Shown piece after piece: positions 1 to 64,000 of a DNA stretch of 64,000 nucleotides (positions within the stretch are counted from its first letter, which is position 1; every line of letters starts with the position of its first letter). The position numbers and the translations under genes are program-made. The stretch is from Kappaphycus alvarezii (taxonomy: Eukaryota > Rhodophyta > Florideophyceae > Gigartinales > Solieriaceae). The notes under the pieces were generated by a model. It saw only the letters and a list, made by a program, of their open reading frames with translations. It did not search any database and had not been told where the DNA came from. The stretch is taken from assembly GCA_002205965.3 (NCBI GenBank), contig NADL03000455.1, forward strand, positions 1-64,000, given 5' to 3'.

Positions 1-37
1 CCGAAAAACAAAGTTGCCGGGACGAAAAGCCATTTTC
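1..37 (+). repeat. Fragment of a family A LTR
   Basis: These bases match the sense strand of the family A LTR at about its positions 127-163 (compare 47450-47486, with the same GTTGCCGG and AAAGCCATTTTC words). The fragment runs off the left edge of the window and stops where an A2 LTR begins. It is not continuous with the antisense A LTR at 1242, so the A2 LTR between them does not sit in a simple target site. Confidence 0.75.
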
Positions 38-1241
38 TGTTGTTGATTGGCAAGACGATCACATGACCCCACATCGGTGCCAAATCTCATAAGAGACATG
101 AGGCATGTTCCACGTGTACACATGCACACGTGTTGAATGAAGGGTGGCCCATGGGCATTCGGAAGAAATCCAAAGTTCCCAGGGACGAAAGTACGATTTT
201 GAGAGATCAGCGATTTAGAGGGCAAAATGTTGTTTATGGGGTCATTTTACGTGGGTAGGGTACTATAAGTGGATGATGAGTATACTGTATGAGAGATATG
301 CTAAGGAAAGCTATTTACACGTGTACATGGTGGCAGTTGTGTTGTGATGTACACGTGGTACAGCTAAGAGTAAACCTTTTGTGCAGTGGTGTACACGTAC
401 TGTACTAGTGCCAATGAGGAACTGTACTTCGAACTGTACATCGTAATATACCAAGTACTGTACTCCTTACTGTACCTGAGTTTGTACAGTAGGAATCAAT
501 TATGGCAATACTATCATGACTCCTAGAAAGAGTATTTGAGTTTGTACAGTAGGATTCAATTATGCATTACTGTCATGACTCCTAAAAGAGTATTTGATTT
601 TATATTACGTATGAGGTTCTAGTTATGATTATGGGTTTTATCCAGCTGCATCCAGAAATCAGTTATGTGATTCCATCATACGTATGTGGTTTCTAGTTAT
701 GATATTGGTTTGTACAACTGCATCCAAAAATCAGTTATGTGATTCCATCATACGTATGTGGTTTCTAGTTATGATACTGATTTGTACAACTGCATCCAAA
801 AATCAATTATGTGATTTCATCATATGTATGAGGTTCCTAATTATGATGAAGATTGGACCGACTGCATCCAAAATCAGTTATGTGATTCTATTATACGTAT
901 GACGGATTGAGTCCGTTATTCTGGCCACAAGGGATTCGGTTCCGATAAGTCTGCAAAATAAGGTACTGTATTGATGTGTGTATTGGCCAACCTATTTCAC
1001 AAATTGTCAACTTTGGAAGCAGTTCCAAATTTGCCCCTAATGACTGTTATCACCGGGCCAAGATCTGAAATCCGCTCAAATGGCAATAGTTTGCGGGATT
1101 CTGTTAGTGGACGCAGTGAGTTAGAAAGTAGTTGTAGGTTGTACTTAAGGCCAAGATTTTAGAGTTCCGAGTAAATTCTGGTAGCCAAGCCCGCAACTTC
1201 ATCCGTCCAGCAAAGTCCTTCACCCTCCCCGATTCCCATTA
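38..1241 (+). mobile_element. Family A2 LTR, solo or orphaned
   Basis: This is a complete-looking 1204-bp LTR that starts TGTTGTTGATT and ends CCCATTA. The same two ends bound A2-1 at 24398-31737, where a target duplication fixes the limits. In order it holds an E-box-like CACGTG region, a cluster of GTACAGTA/TACTGTAC words, a tandem array of about 72 bp units (roughly 600-900) and a unique 3' third. No A2 internal sequence adjoins either end and the 5-bp flanks (TTTTC and TGAAA) do not match. It is therefore either a solo LTR with rearranged flanks or a recombination remnant. Confidence 0.8.
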
Positions 1242-1592
1242 TGAAATAGCTCAAAGTCAACCCTTACACCTCTACAGCCATTACACGTGTACATCACCAG
1301 CCAATAGAATTGCAGCATTTGACCTATCAGCCAATAGGATTAAAGCAGGCAATTCTTACCCTAGGCATTATGGGCCAAGTTCCACTTGTCAACAATTATG
1401 CAAAATTTGCATTTATCGTCACCCTCGAAAATGGCTTTTTGTCCCGGCAACTTTGTTTTTCGGGTAAATTTGGCATATATTATCTTTCAGAACCATATGT
1501 GTCCACGTGTACAGATATACAGCTTCCCAACCTCCGTGCGAGACGTCTAGTCAAGGCGATGGGCGTGTGATCGTCTCACAAAATCATCAACA
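1242..1592 (-). repeat. A-1 3' LTR, truncated
   Basis: This is the first 351 bp of the family A LTR, antisense. Its LTR start lies at 1592 next to the C-rich complement of the polypurine tract (GAGGGGGG on the element strand). The rest of the LTR is replaced at 1241/1242 by an A2 LTR. The same A2/A junction is found inverted at 30531. Confidence 0.85.
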
Positions 1593-3050
1593 CCCCCCCT
1601 CGATCACATGCCCTAAGCATCGCGCAGATCGCCAAGTCCCAGAAACCTCACACATTTATTGAACGAAAGAACTCCAAGAGGCTTCGTTCGTATATCTGCT
1701 GGCATTTCGGAAGACGGTACACGGAAGAGGGAAACGATATTGCGATGGATAGCATCTCTGACAAAGTGGTATGAGATATCGATATGCTTGTTACGCCGGT
1801 TGACCCCTCGTTGCCTGCAAAGGATATAGTTCCTGTATTATCACAACCGATTGTAACAGTACCATCTTCTGATTTTCCCAATGCATCTGCTTTGAAGGCA
1901 TCTTAGCCAGGCGGCTTCTTTGCAGGCATCACAAAGCGCGATGTACTCTGCTTCGCAGGTAGACTTTGCAACAACCGTTTGCCTCCTCGACGACCAGCTG
2001 ACGGCTCCACCACAAAGCTTGAATACATAGCCGCTGGTGGACTTTCTTGAGTTCAAGCAGCCACCCCAGTCCGCATCACTAAAGCCTTCGAGGTACTCCA
2101 CTGAGAGATTTCCGTTTAGGACAACACCAGTTGAGAGTGTTCCTTTGATGAACCTCAAAACCCTTTTCGCGGCCTGCCAGTGGTCTCGCGAGGCTTCTCA
2201 CAGTGTTGAGACAGTTTTCCAACAGCGTAGGCTAAATATGGACGAGAACCAACCATCAGGAACATCAGACAGCCGATGATCTGTCGATACGGGACATCGC
2301 AGTACGGGCTTGTCGAAGACTCGGGGTGGAATCCCTGTTCCACTGGTGTAGTCACGGAATTACAACTAAACATTCCAAAACGTTTCCGTACGGATTCGGC
2401 ATACGCCTTCTGCGATATACAGACTAGCTTGGACGACCTTTTCCTACTAATTTCAAGCCCTATGCACTTTTTCGCCTCTCCCAGGTCTTTCATCTCAAAC
2501 CTTTTATTTAATTCCGCTTTCATCCAGGCCACGGCGGTTATATCACTACCGGCGAGCAGCAAGTCATCCACATAAAGGGCAATGAGAATTATGCTGTCAT
2601 TCGATACGTTTGTGTACAAGCACGCGTCACTTCTCGTCGTCTTAAACCCAAGCCCATTAATCAAGAAGTCGTCAATCTTTTTGTGCCATTGACGACTCGC
2701 TTGTTTAAGGCCATAAATAGCCTTGAGGAGTTTGCAAACATGGTTTGGTTTGGAAGGGTCGACGCATCCTTCCGGTTGTTCCATGTAAATATCCTCCTCT
2801 AATTCTCCATTTAGAAACGCGGTAACCACGTCCATTTGGTGGAGCTCTAAGTCAAAATGGGCAACAATAGCTAGTAGCAATCGAATTGTCGTGAATTTGA
2901 TTACCGGGGCGAAAGTCTCTGAGTAATCAACTCCTTCAATCTGCTGGAAACCTCTTGCGACTAGGCGACCCTTTCCTTGCTGAATAAGGTGGCCCTGATC
3001 ATCTGGAATATCTTTAACGGTGAAAACCCAGCGCGATGAGAGGATGTTAG
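1593..3050 (-). pseudogene. A-1 pol remnant: RT C-terminal part and RNase H
   Basis: Minus-strand translations show the copia RT motif YVDDLLLAGSD, the RT_2 words [16 protein letters not shown] and AIYGLKQASRQWHKK, and the RNase H words FSDADWGGCLNSRKSTSGY and CEAEYIAL. This is the 3' half of pol, which would make cDNA and degrade the RNA template in the particle. It is broken and continues beyond B-1 at 6291. Confidence 0.88.
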
Positions 3051-3394
3051 TGTTGGTACATTACAGCTTACTGACAACGTATGCGGGGACAACTACTGTA
3101 CTTTACTGTATTTTACTGTTCAACCTAGATCTTGACCGTTACGTTTATGCACTGTACTGTGCTGTGAGCTTGAGCTGATCTTTTTTAGATCAGCTCAGAT
3201 AGGTTTAGGGTTATTCTTTCACCGTCGTCTACATGGCTTCTGGAAACTTCCACAGGTCGTGCCGAAGCATCAAGCGACTCGCCCTGAAGTCTATATAAGC
3301 CATGGTCTCAGCCCACTCTTGGTCGAAGTAAAGTCTCTCACCACTTTATCTTCTCTCAACTCTTCCGCTTGGTCGCTCACTTTCTCTCTCTCTT
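3051..3394 (+). repeat. B-1 5' LTR, partial
   Basis: This matches the B LTRs at 33180-33636 and 17913-18347 from the TGTTGGTAC start through the TATA-like TATATAAG and into the CT-rich stretch. It stops there, at the left inversion breakpoint. Confidence 0.85.
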
Positions 3395-5057
3395 CGGGTT
3401 CATCTTGGCGGTATAGAATCGGCGCCTGGCAGCCAGTTTATTGAGAAGAGTATGCTTCTCAAAGATATCACAAATCAGGGACCTCATGACCTTGGCGGTA
3501 TTGGCATGCTGGACTTGTTCGAGATGGGTATCAGATAGAGTCAGTCCGATGGTAGCCCTAGCCTTGCAATCCGCCTTCTTCCATGCGGAGTATGTAGTGA
3601 CGAGGTTTCCGGAGGGTCTTCAGTGAGGTGGTCGTCAACTTCCCTCAGTGAGAGCAATAGTTGAATTCTCGACTTCCAGATGTGGAAGTTGTCATCACGG
3701 AGCTTCTCGAGACTGTCGAGTCGAAGTCCTGAAGAGTCCATGGAGAAAAGCAATGGAGTGAGAGAAAACTGTGCTTATAGATAGAGGGAGCACAGGAGGT
3801 TGAGAACAGATTTACTTATTTCTATGATTAATGTGCCTGTTGCGATCGTGTCTCGTCTGGAAGAGGCGATTGCAGTAAACACACGGAGTGATGGCTGATC
3901 TCCTCTCGACTCTGTTTCGACACTTCTTTCCACCTCTGTGCTGCTCGAGCTGCTTTGGACCCGAGACTTTGAGTTGGCAAAGGTCACAAATCAGGAGGGA
4001 AGACTTTGGCTTGGAGATAGGAGGAACAGGAGTTGGAGGTAGGGAACGAATGGAGCCGGAGAGAGAGGTTCGACTGAAAGAGGAGTCGGAACCCTTGGAG
4101 ATGAAGGAACAAATGCAACAGAAGGGGCAGCAGGAGAGAGTGGAGATTGGATGGGAGCAGCTGGAGCTGGAGACGTCGAAGCCGGAGAAGGGGAGATGAG
4201 AGAACCACTTGAATGGGTCGAGGGTCGGAGGTTTCGGATCCTTCTTCTTCTTCGGCTCTCCTCCCTTTGATTTCTTGCTTTGCTTCGATACTCTGCTCGA
4301 TGAGGCAGGAAGCGGCTTGGAGCGAAGGTTCGTTGGCTTTGACTTTTCGTAGAGGTTTCGGAGCTAGAGATTTCGGATGAGCAGGCAGTTTCGGACGGTT
4401 GGCAAGGAAAGGATATGGTTTAAGAAGGAGTCCTTCTTCTCCGGAGGAGGAGGTTGGAGACGACTTCGACTTGAACAACCTCTGGAGTAGTCGCGGTGGA
4501 AGGAATGTCGTTACCTTCGCCGTCCGACTCAATAGCGGAATCGTCGATGAAACGGCACTTCGGACGGGCAGGAGGCTTGGCGGAGGATTCGTCGAAGGTA
4601 AGGCGGCGAATCACGGGATCGTTCGGAGGGATGTCGATGCCGCGACGAAATACGGAGAGTGAGATGACCACTGGTAACAGAAATTTGTGAGGTTAGGCGG
4701 AGGATAAGGCAATGCTTCGGGATGGTATGAGAAAAGCACAGGATGGTTTGGACTTACTGTTGCGACTAGGCACGGGCCGTGAGACAAACCGGGGTATGTA
4801 ACACGGGGGCGAGACAAGAAGCAACGAGAGCAAGACGGGCCGCAAGATGTACTGGAATCTGTGGTGTGGGGATGAAGAGCGGCGACGGGCTGCAAAACCA
4901 ACAGGAGTAGGTAGAGCAGGGACGACGGACGCTAAGCAGGCCACAAGACAGGAGGTCAGTAGATAGTGCAGAGACGTCAAGAGAGTGCGGTCAAACCTTA
5001 AGGCCTTTTTTTTTTTTTTTTTTTTTTAGCCTCCGCGAAGTTGTTCATTCTGTCCCT
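3395..5057 (-). pseudogene. B-1 inverted segment: leader, upstream zinc-finger ORF, start of gag
   Basis: On the minus strand this carries, in order, the B leader, a basic and proline-rich upstream ORF ending in two zinc fingers, and the N-terminal part of gag (RLDSLEKLRDDNFHIWKS). The inner edges match the flanking gag exactly: one copy ends where the sense copy resumes at about 5058, so this is a simple inversion. The leader shows intron-like signals (GTAAGT at 4757-4752, CTAAC, then a pyrimidine-rich CCAG at 4671). A run of 22 T lies at 5006-5027. The segment is broken. Confidence 0.8.
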
Positions 5058-6290
5058 GAACGAGAAAGTGCTTCTCGTTCGCCGCCCGTATCCGCCAGCC
5101 GCTGCCACTCTCAAGTCGATGTCCGTCCACATCGAAGACAGCGAAATGGCCATGGCGCTATTTAACGGCCTGCCAGATCGCTTTGATACTCTCATCTCGG
5201 CCCTTGACGCTGCTCATCTGGATGACGACAAATTCTCCTTCGAGTTCGTTCAAAGCAGATGCCGCCAAGAGGAGCAGCGCCATGCCCAACGAGATCAGGA
5301 CGCTTTGAGGACTTCGGAATCCGGGGCTCTTCTTGGAAAGCAACGGCCCAAGTTCAAGCGAGACCCTACCGCTGAGATGTGCATACACTGTGGAAAGCAT
5401 CGTGACAGCAGTCGCTGCTTCAAAAAGTACCCACACCTTGCTCCTGTTGGTCACCCAGCTCGAGCCCTCTTGATCAAGGGCCGAGATGGGTGAAAAGGTC
5501 TTGTAGCTTCCCAAGTTTCCCTTGAGAAAGAAGAAGACAGAGACCTCGTCTGCTTGGTATCCATGCCTAACCGTCGCGTCGCTGATTGCGACGCTGCAAC
5601 TCCGGAGTATGAGAACGAGATCGTTGTAAGCAATGTCACCACCGATCACTCGGTTGATGGAAATAATTGTCACATTGAAGCGAATCCCTTGAACCAAGCC
5701 AATGTGGCGCTACAAACTATTGGTAGCTCTGTATCCCTTGCTAATGAATGGGTTATCGATTCGGGCTGTACCTCCCATGTCACGCACGATCGCTCGGCCT
5801 TTGTTTCATACCAAGAGTCCTCGGCTAACTCAACTCTGGATCTGGGAGGAGATTCTACAGCCTCTATCGAGGAACGGGTGACGTAGTGCTGACACTCCGT
5901 TATAAAAAGGATACCGTTCAATGCCTACTAAAGAACGTACTTCACGTTCCTACCCTTCGATACCAGCTGCTCTCGGTATCCGAAATGGCAAATCGCGGCA
6001 TTAACTCCCAATTCAATCGCAACGCTGTTCTGCTTACAGACAACACCGATGGATCTCTAGTGGCCTCCGGCACTCTTGTCAAAGGCCTTTATATACTAGA
6101 TACCTGTCAAAGTCCATCAAAGGCTAATGACTCGGAAGTTTCCTTGCTTACATCTCTGAAGACATGGCACGAGCGACTGGCTCACATCAATACCGCTGAG
6201 ATCAAGTCGATGGTTAGTCATGGAGCTGTCACAGGTGTTAAGTACGTCAACTCTGGGACCCCTGACTCTTGTGTGGGATGCATTCTTGGA
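5058..6290 (+). pseudogene. B-1 gag (C-terminal), protease and early integrase remnant
   Basis: Translations show a UBN2-type gag tail (EDSEMAMALFNGLPDRFDTL), a zinc-knuckle-like CIHCGKHRDSSRCF, the aspartic protease core VIDSGCTSHVTHD and the pre-integrase motif LKTWHERLAHI. These parts match B-3 and B-4 closely. The fragment stops abruptly in integrase at the junction with A-1. It has a few breaks. Confidence 0.85.
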
Positions 6291-8932
6291 CCAAGTCTGG
6301 TTTTTGCGTTGGGATTTTAACTCTTTGTCAACTGCTTTCTGCCAGAAATCTGGTTGCGTCCCACTCATCGCTTCCTTGAACGAGTCTGGTACCCGAACAT
6401 CCTCATTAGACGTGCTGAGTAAATTAGTTCCTAAGAGGCCCTTCCACCATTGTCTTGGTGGGCGACGTGATCGACCTGATCTGGAAAGTGGTACATTGCT
6501 AGGTCCATCTCCGTCTGCACCACTTGTATGCTCTGGTTCCAAGCTCGCATCCGGGGGCTCTGGGTTCATATTTGGATTTAGAACGGGCTCATTTTGACCT
6601 CCCAATGACTCAGAGTTGCCATTTTCACCGATATTTGCCATTAAAGTATCAGGGTCAGTTTCGTCAGCAACGCTCACATCCTCTGGCTCAAAATTTTCGT
6701 CATTTTGATGCGATATATTGTCGTCAACCGAACAAGGCCCTCGCCTGGACTCATCAAACTGCACATTTCGTGAAATAACTACGCGATTCAGTTCGTCATC
6801 CCATACCTTATAGGCCTTCGTTCCGGCTGGGTATCCAAGAAAATTCCTTTCACTGCACGTTCATCAAGTTTCTGCACCTCGTGGTCATGCAGTTTGTACC
6901 AGCATTGGCAGCTAAATACCCTCAAGTGAGACACATCTGGTTTATCCTTCATCTACAAGTGATGAGGCGTAATGGAACTTCCCAAGGCTCTGGTTGTTAC
7001 ACGATTCCGCACATACACGGCATTGTCTAGGGCTTCAGCCCAAAATGACTTTGGAACCTGCATGTGGGACAGCATAGACCGAACCAGATCTATCAATGTA
7101 CAGTTGAACCGTTCTCCGACGCCATTTTGTTCAGGCGTGTAAGCGACGGTCGTTTGATGAACCGTTCCTTGTGAGGATAAAAAGGATTGGAACTGCGAGG
7201 AAAGATACTCCCCTCCACGATCTGAACGAAACACTTTCACTCGCTGACCGGTATGCGTAAGGGCATAATTGGCAAACTTCTTATAGAACTCAAAAGTTTC
7301 ATCTTTACTTTTCATTGGATAGACAACGCTCCAGTTCGAGTAATCATCGATGAACGTGACAAAGTATCTCGCACCACCTAATGACTGTGTTTGGAGTGGG
7401 CCACAGACGTCCGAATGGACTAAGTCTAGCAGCTGCTTTGCCCTACCTCCTGAGCGATGTTTGGGAATTACAGCACGAGTTGCTTTTCCTACCACACAAG
7501 CATCGCATTTCACGGAATCACAGTCAGAAGATGAGCCAGTATCTTTGGTATCATTTGAAGAAGAAAGATGAAGTCCACTTACCACGTTCTTGCGAGACAT
7601 AGACAAGATTCCTTGAGTATGAACGTGAGCAAGTCTTTCGTGCCACGTCTTCAAGGAGGCTTTGTGAGCCGAATGAGTCATATCACACGTATCAAGCACG
7701 TAGAGCTCTCCTTTACTTGTCGCGGTTGCCACAGTACAGTCATTTTTCTTTACAGTACACTTGTCACGAACAAACTGAACATCAAGTCCATTGTCGAACA
7801 TCTGGCGTACTGAAATTAGAGAAAAGGCAAAACTGGGAACGTGTAGCACATTGCTGAGCTTACAAGATTTTTCAATTCCGTTCACTGATAGCATCAAATG
7901 AATGCTCCCGACTCCAGCCACAATCGCACAAGCCTTGGTTCCCATCTCAACGCGGCTGTTCGAGACCTCACGGTAGTCTGAAAAGAGGCTTTTGTCAAAC
8001 GTCATGTGCGCGGAGCACCCGGAATCTATAAGCCATGTGTTAGAGGTTATTTTAACGTTAGACTTATCCGCTTTGTTCACCAGACAAATATACTCCACCT
8101 CATTCACTTCCGAGCCATCCTTTTCTTGAGCGATCATTGCCGTTGGCTTCTGTAATTGCCTCCGCTGAAATCGTTCGGGTGGAGAAGGTCGCTTTCCATT
8201 AACATCCTTTCCCCAGCAACGGGAGGCGGTGTGTCCGGTGTGACCACAATTAGTGCACGTCAAGGAAGACTGGCGCCTTCCTTCAAAAACATTGCCAATA
8301 AGGGCGGCACTTGAAGTCATCTGTCGCCTGGACGACTTCATTGAAGCTCGTTGTTCCTCTTGAAGTAGACGACTTTATACATACTCCACTCCAAAGGAGT
8401 TGTCTTCAGATCCAAGAGCGTCCAGAGCAACAATGAGGCTGTGAAAACGCGGTGGAAGGCCGTTAAGCACTGCCATAGCCATCTCTTTGTCATCGATAAC
8501 GACCCCCATGGACTTCAAACGAGCCGCCAGGTGTCTCACACGTCCGATATACGGAAGCACCTTCTCATTTTCTAGCATACTGACAGTGTAAAACTCTCTA
8601 CGAGCAGCCAACTTGTTCAGCAGCGTATGTCGCTCAAACACCTCTAGAATAGCATCCCACATACCCTTGGCAGTAACAGCATCTCTTACATGGTCCAAAT
8701 GGTCATCAGAAAGAGACAGCCCTATGATTGCTCTGGCTTTTCGATCTCCCTGCTTCCATGTCCTGTACGTTGAAGAATTTTCATCAGCAGGGACGGTATC
8801 ATCTGTTATGTACTGTTCTACATCTCGCAGTGCCAAAAGTAGCTGTATTTTCTGCTTCCACACATAAAAATTCGCATCCGTCAGCTTCTCTATCTTCATT
8901 GACCCTCCTCCTTGATCTTCTCCGCTACTCAT
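6291..8932 (-). pseudogene. A-1 gag, protease, integrase and N-terminal RT remnant
   Basis: From 8932 leftwards on the minus strand come UBN2-type gag (SMKIEKLTDANFYVWKQKI), the zinc knuckle CTNCGHTGHTASRCW, the protease core WLIDSGCSAHMT, the pre-integrase LKTWHERLAHVH with a CDAC pair, the integrase core (VHSDVCGPL, FRSDRGGEYLSS, EQNGVGERFN) and the linker with a basic RSGRSRRPPRQWW stretch. Most of it survives as long frames separated by a few breaks. Gag starts at MSSGEDQ, 11 nt after the 75-nt fold. Confidence 0.88.
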
Positions 8933-8943
8933 TGCAAATAGAT

Positions 8944-9018
8944 TAGAGGTGCTTGTGTTCTGTTCGAAGATCCCAAACCGGGGACCGATAGTCCCTTGCA
9001 ATGGCAAGCCCACCTCTA
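8944..9018 (-). other. A-1 copy of the conserved 75-nt pre-gag fold
   Basis: An 8-bp closing stem (TAGAGGTG with CACCTCTA) encloses two small inverted repeats (CTTGC/GCAAG and GGGAC/GTCCC). Length and position relative to gag are the same in A-2, A2-1 and A2-2. Confidence 0.6.
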
Positions 9019-9072
9019 TAAGAACACAGCACACGAAACTCTAAGCTAAATGCAAAGGCCGAGCACTCGCTT

Positions 9073-9603
9073 TTAACCAAAGTATAGGATCCCTTTTACT
9101 GCTGAGACAAAACTACTTTCAAGTGATCTTTCCCGTTCTCGTGGCGTTTCAGACTTCGTGGGAGTCGAACACTCTATCAAAACAGTACACCTAGGGGCCT
9201 CCTTTTTGTTGGCTACTCTACTATTATGACCCTTAGAATGTACGTGATCGTAGAATGTCTTAGCACTATTGCAGCTAATCTGGCAGGTCTTGCAGTACCT
9301 CTTGTGCCTCGGCGGAACTCGCTTCTTCGCCTTCAGCTCCCTCTTCGCGACTCGATCGGCAAGCGCTTTGGCTTTCTTGGCCGAGAGTCGTTGAATTTTT
9401 CTAATCGGCTTCTGTGGAGGTACTGACCTGTGGGGGATCCTATATCCTTCCTGGGTGGCAGGAAGGGCGAGCGTCGGCGGCGGTGGTGTTGTCGGTTCAA
9501 TAACCTCGATCCTCTCCACACTTGACCTCCTCCCTGACGGTAAACCTCTGACCGATGGAGCCCTGGGCACTCGCGGCACCAGGGCTAATTCCGAGTCTAG
9601 CAC
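9073..9603 (-). pseudogene. A-1 upstream ORF (ORF0) with zinc fingers
   Basis: This ORF lies between the primer site and gag. The N-terminal part is proline- and serine-rich. A very basic stretch (KAKALADRVAKRELKAKKR) follows, then a first finger with the pattern CX2CX12HX5H (YCKTC...YDHVHSKGH). A second finger is recognisable by comparison with A2-2. Fingers spaced like this resemble the U1/matrin type known to bind double-stranded or structured RNA. This copy is decayed. The function of the ORF is unknown. Confidence 0.7.
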
Positions 9604-9840
9604 AACCCCGCAGAAGCAGGCACAGATAGTGGAAGTGATCGTCAGTAACAGCTTATGGAATTACAAGTCTTTAGACCAACCAAAAGGTGCAAAGAGAATC
9701 ACTTCGATGTGCAAAGAAATGGAATTATTCAAATAACCTACCAGGAACGTGAGACATATTCAACAGGCTGAGACAAACAAAGCGAAACAGGACAACGACA
9801 CCGGGCGACTTACGGGAATCAAAGAGAGAGATAGCGTTGA

Positions 9841-9855
9841 ACTGGGCCCATAACC
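9841..9855 (-). promoter_or_regulatory. A-1 primer binding site
   Basis: On the minus strand GGTTATGGGCCCAGT directly follows the 5' LTR. It is complementary to the anticodon arm (CUGGGCCCAUAACC) of eukaryotic initiator tRNA-Met, the half-tRNA priming mode known from Drosophila copia. Confidence 0.8.
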
Positions 9856-11374
9856 TGAAGATGAGTTGCGATGGGAAGGCTGGTGGGAGAGAGGATGAAG
9901 CTGCGGGCTTGGCTACCAAGAATTTACTCGGTACACTAAAATTCTGACCTTAAGTACAACCTGCAACTACTCTCTAACTCACTGCGTCCATTAACAAAAA
10001 CATAGAAACTGAACCATTTGGACAGATTGAAACATATTGGCCCAGTAATAACGTTCAATTGGGGCATTTTTAGAACTGCTTCCAAAGTTGTCAAATTCGT
10101 GTAAGACAGTTTGGCCCAATACACACATCAATACAGCACCTTATTTTGTAAACTCATCCGAATCGAATTCTCTTGTGCCAAAATAACGGACTCAACCCGG
10201 CATACGTATTATGGAATCACACAACTGATTTTGGATGCAGCCGGCAAACCGTAATCATAATCAGAAACCTCATACGTGTTATAGAATCACATAACTGATT
10301 TTGGATGCAGCGGGCAATCCTTAATCATAATCAGAAACCTCATACGTATTATGGAATCACACAACTGATTTTGGATGCAGCCGGATAACCGTAATCATAA
10401 TTAGAAACCTCATACGTATTATAGAATCAAAAAACTGATTTTGGATGCAGCCGGCAAACCGTAATCATAATTAGAAACCTCATACGTATTATAGAATCAC
10501 ATAACTGATTTTGGATGCAGCCGGCAAACCGTAATCATAATCAGAAACCTCATACGTATGGTAGAATCACATAACTGATTTCGGATGCAGCCGGACTAAC
10601 CATAATCATAACTAGAAACCTCATACGTATTATAGAATCAAAAAACTGATTTTGGATGCAGCCGGCGGATACAGCAGGCATTCTACTGTACCTGGAGAGA
10701 CCGGAGCGGTGTAGCCATGATAGTATTTTCATAACCAACTCCCACTGTACGAACTCAAGTGCAGTAAGAAGTACAGTACGAGGTACAGTAAGAAGCACAG
10801 TACGAGGTACAGTACGAAACTTGACACCAGTACAGTATGTGTACACCACTGCACCAAGGGTTTCTACTCTTTGCTGTACCACGTGTACATCACATACGCA
10901 ACTGCCACCACGTACACGTGTACATACCTTACCTCGACATACCTCTTATACAGTATACTCCTCACCCACTTACAGTGCCCTACCCTATGTAAAATGACCC
11001 CATAAACACCATTCTGCCCTCTAGAATAGCTCAAAGTCAACCCTTACATCTCTATGGCCATTACACGTGTACATCACCAGCCAATAGAATTGCAGTATTT
11101 GACCTATCAGCCAATAGGATTAAAGCAGGCAATTCTTAGCCTAGGCATTATGGGCCAAGTTCCACTTGTCAACAATTATGCAAAATTTGCATTTATCGTC
11201 GACCCCTCGAAAATGGCTTTTCGTCCCGGCAACTTTGTTTTTCGGGTAAATTTGGCATATATTATCCTTCAGAACCACATGTGTCCACGTGTACAGGTTT
11301 ACAGCTTCCCAACCTCCTTGCGAGACGTCTAGTCAAGGCGATGGGCGTGTGATCGTCTCACAAAATCACCAACA
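9856..11374 (-). repeat. A-1 5' LTR
   Basis: This is a 1519-bp LTR, complete from TGTTGGTGAT (at 11374) to CATCTTCA (at 9856). It includes a tandem array of about 70-bp units (roughly 10200-10680) and a GTACAGTA-rich block (10740-10830). It matches the two LTRs of A-2. It abuts E-1 directly at 11375. Confidence 0.9.
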
Positions 11375-14300
11375 TGCAGTACGTTAACCGCGTGACACAG
11401 TTGGCAGCGACCCTGAAATCCATGGATGTGACTATCGATGACAAAGAGATAGCCATGGCTGTGCTTAACGGATTGCCACCCCGGTTTGACAATCTCATCG
11501 TTGCCTTGGACGCGCTCGGCAATGAGGACAGGGTGTTTACTTTGGAATTTGTGAAGAGCCGGTTGTTGCAGGAAGAGGAGCTTGCTCAAATGAGGGAGTC
11601 AAAAGGGACAAAATCTAATGCTGCGCTCATCTCCAATGCCGGTCCGAATGACTACGGAGGTAATGCTAGACAGCTGCACTGTACGAACTGAGGTCATTCC
11701 GGTCACACCGCCGACAGATGCTGGGTCAAAGATTTGAACGGTAGGCGCCCGGAAGCTCCAAGGGGCTATCGTGCATCCGGTTTTCGTAGTAGCAGAGCAT
11801 CTAATATTCATCGAAACGAGAAAAATCGCCCGAGAAGAGAGCAGCAGGCGTTCGTAGGTGCAAATGTATTTGATTCGACTGATTCTCATCCTTCATCAGA
11901 TAGTGGGGACAGCGTTGATGATGAAATTGTTTGCTTCATGTCACGAATTAAACAGGCCGAGATTTCGGCTGGAACTTCCTCCTGGTACGCAGATTCCGCA
12001 TGTACTTCCCATATGACTTACGATAGGAGTGTTTTCACGAATTATACCGAATTTTCTGCAGCCTCAGTCGAAATGGGAACTAAAGCCCGGGCTAAGATTG
12101 CTGGGCGAGGTGACGTGGAGCTCACATTACTAGTGGATGGCTCTCGAAAGCGGTGCATTCTGCGAGATGTTGTCCACGTTCCTAGTTTCGAATACTCTCT
12201 CATCTCTGTAGGCAAAGCGGACATAGAAGGGATCAAAACTGTATTTGAGAACAAAGCTTTGCAGATGACTAAGAATGGGAGAGTTGTAGCAACTGGAAAA
12301 ATGCTGTGCAATAGCCTTCTTTATGCTATCGACATAGTCCAGAAGATACCCAATGATACCTTGTACTCTGCGAAAGTCACCACACTCTCGACATGGCACG
12401 AGAGAATGGCTCACGTAAGCAAGCAGGGCATTGCATCTATGGTAAGGAACAATTTTGTGGACGGCGTACAGATCAGTGGCTCGAATACATCCGAAATATG
12501 CACCTCATGCGTTCATGTAAAGGCTCATCGTTCTGCAGTGCCGAAGGAACGCACGACTGGTAGAGCTGAAGCGATGTTAGACCTTGTTCACAGTGACGTG
12601 TGTGGAACTATGGAGGTTTCTTCTGTTGGAGGGGCACGCTACTTTGTGACCTTCACGGACGATCACTCTTCCCGGGTTACCGTCTACATGATGCAGCGAA
12701 AGTCAGAGGTCTTTGATAAATACAAACTGTTCCAAGCTCGTAGCGAAGCCCATACTGGGCGTCGCATTGGCATTCTTCGTTCAGATCGAGGGCAGAATAT
12801 ATGTCCACTGCATTCAAGGACTACTTTGCCGAGCGCGGCACAAAACATGAGCTTAGTGCAGTGGAGTCACCTGAACAGAATGGTGTATCAGAGCGCCTGA
12901 ACCGAACACTGATGGATCTGGCTCGGTCCATGCTACATGCAAAGAGTTTGCCAAAACAGTTCTGAGCCGAAGCTCTGGCGACTGCTGTATACATCCGAAA
13001 CAGAGTTACAACTCGGGCACTTCCAAGCCACACGACCCCGCATCATATATGGTACGGTCGCAAGCCCAATTTGTCGCACCTTCGTACGTTCGGAAGCAAA
13101 TGTTGGTACACCGTCCCGGCAAGTCAATTGAGTAAGCTTGACAACCGAGCACGGGAAGCAATTATGCTTGGATATGCGGAACCCAGCAAAGCTTACAAAC
13201 TGTGGGATCCTGAATTACACAAGGTAGTTGTTTCGAGAGATGTCAGATTCAGTGAGAGCGAAACCTGCCAGTCTGAAATAAATGAGAAAGAATCAGATGA
13301 GTATCTCGCAATTAGCTCCGATGAGAATCTTGTAAGTCTCGGCGTTGAACATGATGCTCATGTTCGGCTTCCTACACCGGACACAGCCGAAAGAACTGCG
13401 GCTTCGAGACAAGATATTCAGGGACAAGGGAATGACCAGGCTAATGTTAGAAGCGACCCAACGGTCGCCGAAAACGTAGGTACAGATAACGAAATCCCTG
13501 AGCCCCCTGAGGTGTCTGTAGCTCCTCGGAGATCTGAAAGGATTCGAAGAGTTCCGAATGCTTGGTGGAGATCAAACATATTCTTCACACATAATGACAC
13601 GGCTCTCGTTACAAATGTTGTCAACATCTCGTACCGACACGCGACGACAGGACCGGACGCAGACTTTTGGAAGTCCGCCATCGAGTCCGAGCGAGACTCG
13701 ATCCTTTGGAACAAGAAATGGTAGTTAGTCCCACGTTTGGAGGCCTCAAACATTCTGACTCCAAAATGGGTGTTTGCAATAAAAGATGCCCAGGACTCCA
13801 ACGGAGGCTTTACCCGAAAATCGAAAGCGCGTCTTGTCGCTCGTGGTTTCCAACAGGTGAAAGGGGTAGATTATAATGAGACGTACGCCCCTGTCGTGAA
13901 GCTCACGTCAATTCGGGTGCTTTTGGCACTTGTCGCACATCAGGACCTGGAGCTGCATCAAATGGACGTTAAGACGGCATTTCTGAACGGTGATGTGGAG
14001 GAGGACGTGTACATGGAACAGCCTGATGGATTTAAGGACGCCTCGAAACCAAATCATGTCTGCAAATTTCTGAAGGCGTTGTATGGTTTGAAACAGGCAC
14101 ATAGACGGTGGCACCAGAAAATTGATGATTTTCATGTTGATGGGCTCAAGTTCAAAAGTAGCACTAATGATCCCTGTGTTTATGGTAAAATTTGACCCGA
14201 CCCCCGACTCAATCATGATTCTCCTGTAGAAAACGTTAACCACTGAGGCACATGCGCTGGCTCTCTTGTGCCACTGAGCGGACAACAACATATATAGATC

Positions 14301-15512
14301 AACACCCCCCCTCGCTCAGAGGCACTACCACAAGGTGTTTGTCGAGGGGTTAAGGGCTTACACAGAGCATTACAGGAACGCTCATAACAAATATCCAACT
14401 CAGTGCACCCAGCGGGGTTCGAACCCTCGACCACAGCGGCAACGTCAACTGGGCCCATAACCTATAGAAAACGTTAACCACTGAGCCACATGCGCTGGCT
14501 CTCTTGTGCCACTGAGCGGACAACAACATATATAGATCAACATATCCTTCTGTATGTTGATGACTTGCTGCTTGCAGAAAACAACATGGAGGCGATTGCA
14601 TGGATGAAGGAGGATCTGAACCGCCGTTTTGAAATGAAAGATTTGGGCGAAGCGAGAATGGTTGTTGGGCTCGAAATTTCTCGCCGGAGATCCAAACGAT
14701 CCTTGTGTTTATCCCAGCCACGGTTTGTAATCAGCGTTTTAGAGCGATTTGAAATGCAGAATTGTAGACCTGTTCCAACTCCTATGAATCTAAACACTGA
14801 CGAGTTGAACGTGGATCGGTCGGTTGATACGGGTAGTGATGCTCGGACAGATGCTCCATACAGGAGCGCCATTGGAGCTCTCATGTATTTGTCTGTTGGA
14901 ACACGACCTGATATTTCTTATGCGGTTGGTAAACTTGCACGTTTCTGCGAAGAACCAAGAGAGAAGCATTGGTTAGCAGTAAAAAGAGTGTTAAAGTATT
15001 TCGCTGGACCCAAGATTTAGGTCTTTTGTTCCGAGGGAATGCTGATCTGGGCTTGTCTGCATACTGTGGCTCGGATTTGGCCGGAGATTTGTCCGATCGC
15101 AAATCGACGAGTGGTTTCGTGTTTCGCGTGGCTGGAAGTGGGGTAAGTTGGTGCTCGCGAAAGCAAACGGTTGTCGCAGCTTCGTCATGTGAGGCCGAAT
15201 ACATTTCGTTAACTGCAGCAAGTAAAGAAGCAATATGGCTGAGACGTGTCGTTCGGGACATCCTTGAAACCTGGACATCGCTGGGCATGAAAGCACTTGG
15301 AATTGATCATGCTACTACAATATACAGCGATAACCAGGGGGCTATGGGGCTCGCTCGAAACGAGAGCACCAACAGACGCAACAAGCACATTGATATTGCA
15401 TACCACTTTGTAAGAGATGCAGTTGTGCATAAAGAGGTGGACTTGGTGTACGTGCCAACAACTGAAAATGTTGCTGACGCTTTGACAGAACCAATAGGGC
15501 AAGTTCAGATGA
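11375..15512 (+). mobile_element. E-1: truncated Ty1/copia element related to A
   Basis: Only internal sequence remains. It holds the gag C-terminal part (MQYVNRVTQLAATLKSMDV), a zinc-knuckle region near 11690-11730, the protease core YADSACTSHMTYD, pre-integrase STWHERMAHVS, integrase (VHSDVCGTMEVSSVGGARY), RT (AFLNGDVEEDVYMEQP, YVDDLLLAENN) and RNase H (SDRKSTSGFVFR, CEAEYISL). The relation to A is clear in gag and RT, but the sequence differs enough to be its own family. The 5' end is cut by A-1 and the 3' end by an A2 LTR piece. TRIM-1 sits inside its RT. It is broken in several places and is among the older elements here. Confidence 0.87.
14225..14542 (-). mobile_element. TRIM-1: miniature LTR element with tRNA-like boxes
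   Basis: This is a 318-bp non-coding element. On the minus strand it has a 5' LTR at 14463-14542 (80 bp), the primer site GGTTATGGGCCCAG (14462-14449), a short interior, a polypurine tract (GAGGGGGG) and a 3' LTR at 14225-14304 (80 bp). The two LTRs differ at 2 positions by eye. The flanks TCTCC (14220-14224) and TATCC (14543-14547) look like a 5-bp target duplication with one change, inside the E-1 RT. An A box (TGGCTCAGTGG) lies in each LTR and a B box (GGTTCGAACCC) in the interior, 63 bp apart. It must be mobilised by another element's proteins. Confidence 0.85.
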
Positions 15513-16266
15513 CCACTAACAGAATCCCACAAACTGAGCTATTTGAGCGGATTTCATGATCTTGGCCCGGTGATAACAGTCATTAGGGGCAATTTTGGAA
15601 CTGCTTCCAAAGTTGACAAATTTGTGTAAATAGGTTGGCCCAATACACTCATCAATACAGTACCTTATTTTGCAGACTTATCGGAACCGAATTCCCTTGT
15701 GCCAAAATAACGGACTCAATCTGTCATACGTATAATAGAATCACATAACTGATTTTGGATGCAGTCGGTCCAATCTTCATCATAATTGCGAACCTCATAC
15801 ATATGATGAAATCACATAACTGATTTTTGGATGCAGTTGTACAAACCAATATCATAACTAGAAACCTCATACATATGATGAAATCACATAACTGATTTTT
15901 GGATGCAGTTGTACAAACCAATATCATAACTAGAAACCACATACGTATGATGGAAGCACGTAACTGATTTTTGGATGCAGCCGGATTAAACCCTTAATCA
16001 TAACTAGAATCCTCATACATAATATAAAATCAAATACCTCTTTCTAGGAGTCCCGACAGTGCTGCCATAATCGATTCCTACTGTACAAACTCAAGTACAG
16101 TAAGAAGTACAGTACTTGGTATATTACGATGTACAGTGCGATGAACAGTTCCTCATTTGGCACTAGTACAGTACGTATACAACACTGCACAAAAGGTTTC
16201 TACTCTTAGCTGTACCACGTGTACATCACACACACAACTGCCACCACGTCCACGAGTACATAGCTT
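15513..16266 (-). repeat. A2 LTR fragment
   Basis: This is antisense A2 LTR sequence, including about 72-bp tandem units (15720-16000) and the GTACAGTA block. It joins E-1 at 15512 and is cut by a C LTR end at 16267. Both LTR termini are missing. Confidence 0.8.
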
Positions 16267-16635
16267 TGTTGAAAAGGGTAGGTGGAGGAAGGGATGTAGT
16301 GCCGAGTCTACCTTTTCTCATCTTGAACATTCAGGTGCTTATATGCACCAACACACTACACTATTACCCTAGGTTACGTTTCTACCATCGTACATGACAG
16401 TCCAGCTCACCTATTCTGATGACATCACACGTAATCATCAATTCACTGTGATCACCACATCATAGTTACGTGCATGTTTGTAACATTCTACATCACTGTA
16501 ATCCATCCATGTCATCACAATTCACATCACCCGTAACCTGTAATCATCCATGTCATCACATTTCACATCACCCGTAACCTGTAATCATCCATGTCATCAC
16601 AATTCACATCACCCGTAACCTGTAATCACACAACC
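16267..16635 (-). repeat. Family C LTR fragment, first part
   Basis: This is antisense C LTR starting at its 3' terminus (the complement of TTTTCAACA). It includes about three tandem 41-bp units holding CATCCATGTCATCAC (16500-16625). It matches 38940-39300. The solo LTR F interrupts it at 16636. Confidence 0.82.
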
Positions 16636-17878
16636 TGATGAAAGGAACAGGGGATGATGAGGGATGAGGAGAGAGAATGAAAAGGGAAGTAGGGAAAAGT
16701 GTAGATGGATAAAAGAAACAGAAAGGAGATGGAACGGCAAGGGTGAGGTTGGTGTTGAAATCAAAGGCAAGTCCGTACCTCTTCTTTACTTGGGTGAGCT
16801 ATTAGACTACAACTATATACTGTTTGCCGGTACTCACTTCGGCTTCGTGACAGTAAAATGAAAGTAGCAAAATCTACATTTGCAGTACTATCTTTGTTGA
16901 TCCTATAGCCTACCCAAGCCGAGATGCCTCAGAATCCCTGATTTGCATGCACGGGAAATTCATAATTACCGATATTCAAAACGTAAGTAACATTGCGTGC
17001 ATGCTAGCCATGCATGTTCTGTTACGTAAACGTACACTAAAACAGTCAACCCGTGAATTATGCCTTACGTGACCCGCCAACGCAACTGTAATCTCTCGGC
17101 CTGTAACAGAACCCAAAGACGGGAACTTAAGGCGGGAACTTAAATATCATAAAAGTAGAAAACAATTTTTGGCGGGCTTGTCTCACGTTGTTATGTAATA
17201 GTACGTAAATCTCATGCAGGCCGTTCAACGTGAATTAAACCTTACGTGCTATACGTGCAATACTGTAAAAGCAACGTGGCTGCATCAACATACTTTGGCT
17301 GCATACTTGTGCAAGAGTGATTTGTATGCAGCCAGTATAATGAGTATAGTGTAAACTGTATGCAGCCAGTCCAGGCAACTATAGGATAAATATAGAAACC
17401 ACTGTTTACTTGTACACGTACGACACCTATAATACTGTACACGTACGACAGAGAGGAGACAATACACGTATGCCACATAGGAGACAATACACGTATGACA
17501 CATTGCGTACAGTACTTTGAGCCTTAAATAGAGACAAACCATCAACCAACCATAACATATCAAGTGTCAGAATGCTCCACAATGATCAGCTCAGGCATCG
17601 CCACTTGGAGCGATGTGAGTGGTATGGAGGCGTATCTAGCAGCCAATCAGAGGGCAGAATACCAAGTGGTTTGAAAAATGGCAAAATGCGCCGTGATTTT
17701 GAGTTGCCCGAAAATGGGCTTTCGTCCCAGGCAACTTTCGATTTGGCCCATTTTACACGTGTCATAGGTGTACACACAGAAGAAGGGTGCAACTCGCTTT
17801 TTCATGCTACAAGTGTACACGTGTGCAGGTGGCAACTAAAAACCATGGGATCGCATGCATTCTATCCCTTTTTCAACA
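16636..17878 (-). mobile_element. Solo LTR of an otherwise unseen family F
   Basis: This 1243-bp non-coding insert splits a C LTR and is flanked by the 5-bp direct repeat CAACC (16631-16635 and 17879-17883). On the minus strand it starts TGTTGAAAAAGGG and ends CCTTTCATCA, with the TG...CA ends typical of LTRs. It contains TACTGTAC and TACACGTGT-like words seen in the other LTR families, and a stretch resembling the A/A2 LTR words GGCTTTCGTCCC...GCAACTTT. No internal domain of this family is present. A hAT-like DNA element with an 8-bp duplication (ACACAACC) is the alternative reading. Confidence 0.65.
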
Positions 17879-17912
17879 CAACCGGTGACAGCAAACTTGT
17901 ACAGTACATATA
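17879..17912 (-). repeat. Family C LTR fragment, second part
   Basis: This short continuation of the C LTR after F (GGTGACAGCAAACTTG word) matches 39305-39335. It ends where the B-2 LTR terminus begins. Confidence 0.7.
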
Positions 17913-18347
17913 TGATGGACAAGGAGAAGGGAGAGAGCGCGAGCGGACGAGAGAGAGAGCGAGAGGAGGGAGAGAGAGCGAGTGGAGAGAGAGAGAGAGC
18001 AAGAGGAGAGAGAGAGAGAAAGTGAGCGACCAAGGAGAAGAGTTGAGAGAAGGGAAAGTGGTGAGAGACTTTACTTCGACCAAGAGTGGGCTGAGACCAT
18101 GGCTTATATAGACTTCAGGGCGAGTCGCTTGATGCTTCGGCACGACCTGTGGAAGTTTCCAGAAGCCATGTAGACGACGGTGAAAGAATAACCCTAAACC
18201 TATCTGAGCTGATCTAAAAAAGATCAGCTCAAGCTCACAGCACAGTACAGTGCATAAACGTAACGGTCAAGATCTAGGTTGAACAGTAAAGTACAGTACA
18301 GTAGCTGTCCTCGCATACGTTGTCAGTAAGCTGTAATTGTACCAACA
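17913..18347 (-). repeat. B-2 3' LTR
   Basis: This is a 435-bp LTR running (minus strand) from TGTTGGTAC at 18347 to CCATCA at 17913. It has the TATATAAG box near 18105 and a GA/CT-rich microsatellite-like block at 17925-18030. Confidence 0.88.
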
Positions 18348-21066
18348 CGCCCCCTCAAACTAGAATTGACCATGATAACGCCCCCTCGACCTAAAACAAT
18401 CAAACATTACTTTGATGTGAACAAACAATGCCCAAATCATTCCGAAATCTTTCAAATTTCACTCAAAGCAAAGGTTTTGTCAGAATGTCAGAGATTTGGT
18501 CTTCGGTTCGGCAATGTGACAAATGGACCTGATTTGCTGCCACGGCTTCACGAACAAAGTGGTATCGAATATCAATATGTTTGTTGCGCTCGTTAATGGA
18601 CTGGTTTTTGGCAGAGCTGATAGATCCTGAGTTATCAACCAAGATTGAAATCGGAGTTGGATGATTTGATCCCAGTATTTCAGACAAGACGTTAGACAAC
18701 CATATTGCCTCCTTGGACGCAGTGCAAATGGAAATGTACTCTGCTTCACATGAAGACAGCGCAACACATCCTTGCTTCTTCGAGCGCCACGAAATAGGAC
18801 CTCCGGAGATCATGAAAACATAGCTTTCCGTCGACTTGCGAGTTGTGCGACAGCCGGCCCAATCAGAATCGCTGTAGCCGATTATAGTTGGAGCAGAAGA
18901 GGGACTGTAACAGATTCCGAGGTCGCTACTTCCCTTGAGATAACGATAAACTCGCTTTACGGCTTTCCAATGGCTTTTCAGAGGCTTCTCGCAGTGTTGT
19001 GAAAGTTTACCGACAGCGAAACCAATGTCCGGGCGAGTACATACCATTAAATACATGAGACTTCCGATTGCGGAGCGATACGGTATCGATGGGGAAAGAT
19101 CAGCTTCTGAGTTGTTGTCCGAGACCCGTTTGAAAGAACCATAGGGGTATCAACAGGCTTCGCAGTGGCCATGTTGAATCTTTCAAGTATTTTCTCAGTG
19201 TAAGATTTCTGAGAGAGATGTAACGTCCTTGTTGATCGGTTGCGAGTAACTTGGATTCCAAGAAACTCTTTGACAGGCCCCAGATCCTTCATCTTGAATC
19301 GACTCTTCAACTCAGTCTTGATGTTTTCCAGAGTTACTCGATCGTTTCCAGCAATAAGAAGGTCATCCACGTACAGAATAATTATGGAGATCGAAGAGCC
19401 CTGTCGAGAGACATAAAGGCAGGGCTCATGAGGATTACTCATATAGTGAAGCTCTGCAGTTAATAGCTCATGAATCTTGGCATACCACTGACGTGGAGCC
19501 TGTTTAAGCCCATACAGGGCCTTTTGAAGGCGGCATACGAGATTCGGCCTGGCTGGGTCGTGAAATCCGGATGGAACTTCCATGAATATTTCCTCTTCCA
19601 ACTCCCCATTAAGAAACGCGGCCACAACATCCATCTGGTCGCATTAAAGGTCAAAGAAGTTGGTGATGCAGAGAAACAATCGTAGGGCAGAGAGAGAAAC
19701 TACAGGAGCATAGGTTTCATTATACTCGAGACCTGGAACTTGTCGAAATCCTTTGGCGACTATGCGGACTTTGGGACCAATGTCTGGTTTCACACGGAAG
19801 ACGTACCGGCAAGGGATGACGTGCATCCCTGGCTTTCGCGGGACAAGCTCGAACGTTCCATTTTCTCGTATGGAGTCTTCTTCCTTTTTGATTCCAGGCA
19901 TCCAAAAGTCGACGTTCTCTGAAGAAGTAGCCTCCTCGTATGATGCTGGAATTCCAATAGAGACAAGAGCGGTTTCCGCAATGAGCGATACATCTTCAGA
20001 CGACCCGGAGAGCCACCATCTGCCAGGCTTCTTCGCAATCCGGGATGAACGACGAGGAGCAATACTAGGAGTATACGGGCTGGATTGGACTGGGTTCGCA
20101 TCTTCATTAACGGCAAGTGATCCCTCATCTTGTTCCTACCAGAAGGAGATGCGATGCTACCAGAAGGAGAGTCAATCAGCAGATCCTTAGAAGTGCGATT
20201 GCTGCCGATGGGATTCGTGTTCCCTTCCATTTGGTCGTCGAGAAAGCTTGAACAGTGTTGATCTTGCGGGGAATTCGAAGATTCGTCAAATGTGACGTCC
20301 CTGGAAACAACCATTTTCTCAGCCGCAATGTTCCACAGCTTGTATCCCTTACTTTGGGTTGAGTACCCCATCATTAGTGCCTCATAAGACCTAGGATCCA
20401 ACTTCTTGAGATCCTTCTTAGGGATAACGTCCCAACATTGCGCACCGAACACTCGCAGATGGGAGATATCTGGTGGTGTTCCATTCCAAAGCTCATAAGG
20501 AGTAGTATTGTCGGGCAGGGAACTGGATGTAACCCGATTTAGTACATACACGGCGGTAGAAAGCGCTTCAGCCCAGAAGTGCTTTGGAAGGGACTTGTGA
20601 TGCAGCATTGATCGGACCAGATTGAGAAGGGTTCGGTTCATTCTTTCAGCTGATCCATTTTGCTGAGGAGTATGAGCCACTGTAAGCTGATGTTGAATAC
20701 CTTTTGCCTCCAGGAAGTTCTTGAATGCTGTAGATAGATATTCGCCTCCGTTGTCCGACCGTAAAGCCTTTACCAGAAGCTGATCGTTCTCGAACGGGAT
20801 TTTGGTGTCATGAAACTCGAGGAGGTGAAGAGCTTCTAGAGACTGGCTGGTGTGTTTTTCTGCGAAGGCCTTGTACTTCTTGAAGCACTCTAAAACCTTA
20901 GATTTGTGAGTGATAGGATAGGCGACTGTCCATTTGGAATAGTTATCAATGAAAGACACTAAGTACCGCGCTCCACCGAGAGATGGAATCTCCACAGGCC
21001 CTAAAACATCTGAGTGAACCAGTTGGAGGGGTTTCGTAGACCGCCCTTTTCTTGACTTTGGGATTG
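18348..21066 (-). pseudogene. B-2 integrase, RT and RNase H remnant
   Basis: Minus-strand translations show integrase (LVHSDVLGPVEIPSLGGARYL, LRSDNGGEYLSTAF, PQQNGSAERMNRT), the RT words [35 protein letters not shown] and [13 protein letters not shown], and RNase H (SDSDWAGCRTTRKSTESY, CEAEYIS, NERNKHIDIRYHFVRE). The fragment is divided among several frames and is broken. Confidence 0.87.
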
Positions 21067-21076
21067 GCCCATTCAA

Positions 21077-21475
21077 GTGGTTTCTCTCATCTCCCCTTCT
21101 CCGGCTTCGACGTCTCCAGCTCCAGCTGCTCCCATCCAATCTCCACTCTCTCCTGCTGCCCCTTCTGTTGCATTTGTTCCTTCATCTCCAAGGGTTCCGA
21201 CTCCTCTTTCAGTCGAACCTCTCTCTCCGGCTCCATTCGTTCCCCTACCTCCAACTCCTGTTCCTCCTATCTCCAAGCCCAAGTCTTCCCTCCTGGTTTG
21301 TGACCTTTGCCAACTCAAAGTCTCGGGTCCAAAGCAGCTCGAGCAGCACAGAGGTGGAAAGAAGTGTCGAAACAGAGTCGAGAGGAGATCAGCCATCACT
21401 CCGTGTGTTTGCTGCAACCGTCTCTTCCAGACGAGACACGATCGCAACAGGCACATAGATGGTAGAAATAAGTAA
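21077..21475 (+). CDS. B-3 upstream ORF (ORF0) with two zinc fingers
   Basis: This frame of 132 codons lies directly before gag. Residues 1-65 are proline- and serine-rich with no fold I recognise. At about residue 74 a first finger has the pattern CX2CX12HX5C (CDLC...QLEQHRGGKKC). At about residue 110 a second has CVCC, 12 residues, then H (CVCCNRLFQTRHDRNRH). The layout (disordered N-terminus, two fingers, stop shortly before gag) is the same as in families A and A2 although the sequence differs. The fingers point to RNA or DNA binding, which is inference. The element as a whole is broken, and the true start probably lies further upstream, across a possible leader intron. Confidence 0.65.
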   Translation: MVSLISPSPASTSPAPAAPIQSPLSPAAPSVAFVPSSPRVPTPLSVEPLSPAPFVPLPPTPVPPISKPKSSLLVCDLCQLKVSGPKQLEQHRGGKKCRNRVERRSAITPCVCCNRLFQTRHDRNRHIDGRNK

Positions 21476-21544
21476 ATCTGCTCTCGACCCCTGTGCTCCC
21501 TCTATCTATAAGCACAGTTTTCTCTCACTCCACTGTTTTACTCC

Positions 21545-24397
21545 ATGGACTCTTCAGGACTTCGACTCGACAGCCTCGAGAAGCTCCGTGATGACAACTT
21601 CCACATCTGGAAGTCGAAAATTCAACTAATGCTCTCACTGAGGGAAGTTGACGACCACCTTACTGAAGACCCTCCGGAATCCTCGTCACCTACATACTCC
21701 GCATGGAAGAAGGCGGATTGCAAGGCTAGGGCTACAATCGGACTGACTCTATCTGATACCCATCTCGAACAAGTCCAGCATGCCAATACCGCCAAGGTCA
21801 TGTGGTCCCTGATTTGTGATGTCTTTGAGAAGCATACTCTTCTCAATAAACTGGCTGCCAGGCGCCGATTCTATACCGCCAAGATGAACCCGAACGAGAA
21901 AGTGCTCTCGTTCGCCGCCCGTAACCGCCAGCTTGCTGCCACTCTCAAGTCGATGTCCGTCCACATCGAAGACAGCGAAATGGCCATGGCGCTATTTAAC
22001 GGCCTGCCAGATCGCTTTGATACTCTCATCTCGGCCCTTGACGCTGCTCATCTCGATGACGACAAATTCTCCTTCGAGTTCGTTCAAAGCAGATGCCGCC
22101 AAGAGGAGCAGCGCCATGCCCAACGAGATCAGGACGCTTTGAGGACTTCGGAATCCGGGCTCTTCTTGGAAAGCAACGGCCCAAGCTCAAGCGAGACCCT
22201 ACCGCTGAGATATGCATACACTGTGGAAAGCATCGTGACAGCAGTCGCTGCTTCAAAAAGTACCCACACCTTGCTCCTGTTGGTCACCCAGCTCGAGCCC
22301 ACTTGAACAAGGGCCGAGATGGGGGAAAAGGTCTTGTAGCTTCCCAAGCTTCCCTTGAGAAAGAAGAAGACAGAGACCTCGTCTGCTTGGTATCCATGCC
22401 TAACCATCGCATCGCTGATTGCGACGCTGCAACTCCGGAGTATGAGAACGAGATCTTGTAAGCAATGTCACCACCGATCACTCGGTTGATGGAAATAATT
22501 GTCACATTGAAGCGAATCCCTTGAACCAAGCCAATGTGGCGCTACAAACTATTGGTAGCTCTGTATCCCTTGCTAATGAATGGGTTATCGATTCGGGCTG
22601 TACCTCCCATGTCACGCACGATCGTTCGGCCTTTGTTTCATACCAAGAGTCCTCGGCTAACTCAACTCTGGATCTGGGAGGAGATTCTACAGCCTCTATC
22701 GAGGGAACGGGTGACGTAGTGCTGACACTCCGTTATAAAAAGGATACCGTTCAATGCCTACTAAAAAACGTACTTCACGTTCCTACCCTTCGATACCAGC
22801 TGCTCTCGGTATCCGAAATGGCAAATCGCGGCATTAACTCCCAATTCAATTGCAACGCTGTTCTGCTTACAGACAACACCGATGGATCTCTAGTGGCCAC
22901 CGGCACTCTTGTCAAAGGCCTTTATATACTAGATACCTGTCAAAGTCCATCAAAAGCTAATGACTCGGAAGTTTCCTTGCTTACATCTCTGAGACATGGC
23001 ACGAGCGACTGGCTCACATCAATACCGCTGAGATCAAGTCGATGGTTAGTCATGAAGCTGTCACAGGTGTTAAGTACGTCAACTCGGGACCCCTGACTCT
23101 TGTGTGGGATGCATTCTTGGAAAATCACACCGTGCACCAATCCCAAAGTCAAGAAAAGGGCGGTCTACGAAACCCCTCCAACTGGTTCACTCAGATGTTT
23201 TAGGGCCTGTGGAGATTCCATCTCTCGGTGGAGCGCGGTACTTAGTGTCTTTCATTGATGACTATTCCAAATGGACAGTCGCCTATCCTATCACTCACAA
23301 ATCTAAGGTTTTAGAGTGCTTCAAGAAGTACAAGGCCTTCGCAGAAAAACACACCAGCCAGTCTCTAGAAGCTCTTCACGTCCTCGAGTTCATGACACCA
23401 AAATCCCGTTCGAGAACGATCAGCTTCTGGTAAAGGCTTTATGGTCGGACAACGGAGGCGAATATCTATCTACAGCATTCAAGAACTTCCTGGAGGCAAA
23501 GGTATTCAACATCAGCTTACAGTGGCTCATACTCCTCAGCAAAATGGAACAGCTGAAAGAATGAACCGAACCCTTCTCAATCTGGTCCGATCAATGCTGC
23601 ATCACAAGTCCCTTCCAAAGCACTTCTGGGATGAAGCGCTTTCTACCGCCGTGTATGTACTAAATCGGGTTACATCCAGTTCCCTGCCTGACAATACTAC
23701 TCCTTATGAACTTTGGAATGGAACACCACCAGATATCTCCCATCTTCGAGTGTTCGGTGCGCAATGTTGGTACGTTATTCCTAAGAAGGATCTCAAGAAG
23801 TTGGATCCCAGGTCTCGTGAGGCACTAATGATGGGTTACTCAACCCAAAGTAAAGGATACAAGCTGTGAGACATTGCAGCTGAGAAAATGGTTGTTTCCA
23901 GGGACGTCACATTTGACGAATCTTCGAATTCTCCGCAAGATCAACACTGTTCAAGCTTTCTCGACGACTAAATGGAAGGGAACACGAATTCCATCGGAAG
24001 CAATCGCACTTCCAAGGATCTGCTGATTGACTCTCCTTCTGGTAGCGAACAAGATGAGGGACCACTTGCCGCTAATGAGGATGCGAACCCAGTCCAATCC
24101 AGCCCGGGTACTCCTAGTACTGCTCCTCGTCGTTCATCCCGGATTGCGAAGAAGCCTGGCAGATGGTGGCTCTCCGGGTCGTCTGAAGATGTATCGCTCA
24201 TTGCGGAAACCGCTCTTGTCTCTATTGGAATTCCAGCATCATACGAGGAAGCTACTTCTTCAGAGAACGTCGACTTTTGGATGCCTGGAATCAAAAAGGA
24301 AGAAGACTCCATACGAGAAAATGGAACGTTCGAGCTTGTACCACGAAATCCAGGGATTCACGTCATTCCTTGCCGGTACGTCTTCCGTGTGAAACCA
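21545..24397 (+). pseudogene. B-3 gag, protease, integrase, start of RT
   Basis: Gag begins MDSSGLRLDSLEKL and shows the UBN2 pattern (WKKADCKARATIGLTLSD, TLLNKLAARRRFYTAKM). Then come a zinc-knuckle-like motif, the protease core VIDSGCTSHVTHD, integrase (LVHSDVLGPVEIPSLGG, NGTAERMNRTLLN), a serine-rich linker and the RT entry (VPRNPGIHVIPCRYVFRVK). The polyprotein would supply capsid, protease and integrase. It is broken, with several interruptions. Confidence 0.87.
24393..24397 (+). repeat. Target site duplication of A2-1, left copy
   Basis: AACCA here is repeated at 31738-31742 directly outside the other end of A2-1. The 5-bp length is normal for Ty1/copia integrase. It fixes the A2 LTR termini. 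Confidence 0.9.
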
Positions 24398-25459
24398 TAA
24401 TGGGAATCGGGGAGGGTGAAGGACTTTGCTGGACGGATGAAGTTGCGGGCTTGGCTACCCAGAATTTACTCGGAACTCTAGAATCCTGGCCTTAAGTACA
24501 ACCTACAACTACTTTCTAACTCACTGCGTCCACTAACAGAATCCCGCAAACTATTGCCATTTGAGCGGATTTCAAGATCTTGGCCCGGTGATAACAGTCA
24601 TTAGGGGCAATTTTATAACTGCTTCCAAAGTTGACACATTTCTGTAAACAGGTTGCCCCAATACACTCATCAATACAGTACCTTATTTTTCAGACTTATC
24701 GGAACCGAATTCCCTTGTGCCAGAATAACGGACTCAATCCGTCATACGTATAATAGAATCACATAACTGATTTTGGATGCAGTCGGTCCAATCTTCATCA
24801 TAATTAGGAACCTCATACATATGATGGAATCACATAACTGATTTTTGGATGCAGTTGTACAAACCATTAGCATAACTAGAAACCACATACGTATGATGGA
24901 ATCACATAACTGATTTCTGGATGCAGCTGGATAAAACCCATAATCATAACTAGAAACCTCATACGTAATATAAAATCAAATACCTCTTTCTAGGAGTCAT
25001 GACAGTAATGCCATAATTGATTCCTACTGTACAAACTCAAGTACAGTAAGAAGTACAGTACTTGGTATATTACGATGTACAGTTCGAAGTACAGTTCCTC
25101 ATTTGGCATTAGTACAGTACGTGTACACCACTGCACAAAAGGTTTCTACTCTTAGCTGTACCACGTGTACATCACATACACAACTGCCACCACGTACACG
25201 TGTACATAGTTTCCTCAGCATATCTCTCATACAGTATACTCCCACATAAAATCACCCCATAAACAACATTTTGCCTCTAAGTCGCTGACCTCTCAAAATC
25301 ATACTTTCGTCCCTGGGAACTTTGGATTTCTTCCGAAATGCCTTACGGCCACCCTTCAATCAACACGTGTGCATGTGTACACGTGGAACATGCCTAATGC
25401 CTCTTATGAGATTTGGCACCGATGTGGGGTCATGTGATCGTCTTGCCAAATCAACAACA
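24398..25459 (-). repeat. A2-1 3' LTR
   Basis: This 1062-bp LTR reads TGTTGTTGATT to CCCATTA on the minus strand. It has fewer 72-bp units than the other A2 LTRs (roughly 24740-24960). The neighbouring polypurine tract is CGAGGGGGGG on the element strand. Confidence 0.92.
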
Positions 25460-28400
25460 CCCCCCCTCGATTACATGACCTAAGCATCGTGCAGTCCTCC
25501 GAGGCCTAGAGATTTTATGCATTTTATGAATAGAATGCGACCAAGAGGCTTGGTGAGTATATCTGCTGGCATATCTGTAGAAGGTACGTGAAACAGTGAA
25601 ACAATCTTTCGATTCACAGCATCTCGGACAAAATGATATGATATGTCAATGTGCTTATTTCGCCTGTTCACTCCTTCGTTACCCGCAAACGCTATTGTAC
25701 CAGCATTATCACACCCGATTGTAACTGTGCTGTCTTCGACTTTCCCAATGCGTCTGCAAGAAGGCACCTGAGCCAAGCTGCCTCTTTGCAAGCCTCACAC
25801 AGTGCAATATACTCCGCTTCGCATGTGATTTCGCAACGACCGTTTGTCTCCTAGATGACCAACTAATAGCTCCCCCACACAGTTTGAAAACATATCCACT
25901 GGTGGACTTTCTCGAGTCCAAGCAACCACCCCAGTCTGCATCGCTGAAGCCCTCTATAATTCGCACTGGGAGATTTCCATCTAGAACTACACCTAGTGAC
26001 AGCGTTCCTTTGATATATCTCAGAACTCTTTTGGCTGCTTGCCAGTGGTCCTCGCGAGGTTCTCACAGTGTTGGGACAGTTTTCCCACCACATATGCAAG
26101 ATATGGACGTGACCCTACCATAAGAAACATTAAGCAGCCAATGATCTGTCGATATGGTACATCGCAATACGGGCTAGTTGACGTCTCAGGGTGTAATCCT
26201 TGTTCCATCGGAGTCCGCACGGGATTGCAACTGGCCATACCAAAACGTTTCAAAATGGACTTGGCATACTCTGTCTGCGAGATATAGATCCGTCTAGGGA
26301 CCCTTTTTCTACTTTTCAAGCCCAATGCACTTTTTGGCCTCGCCTAAATCTTTCATCTCAAATCTCTTGTTCAGTTCACCTTTCATCCAGGTCACGGCTT
26401 TCAGGTCACTTCCCGCAAGAAGCAAGTCATCCACATATAGGGCAATCAGCATAACGCCTTTTTCTGATATGTTTGTATATAGACAGCGTCACTTCTCGTA
26501 GTCTTGAAGCCAAGCGTGTGAATAAGGAAATCGTCAATCTTTTTGTGCCATTGTCGACTCGCTTGCTTAAGACCATAGATAGCCTTGAGAAGTTTGCAAA
26601 CATGATTGGGCCTGGAAGAGTCAACGATACCTTCAGGCTGCTCCATATAAATATCCTCTTCTAAGTCACCGTTCAGAAAGGCCGTGACCACGTCCATTTG
26701 ATGAAGCTCTAAATCGAAGTGGGCTACAATCGCCAACAACAATCGAATCGTTGTAAATTTGATCACCGGCGCAAAAGTCTCTGAGTAATCAATCCCCTCA
26801 ATTTGTTGAAAGCCCCGCACAACCAGGCGACCTTTTCCCTTTTGAATCAACGTGCCGTTATCGTCCGGCATGTCCTTTACAGTAAATACCCAGCGAGAAG
26901 TTAGAATATTGGCACCTTCCGATCGTGGCACTAGTGCCCAGGTTTTGTTTTTGCGTTGGGACTCTAGCTCCTTATCAATCGCTTTCTGCCAGAACTGTGG
27001 TTGTGGTCCATCCATCGCCTCTTTAAAGGAGCTCGGTATGTTGATGTCGCCACAGGAAGGTGTGAGTAAGCTGGTTCCCACCAGGCCTGTCCACCACTGT
27101 CGGGGTGGGCGTCGTGAACGAGTGGAGCGGCGAGGTTCCACATCACCGGGACCAGCATCTTGCTCACCACTCACTTCTTCTGGTTGCAAAGTCTCATTAG
27201 TTGAGTCGGGCTCAATACCTTGACTTTGAAAGTTCTCAACCTCCGCCGGTGACCCTGTTTCAATGCCATGTTCATTATCACCATTAGATTTCAGACTCAA
27301 TTTCGTCAGTATTGGTCGCCTCCTCTGGGTCAACGTCCACGTCATTATCATCGGAAAAATGTTCATCGTAAGAGCAAGCCCCTGGTCTCGACTCATCGAA
27401 CTGCACATCCCTGGAAATAACAATGCGATGTAATTGTCATCCCAAATTTTGTAGGCCTTAGTTCCCGGCGGATACCCAACAAACATTCCCGTTGTTGCGC
27501 GGTCGTCAAGTTTACGCACCTCATTACCAGGCACCTTGTACCAGCATTGACATCCAAACACACGTAGGTGAGATACATCGGGCCTTTTCTTCATCCATAG
27601 GTGAAATGGAGTAACGAGACCACCCAAAGCTCTTGTCGTGACACGATTGCGAACGTAAACTGCGTTATCCAGAGCTTCAGCCCAAAAAGCTTTCGGAACC
27701 TTCATATGGGACAGCATAGACCTGACGAGATCAATCAGGGTACGATTGAGCCGTTCTGCCACACCATTCTGTTCAGGTGTGTATGCAGCGGTCGTTTGAT
27801 GAACAGTTCCTTGTGACGATAGAAAGGATTGGAACTCTGAAGAAAGATACTCTCCACCACGATCAGATCGAAGCACTTTCACGCGTTGACCAGTGTGTGT
27901 GAAGGCATATTGGGCAAACTTCTGATAAAAATGGAACGTTTCATCTTTACTCTTCATCGGATAGACAACACTCCAGTTTGAGTGGTCATCGATAAAAGTG
28001 ACAAAGTATCTAGCACCACCTACTGACTGTACTTGGAGTGGGCCGCAGACGTCCGAATGGACCAAGTCTAGCAAATGTTTGGCCCTGCCTCCAGAGCGCT
28101 GTTTAGGAATCACAGCACGAGTTGCTTTTCCTAACACACACGCATCACATGTCACAGATTCACAGTCAGAAGATGAGCTAGCGTCTCTTGTTATATCTGA
28201 AGAGGAGATATGAAGTCCACTTACCACGTTCTTACGAGCCATGGACAATATTCCTTGAGTGTGAACGTGGGCCAATCTTTCATGCCATGTCTTCAAAGAG
28301 GCTTTGTGCGCCGAATGAACCTCGTTACATGTGTCAAGCACATACAGCTCTCCTCGACTTGTGGCAGTAGCCACGATGCAGTCACTCCTCTTCACAGTGC

Positions 28401-29569
28401 ACTTGTCACGAACGAACTCAACGTCAATCCATTATCGACCATCTTACGTACAGAAATTAGGGAAAAAGCAAAGCTTGGAACGTGCAGCACATTGGTGAGC
28501 TTGCATGACTTTTGAACTCCGTTCACTACAAGCGTAATGGGACGGTCCCGACTCCAGCTACTACTGCACACGCTTTTGTTCCCATTTCTACGCGGCTGTT
28601 TGAGACCTCCCTGTAGTCGGAGAACAGTCTCTTGTCAAATGTCATGTGCGCGGAGCATCCAGAGTCGATAAGCCAAGTGTTTGAGTTATGTTGATACCAG
28701 AGTTATCTACCTTGTTCATCAGACATATGTACTCGACTTCATTAATTTCCAGATCTTCTTGCTCTTGAGCAATCATCGCAGTAGGCTTCTGTGACTGTCT
28801 ACGTAGGAACCGGTCAGGTGGCGGTGGTCGCCTTCCGTTGATGTCCTTTCCCCAGCAGCGGGCAGCGGAGTGTCCATTGTGACCACAGTTGGTGCATGTC
28901 AAAGTCGAAACACGCCTTGCCTCAGGGATGTGCCCAATAAGAGCAGAACTTGGCGGATTCTGCCTTCTAGTAAGCTTCATCGATGCACGTTGCTCCTCTT
29001 GGAGCAGGCGACTTTTTACATATTCTACTCCGAACATGTTATCTTCGGATCCAAGAGCGTCAAGCGCTACAATGAGATTTTGAAACCTCTGCGGAAGACC
29101 ATTGAGAACTGCCATAGCCATTTCCTTGTCATCAATGATGACTCCCATTGACTTTAAGCGAGCTGCTAGGTGTCGCACACGTCCTATGTACGGCAAAACT
29201 TTCTCATTGTCTAGCATGGTGACCGTGTAGAAGTCTCTCCGGGCCGCCAGCTTATTTAGTAATGTGTGGCGTCAAAAACTTCCAAGATGGCGTCCCACAT
29301 TTCTTTGGCTGTGACAGCATCTCTCACATGATCCAGGTGATCATCAGACAGCGACAGGCCGATGATGGCCCGGGCCTTTCGATCCCCTTGCTTCCATGCC
29401 TTGTAAGTGGAAGATTGTTCATCTTCAGGAACGGTGCCATCAGTAATGTACTGTTCCACATCGCGAAGGGCCAACAGGAGCTGAATCTTCTGTTTCCACA
29501 CGTAGAAATTGGTATCGTGAGCTTTTCGATCTTCATCGATCCTCCTCCTTGATCTTCTCCGCTACTCAT
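25460..29569 (-). pseudogene. A2-1 gag-pol remnant
   Basis: From 29569 leftwards come gag (MSSGEDQGGGSMKIEKL), a zinc knuckle CTNCGHNGHSAARCW, pre-integrase LKTWHERLAHVH, integrase (LVHSDVCGPLQVQSVGG, LRSDRGGEYLSSEF, EQNGVAERLNRTL), RT (AFLNGDLEEDIYMEQP, YVDD region) and RNase H. The long frame at 26446-28395 (649 codons) spans integrase and RT. It is about 80 percent similar to family A by eye in conserved parts. Several breaks make it non-functional. Confidence 0.88.
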
Positions 29570-29579
29570 TGCAATATTC

Positions 29580-29654
29580 TAGAGGTGCTAATGTTCTGTT
29601 CGAAGATCCCAAGCCGGGGACCGATAGTCCCTTGTAGTGGCAAGCCCACCTCTA
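29580..29654 (-). other. A2-1 copy of the 75-nt pre-gag fold
   Basis: Same 75-nt length, same TAGAGGTG/CACCTCTA closing stem and same GGGAC/GTCCC hairpin as in A-2. The differences from A-2 fall mostly in predicted loops. Confidence 0.6.
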
Positions 29655-29755
29655 TAAGAACACAGCACACGAAACTCTAGACTAAAGCAAAGGCCAAAGA
29701 CGTCGCTTCAAACAAACAAATGGATCTGTTTAAATTCTCTGGGACAAAACTACTT

Positions 29756-30262
29756 TCAAGTGTTCCTTCCCGTTCTCGTGACGCTTGAGAACCTCGTGGG
29801 AATCGAACACTCTATCACAAGCAGTACACCTAGGGGTCTTTTTCTTGTTTTTCTCTCTAGTCCTATGACCCTTAGAATTGATGTGATCGTAGAATGCTGT
29901 ACGCTATTGCAGCTAATATCACAGAGCTTGCAGTACCTCTTGTTCCTCGGCGGAACTCTTCGTTTAGCCTTTAGTTCCTTCTTGGCAACTCGATCGGCGA
30001 GGACTTTAGCTTTCTTTGCCGAGAGGCGTTGAACTTTCTTTATTGGCTTATCCAGAGGTACTGACTTACGAGGGATCCTATACCTTTCCCTAGACGAGGG
30101 AAGCGCGAGCGTCTTCGGCGGCGGTCCTTCTGGCTCGAGTACTTCGATCGATTCCACAACTGTCCTCCCCACAGATGGCAAAGTCCTTACTGTCGCAGCC
30201 CTGGGCACTCGGGCACCAGGGCTACTTCCGAGTCTAGCACAACCCAGCAAAAGCAGGCACAA
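29756..30262 (-). pseudogene. A2-1 upstream ORF (ORF0) with zinc fingers
   Basis: This decayed copy of the zinc-finger ORF has the basic linker (KVQRLSAKKAKVLADRVAKK) and the first finger start YCKLCDISCNS. It lies between the primer site and the pre-gag fold, as in A-1, A-2 and A2-2. Confidence 0.7.
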
Positions 30263-30471
30263 AAGTGGAAGTGATCGTCAGTAACAGCTTTTGGGATTAT
30301 GAGTCTTTAGACCAACCAAAAGGTGCAAAGAGAATCACTTCGATGTGCAAAGAAATGAATTATTCAAATAGGTTACCGGAACGAGTAGACATAATCAAGA
30401 GACTGAGATAGACAAAAAACAATGCAGAAACACACGGCGACTTACGGGGTTCAGAGAAGGAGACGGCGTTC

Positions 30472-30486
30472 AACTGGGCCCATAAC
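30472..30486 (-). promoter_or_regulatory. A2-1 primer binding site
   Basis: The minus strand reads GTTATGGGCCCAGTT, the same initiator tRNA-Met anticodon-arm complement as in A-2 and C-1. Here it is separated from the LTR end by 45 bp taken from a family A LTR. Confidence 0.75.
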
Positions 30487-30531
30487 GTGTAATGGCTGTA
30501 GAGGTGTAAGGGTTGACTTTGAGCTATTTCA
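30487..30531 (+). repeat. 45-bp family A LTR patch between A2-1 LTR and primer site
   Basis: The sense strand matches family A LTR around 47630-47672 (AATGGCTGTAGAGG word). On the element strand TTATG occurs on both sides of the patch, overlapping the LTR end and the primer site. The same A2/A junction occurs at 1241/1242. Confidence 0.75.
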
Positions 30532-31737
30532 TAATGGGAATCGGGGAGGGTGAAGGACTTTGCTGGACGGATGAAGTTGCGGGCTTGGCTACCCAGAATT
30601 TACTCGGAACTCTAAAATCTTGGCCTTAAGTACAACCTACAACTACTTTCTAACTCACTGCGTCCACTAACAGAATCCCGCAAACTATTGCCATTTGAGC
30701 GGATTTCAAGATCTTGGCCCGGTGATAACAGTCATTAGGGGCAAATTTGGAACTGCTTCCGAAGTTGACAAATTTGTGTAAATAGGTTGGCCCAATACAC
30801 ACATCAATACAGTACCTTATTTTGCAGACTTATCGGAACCGAATTCCCTTGTGCCAGAATAACGGACTCAATCCGTCATACGTATAATAGAATCACATAA
30901 CTGATTTTGGATGCAGTCGGTCCAATCTTCATCATAATTAGGAACCTCATACGTATGATGAAATCACATAACTGATTTTTGGATGCAGATGTACAAATCA
31001 GTATCATAACTAAAACCACATACGTATGATGGAATCACATAACTGATTTTTGGATGCAGATGTACAAATCAGAATCATAAGTAGAAACCACATACGTATG
31101 ATGGAATCACATAACTGATTTTTGGATGCAGTTGTACAAACCAATAGCATAACTAGAAACCACATACGTATGATGGAATCACATAACTGATTTCTGGATG
31201 CAGCTGGATAAAACCCATAATCATAACTAGAAACCTCATACGTAATATAAAATCAAATACCTCTTTCTAGGAGTCATGACAGTAATGCCATAATTGATTC
31301 CTACTGTACAAACTCAAGTACAGTAAGAAGTACAGTACTTGGTATATTACGATGTACAGTTCGAAGTACAGTTCCTCATTTGGCACTAGTACAGTACGTG
31401 TACACCACTGCACAAAAGGTTTCCACTCTTAGCTGTACCTCGTGTACATCACATACACAACTGCCACCACGTACACGTGTACATAGTTTTCCTCAGCATA
31501 TCTCTCATACAGTATACTCCCACATAAAATCACCCCATAAACAACATTTTGCCTCTAAGTCGCTGACCTCTCAAAATCATACTTTCGTCCCTGGGAACTT
31601 TGGATTTCTTCCGAAATGCCTTACGGCCACCCTTCAATCAACACGTGTGCATGTGTACACGTGGAACATGTCTCATGCCTCTCATGAGGTTTGGCACCGA
31701 TGTGGGGTCATGTGATCGTCTTGCCAAATCAACAACA
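30532..31737 (-). repeat. A2-1 5' LTR
   Basis: 1206-bp LTR, complete at both termini, with several 72-bp units at about 30870-31240 and the GTACAGTA block at 31305-31400. Directly outside it lies the AACCA duplication (31738-31742). Confidence 0.92.
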
Positions 31738-33179
31738 AACCAGACGTTGGTCCCAAAGTCCGCATAGTCGCCAAAGGATTTCGACAAGTTCCAGGTCTCG
31801 AGTATAATGAAACCTATGCTCCTGTAGTTTCTCTCTCTGCCCTACGATTGTTTCTCTGCATCACCAACTTCTTTGACCTTGAATGCGACCAGATGGATGT
31901 TGTGACCGCGTTTCTTAATGGGGAGTTGGAAGAGGAAATATTCATGGAAGTTCCATCCGGATTTCACGACCCAGCCAGGCCGAATCTCGTATGCCGCCTT
32001 CAAAAGGCCCTGTATGGGCTTAAACAGGCTCCACGTCAGTGGTATGCCAAGATTCATGAGCTATTAACCGCAGAGCTTCACTATATGAGTAATCCTCATG
32101 AGCCCTGCCTTTATGTCTCTCGACAGGGCTCTTCGATCTCCATAATTATTCTGTACGTAGATGACCTTCTTATTGCTGGAAACGATCGAGTAACTCTGGA
32201 AAACATCAAGACTGAGTTGAAGAGTCGATTCAAGATGAAGGATCTGGGGCCTGTCAAAGAGTTTCTTGGAATCCAAGTTACTCGCAACCGATCAACAAGG
32301 ACGTTACATCTCTCTCAGAAATCTTACACTGAGAAAATACTTGAAAGATTCAACATGGCCACTGCGAAGCCTGTTGATACCCCTATGGTTCTTTCAAACG
32401 GGTCTCGGACAACAACTCAGAAGCTGATCTTTCCCCATCGATACCGTATCGCTCCGCAATCGGAAGTCTCATGTATTTAATGGTATGTACTCGCCCGGAC
32501 ATTGGTTTTGCTGTCGGTAAACTTTCACAACACTGCGAGAAGCCTCTGGAAAGCCATTGGAAAGCCGTAAAGCGAGTTTATCGTTATCTCAAGGGAAGTA
32601 GCGACCTCGGAATCTGTTACAGTCCCTCTTCTGCTCCAACTATAATCGGCTACAGCGATTCTGATTGGGCCGGCTGTCGCACAACTCGCAAGTCGACGGA
32701 AAGCTATGTTTTCATGATCTCCGGAGGTCCTATTTCGTGGCGCTCGAAGAAGCAAGGATGTGTTGCGCTGTATTCGTGTGAAGCAGAGTACATTTCCATT
32801 TGCACTGCGTCAAAGGAGGCAATATGGTTGTCTAACGTCTTGTCTGAAATTCTGGGCTCAAATCATCCAACTCCGATTTCAATCTTGGTTGATAACTCAG
32901 GATCTATCAGCTCTGCCAAAAACCAGTCCATTAACGAGCGCAACAAACATATTGATATTCGATACCAAATTGTTCGTGAAGCCGTGGCAGCAAATCAGGT
33001 CCATTTGTCACATTGCCGAACCGAAGACCAAATCTCTGACATTCTGACAAAACCTTTGCTTCGAGTGAAATTTGAAAGATTTCGGAATGATTTGGGCATT
33101 GTTTGTTCACATCAAAGTAATGTTTGATTGTTTTAGGTCGAGGGGGCGTTATCATGGTCAATTCTAGTTTGAGGGGGCG
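31738..33179 (+). pseudogene. B-3 RT and RNase H remnant
   Basis: After the AACCA copy, the RT continues ([46 protein letters not shown]). RNase H follows (SDSDWAGCRTTRKSTESY, CEAEYISICTASKEA, ISDILTKPLL). Two polypurine-like GAGGGGGCG tracts lie at 33140-33180 before the LTR. It has a small number of breaks. Confidence 0.88.
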
Positions 33180-33636
33180 TGTTGGTACAATTACAGCTTA
33201 CTGACAACGTATGCGGGGACAGCTACTGTACTTTACTGTACTTTACTGTTCAACCTAGATCTTGACCGTTACGTTTATGCACTGTACTGTGCTGTGAGCT
33301 TGAGCTGATCTTTTTTAGATCAGCTCAGATAGGTTTAGGGTTATTCCTTCACCGTCGTCTACATGGCTTCTGGAAACTTCCACAGGTCGTGCCGAAGCAT
33401 CGAGCGACTCGCCCTGAAGTCTATATAAGCCATGGTCTCAGCCCACTCTTGGTCGAAGTAAAGTCTCTCACCACTTTCCCTTCTCTCAACTCTTCTCCTT
33501 GGTCGCTCACTTTCTCTCTCTCTCCTCTTGCTCTCTCTCTCTCTCCATTCGCTCTCTCTCCCTCCACTCGCTCTCTCTCCCTCTTCTCTCTCTCTCTCTC
33601 GTCCGCTCGCGCTCTCTCCCTTCTCCTTGTCTATCA
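33180..33636 (+). repeat. B-3 3' LTR
   Basis: 457-bp LTR from TGTTGGTAC to TCTATCA. It holds TACTGTAC words (33230-33290), a TATA-like box and a long CT-rich microsatellite (33507-33620) that explains its length difference from B-2. It is followed by A2 LTR sequence. Confidence 0.9.
33422..33429 (+). promoter_or_regulatory. TATA-like box in the B LTR
   Basis: TATATAAG is conserved in the LTRs of B-1 (about 3292) and B-2 (about 18105). It is a plausible core promoter for the B genomic RNA, with the CT-rich block downstream. No start site can be read from sequence alone. Confidence 0.5.
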
Positions 33637-34768
33637 GCAAAATGTTGTTTATGGGGTGATTTTACGTAGGGTAGGGTACTATAAGTGGATGATGAGTATA
33701 CTATATGAGAGATATGCTGAGGAAAGCTATTTACACGTGTACATGGTGGCAGTTGTGTTTGTGATGTACACGTGGTACAGCTAAGAGAAGAAACCTTTTG
33801 TGCAGTGTTGTATACGTACTGTACTAGTGCCAAATGAGGAACTGTACTTCGCACTGTACATCGTAATATACCAAGTACTGTACTCCTTACTGTACTTGAG
33901 TTTGTACAGTAGGAATCAATTATGGCAATACTGTCATGACTGCTAGAAAGAGGTATTTGATTTTATATTATGTATGAGGATTCTAGTTATGATTACGGGT
34001 TTATCCAGCTGCATCCAAAAATCGGTTATGTGATTTCATCATATGTATGAGGTTTCTAGTTATGATATTGGTTTGTGCAACTGCATCCAAAAATCGGTTA
34101 GGTGATTTCATCATACGTATGTGGTTTCTAGTTATGATATTGGTTTGTACAACTGCATCCAAAAATCAGTTATGTGATTCCATCATACGTATGTGGTTTC
34201 TAGTTATGATATTGGTTTGTACAACTGCATCCAAAAATCAGTTATGTGATTCCATCATACGTATGTGGTTTCTAGTTATGATATTGGTTTGTACAACTGC
34301 ATCCAAAAATCAGTTATGTGATTCCATCATACGTATGTGGTTTTTAGTTATGATACTGATTTGTACATCTGCATCCAAAAATCAGTTATGTGATTTCATC
34401 ATATGTATGAGGTTTTAATTATTATGAAGATTGGACCGACTGCATCCAAAATCAGTTATGTGATTCTATTATACGTATGAAGGATTGAGTCCGTTATTTT
34501 GGCACAAGGGAATTCGTTTCCGGTAAGTCTGCAAAATAAGGTACTGTATTGATGTGTGTATTGGGCCAACTTATTTTCACAAATTTGTCAACTTTGAATC
34601 AGTTCCAAATTTGCCCCTAATGACTGTTATCAGTTTGTGGGATTCTGTGAGTGGACGCAGTGAGTTAGAAAGTAGTTGTGGGTTGTACAGAGTTCCGAGT
34701 AAATTCTGGGTAGCAAAGCCCGCAACTTCATCCGTCCAGCAAAGTCCTTCACCCTCTCCGATTCCCAT
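33637..34768 (+). repeat. A2 LTR fragment, 5'-truncated
   Basis: This matches the A2 LTR from about its position 187 (GCAAAATGTTG word) to its end (GATTCCCAT). A regular array of five 72-bp units lies at 34047-34420. The left part is replaced by the B-3 LTR and the right end runs into a piece of family A LTR. Confidence 0.85.
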
Positions 34769-34901
34769 CAGTAATAACGTTCAATTGGGGCATTTTTAGA
34801 ACTGCTTTCAAAGTTGTCAAATTCGTGTAAGACAGTTTGGCCCAATACACACATCAATACAGCACCTTATTTTGTAAACTCATCCGAATCGAATTCTCTT
34901 G
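34769..34901 (-). repeat. A LTR fragment interrupted by C-1
   Basis: 133 bp of antisense A LTR (AACGTTCAATTGGGG word), matching 10046-10178. It is cut at 34902 by the exact start of the C-1 LTR. The continuation of the A LTR is not found on the other side of C-1. Confidence 0.8.
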
Positions 34902-35556
34902 TGTTGGATGTACAGTACACTGTGTGCACATACTGTATGGTATGACAAGTGATTACAGTATGTGCGAGTGGAGGTGTATATGTACTGTACAAGTTTGCTG
35001 TCACCGGTTGTGTGTGTTGGATGTACAGTACACTGTGTGCACATACTGTATGGTATGACAAGTGATTACAGTATGTGCGAGTGGAAGTGTATATGTACTG
35101 TACAAGTTTGCTGTCACCGGTTGTGTGTGTTGGATGTACAGTAAACTGTGTGCACATACTGTATGGTTGACAAGTGATTACAGTATGTGCGAGTGGAGGT
35201 GTATATGTACTGTACAAGTTTGATGTCACTGGTTGTGTGATTACAGGTTACGGGTGATGTGAATTGTGATGACATGGATGATTACAGGTTACGGGTGATG
35301 TGAATTGTGATGACATGGATGGATTACAGTGATGTAGAATGTTACGTACATGCACGTAACTATGATGTGGTGATCACAGTGAATTGATGATTACGTGTAT
35401 GTCATCAGAATAGGTGAGCTGGACTGTCATGTACGATGGTAGAAACGTAACCTAGGGTAATAGTGTAGTGTGTTGGTGCATATAAGCACCTGAATGTTCG
35501 AGATGAGTAAAGGTAGACTCGGCACTACATCCCTTCCTCCACCTACCTTTTCAACA
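34902..35556 (+). repeat. C-1 5' LTR
   Basis: This 655-bp LTR runs from TGTTGGATG to TTTTCAACA. Its first 113 bp, terminus included, are present three times in tandem (starts at 34902, 35015 and 35128). Further in are 41-bp units (35240-35330). At 35475-35490 GGTGC and GCACC flank ATATAA, a TATA-like word in a small hairpin. Confidence 0.88.
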
Positions 35557-35570
35557 GGTTATGGGCCCAG
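35557..35570 (+). promoter_or_regulatory. C-1 primer binding site
   Basis: GGTTATGGGCCCAG follows the LTR end without a gap. It is the complement of the initiator tRNA-Met anticodon arm. Confidence 0.82.
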
Positions 35571-36050
35571 CCCGCTAATCGCTCCTTTCGATCCTTTGTT
35601 TCCTTTTGTGCCGTTGTCTCGTTTCCGGTTGTGTTCTTTGGGAACCTCCGAATTGTTGTCCTTTGGGGACATCCTTCCTTTCACTTTCGCTGTCGTTCTT
35701 CGTCAAGCTTCAAGTCGTTCAACCTTCGACCTTCAACTTTAGTCAATCGCTGGAACCGTGAGCTCACCCGGAGAGTCAGACCGGGGGCCGGAAGTCCGAC
35801 TTCCCGTGATTGCGTATTGCTAGCGGCAAGCATCACGTACTAAGAGAAGATATTGTTTCGTCAACTATTTTGACACCCATTTGACCCGTTTGGTGTTTGT
35901 CTGAATCGCTTGTGTGAACCTTTGTGTTGTGGTTTTGGTGTGCTTTGGGCATACTGTTTCGTGTTTTGACCTAGGATTTGGTGCTCGGTTCGTACTGTTG
36001 TGATCTCCGATCATATTATTTTGTCGATTTGTCGTCCGGAAACATACGTT
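35571..36050 (+). other. C-1 leader
   Basis: 480 bp between the primer site and gag. There is no zinc-finger ORF here, unlike A, A2 and B. It contains a GGAAGTC/GACTTCC palindrome at 35790-35804, embedded in about 55 bp that are shared with the D-1 leader. Confidence 0.7.
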
Positions 36051-36668
36051 ATGGACGATAAGAGTCTTGGCGGCTTCAAAATCGAGAAGCTCGGTGAGTC
36101 CAACTTCCATGTTTGGAAGCAGAAGATCGAGTTGGTACTCGCATTTCGTGACCTCGATGATGTATTGACGCCCCCAGCGACTGCTCCAGAGGGTGATGCA
36201 CTCGTTCAGTGGAAGAAACGGGATTCCAAAGCTAAGGCCATTATCGGTTTGTCTTTGAGTGATGAGCACCTCGACCACGTCCGCGGACTCACCACTGCTG
36301 CCGAAATGTGGAAGGCTATTGGAAATGTGTTCCAACGTCGCACCCTCCTCAACAAGATCAAAGCCCGTCGCGAGTTCTACTCTGCAAAGATGCACGATGG
36401 TGAGAAGGTACTGGCCTTTGTGAATCGTGTGCGCCAGTTGGCATCCGACCTGAAGTCCATGGATGTCAATGTTGAGGACTCAGATATCGCAATGAGTATC
36501 CTGTGTGGCCTACCTGAGCGCTTTGAACATCTCATCGTTGCAATCGATACCGTCGTTGATGACAAGCCTCTTACGGTGGACTTTGTGAAGAGTCGTTTGC
36601 TCCAGGAGGAACAACGCATGGACGATCGCCAGAGTGACGCGGGTCAAGCAAGACGGACTCTGCATTGA
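36051..36668 (+). pseudogene. C-1 gag
   Basis: 206 codons from MDDKSLGGFKIEKL. The UBN2-type pattern is clear: FHVWKQKIELVLAF, AKAIIGLSLSDEHLDHV, TLLNKIKARREFYSAKM, VKSRLLQEEQR. It would form the capsid-like shell. The zinc knuckle follows in the next part. It is part of a broken element. Confidence 0.85.
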
Positions 36669-38106
36669 TGGGCCGTCAGTCCCGACAGTCGCGCAGGAAT
36701 CGCCATTGCGACTACTGCGGTAAGGATGGTCACACCGAGCGATTTTGTTGGAAGAAACAGAGCGACGAGAAAGAAAAGGCCAACAAGTCGAAGGCCGTCG
36801 TCGGTAATGCCAACAACAAAGATGACAGCGATGGTGATACTAGTGACTCTGGTGACTTTGTGTGCCTCATGGTATCCTCGCAGAAAGTATCACAGGCTAG
36901 TTCAATGACCTGGCATGTCGACTCTGGTGCTACATCGCATATGACCTTTGACAAGTCGTTGTTTCAAGACTTCGAAGGAACTGCCGCTTTCGATGTTGGC
37001 ATGGGTAATGACTCGAGTGTGACTGCTCGCGGTCGTGGCTCGGTCATCCTACGTATGAATGTGAACGGCAAGTGTGCTGTGCGCCATTTGAAGAATGTGT
37101 TGTGGGTACCGGAACTCGCCTATCATCTGATTTCGGTTTCGACGATGGAACGTGCAGGCATGAAGATCGCATTTGAAGGTGGCACTTCTATCGTCACGAA
37201 GGGTTCCACAACCATCCTACAAGCACCACGCACCAACGGTTTGTATCGTGTGAGGACGATGTCAAATGCGACGACGAACGTCGAGGGTACCACAACAGCG
37301 GAGGCAGCACTTGCGACGACCGACCTGCAACTTTGGCATGCACGCCTTGCACATGTACATGTTGATGGCATTCGGAACATGGTCAGCAGACAAGTCGTGA
37401 AAGGCATCGACACCAATGTAAAGCAAAAGGTCGACACATGTGAGTCATGCATCTACGGTAAGAGTTGTCGTGCACCGATACCCAAACAAGGGGGGGCACG
37501 CTCTGCAAACGTCCTTGACCTTGTACACTCTGACGTTCATGGCCCGATGCAGGTACGATCACTTGGCGGTTCAAGGTACTTTGCTACATTCACTGATGAC
37601 CATACACGATACTGCACTGTGTACGCAATGAAGCACAAGTCAGAGACCTTTGCATGTTTTAAGAAGTGGCTCGCGCTGGTCGAACGCCAGACTGGGAACA
37701 AGCTCAAGGCCATCGTGCCGACAACGGTGGAGAGTACGTGTCCAAGGAATTTGAGGACTACTTGAGTGCACGCGGGATCTTGTATAACCGACGGTGCCGT
37801 ATAACCCCCACCAGAATGGTGTCGCTGAACGACTAAACCAGACGCTTGTTGAACTTGTCCGCACCATGTTACACCACGGCAAGATGGCGAAGCACTTCTG
37901 GGCAGAGGCATTATCGGTCGCCGTGCATGTCCGAAATCGTGTCACAACGAGAGGACTACCTAGCAATGTCACACGTACGAGTTGTGGACAGGTCACAAGC
38001 CCGACATGAGTCATATGCGCGTATTTGGTACGAAATGTTGGTACACGATTCGCGATGGGAGCACGAAGAAACTCGATGCGCGTGCTCGTGAGGCTCGTCT
38101 GATTGG
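36669..38106 (+). pseudogene. C-1 zinc knuckle, protease, integrase remnant
   Basis: Visible parts: knuckle CDYCGKDGHTERFCW, protease core WHVDSGATSHMTFD, pre-integrase LWHARLAHVHVDG, integrase (LVHSDVHGPMQVRSLGGSRYF, NGVAERLNQTL, FWAEALSVAVHVRNRV). It ends just after the word for GYAKG, in the same place relative to D-1 as codon 3 of the frame at 61018. It has a few breaks. Confidence 0.85.
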
Positions 38107-38939
38107 TTACGCCAAGGGTCCGCGTGTAGCGACCCTTTGCGTAACCATGTAGCGTGCCCCTCCAACAGAAGAAACCTCCATAATCATGGAAACAAGGGAT
38201 CTTTAGGCCACTCGTCCCATTCGCATCGACATCAGTATCGGACATGGTACATTAGCTTATTAGTGAAGATAGAGAAACAATGTTTTGAAAAAGAAAAAAG
38301 AAATTGATCGGAAATGTAACTTGTAAGGTCCAGAGAGTAGTTTGAATCGAAAAAAATTAGGTAGACGAATCAAGGATGAATATGCTACCGAAGTTCGTAG
38401 AAGGCAGCCATCACCAGTAGAGCACACTTTAAATTGTAGCTGTCACACTTATAGTATTAGAACTCAGAGGTAAAGATCGATCTCCGGGCCCAGTAAAAAG
38501 TTTAGAAAATTGAGAATGAACTACTCTTGTGACGGGAGGCGTTAAGAAACCAGGCTCCACCTATTTAGCCCTGAGAGTCTGAATCTTGGGGTTTGCAGAG
38601 TTTTCAACAGAAAATGACAAGGTAGCTCGCGACACTGAGAAAAGACAGCGACAGGTCCCTCGGCCCCTGCTCCTCCGACTGCTTCCAGTTTTCCAATATT
38701 GAACATTAATGACCGAAATGCTGGCGCGCTTAGCGGCTGCCTTAATATACCAATATCCGTTAAGTCTGCCTACGTGATTAGGAGTGTGTCACGTGGCCAT
38801 ACATATTACCAATTGTAAACATCTCGCGAGCTGATCTCTCGTGACCGCAGTAATACGTTTGCAGACATTTTACCACTCATGTCTCACGTAGGCACACTTA
38901 GCGTCATTTCATGGCACGTTCCAGTTCAAGGTGTGGTGC
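38107..38939. other. Unassigned stretch, possibly host DNA, with a foldback at its left edge
   Basis: The left 60 bp are a patchwork. A 16-bp inverted repeat (GGTTACGC.AAGGGTC) at about 38105-38148 repeats the last C-1 bases in reverse. Then come 34 bp that equal, inverted, part of E-1 integrase (about 12610-12645). From about 38180 to 38939 I find no match to any family here, no long ORF and no RNA gene. It is AT-richer than the elements. It may be the only host or unknown-repeat DNA in the window. Confidence 0.55.
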
Positions 38940-39563
38940 TGTTGAAAGGGTAGGTGGAGGAAGGGATGTAGTGCCGAGTCTACCTTTACTCATCTCGAAC
39001 ATTCAGGTGCTTATATGCACCAACACACTACACTATTACCCTAGGTTACGTTTCTACCATCGTACATGACAGTCCAGCTCACCTATTCTGATGACATCAC
39101 ACGTAATCATCAATTCACTGTGATCACCACATCATAGTTACGTGCATGTACGTAACATTCTACATCACTGTAATCCATCCATGTCATCACAATTCACATC
39201 ACCCGTAACCTGTAATCATCCATGTCATCACAATTCACATCACCCGTAACCTGTAATCATCCATGTCATCACAATTCACATCACCCGTAACTTATAATCA
39301 CACAACCGGTGACAGCAAACTTGTACAGTACATATACACCTCCACTCACACATACTGTAATCACTTGTCATACCATACAGTATGTACACACAGTGTACTG
39401 TACATCCAACACACACAACCGGTGACAGCAAACTTGTACAGTACATATACACCTCCACTCGCACATACTGTAATCACTTGTCATACCATACAGTATGTGC
39501 ACACAGTGTACTGTACATCCAACACCATACAGTATGTGCACACAGTGTACTGTACATCCAACA
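38940..39563 (-). repeat. C-2 3' LTR
   Basis: 624-bp LTR, starting TGTTGGATG at 39563 and ending TTTCAACA at 38940 on the minus strand. It has about three 41-bp units (39175-39295) and, as in C-1, repeated copies of its terminal region, one of them short. Confidence 0.88.
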
Positions 39564-40764
39564 CCCCCCCTCTGTCACTGGTTTCGACGTTCCAATCCAA
39601 GTGATGCAACAAATGATTCCAACTTTACACGTCCAATTGCTTTCGTTAGAACATCTGCAACCATGTCTTCGGTCGGGCAATATTCCAGCGTCACCGACTT
39701 GTTTGAAAGTGCTTCTCTCGTAAAGTGATACCGGATATCGATGTGCTTAGTGCGACGCTTGACCGATGCATTTTGGCCAAGTGCATAGCACCTTGGTTAT
39801 CCACCTTCAGCATCATCGGTTCCATATCGCCATTCTCATCGGTACCCAGGTTGCCTACAAGCCGCTTAAGCCAAATCGCTTCCTTTACACATTCACACAA
39901 CCCAATGTACTCAGCCTCAGTTGAAGATAATGCAACAACATCTTGTTGACGTGAGCACCATGATATCGCGGCACCGGCAAGCATGAATACATATCCGCCA
40001 GTCGACTTGCGGTTGCCAGTGTCACCTGCCCAGTCGGCATCAACATACCCAAATGGTACCATACCTGCGTTTCCATCATAACAGAGTCCATATTCCATAG
40101 TGCTAACCAAATAACGCATAATGCGTTTCACTGCTTTCCAATGCACCTCCCCTGGCCGTTCAACGTACTTGGCCAGTTTGCACACTGCAAATGCAATATC
40201 CGGACGTGTCCCAACCATCAAGTACATCAAGCACCCGATGGCCTCGCGATATGGAACATCCGCGATGTCTTCATCAGCGATATCGGCATCTAAGTCCAAC
40301 TTGACCTCCATAGGTGTGTTCATCCCTTTGGCCTCCGACATGTTGAACCGCTCCAATACAGCCTTGACGTACTTGGATTGGGACAGATGAAGACGTTTTC
40401 CGTTGATATCACGATAGATTTCGAATCCCAAACATGTACGGGCTTCGTTCAAGTCCTTCATACGAAAACGTTTGCACAACAATTCCTTGACTTCTTGCAG
40501 CTTCGTAAGGCTGTTGCAAGCAATAAGAAGGTCATCCACATAGAGTGCAACAATCACAAATGTGTCTCGATCGCGATAAAAGTACACACATTCGTCCGCT
40601 TCGTTACGACTCATGCGAAGCTCCCTCGTTAAGAACACTTCCTCCTCGAGGTCACCGTTTAGGAATGCGGAGTCGACATCCATTTGGTGCAGAAACAATG
40701 CAAAGAATGTCACAAGTGCCAAGATGATCCGGACCGAAGTAAACTTCACCACAGGTGCATATGT
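39564..40764 (-). pseudogene. C-2 RT and RNase H remnant
   Basis: Minus-strand translation shows RT ([48 protein letters not shown]) and RNase H (YVDADWAGDTGNRKSTGGYVF, SSTEAEYIGLCECVKEA, LKVDNQGAMHLAK). These resemble D-1 most. The fragment has few breaks. Confidence 0.86.
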
Positions 40765-42269
40765 TGTTGGTGATTTTGTGAGAAGATCACACGCCCATTG
40801 CCTTGACTAGACGTCTCGCACGGAGGTTGGGAAGCTTTATATCTGTACACGTGGACACATGTGGTTCTGAAGGATAATATATGCCAAATTTACCTGAAAA
40901 CAAAGTTGCCGGGGACGAAAAGCCATTTTCGAGGGGTCGACGATAAATGCAAATTTTGCATAATTGTTGACAAGTGGAACTTGGCCCATAATGCCTAGGC
41001 TAAGAATTGCCTGCTTTAATCCTATTGGCTGATAGGTCAAATGCTGCAATTCTATTGGCTGGTGATGTACACGTGTAATGGCTGTAGAGGTGTAAGGGTT
41101 GACTTTGAGCTATTTTAGAGGGCAGAATGGTGTTTATGGGGTCATTTTACATAGGGTAGGGCACTGTAAGTGGGTGAGGAGTATACTGTATAAGAGGTAT
41201 GTCGAGGTAAGGTATGTACACGTGTACGTGGTGGCAGTTGTGTATGTGATGTACACGTGGTACAGCAAAGAGTAGAAACCTTTGGTGCAGTGGTGTACAC
41301 ATACTGTACTGGTGTCAAGTTTCGTACTGTACCTCATACTGTGCTTCTTACTGTACCTCGTACTGTACTTCTTACTGCACTTGAGTTCGTACAGTGGGAG
41401 TTGGTTATGAAAATACTATCATGGCTACACCGCTCCGGTCTCTCCAGGTACAGTAGAATGCCTGCTGTATCCGCCGGCTGCATCCAAAATCAGTTTTGTG
41501 ATTCTATAATACGTATGAGGTTTCTAGTTATGATTATGGTTAGTCCGGCTGCATCCGAAATCAGTTATGTGATTCTACCATACGTATGAGGTTTCTGATT
41601 ATGATTACGGTTTGCCGGCTGCATCCAAAATCAGTTATGTGATTCTATAATACGTATGAGGTTTCTGTTATGATTACGGTTTGCCGGCTGCATCCAAAAT
41701 CAGTTTTGATTCTATAATACGTATGAGGTTTCTGATTATGATTACGGTTTGCCGCTGCATCCAAAATCAGTTGTGATTCCATATACGTATGAGGTTTCTG
41801 ATTATGATTAAGGTTTGCCCGCTGCATCCAAAATCAGTTATGTGATTCTATAACACGTATGAGGTTTCTGATTATGATTACGGTTGCCGGCTGCATCCAA
41901 AATCAGTGTGATTCCTAATACGTATGACGGGTTGAGTCCGTTATTTTGGCACAAGAATTCGATTCGGATGAGTTTACAAAATAAGGTGCTGTATTGATGT
42001 GTGTATTGGGCCAAACTGTCTTACACGAATTTGACAACTTTGGAAGCAGTTCTAAAAATGCCCCAATTGAACGTTATTACTGGGCCAATATGTTTCAATC
42101 TGTCCAAATGGTTCAGTTTCTATGTTTTTGTTAATGGACGCAGTGAGTTAGAGAGTAGTTGCAGGTTGTACTTAAGGTCAGAATTTTAGAGTACCGAGTA
42201 AATTCTGGGTAGCCAAGCCCGCAGCTTCATCCTCTCTCCCACCAGCCTTCCCATCGCAACTCATCTTCA
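40765..42269 (+). repeat. A-2 5' LTR
   Basis: 1505 bp, TGTTGGTGAT to CATCTTCA. It holds an E-box-like TACACGTGTAC (about 41217), a TACTGTAC cluster (41290-41400) and about six 70-bp tandem units (41460-41940). Confidence 0.92.
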
Positions 42270-42284
42270 GGTTATGGGCCCAGT
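42270..42284 (+). promoter_or_regulatory. A-2 primer binding site
   Basis: GGTTATGGGCCCAGT directly follows the LTR. It is complementary to the anticodon arm of initiator tRNA-Met rather than to a tRNA 3' end, as in the half-tRNA priming of Drosophila copia. Confidence 0.85.
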
Positions 42285-42367
42285 TCAACGCTATCTCTCT
42301 CTTTGATTCCCGTAAGTCGCCCTGTGTCGTTGTCCTGTTTCGCTTTGTTTGTCTCAGCCTGTTGAAT

Positions 42368-43031
42368 ATGTCTCACGTTCCTGGTAAGTTATTTGAATAA
42401 TTCCATTTCTTTGCACATCGAAGTGATTCTCTTTGCACCTTTTGGTTGGTCTAAAGACTTGTAATTCCATAAAGCTGTTACTGACGATCACTTCCACTAT
42501 CTGTGCCTGCTTCTGCGGGGTTGTGCTAGACTCGGAATTAGCCCTGGTGCCGCGAGTGCCCAGGGCTCCATCGGTCAGAGGTTTACCGTCAGGGAGGAGG
42601 TCAAGTGTGGAGAGGATCGAGGTTATTGAACCGACAACACCACCGCCGCCGACGCTCGCCCTTCCTGCGCCCAGGAAGGATATAGGATCCCCCGCAGGTC
42701 AGTACCTCCACAGAAGCCGATTAGAAAAATTCAACGACTCTCGGCCAAGAAAGCCAAAGCGCTTGCCGATCGAGTCGCGAAGAGGGAGCTGAAGGCGAAG
42801 AAGCGAGTTCCGCCGAGGCACAAGAGGTACTGCAAGACCTGCCAGATTAGCTGCAATAGTGCTAAGACATTCTACGATCACGTACATTCTAAGGGTCATA
42901 ATACTAGAGTAGCCAACAAAAAGGAGACCCCTAGGTGTACTGTTTGTGATAGAGTGTTCGACTCCCACGAAGTTCTGAAACGCCACGAGAACGGGAAAGA
43001 TCACTTGAAAGTAGTTTTGTCTCAGCAGTAA
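42368..43031 (+). pseudogene. A-2 upstream ORF (ORF0) region with two zinc fingers
   Basis: The region opens with ATG at 42368 and shows intron-like borders soon after (GTAAGT at 42384, AG at 42529). A proline-rich part and a basic part (RLSAKKAKALADRVAKRE word) follow. The first finger runs from the cysteine pair at 42831-42842 to GH near 42900. The second runs from 42936 to about 43005 (CTVCDRVF...KRHENGKDH). Both follow CX2CX12HX5H. The stop lies at 43029-43031, 164 bp before gag. The family function is unknown, and structured-RNA binding is the likely biochemical role by analogy with U1-type fingers. The copy is not fully open. Confidence 0.68.
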
Positions 43032-43108
43032 AAGGGATCCTATACTTTGGTTAAAAGCGAGTGCTCGGCCTTTGCATTTAGCTTAGAGTTTCGTGTGCTG
43101 TGTTCTTA

Positions 43109-43183
43109 TAGAGGTGGGCTTGCCATTGCAAGGGACTATCGGTCCCCGGTTTGGGATCTTCGAACAGAACACAAGCACCTCTA
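43109..43183 (+). other. A-2 copy of the conserved 75-nt pre-gag fold
   Basis: The closing stem is TAGAGGTG (43109-43116) with CACCTCTA (43176-43183). Inside are CTTGC/GCAAG and GGGAC/GTCCC hairpins and a TTCGAA word in the third segment. The total of 75 nt and the three inner arms recall a tRNA cloverleaf, but no convincing A box is present. Gag starts 11 nt later. It could be a packaging, dimerisation or translation element. Confidence 0.6.
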
Positions 43184-43194
43184 ATCTATTTGCA

Positions 43195-46100
43195 ATGAGT
43201 AGCGGAGAAGATCAAGGAGGAGGGTCAATGAAGATAGAGAAGCTGACGGATACGAATTTTTATGTGTGGAAGCAGAAAATACAGCTACTTTGGCACTGCG
43301 AGATGTAGAACAGTACATAACAGATGATACCGTCCCTGCTGATGAAAATTCTTCAACGTACAGGACATGGAAGCAGGGAGATCGAAAAGCCAGAGCAATC
43401 ATAGGGCTGTCTCTTTCTGATGACCATTTGGACCATGTAAGAGATGCTGTTACTGCCAAGGGTATGTGGGATGCTATTCTAGAGGTGTTTGAGCGACATA
43501 CGCTGCTGAACAAGTTGGCTGCTCGTAGAGAGTTTTACACTGTCAGTATGCTAGAAAATGAGAAGGTGCTTCCGTATATCGGACGTGTGAGACACCTGGC
43601 GGCTCGTTTGAAGTCCATGGGGGTCGTTATCGATGACAAAGAGATGGCTATGGCAGTGCTTAACGGCCTTCCACCGCGTTTTCACAGCCTCATTGTTGCT
43701 CTGGACGCTCTTGGATCTGAAGACAACTCCTTTGGAGTGGAGTATGTCAAAAGTCGTCTACTTCAAGAGGAACAACGAGCTTCAATGAAGTCGTCCAGGC
43801 GACAGATGACTTCAAGTGCCGCCCTTATTGGCAATGTTTTTGAAGGAAGGCGCCAGTCTTCCTTGACGTGCACTAATTGTGGTCACACCGGACACACCGC
43901 CTCCCGTTGCTGGGGAAAGGATGTTAATGGAAAGCGACCTTCTCCACCCGAACGATTTCAGCGGAGGCAATTACAGAAGCCAACGGCAATGATCGCTCAA
44001 GAAAAGGATGGCTCGGAAGTGAATGAGGTGGAGTATATTTGTCTGGTGAACAAAGCGGATAAGTCTAACGTTAAAATAACCTCTAACACATGGCTTATAG
44101 ATTCCGGGTGCTCCGCGCACATGACGTTTGACAAAAGCCTCTTTACAGACTACCGTGAGGTCTCGAACAGCCGCGTTGAGATGGGAACCAAGGCTTGTGC
44201 GATTGTGGCTGGAGTCGGGAGCATTCATTTGATGCTATCAGTGAACGGCATTGAAAAATCTTGTAAGCTCAGCAATGTGCTACACGTTCCCAGTTTTGCC
44301 TTTTCTCTAATTTCAGTACGCCAGATGGTCGACAATGGACTTGATGTTCAGTTTGTTCGTGACAAGTGTACTGTAAAGAAAAATGACTGTACTGTGGCAA
44401 CCGCGACAAGTAAAGGAGAGCTCTACGTGCTTGATACGTGTGATATGACTCATTCGGCTCACAAAGCCTCCTTGAAGACGTGGCACGAAAGACTTGCTCA
44501 CGTTCATACTCAAGGAATCTTGTCTATGTCTCGCAAGAACGTGGTAAGTGGACTTCATCTTTCTTCTTCAAATGATACCAAAGATACTGGCTCATCTTCT
44601 GACTGTGATTCCGTGAAATGCGATGCTTGTGTGGTAGGAAAAGCAACTCGTGCTGTAATTCCCAAACATCGCTCAGGAGGTAGGGCAAAGCAGCTGCTAG
44701 ACTTAGTCCATTCGGACGTCTGTGGCCCACTCCAAACACAGTCATTAGGTGGTGCGAGATACTTTGTCACGTTCATCGATGATTACTCCAACTGGAGCGT
44801 TGTCTATCCGATGAAAAGTAAAGATGAAACTTTCGAGTTCTATAAGAAGTTTGCCAATTATGCCCTTACGCATACCGGTCAGCGAGTGAAAGTGTTTCGT
44901 TCAGATCGTGGAGGGGAGTATCTTTCCTCGCAGTTCCAATCCTTCTTATCCTCACAAGGAACGGTTCATCAAACGACCGCCGCTTACACGCCTGAACAAA
45001 ATGGCGTCGCAGAACGGTTCAACCGTACATTGATAGATCTGGTTCGGTCTATGCTGTCCCACATGCAGGTTCCAAAGTCATTTTGGGCTGAAGCCCTAGA
45101 CAATGCCGTGTATGTGCGGAATCGTGTAACAACCAGAGCCTTGGGAAGTTCCATTACGCCTCATCACTTGTGGATGAAGGATAAACCAGATGTGTCTCAC
45201 TTGAGGGTATTTGGCTGCCAATGCTGGTACAAACTGCATGCCCATGAGGTGCAGAAACTTGATGAACGTGCAGTGAAAGGAATGTTTCTTGGATACCCAG
45301 CCGGAACGAAGGCCTATAAGGTATGGGATGACGAACTGAATCGCGTAGTTATTTCACGAAATGTGCAGTTTGATGAGTCCAGGCGAGGGCCTTGTTCGGT
45401 TGACGACAATATATCGCATCAAAATGACGAAAATTTTGAGCCAGAGGATGTGAGCGTTGCTGACGAAACTGACCCCGATACTTTAATGGCAAATATCGGT
45501 GAAAATGGCAACTCTGAGTCATTGGGAGGTCAAAATGAGCCCGTTCTAAATCCAAATATGAACCCAGAGCCCCCGGATGCGAGCTTGGAACCAGAGCATA
45601 CAAGTGGTGCAGACGGAGATGGACCTAGCAATGTACCACTTCGCAGATCAGGTCGATCACGTCGCCCACCAAGACAATGGTGGAAGGGCCTCTTAGGAAC
45701 TAATTTACTCAGCACGTCTAATGAGGATGTTCCGGTACCAGACTCGTTCAAGGAAGCGATGAGTGGGACGCAACCAGATTTCTGGCAGAAAGCAGTTGAC
45801 AAAGAGTTAAAATCCCAACGCAAAAACCAGACTTGGACGCTGGTTCCGCGCTCACAAGCCTCTAACATCCTCTCATCGCGCTGGGTTTTCACCGTTAAAG
45901 ATATTCCAGATGATCAGGGCCACCTTATTCAGCAAGGAAAGGGTCGCCTAGTCGCAAGAGGTTTCCAGCAGATTGAAGGAGTTGATTACTCAGAGACTTT
46001 CGCCCCGGTAATCAAATTCACGACAATTCGATTGCTACTAGCTATTGTTGCCCATTTTGACTTAGAGCTCCACCAAATGGACGTGGTTACCGCGTTTCTA

Positions 46101-47300
46101 AATGGAGAATTAGAGGAGGATATTTACATGGAACAACCGGAAGGATGCGTCGACCCTTCCAAACCAAACCATGTTTGCAAACTCCTCAAGGCTATTTATG
46201 GCCTTAAACAAGCGAGTCGTCAATGGCACAAAAAGATTGACGACTTCTTGATTAATGGGCTTGGGTTTAAGACGACGAGAAGTGACGCGTGCTTGTACAC
46301 AAACATATCGAATGACAGCATAATGCTCATTGCCCTTTATGTGGATGACTTGCTGCTCGCCGGTAGTGATATAACCGCCGTGGCCTGGATGAAAGCGGAA
46401 TTAAATAAAAGGTTTGAGATGAAAGACCTGGGAGAGGCGAAAAAGTGCATAGGGCTTGAAATTAGTAGGAAAAGGTCGTCCAAGCTAGTCTGTATATCGC
46501 AGAAGGCGTATGCCGAATCCGTACTGAAACGTTTTGGAATGTTCAGTTGTAATTCCGTGACTACACCAATGGAACAGGGATTCCACCCCGAGTCTTCGAC
46601 AAGCCCGTACTGCGATGTCCCGTATCGACAGATCATCGGCTGTCTGATGTTCCTGATGGTTGGTTCTCGTCCAGATTTAGCCTACGCCGTTGGAAAACTG
46701 TCTCAACACTGTGAGAAGCCTCGCGAGGACCACTGGCAGGCCGCGAAAAGGGTTTTGAGGTTCATCAAAGGAACACTCTCAACTGGTGTTGTCCTAAACG
46801 GAAATCTCTCAGTGGAGTACCTCGAAGGCTTTAGTGATGCGGACTGGGGTGGCTGCTTGAACTCAAGAAAGTCCACCAGCGGCTATGTATTCAAGCTTTG
46901 TGGTGGAGCCGTCAGCTGGTCGTCGAGGAGGCAAACGGTTGTTGCAAAGTCTACCTGCGAAGCAGAGTACATCGCGCTTTGTGATGCCTGCAAAGAAGCC
47001 GCCTGGCTAAGATGCCTTCTGGCAGATGCATTGGGAAAATCAGAAGATGGTACTGTTACAATCGGTTGTGATAATACAGGAACTATATCCTTTGCAGGCA
47101 ACGAGGGGGTCAACCGGCGTAACAAGCATATCGATATCTCATACCACTTTGTCAGAGATGCTATCCATCGCAATATCGTTTCCCTCTTCCGTGTACCGTC
47201 TTCCGAAATGCCAGCAGATATACTAACGAAGCCTCTTGGACGACTTTCGTTCAATAAATGTGTGAGGTTTCTGGGACTTGGCGATCTGCGCGATGCTTAG
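43195..47300 (+). CDS. A-2 gag-pol polyprotein
   Basis: Gag starts MSSGEDQGGGSMKIEKL. The long frame 43266-47300 carries, by its own residue count, UBN2-type gag (1-180), zinc knuckle CTNCGHTGHTASRCW (about 200), protease core WLIDSGCSAHMT (about 276), pre-integrase LKTWHERLAHVH with CDAC (403-455), integrase core with VHSDVCGPL, FRSDRGGEYLSS and EQNGVAERFNRTL (475-600), an acidic linker, RT_2 with YVDDLLLAGSD (850-1100) and RNase H with FSDADWGGCLNSRKSTSGY and ADILTKPLG (1180-1320). One polyprotein encodes shell, protease, integrase and reverse transcriptase. It looks close to whole, with about one break. Confidence 0.92.
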
Positions 47301-47310
47301 GGCATGTGAT

Positions 47311-47319
47311 CGAGGGGGG
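47311..47319 (+). promoter_or_regulatory. A-2 polypurine tract
   Basis: CGAGGGGGG adjoins the 3' LTR and is the expected plus-strand primer. The same GAGGGGGG word precedes the 3' LTR in A2, C, D and the TRIM. Confidence 0.85.
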
Positions 47320-48833
47320 TGTTGGTGATTTTGTGAGACGATCACACGCCCATCGCCTTGACTAGACGTCTCGCACGGAGGTTGGGAAGCTGTATATCTG
47401 TACACGTGGACACATGTGGTTCTGAAGGATAATATATGCCAAATTTACCCGAAAAACAAAGTTGCCGGGGACGAAAAGCCATTTTCGAGGGGTCGACGAT
47501 AAATGCAAATTTTGCATAATTGTTGACAAGTGGAACTTGGCCCATAATGCCTAGGCTAAGAATTGCCTGCTTTAATCCTATTGGCTGATAGGTCAAATGC
47601 TGCAATTCTATTGGCTGGTGATGTACACGTGTAATGGCTGTAGAGGTGTAAGGGTTGACTTTGAGCTATTTTAGAGGGCAGAATGGTGTTTATGGGGTCA
47701 TTTTACATAGGGTAGGGCACTGTAAGTGAGGAGTATACTGTATAAGAGGTATGTCGAGGTAAGGTATGTACACGTGTACGTGGTGGCAGTTGTGTATGTG
47801 ATGTACACGTGGTACAGCAAAGAGTAGAAACCTTTGGTGCAGTGGTGTACACATACTGTACTGGTGTCAAGTTTCGTACTGTACCTCGTACTGTGCTTCT
47901 TACTGTACCTCGTACTGTACTTCTTACTGCACTTGAGTTCGTACAGTGGGAGTTGGTTATGAAAATACTATCATGGCTACACCGCTCCGGTCTCTCCAGG
48001 TACAGTAGAATGCCTGCTGTATCCGCCGGCTGCATCCAAAATCAGTTTTGTGATTCTATAATACGTATGAGGTTTCTAGTTATGATTATGGTTAGTCCGG
48101 CTGCATCCGAAATCAGTTATGTGATTCTACCATACGTATGAGGTTTCTGATTATGATTACGGTTTGCGGCTGCATCCAAAATCAGTTATGTGATTCTATA
48201 ATACGTATGAGGTTTCTGATTATGATTACGGTTTGCCGGCTGCATCCAAAATCAGTTATGTGATTCTATAATACGTATGAGGTTTCTGATTATGATTACG
48301 GTTTCCGGCTGCATCCAAAATCAGTTGTGTGATTCCATAATACGTATGAGGTTTCTGATTATGATTAAGGTTTGCCCGCTGCATCCAAAATCAGTTATGT
48401 GATTCTATAACACGTATGAGGTTTCTGATTATGATTACGGTTTGCCGGCTGCATCCAAAATCAGTGTGTGATTCCATAATACGTATGACGGGTTGAGTCC
48501 GTTATTTTGGCACAAGAGAATTCGATTCGGATGAGTTTACAAAATAAGGTGCTGTATTGATGTGTGTACTGGGCCAAACTGTCTTACACGAATTTGACAA
48601 CTTTGGAAGCAGTTCTAAAAATGCCCCAATTGAACGTTATTACTGGGCCAATATGTTTCAATCTGTCCAAATGGTTCAGTTTCTATGTTTTTGTTAATGG
48701 ACGCAGTGAGTTAGAGAGTAGTTGCAGGTTGTACTTAAGGTCAGAATTTTAGAGTACCGAGTAAATTCTGGGTAGCCAAGCCAGCAGCTTCATCCTCTCT
48801 CCCACCAGCCTTCCCCATCGCAATTCATCTTCA
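47320..48833 (+). repeat. A-2 3' LTR
   Basis: 1514 bp, same termini as the 5' LTR. It is followed at 48834 by the middle of a B upstream ORF, not by a duplicate of the 5' flank. Confidence 0.92.
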
Positions 48834-49073
48834 ATTCGTTCCCCTACTCCAATTCCTGTTCCTCCTATCTCCAAGCCCAAGTCTTCCCTCCTGGTTTGTG
48901 ACCTTTGCCAACCCAAAGTCTCGGGTCCAAAGCAGCTCGAGCAGCACAGAGGTGGAAAGAAGTATCGAAACAGAGTCGAGAGGAGATCAGCCATCACTCC
49001 GTGTGTTTGCTGCAATCGCCTCTTCCAGACGAGACACGATCGCAACAGGCACATTAATCATAGAAATAAGTAA
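48834..49073 (+). pseudogene. B-4 upstream ORF (ORF0), zinc-finger part
   Basis: The finger words (LVCDLC, LEQHRGGKK, CVCCNRLFQTRHDRNRH) match those of B-3 at 21290-21475. The proline-rich start is missing because the A-2 LTR ends here. Confidence 0.65.
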
Positions 49074-49143
49074 ATCTGTTCTCGACCTCCTGTGCTCCCT
49101 CTATCTATAAGCACAGTTTTCTCTCACTCCATTGCTTTTCTCC

Positions 49144-52100
49144 ATGGACTCTTCAGGACTTCGACTCGACAGTCTCGAGAAGCTCCGTGATGACAACTTC
49201 CACATCTGGAAGTCGAGAATTCAACTATTGCTCTCACTGAGGAAAGTTGACGACCACCTCACTGAAGACCCTCCGGAAACCTCGTCACCTACATACTCCG
49301 CATGGAAGAAGGCGGATTGCAAGGCTAGGGCTACCATCGGACTGACTCTATCTGATACCCATCTCGAACAAGTCCAGCATGCCAATACCGCCAGGGTCAT
49401 GTGGTCCCTGATTTGTTATATCTTTGAGAAGTATACTCTTCTCAATAAACTGGCTGCCAGGCGCCGATTCTATACCGCCAAGATGAACCCGAACGAGAAA
49501 GTGCTCTCGTTCGCCGCCCGTATCCGCCAGCTCGCTGCCACTCTCAAGTCGATGTCCGTCCACATCGAAGACAGCGAAATGGCCATGGCGCTACTTAACG
49601 GCCTGCCAGATCGCTTTGATACTCTCATCTCGGCCCTTGACGCTGCTCATCTCGATGACGACAAATTCTCCTTCGAGTTCGTTCAAAGCAGATGCCGCCA
49701 AGAGGAGCAGCGCCATGCCCAACGAGATCAGGACGCCTTGAGGGCTTCGGAATCCGCGGCTCTTCTTGGAAAGCAACGGCCCAAGTTCAAGCGAGACCCT
49801 ACCGCTGAGATATGCATACACTGTGGAAAGCATCGTGACAGCAGTCGCTGCTTCAAAAAGTACCCACACCTTGCTCCTGTTGGTCACCCAGCTCGAGCCC
49901 ACTTGAACAAGGGCCGAGATGGGGGAAAAGGTCTTGTAGCTTCCCAAGCTTCCTTTGAGAAAGAAGAAAACAGAGACCTCGTCTGCTTGGTATCCATGCC
50001 TAATCATCGCGTCGCTGATTGCAACGCTGCAACTCCGGAATGTGAGAACGAGATCGTTGTAAGCAATGTCACCACCGATCACTCGGTTGATGGAAATAAT
50101 TGTCACATTGAAGCGAATCCCTTGAATAAAGCCAATGTGGCGCTACAAACTATTGGTAGCTCTGTATCCCTTGCTAATGAATGGGTTATCGATTCGGGCT
50201 GTACCTCCCATGTCACGCACGATCGCTCGGCCTTTGTTTCATACCAAGAGTCCTCGGCTAACTCAACTCTGGATCTGGGAGCAGATTCTACAGCCTCTAT
50301 CGAGGGAACAGGTGACGTAGTGCTGACTCTCCGTTATTAAAAGGATACCGTTCAATGCCTACTAAAGAACGTACTTCACGTTCCTACCCTTCGATACCAG
50401 CTGCTCTCGGTATCCGAAATGGCAAATCGCGGCATTAACTCCCAATTCAATCGCAACGCTGTTCTGCTTACAGACAACACCGATGGATCTCTAGTGGCCA
50501 CCGGCACTCTTGTCAAAGGCCTTTATATACTATATAACTGTCAAAGTCCATCAAAGGCTAATGACTCGGAAGTTTCCTTGCTTACATCTCTGAAGACATG
50601 GCACGAGCGACTGGCTCACATCAATACCGCTGAGATCAAGTCGATGGTTAGTCATGGAGCTGTCACAGTTGTTAAGTATGTCAACTCTGGGACCCCTGAC
50701 TCTTGTGTGGGATGCATTTTTGGAAAATCACACCGTGCACCAATCCCAAAGTCAAGAAAAGGGCGGTCTACGAAACCCCTCCAACTGGTTCACTCAGATG
50801 TTTTAGGGCCTGTGGAGATTCCATCTCTCGGTGGGGCGCGGTACTTTGTGTCTTTCATTGATGACTATTCCAAATGGACAGTCGCCTATCTTATCACTCA
50901 CAAATCTAAGGTTTTAGAGTGCTTCAAGAAGTACAAGGCCTTCGCAGAAAAACACACCAGCCAGTCTCTAGAAGCTCTTCATGTCCTCGAGTTTCATGAC
51001 ACCAGAATCCCGTTCGAGAATGATCAGCTTCTGGTAAAGGCTTTACGGTCGGACAACGGAGGCGAATATCTATCTACAGCATTCAAAAACTTCCTGGAGG
51101 CACAAGGTATTCGACATCAGCTTACAGTGGCTCACCTCAGCAAAATGGAACAGCTGAAATAATGAACCGAACCCTTTTCAATCTGGTCCGATTAATGCTG
51201 CATCACAAGTCCCTTCCAAAGCACTTCTGAACTGAAGCGCTTTCTACCGCTGTGTATGTACTAAATCGGTTACATCCAGTTCCCTGCCTGACAATACTAC
51301 TCCTTATGAACTTTGGAATGGAACACCACCAGATATCTCCCATCTGCGAGTGTTCGGTGCGCAATGTTGGTACGTTATCCCTAAGAAGCATCTCAAGAAG
51401 TTGGATCCCAGGTCTCGTGAGGCACTAATGATGGGGTACTCAACCCAAAGTAAGGAATACAAGCTGTGGGACATTGCAGCTGAGAAAAATGGTCGTTTCC
51501 AGGGACGTCACATTTGACGAATCTTCGAATTCTCCGCAAGATCAACAGTGTTCAAGCTTTCTCGACGACCAAATGGAAGGGAACACGAATCCCATCGGCA
51601 GCAATCGCACTTCAAGGATCTGCTGATTGACTCTCCTTCTGGTAGCGAACAAGATGAGGGATCACTTGCCGCTAATGAAGATGCGAACCCAGTCCAATAC
51701 AGCCCGGATACTCCTAGTATTGCTCCTCGTCGTTCATCCCGGATTGCGAAGAAGCCTGGCAGATGGTGGCTCTCCGGGTCGTCTGAAGATGTATCGCTCA
51801 TTGCGGAAACCGCTCTTGTCTCTATTGGAATTCCAGCATCATACTAGGAAGCTACTTCTTCAGAGAACGTCGACTTTTGGATGCCTGGAATCAAAAAGGA
51901 AGAAGACTTCATACGAGAAAATGGCACGTTCGAGCTTGTCCCGCGAAAGCCAGGGATGCACGTCATTCCTTGCCGGTACGTCTTCCGTGTGAAACCAGAC
52001 GTTGGTCCCAAAGTCCGCATAGTCGCCAAAGGATTTCGACAAGTTCCAGGTCTCGAGTATAATGAAACCTATGCTCCTGTAGTTTCTCTCTCTGCCCTAC

Positions 52101-52260
52101 GATTGTTTCTCTGCATCACAAACTTCTTTGACCTGGAATGCGACCAGATGGATGTTGTGACCGCGTTTCTTAATGGGGAGTTGTAAGAGGAAATATTCAT
52201 GGAAGTTACGTCCGGATTTGACGACCCAGCCAGGCCGAATCTCGTATGCCGCCTTCAAAA
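49144..52260 (+). pseudogene. B-4 gag, protease, integrase, start of RT
   Basis: Gag begins MDSSGLRLDSLEKL. The UBN2 part, the knuckle-like CIHCGKHRDSSRCF, protease VIDSGCTSHVTHD, pre-integrase LKTWHERLAHI, integrase VHSDVLGPVEIPSLGG and RT entry (VVTAFLNGEL) appear in the usual order. The longest frame is 402 codons. It is broken in several places. Confidence 0.87.
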
Positions 52261-53633
52261 TAATGGGAATCGAGAGGGTGAAGGACTTTGCTGGACGGAT
52301 GAAGTTGCGGGCTTTGCTGCCCAGAATTTACTCGAACTCTAAAATCCTGGCCTTAAGTACAACCTACAACTACTTTCTAACTCACTGCGTCCACTAACAG
52401 AATCCCACAAACTATTGCCATTCGAGCGGATTTCAAGACCTTGGCCCGGTGATAACAGTCATTAGGGGCAAATTTGGAACTGCTTCCAAAGTTGACACAT
52501 TTGTGTAAACAGGTTGGCCCAATACACACATCAATACAGTACCTTATTTTGCAGACTTACCGGAAACGAATTCCCTTGTGCCAAAATAACGGACTCAATC
52601 CGTCATACGTATAATAGAATCACACAACTGATTTTGGATGCAGTCAGTCCAATCTTCATCATAATTACGAACCTCATACATATGATGGAATCACATAACT
52701 GATTTTTGGATGCAGTCGGTCCAATCTTCATCATAATTACGAACCTCATACATATGATGGAATCACATAACTGATTTTGGATGCAGTTGGTCCAATCTTC
52801 ATCATAATTACGAACCTCATACACATGATGGAATCAAATAACTGATTTTTGGATGCAATTGGTCCAATCTTCATCATAATTACGAACCTCATACATATGA
52901 TGGAATCACATAACTGTTTTTTGGATGCAGTTGTACAAACCAATATCATAACTAGAAACAACATACGTATGATGGAATCACATAACTGATTTTTGGATGC
53001 AGTTGTACAAACCACTATCATAATTAGAAACCTCATATATATGATGAAATCACGTAACTGATTTTTGGATGCAGCTGGATAAAACCCGTAATCATAACTA
53101 GAATCCTCATACATAATATAAAATCAAATACCTCTTTCTAGCAGTCATGACAGTATTGCCATAATTGATTCCTACTGTACAAACCCAGATACAGTAAGGA
53201 GTACAGTACTTGGTATATTACGATGTACAGTGCGAAGTACAGTTCCTCATTTGGCACTAGTACAGTACGTGTACACCACTGCACAAAATTTTTCTACTCT
53301 TAGCTGTACCACGTGTACATCACATACACAACTGCCACCACGTCCACGTGTACATAGCTTTCCTCAGCATATCTCTCATACAGTATACTCCTCATCCACT
53401 TATAGTACCCTACCCCACGTAAAATCACCCCATAAATCAACATTTTGCCTCTAAATCACTGATCTCTCAAAATCGTACTTTCGTCCCTGGGAACTTTGGA
53501 TTTCTTCCGGAATGCCATAGGGCCACCCTTCATTCAACACGTGTGCATGTGTACACGTGGAACATGCCTCATGCCTCTTATGAGACTTGGCACCGATGTG
53601 GGGTCATGTGATCGTCTTGCCAAATCAACAACA
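52261..53633 (-). repeat. A2-2 3' LTR
   Basis: 1373 bp, the longest A2 LTR here, because it carries more 72-bp units (about 52610-53100). The termini are the same as in A2-1. Confidence 0.9.
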
Positions 53634-56600
53634 CCCCCCCTCGATTACATGACCTAAGCATCGTGCAGCTCTCCGAGGCCTAGAGATTTTGTGCATTTTA
53701 TGAATAGAATGCGACCAAGAGGCTTGGTGAGTATATCTGCTGGCATATCTGTAGAAGGTACGTGAAACAGTGACACAATCTTCGAGTCACAGCATCTCGG
53801 ACAAAATGATATGATATGTCAATGTGCTTATTTCGCCTGTTCACTCCTTCGTTACCCGCAAACGCTATGTACCAGCATTATCACACCCGATTGTAACTGT
53901 GCTGTCTTTCGACTTTCCCAATGCGTCTGAAAGAAGGCACCTGAGCCAAGCTGCCTCCTTGCAAGCCTCACACAGTGCAATATACTCCGTTTCGCATGTG
54001 GATTTCGCAACGACCGTTTGTCTCCTAGATGACCAACTAATAGCTCCCCACACAGTTTTAACACATATCCACTGGTGGACTTTCTCGAGTCCAAGCAACC
54101 ACCCCAGTCTGCATCGCTGAAGCCCTCTAGAGTTTGCACTGGGAGATTTTCATCTAGAACTACACCTAGTGAGTGAGTTCCTCTGATATATCTCAGAACT
54201 CTTTTGGCTGCTTGCCAGTGGTCCTCGCGAGGGTTCTCACAGTGTTGGGACAGTTTCCCACCACATATGCAAGATCTGGACGTGACCCTACATAAGAAAC
54301 ATTAAGCAGCCAATGATCTGTCGATATGGTACATCGCAATACGGGCTAGTTGACATCTCAGGGTGTAATCCTTGTTCCATCGGAGTCCTCACGAGATTGC
54401 AACTGGCCATACCAAAACGTTTCAAAATGGACTTGGCATACTCTGTCTGCGAGATATAGATCCGTCTAGGGACCCTTTTTCTACTTATTTCAAGCCCAAT
54501 GCACTTTTTGGCCTCGCCTAAATCTTTCATCTCAAATCTCTTGTTCAGTTCACCTTTCATCCAGGTCACGGCTTTCAGGTCACTTCCCGCAAGAAGCAAG
54601 TCATCCACATATAGGGCAATCAGCATAACGCCTTTTTCTGATATGTTTGTATATAGACAAGCGTCACTTCTCGTAGTCTTGACGCCAATCGTGTGAATAA
54701 GGAAATCGTCAATCTTTTGTGCCATTGTCGACTCGCTTGCTTATGACCATAGATAGCCTTGAGAAGTTTGCAAACATGATTGGGCCTGGAAGAGTCAACG
54801 ATACCTTCAGGCTGCTCCATATAAATATCCTCTTCTAAGTCACCGTTCAGAAAGGCCGTGACCACGTCCATTTGATGAAGCTCTAAATCGAAGTGGGCTA
54901 CAATCGCCAACAACAATCGAATCGTTGTAAATTTGATCACCGGCGCAAAAGTCTCTGATTAATCAATCCCCTCAATTTGTTGAAAGCCCCGCACAACCAG
55001 GCGACCTTTTCCCTTTTGAATCAACGTGCCGTTATCGTCCGGGATGTCCTTCACAGTAAATACCCAGCGAGAAGTTAGAATATTGGCACCTTCCGATCGT
55101 GCACTAGTGCCCAGGTTTTGTTTTTGCGTTGGGACTCTAGCTCCTTATCAATCGCTTTCTGCCAGAACTGTGGTTGTGGTCCACCCATCGCCTCTTTAAA
55201 GGAGTTCGGTATGTTGATGTCGCCACAGGAAGGTGTGAGTAAGCTGGTTCCAACCAGGCCTGTCCACCACTGTCGGGTGGCGTCCGTGAACGAGTGGAGC
55301 GGCGAGGTTCCATATCACCGGGACCAGCATCTTGCTCACCACTCACTTCTTCTGGTTGCAAAGTCTCATTAGTGTTGAGTCGGGCTCAATACCTTGACTT
55401 TGAAAGTTCTCAACCTCCATCGGTGACCCTGCTTCAATGCCATGTTCATTATCACCATCAGATAATTCAGCCTCAATTTCGTCAGTATCGGTCGCCTCCA
55501 CTGGGTCAACGTCGACGTCATTATCATCGGAAAAATGTTCATCGTAAGAGCAAGCCCCTGGTCTCGACTCATCGAACTGCACATCCCTGGAAATAACAAT
55601 GCGATGTAAATTGTCATCCCAAATTTTGTAGGCCTTAGTTCCCGGCGGATACCCAACAAACATTCCCGTTGTTGCGCGGTCGTCAAGTTTACGCACCTCA
55701 TTACCAGGCACCTTGTACCAGCATTGACATCCAAACACACGTAGGTGAGATACATCGGGCTTTTTCTTCATCCATAGGTGAAATGGAGTAACGAGACCAC
55801 CCAAAGCTCTTGTCGTGACACGATTGCGAACGTAAACTGCGTTATCAAGAGCTTCAGCCCAGAAAGCTTTCGGAACCTTCATGTGGGACAGCATAGACCT
55901 GACGAGATCAATCAGGGTACGATTGAGCCGTTCTGCCACACCATTCTGTTCAGGTGTGTATGCAGCGGTCGTTTGATGAACAGTTCCTTGTGACGATAGA
56001 AAGGATTGGAACTCTGAAGAAAGATACTCTCCTCCACGATCAGATCGAAGCACTTTCACGCGTTGACCAGTGTGTGTGAAGGCATATTGGGCAAACTTCT
56101 GATAAAAATGGAACGTTTCATCTTTACTCTTCATCGGATAGACAACACTCCAGTTTGAGTGGTCATCGATAAAAGTGACAAAGTATCTAGCACCACCTAC
56201 TGACTGTACTTGGAGTGGGCCGCAGACGTCCGAATGGACCAAGTCTAGCAAATGTTTGGCCCTGCCTCCAGAGCGCTGTTTAGGAATCACAGCACGAGTT
56301 GCTTTTCCTAACACACACGCATCACATGTCACAGATTCACAGTCAGAAGATGAGCTAGCGTCTCTTGTTGTATCTGAAGAGGAGATATGAAGTCCACTTA
56401 CCACGTTCTTACGAGCCATGGACAATATTCCTTGAGTGTGAACGTGGGCCAATCTTTCATGCCATGTCTTCAAAGAGGCTTTGTGCGCCGAATGAACCTC
56501 GTTACATGTGTCAAGCACATACAGCTCTCCTCGACTTGTGGCAGTAGCCACGATGCAGTCACTCCTCTTCACAGTGCACTTGTGACGAACGAACTCAACG

Positions 56601-57756
56601 TCAAATCCATTATCGACCATCTTACGTACAGAAATTAGGGAAAAAGCAAAGCTTGGAACGTGCAGCACATTGGTGAGCTTGCATGACTTTTGAACTCCGT
56701 TCACTACAAGCCTAATGAGGATGGTTCCGACTCCAGCTACTACTGCACACGCTTTTGTTCCCATTTCTACGAGGCTGTTTGAGACCTCCCTGTAGTCGGA
56801 GAATAGTCTCCTGTCAAATGTCATGTGCGCGGAGCATCCAGAGTCGATAAGCCAAGTGTTGCCGTTATGTTGATACCAGAGTTATCTACCTTGTTCATCA
56901 GACATATGTACTCGACTTCATTAATTTCCAGATCTTCTTTATCTTGAGCAATCATCGCATTAGGCTTCTGTGACTGTCTACGGAGGAACCGGTCAGGTGG
57001 CGGTGGTCGCCTTCCGTTGATGTCCTTTCCCCAGCAGCGGGCAGCGTAGTGTCCATTGTGACCACAGTTGGTGCGTGTCAAAGTCGAAACACGCCTTGCC
57101 TCAGGGATGTGCCCAATAAGAGCAGAACTTGGCGGATACTGCCTCCTAGTAAGGTTAAGCTTCATCGATGCACGTTGCTCCTCTTGGAGCAGGCGACTTT
57201 TTACATATTCTACTCCGAACGTGTTATCTTCGGATCCAAGAGCGTCAAGCGCTACAATGAGATTTTTAAACCTCTGCGGAAGACCATTGAGAACTTTCAT
57301 AGCCATTTCCTTGTCATCAATGATGACTCCCATTGACTTTAAGCGAGCTGTTAGGTGTCGCACACGTCCTATGTATGGCAAAACTTTCTCATTGTCTAGC
57401 ATGGTGACCGTGTAGAAGTCTCTTCGGGCCGCCAGCTTATTTAGTAATGTGTGGCGCTCAAAAAACTTCCAAGATGGAGTCCCACATTTCTTTGGCTGTG
57501 ACAGCATCTCTCACATGATCCAGGTGATCATCGGACAGCGACAGGCCGATGATGGCCCGGGCCTTTCGATCTCCTTGCTTCCATGCCTTGTAAGTGGAAG
57601 ATTGTTCATCTTCAGGAACGGTGCCATCAGTAATATACTGTTCCACATCGCGAAGGCCAACAGGAGCTGAATCTTCTGTTTCCACACGTAGAAATTGGTA
57701 TCCGTGAGCTTTTCGATCTTCATCGATCCTCCTCCTTGATCTTCTCCGCTACTCAT
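53634..57756 (-). pseudogene. A2-2 gag-pol remnant
   Basis: From 57756 leftwards come gag MSSGEDQGGGSMKIEKL, UBN2 words, a zinc-knuckle region, protease to integrase in the 493-codon frame at 55343-56824 (LKTWHERLAHVH, LVHSDVCGPLQVQSVGG, LRSDRGGEYLSSEF), RT (YVDDLLLAGSD) and RNase H (FSDADWGGCLDSRKSTSGY). Same order as A2-1. Several breaks. Confidence 0.88.
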
Positions 57757-57766
57757 TGCAATATTC

Positions 57767-57841
57767 TAGAGGTGCTAATGTTCTGTTCGAAGATCCCAAG
57801 CCGGGGACCGATAGTCCCTTGTAGTGGCAAGCCCACCTCTA
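57767..57841 (-). other. A2-2 copy of the 75-nt pre-gag fold
   Basis: Fourth copy in the window. Identical length and closing stem to the other three. Confidence 0.6.
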
Positions 57842-57916
57842 TAAGAACACAGCACACGAAACTCTAGACTAAAGCAAAGGCCAAAGACGTCGCTTCAAAC
57901 AAACAAATGGATCTCT

Positions 57917-58272
57917 TTAAGTTCTCTGGGACAAAACTACTTTCAGGTGTTCCTTTCCGTTCTCGTGACGCTTGAGAACCTCGTGGGAATCGAACACTCT
58001 ATCACAAGCAGTACACCTAGGGGTCTTTTTCTTGTTTTTCTCTCTAGTCCTATGACCCTTAGAATTGATGTGATCGTAGAATGTCTGTGCGCTATTGCAG
58101 CTAATATCACAGAGCTTGCAGTACCTCTTGTTCCTCGGCGGAACTCTTCGTTTAGCCTTTAGTTCCTTCTTGGCAACTCGATCGGCGAGGGCTTTAGCTT
58201 TCTTTGCCGAGAGGCGTTGAACTTTCTTTATTGGCTTATCCAGAGGTACTGACTTACGAGGGATCCTATACC
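57917..58272 (-). pseudogene. A2-2 upstream ORF (ORF0), zinc-finger part
   Basis: This is the clearest view of the finger region. A basic linker (KKVQRLSAKKAKALADRVAK) is followed by finger 1 (YCKLCDISCNS...YDHINSKGH) and finger 2 (CTACDRVF...KRHENGKEH), each CX2CX12HX5H, 13 residues apart, with the stop shortly after. The spacing matches U1/matrin-type fingers. The N-terminal part of the ORF is replaced by TRIM-2. Confidence 0.75.
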
Positions 58273-58585
58273 TGTTGATATATATATGTTGTGGTCCGCT
58301 CAGATGCACAAGAGCCAGCGCATGTGGCTCAGTGGTTAACATTTTTCAACAGGTTATGGGCCCAGTTGACGTTGCCGCTGTGGTCGCGGGTTCGAGTCCC
58401 GCAAGGTGCACTGAGTTGGATATTTGTTCCAGACATTACTGTAATGGTCTGTGTAAGCCCTGAACCCCTCGACAAGCATCTTGTAGTAGTGCCTCTGAGC
58501 GAGGGGGGTGTTGATATATATGTTGTTGGTCCGCTCAGATGCACAAGAGCCAGCGCATGTGGCTCAGTGGTTAACATTTTCAACA
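58273..58585 (+). mobile_element. TRIM-2: miniature LTR element with tRNA-like boxes
   Basis: 313 bp: LTR 58273-58351 (79 bp), primer site GGTTATGGGCCCAG (58352-58365), interior, polypurine tract GAGGGGGG (58501-58508) and LTR 58509-58585 (77 bp). The LTRs start TGTTGATATAT and end TTCAACA. The A box TGGCTCAGTGG (58325-58335, repeated at 58560-58570) sits in the LTR. The B box GGTTCGAGTCC (58389-58399) sits in the interior, within a perfect T-arm (GCGGG/CCCGC). The flanks ATACC and GAAAT do not match, so one side is rearranged. It has no coding capacity. Confidence 0.85.
58386..58402 (+). promoter_or_regulatory. T-arm-like hairpin with Pol III B box in TRIM-2
   Basis: GCGGG and CCCGC pair around a seven-base TTCGAGT loop. 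The loop and stem contain the B-box consensus GGTTCGANNCC. The A box lies 64 bp upstream, a workable spacing for Pol III. No complete cloverleaf can be drawn: the acceptor pairing is only partial. Confidence 0.65.
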
Positions 58586-59048
58586 GAAATCTCCCGCCAA
58601 GGTAAATATCGTAACCTCTTGACCTCTCTCGATAATTCATAATTTATCGAATTATCTCGAGAGCACATATCACAAACGCCACCATGTAATTTCCCGCCGG
58701 AAGTACTGTACACCTCACGAGAGGTAACAGAAACTGCTTCCACCATTCCCACGAGACAGTGACAGCACTGTGCAGTGCACTGTAATATTCACGTACGCAC
58801 ATCTTGGAATACTACTGTACAGTCATGAGTACAGTAGAATGTTACTGTACTGGATGTAGTAACGTACAGTAGAATATGTTCCCACTGTAATGGTACAGTA
58901 ATGTAAGCAATATCAACAGTGCCCATACATCCAGTTCCAGTGCACACCAGACATTACAGTAGGTTTCCAACACAGTGCGCATCCAGCATACTGTATCAAA
59001 GCGGTCCTACTTTATGTCCCGTTCCACCATTACAGTATGCTTCCAACA
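58586..59048 (-). repeat. D-1 3' LTR
   Basis: It starts TGTTGGAAGCATACTG at 59048 on the minus strand, next to the GAGGGGGGG tract. It is rich in TACTGTAC/GTACAGTA words (58780-58900). The far end is uncertain: it abuts TRIM-2 at 58586, and no second D LTR is present for comparison. Confidence 0.65.
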
Positions 59049-59059
59049 CCCCCCCTCTG

Positions 59060-62000
59060 TCACTGGCTTAGTTGTCTTAGCCCTACGCGAGAAATGAGCC
59101 ATTCTAGCTTCACTCTACCGAGGGCTTTCGTCAGGAGATCTGCGACCATTGTTTCAGTGGGACAGTATTCCAATTTTATTTCCGCCTCCTCAATGGCTTG
59201 TCTACAGAAGTGGTAACGGACGTCGATGTGTTTCGTTCGCCGGTTACTGCTCCCGTTCATGGCCAAGTGCATCGAACCTTGGTTATCTGCGTATATCACC
59301 ATTGGATTTTTGCAAAGCACAAGTCCAACTTTAAGATTCGCCACCAATCGCCGTAGCCATACCGCTTCCTTTACACCAGTACTGAGGCTTACGTATTCCG
59401 CTTCAGTTGAGGACAAAGTCACAACTTCCTGCAAACGGGAGCACCATGACACCGCCGCTCCAGCCATCATAAAGACATAACCACTTGTCGACTTCCGTGT
59501 AGTGACATCACCTGCATAATCCGAGTCCACGTATCCAATTGGATCCAAAGATTCGTTTCCATCGAAACACAATTTGTGGCCGGAAGTGGAGATCAGATAT
59601 CTCAAAAGTCGTTTCACACATTGCCAATGCAAATTGGTAGGTGCCTCAACAAACTTAGCTAGGCGGCAAACAGCGAATGCAATATCTGGACGTGTACCGA
59701 CCATCAAGTACATTAAACAACCAATTGCCTCACGGTACGGGATCTCAGACGCCACTTCTCCCTCCACACTCAAGTTGATACCAGTCTCCATTGGCGTGTG
59801 TGATCCTTTCGCTGAGCCAAGGCCAAACCGGACTGCTACAGCGCGGGCGTACTTTTCCTGCGACAAGTAAAGCTTCCCCTCAGTGGAATTTCGATAGATC
59901 TCAAAGCCGAGGCAATGGCGAGCTTCGTTCAGGTCTTTCATACGGAAAGACGAGCTCAGGGCTTTCTTTACTTCATCAAGCCGCGCAACATTGCTGCAAG
60001 CAATCAACAAGTCATCAACATACAACGCAATGACTAAAACCGCTCCGTCAATGCAGCTGCTGAACAGGCAATCATCAGACGGATTCCGCTGTAAGCCCAA
60101 ATGCTCTGTCAGGAATTTGTCGATTTTTCTGTGCCAGCAGCGGCTCGCCTGTTTGAGACCGTAGATCGCTTTCCCGAGCTTACAAACGTAATTTTCCTTA
60201 TTCTTGATCCGGAATCCTTCCGGCTGCTCCATGTACACACACTCTTCGAGATCTCCATTTAGAAAGGCCGTCACGACATCCATCTGATGCAACAATAAGT
60301 TCAAAGATGTAACCATAGCCAGCAGAATACGCACTGAAGTAAACTTCACTACCGGGGCATAGGTCTCATTGTAGTCAATTCCTTCAACTTGGGAGAAACC
60401 ACGAGCAACAAGCCTAGCTTTGTGGCGTTTCTTAGTTGTACCATCTGGCTGAGGATCGTCTTTTGTCACATAAACCCACTTGCAGGAAACTACATTTTTA
60501 TCCGCGGGACGAGGAACCAACTCCCAGGTGTTGTTCTCTAGGAGAGAGCGATACTCTTTGTCCATAGCCTCTTGCCATTTATCGCTTTCACCGTTGGACA
60601 GGGCCTCTCTGTATGACTGAGGATCATGTGGACAGGAGGCCGACAATAAAGCACTTGGAGTAGCCTTCCACCATTCTCCAGGCTTACGACGGTGCCTCGA
60701 AGATTTCCGAGTTGCGGATACCGGTTCCAATTCAGGCGAATTCGTAGCCGAAACAGATTCCCCTGCCACTCCAGTAGAGGGTGCATTATTCAGATTCGAA
60801 TTATCAACTTCCTCAACAGCAGAAGATTCTTCAGACACTTGGTGAGAAACTTCGTCCTCGGTGTCTGAGGGATCGCCGGGCACATCTTTGAGCACCGTAG
60901 ATGCATTGAGTTCAGTTTGACTGATCTCATCAAACTTCACATCCCGGGAAATCACCACCTTCTTGGAGGAGACGTCCCATAATTTGTAGCCCTGTGAGCC
61001 CTTTGCGTATCCAATCATGATCGCCTCTCGAGCTCTAGGAGATAGTTTTCCTTCCCGATTGGCTTTTGGAATTGTGAACCAGCACTTACTCCAAAGACGC
61101 GCATATGCCCGAGATGCGGCTTTCGCTTAGTCCATAGCTCAAACGGCGTAACATTTCGCCCTAGTGCCCTGGTAGTTACCCGATTTCGGACATACACTGC
61201 CACTGCAACTGCTTCTGCCCAGAACGCATTCGGAAGATTCTTACAGTGAAGCATAGATCGAACCAAATCGTTTATAGTTCTATTCAAACGTTCTGCGATC
61301 CCATTCTGATGTGGGTTATACGGAACTGTCGGCATTGATTCTATACCGTGTTCTGCCAGGTACCGTTTGAAAACATTATTAATATACTCGCCACCGTTGT
61401 CGAAATGAATCCTTTTCAACTTCCTTCCTGTATGACGTTCTGCGTAAGCATGAAACCGTTTGAAGCAATCGAACGTTTCGGACTTTTCTTTCATTGTGTA
61501 GACGGCACAAAACCGTGAGTGGTCATCAATGAAAGATACAAAATACCGTGACCCACCTAGGGACGGCGTCTGCACAGGACCATGGACGTCCGAGTGAACC
61601 AGATCGAGAACCAGCGAGGCCCTGGGTCCAGGCTGCTTAGGAATCGTGGCACGGTGACTTTTTCCATAAATGCAAGATTCGCAAACATTTACGGGTTGTT
61701 TGGGATCTATTTCGATGCCAAGAACTGTTCCAGTTCGAGCCATGCTTTTGATTCCTTCCGAGTTTACATGGGCAAGTCTTGCGTGCCAAAGCGAGAGGTC
61801 TTGACGGCGAGAGCGATTCCTCGTTTATCAGTCGGAACCTTCGTAGTCGTATTTAATTCATAAAGACCATTGCGACGTGTTCCTTCGGCAATAACTCGCA
61901 CGTTTTCGAGTATACGACATGCACCATTCTCAAACTCAATCTTCCGTCCGCCATTCTCTATTGCCGACACTGAGATGAGATTGAACTTTAACCCCGGGAC

Positions 62001-63053
62001 ATACATGACATTTGATAACCTGCATTTAACGGAAACGCCTTCAACAAGCAGTTGGACTGTGATCATTCCTTTACCGTGGGCCTTGACAGTAGAGTTATTG
62101 CCCATAGAAACTTCAAATGGGTCCACTGACTCCAAGGTTTCAAACAGTTCCCGGCTCGAAGTCATGTGAGCAGTAGCCCCAGAATCAATGTGCCAGGTGA
62201 TAGCAGCCGTGGCACCGGATGCGTTCTCTCCTTGAGCCATCAAACACACGAAATCATCGGCGTCTGAGTTACTGCTTTCGGGCGATGTTGAAGAGGCACT
62301 ACCAACGAGACCCGCAGACTTTTCCGAAGCATGGGCTTTTGACCTATTTCGTTCATCTCGCTGCTTCTTCCAGCAGAATTGTTCCTCGTGGCCTCGCTTT
62401 TTGCAGTAGGTGCAGTGTCGCTGTGATTTATTTCTTGCCACCAAAGCATTTGAGCTGTCCGACCTTGAGGCTCCGCCAGTTTTCTCCGCTAGACGCTGTT
62501 CTTCTTGAAGAAGGCGGCTTTTCACAAAATCTAGCGAGAGTGATTTTTCATCTGTCACCGTGTCGATGGCGACTATCAGGTGCTCAAACTTTTCGGGCAA
62601 TCCACACAGCACGCTCATAGCAATATCCTCATCCGCTACTGTGACCTCCATGTTTCGCAGATCCGACGCAAGCTGGCGGACACGATTGATATACGCCAAA
62701 GCTCGCTCTCCTTCCATCATAACTGCAGAATAGAATCTACGACGAGCTCTGAGCTTATTGAGTAGTGTACGGCGCTGAAAGACATTCATCAACGCTTTCC
62801 ACATATCAGAAGCAGACTTCAGTTCACGAACGTGATCCAAGTGCTCATCGCTCAGCGTCAGACCGATGACAGCCCTCGCTTTGGCATCTCGTTTCTGCCA
62901 TTCGCGGTACCCTTCATCGTTTTCAGGTGGAGCCGCTTCAGTGATCACATTGTCAAGCTCTCGAAATGCCAGGAGATATTCGATTTTCTGCTTCCAGGTA
63001 TGGAAGTTAGAGTCACTAAGTTTTTCAATTTTAAAGACGCCTGAGCCGTCCAT
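59060..63053 (-). pseudogene. D-1 gag-pol
   Basis: Gag starts MDGSGVFKIEKLSDSNF (UBN2-type, 63053 to about 62480). Then come the knuckle CTYCKKRGHEEQFCW, protease core WHIDSGATAHMTS, pre-integrase and CESCIYG, integrase (LVHSDVHGPVQTPSLGGSRYF, IHFDNGGEYINNVF, NGIAERLNRTI), and a 652-codon frame (59060-61018) with RT ([29 protein letters not shown]) and RNase H (YVDSDYAGDVTTRKSTSGY, SSTEAEYVSL, ADLLTKALG). About two breaks separate the frames. Confidence 0.88.
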
Positions 63054-63702
63054 CTTTCCCTTAACAGGATTAAGAGATAAAGAAAGTACAAGGCAAAACA
63101 GCAACCCAAAGTTGCAAATACCAGACCTCAATGGTCTCAGAAGAAGTGTGTGTACAGAGCTTGAGTGCTCAAACTGCAGGAAGTCGGACTTCCGGGCCCC
63201 TGGTTAGACTCTCCAGGTGAGACACGGTTTCTGCGATTGACTAACCTTCCCTTGCGTGAATCAAGGTCCAGCGCAGCGCACCAACACTCTATGTGAAGGA
63301 TCACTAGGAGTCGGACTCCCGGCCCCCGGTTAGACTCTCCGGGTAAGACGCGGTTTCAGCTGCCTCTCCCACCTGTGCGAGTACCACAGGCAGGTGCAAA
63401 TGATCCCTACGAGACGTCCCAAGGAGGCTACTAACACCGGCGAGTGTTCACCCTTAAAGCCAAGCCAGTCTCTTGCAGGAAATTGCGCGGCCAGTTGGAT
63501 GCTCCCAGTCACTGTGCAGTACGCTACGACACCCTGTCCAGCAAACAAGTTCGCTTACTACCTGGTTTCACAACCGTCACCGTTATCTGCCCAAGAGGAC
63601 CGGTGGGAGCAGCACGTCAACAAGTTCGCCGTTAGTTCAAGTCGCCAAGCTCACGTCCACGGAGTTACCCGCTTCAACCGTTCGTCGCACAGTTTGCACC
63701 TA
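63054..63702 (-). other. D-1 leader with repeated palindromic motif
   Basis: No zinc-finger ORF is seen. A block of about 55 bp occurs twice (about 63179-63235 and 63307-63362), each with a palindrome (GGAAGTCGGACTTCC at 63179-63193, GGAGTCGGACTCC at 63307-63319). The block is also found in the C-1 leader. A pyrimidine-rich AG just upstream of gag (about 63060-63110) may be a 3' splice site. Confidence 0.6.
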
Positions 63703-64000
63703 GTGGAATTCTATGGTACGATGGCACTCCACACCCGTTACTCAAGGCACTGTTCCCAAAAGGGTTCAGCCGTAGTGCAGCGATTCACCGATAGCCAAGA
63801 CCACCTGCTAATCCCTGTGGAATTCTATGGTACGATGGCACTCCACACTCGTTACTCAAAGGCACTGTTCCCAAAAGGGTTCAGCCGTAGTGCAGCGATT
63901 CACCGATAGCCAAGACCACCCGCTATTCCCAGTGGAATTCTATGGTACGATGGCACTCCACACCCGTTACTCAAGGCACTGTTCCCAAAAGGGTTCAGCC
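63703..64000. repeat. Tandem repeat, about 114-bp unit
   Basis: Units begin GTGGAATTCTATGGTACG at 63703, 63817 and 63932, giving 2.6 copies before the window ends. The copies differ at only a few positions. It lies upstream of the D-1 leader block and may be part of that leader or a separate minisatellite. Confidence 0.85.

Follow-up and report, generated by a model that had tools for sequence, protein, structure and literature searches.

Short non-coding LTR elements of Kappaphycus alvarezii with a putative tRNA-type Pol III promoter divided between LTR and interior

How is a short non-coding LTR element (TRIM) transcribed if the two boxes of a tRNA-type Pol III promoter lie on either side of the border between its LTR and its primer-binding site (PBS)? 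This question is raised by the element at positions 58273-58585 of the window, a stretch of 64,000 nucleotides from the red alga Kappaphycus alvarezii. Judging from sequence comparisons within the same genome, we consider it moderately likely that this element belongs to a group of non-autonomous TRIMs which are mobilised by Copia elements and whose type-2 (tRNA-type) Pol III promoter is split across the LTR/PBS border.

The window element and its tRNA-like boxes

The TRIM at 58273-58585 is 313 bp long with LTRs of 79 and 77 bp, which were read directly off the sequence; all features are listed in Table 1. The PBS follows immediately 3' of the 5' LTR and the polypurine tract (PPT) lies immediately 5' of the 3' LTR. 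There is an A box in each LTR and a single B box, and the distance from the start of the A box to the start of the B box is 64 nt. The first-pass annotation of this stretch had described a TRIM with LTRs of 77-79 bp, a primer site and a polypurine tract, with an A box in the LTR and a B box in an interior T arm 64 nt away, all of which was borne out by direct reading. It had also named another TRIM with the same layout at a spacing of 63, and this copy was confirmed on the minus strand at 14225-14542. We found no target duplication around the TRIM at 58273-58585 (left flank ATACC, right flank GAAAT), as its right flank is a broken Copia LTR: positions 58583-59048 are 100% identical, in reverse orientation, to the first 466 bp of an 829-bp Copia LTR.

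Table 1. Coordinates of the TRIM at 58273-58585, its neighbour and the second TRIM of the window
Feature	Positions	Strand	Remarks
5' LTR	58273-58351	+	79 bp, TGTTGA...TCAACA ends
TATATATAT run, possible TATA element	58279-58287	+	
tRNA-like stretch across LTR end, PBS and interior	58318-58410	+	Rfam tRNA 23.1 bits, gathering score 29
A box TGGCTCAGTGG, 5' LTR	58325-58335	+	
T5 run close to 5' LTR end, possible Pol III terminator	58342-58346	+	
PBS GGTTATGGGCCCAG	58352-58365	+	14/14 complementary to anticodon arm of the genome's tRNA-iMet
Interior	58352-58508	+	157 bp
T-arm hairpin GCGGG-TTCGAGT-CCCGC	58386-58402	+	stem GCGGG/CCCGC perfect
B box GGTTCGAGTCC	58389-58399	+	interior, beyond PBS, within T arm
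PPT GAGGGGGG	58501-58508	+	
3' LTR	58509-58585	+	77 bp
A box TGGCTCAGTGG, 3' LTR	58560-58570	+	
T4 run, 3' LTR, possible transcript end	58577-58580	+	
Broken Copia LTR adjoining the TRIM	58583-59048	-	
Other family A copy, boxes split likewise, 63 nt apart	14225-14542	-	near-match flanks GGATA/GGAGA

The box motifs in the two TRIMs of the window are not there by chance. Allowing up to three mismatches, the 18-mer containing the A box matched the window four times, always within the two TRIMs, and the 17-nt T arm matched twice, both times in a TRIM; 0.04 matches were expected in either case. In 28 of 61 5' LTRs of the same family (family A below) a further A-box-like sequence, CCGCTCAGTGG, precedes the genuine A box; in the copy at 14225-14542, for example, it lies in the U3.

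The stretch spanning both boxes resembles a tRNA to a limited degree. When the Rfam tRNA model was run on 16 loci with E values up to 10, it matched four of the eight loci of family A and none of the eight of a sister family (family B). A functional tRNA was rejected, with 23.1 bits in the window copy and at best 24.1 bits among the 16 loci compared to a cut-off of 29. ARAGORN called no tRNA in the window and made calls in 2 of 38 TRIM loci (L119 and L107). The predicted fold of 58318-58410 was not clearly more stable than that of shuffled sequences (z = -1.31; 17 of 200 shuffles were at least as stable), and T-arm variants with a broken stem pair are present among the copies. We also looked for a source tRNA or SINE by searching for exact TGGCTCAGTGG followed by GGTTCGA at tRNA-like spacing, a search that covers the A-box form of family A only. 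The five matches were all TRIM-like, two resembling family A and three family B. It is plausible that the boxes of these TRIMs come from a captured tRNA gene or SINE.

Families A and B in the genome

We searched 336 Mb of genome sequence in 884 contigs. The light-harvesting protein family had 22 matches and the fungal Zn cluster (Zn_clus) none, the control of the latter search being empty too, so that a photosynthetic host other than a fungus is probable. For family A, to which both TRIMs of the window belong, a 21-nt interior pattern gave 211 matches (up to three mismatches; 7 with the reversed pattern as a control) and the LTR tail gave 399 (up to three mismatches; control 0). The fetched loci contained 143 interior matches: 89 had TRIM LTRs on both sides, 38 had the 3' LTR only, 9 had the 5' LTR only and 7 had neither. 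Outside a 27-unit array, 15 of the 62 complete units were flanked by an exact 5-bp target duplication, compared to a mean of 0.2 and a maximum of 2 in 2000 trials with shuffled flanks. These 15 duplications represent 13 distinct sequences. One is common to L032 and L057 and another to L084 and L092, and each pair may be copies of one insertion. Runs of at least four Ts were found in 162 of 194 LTR tails of the family A type, and TATATAT-type runs are common in this family.

The array itself (locus L013, G000:C23:712884-719331) consists of 27 LTR-interior-LTR units with a period of about 235 bp, and exact TGGCTCAGTGG together with GGTTCGA was seen in 20 of them. TRIM copies were also seen at steps of about 11.8, 11.4 and 6.7 kb on contigs C615, C40 and C175 of the same assembly (G000), as if they lay within larger tandem repeats.

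Family B was reached by a search for both boxes at tRNA-like spacing. Its order is an 84-bp LTR with the A box TGGCTTAGTGG, then the primer site TGGTAGCATCG and, directly 3' of it, a T arm with the B box GGTTCGAGCCC. The genome contains 224 such LTR/primer-site junctions (up to three mismatches; control 0). The A box was found in all 16 fetched copies and the B box in 11, and six of the 16 (L115, L116, L118, L120, L123 and L124) showed an exact 5-bp duplication. The A-to-B distance is 43 nt (in L124) compared to 62-65 nt in 14 copies of family A. A distance of 43 nt is close to the spacing in tRNA genes. TATATA occurs in one of the 16 LTRs, namely in the hybrid LTR of L119, where a family A U3 is joined to a family B LTR end. 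The window element has the anatomy of a TRIM (short and non-coding, with two LTRs, a PBS and a PPT), and short target duplications of the integrase type are found in both families. Families A and B differ in U3, interior, spacing and primer site, and the split of the boxes between LTR (A box) and interior (B box) is common to both.

In order to contrast the two families we compared 210 pairs of copies (14 of 15 from family A and 15 of 16 from family B). The ungapped identity was 97.5% for the 11 nt before the A box, 90% for the A box and 86% for the B box; global alignment gave 59% for U3, 59% for the remainder of the LTR and 52% for the interior. As the families are related and recombining, the shared boxes are not independent inventions and may partly reflect exchange. 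Another observation concerns L017, where at about 4700-5030 a family B LTR is followed by a family A interior and a family A LTR with AATCC on both sides. It was noticed by eye and one such match among 38 is weak; it is possible that it represents an inter-family cDNA chimera that integrated.

For the conservation within family A we aligned 101 of 116 copies, that is, those left after the removal of near-duplicates and with the array excluded. The exact A box was present in 48 of 61 5' LTRs and in 58 of 85 3' LTRs; of the 98 interiors, 73 contained GGTTCGA. The A box showed 0.031 changes per site in the 5' LTRs and 0.042 in the 3' LTRs, which is lower than in each of the 62 other 11-column LTR windows examined. 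The lowest of these had 0.0445 and their median was 0.073; any window that reached into the 7 nt preceding the A box was kept out of this comparison. In the interior 2 of 80 7-column windows were as low as the B-box core GGTTCGA. Across the 61 copies with a 5' LTR, we counted 1.36 parsimony steps per column for the A box, 4.76 for U3, 2.69 for the whole B box and 3.31 for the remainder of the interior. Among 198 windows ranked by parsimony the A box came 17th and the whole 11-nt B box 90th, and the 15 lowest windows listed all overlap the stretch used as a search pattern. Since the PBS and 58366-58384 served as search patterns, their low variation carries no meaning. The degenerate B-box positions 58396-58397 are variable, with the commonest base reaching 74 and 76%. 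Thus in family A the A box is outstanding compared to the rest of the LTR, the B-box core is moderately so and the whole B box is ordinary. The first-pass annotation had proposed many copies with both boxes conserved as a test of its idea, and the counts of the A box and of GGTTCGA agree with it; the whole B box does not. Changes on internal and terminal branches did not separate the boxes from the background (p = 0.53 for the A box and 0.19 for the B box).

Primer sites and contact with Copia

All 14 bases of the family A PBS can pair with the anticodon arm in tRNA-iMet segments from the same genome. The tRNA-iMet search pattern had 11 matches in the genome, nine of them tRNA-iMet-like (eight identical and one a base shorter), each match being a 46-base segment and not a whole gene. 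The primer site of family B can pair with the 3' terminus of this tRNA-iMet, including the CCA, where the discriminator base and the CCA were supplied from general knowledge. Like family A, Drosophila copia primes from the anticodon part of tRNA-iMet. Priming from the anticodon loop is also stated for copia and Ty5 in passages of PMC10886601. In three loci, stretches of the tRNA-iMet sense strand (anticodon arm, or 3' end with CCA) were seen directly before the start of an LTR, like primer footprints (L019 at about 5015-5055, L023 at about 4751 and L003 at about 1491). Matches to the tRNA family also recur every 5.7 kb on contig C802 (G000:C802:305-17476), which suggests a tRNA gene inside a long tandem repeat.

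In the window the family A TRIMs and Copia have the same PBS. Neither box was found near the four PBS sites of the window that lead into Copia frames, and the B box was found at none of 17 PBS junctions with non-TRIM sequence on both sides, these four included. We classified 153 PBS junctions in the fetched loci with redundancy kept. At 35 of them the family A interior had no A box (up to two mismatches) just before the PBS, a class that takes foreign LTRs and decayed TRIM LTRs together. At 15 a family A LTR was followed by a different interior, and at two more (L109 and L110) by a shortened family A interior. Several TRIM copies start precisely with the primer site, joined to the end of a foreign LTR; in the near-identical loci L035, L040 and L080 a TRIM unit separates the LTR end of the Copia family that is found at 9842 and 42270 from that family's PBS and the beginning of its interior. 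Such joints are in keeping with events at the shared primer site, either strand transfer or recombination of LTR-interior circles, and they suggest that nucleic acids of TRIMs and Copia come into contact. The loci L035, L040, L080, L025, L038, L061, L042 and L014 each have a TRIM unit, composed of primer site, interior and LTR, that is preceded by the end of a foreign LTR and followed by a PBS leading into a different interior.

We scanned 38 joints of foreign LTR, TRIM interior and LTR for flanking duplications over up to 700 bases. Foreign LTRs were at least 829 bp long where measured, so the scan is blind to most of their starts. It returned two candidates, both of which were rejected: in L053 the left side of the duplication is a polypurine tract, and in L028 the start lies within the foreign LTR. 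Among 20 open reading frames of the fetched loci Pfam identified parts of Copia in six, a NUDIX domain in one, ubiquitin in one and nothing in 12. A PDB search with one Copia reading frame gave no match.

Transcription of the split elements and comparison with known systems

If the boxes are in use, TFIIIC would bind to the 5' LTR at the A box and to the interior at the B box, and transcription by Pol III would begin about 8-13 nt upstream of the A box, at about 58312-58317. The polymerase would then read past the T run close to the 5' LTR end and on through the PBS and the interior, and would stop at the T run in the 3' LTR. The resulting RNA would carry a direct repeat (R) of about 30 nt at both ends, as reverse transcription needs, and a Copia reverse transcriptase primed by tRNA-iMet together with a Copia integrase would complete the mobilisation. 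As a run of four to five Ts lies between the boxes in the 5' LTR, some Pol III should stop early. Passages of PMC7215508 place terminators in the LTRs of Cassandra too, which implies the same read-through problem. Three independent breakpoints fall at 58312-58317: the LTR tail of L015 begins there, L073 has the tail repeated behind an LTR end, and in the near-duplicate pair L034/L049 a TRIM fragment begins there, joined directly to a reversed Copia LTR that is broken off. They would fit an RNA 5' end at this position, and three are few. The split box signal is probably used for the transcription of the elements, since a sister family has the same split.

As the B box lies outside the LTR, a 3' LTR or a solo LTR holds half a promoter, and complete promoters are found in whole elements and in LTR-interior arrays. 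This leads to a tentative reading, to which we give a little less than an even chance: the split promoter would act as a gate for completeness, so that 3' LTRs, solo LTRs and joints with Copia are silent and only whole elements or arrays are transcribed. The primer site would lie inside the promoter at the place of the anticodon arm of a tRNA, and two families would keep this design with two primer sites on one tRNA-iMet.

There are several other possible explanations for the boxes. They could be left over from a tRNA-like or SINE head that an ancestral TRIM captured, with today's elements either silent or driven by Pol II through the TATA-like run. Such a fossil promoter is in keeping with the weak tRNA-like score, the non-significant branch test and a whole B box that is not unusually conserved in family A; furthermore the window copy has TATATATAT about 25-38 nt upstream of the proposed start, and runs of the TATATAT type are frequent in the family. 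However, of all windows examined in the family A LTR the A box is the best kept, both boxes are better kept between the families than their surroundings, and just one of 16 family B LTRs has TATATA. We regard a fossil promoter as the less likely reading, though not a remote one.

A role of the tRNA-like hairpin in the RNA, that is, in packaging, binding of the reverse transcriptase or placement of the primer and not in transcription, seems improbable to us. The T arm of the window copy closes perfectly and that of family B comes directly after the PBS, but the A box is strongly conserved though it has no obvious part in such a structure, the fold of 58318-58410 is not clearly above shuffles (z = -1.31) and stem-breaking T-arm variants exist. 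We give hardly any credence to a tandem tRNA-derived SINE or satellite misread as an LTR element. Tandem arrays exist, as the 27 units on G000:C23 with their period of about 235 bp illustrate, but the TG...CA ends, the PBS complementary to tRNA-iMet and the PPT speak against it, and it is contradicted by the 5-bp duplications, which flank 15 of the 62 family A units outside the array (expectation 0.2) and 6 of the 16 family B copies.

If the split Pol III promoter is real, LTR elements driven by Pol III need not hold a whole promoter in the LTR, and screens for tRNA-like sequence in LTRs, such as the published Helenus screen, could miss the split class. Solo LTRs would be dead as promoters, unlike the solo LTRs of ordinary LTR elements. 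With two primer sites on one tRNA and the same boxes, families A and B offer a way to ask how TRIMs change their primer.

Among known systems, Drosophila copia and yeast Ty5 are autonomous and transcribed by Pol II. They share priming from the anticodon part of a tRNA with family A and differ from it in their autonomy and, if the boxes are in use, in the polymerase. SINEs integrate by a LINE-type mechanism and have no LTR or PBS, whereas the elements described here have LTRs, a PBS and duplications fixed at 5 bp. According to passages of PMC7215508, Cassandra of plants is likewise a TRIM with a Pol III promoter and terminators in its LTRs and with tandem LTR-interior arrays, but its promoter is of the 5S rRNA type and located in the LTR. 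Ajax of nemerteans, as described in part of PMC10886601, is a TRIM with Pol III-type boxes and 5-bp duplications as well; its boxes are derived from 5S and lie in the LTR. Neither a 5S family nor a hammerhead ribozyme was among the six Rfam matches with E up to 10 in 55001-64000, and the window element thus shows neither the 5S-derived LTR promoter of Cassandra and Ajax nor the hammerhead of retrozymes. From parts of PMC4717578 we learn that the red alga Chondrus crispus has TRIMs and that tandem TRIM arrays are known in plants; the terms 'RNA polymerase III' and 'tRNA' occur zero times in its text, and its passages on TRIMs mention no Pol III boxes.

The first-pass annotation had set the element against Cassandra. 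The difference in promoter type holds, but Helenus is closer and TRIMs with tRNA-type boxes are not new. In the parts of PMC10886601 used here, Helenus (TRIMp3, Kojima 2024) is a TRIM with tRNA-type A and B boxes, a PBS and a PPT. Of its fungal families, most have a primer site for the anticodon loop, resemble Copia in the PBS region and show 5-bp duplications; one zebrafish family is reported to form tandem arrays, and no alga appears in Table 1. Families A and B contain the A (TRGCY..YGG) and B (GGTTC) box motifs of Helenus. The definition of Helenus places the tRNA-derived sequence in the LTRs, where the legend of Figure 2 draws both boxes (PMC10886601), whereas in families A and B the LTR holds the A box alone and the B box follows beyond the PBS, within the interior. 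We found no description of a B box beyond the primer site in the titles and abstract beginnings of the literature searched. Judged by their sequences, families A and B would be a split-promoter variant that works like TRIMp3. TRIMs with tRNA-type boxes are thus already known from Helenus, and the new part is the split across the LTR/primer-site border.
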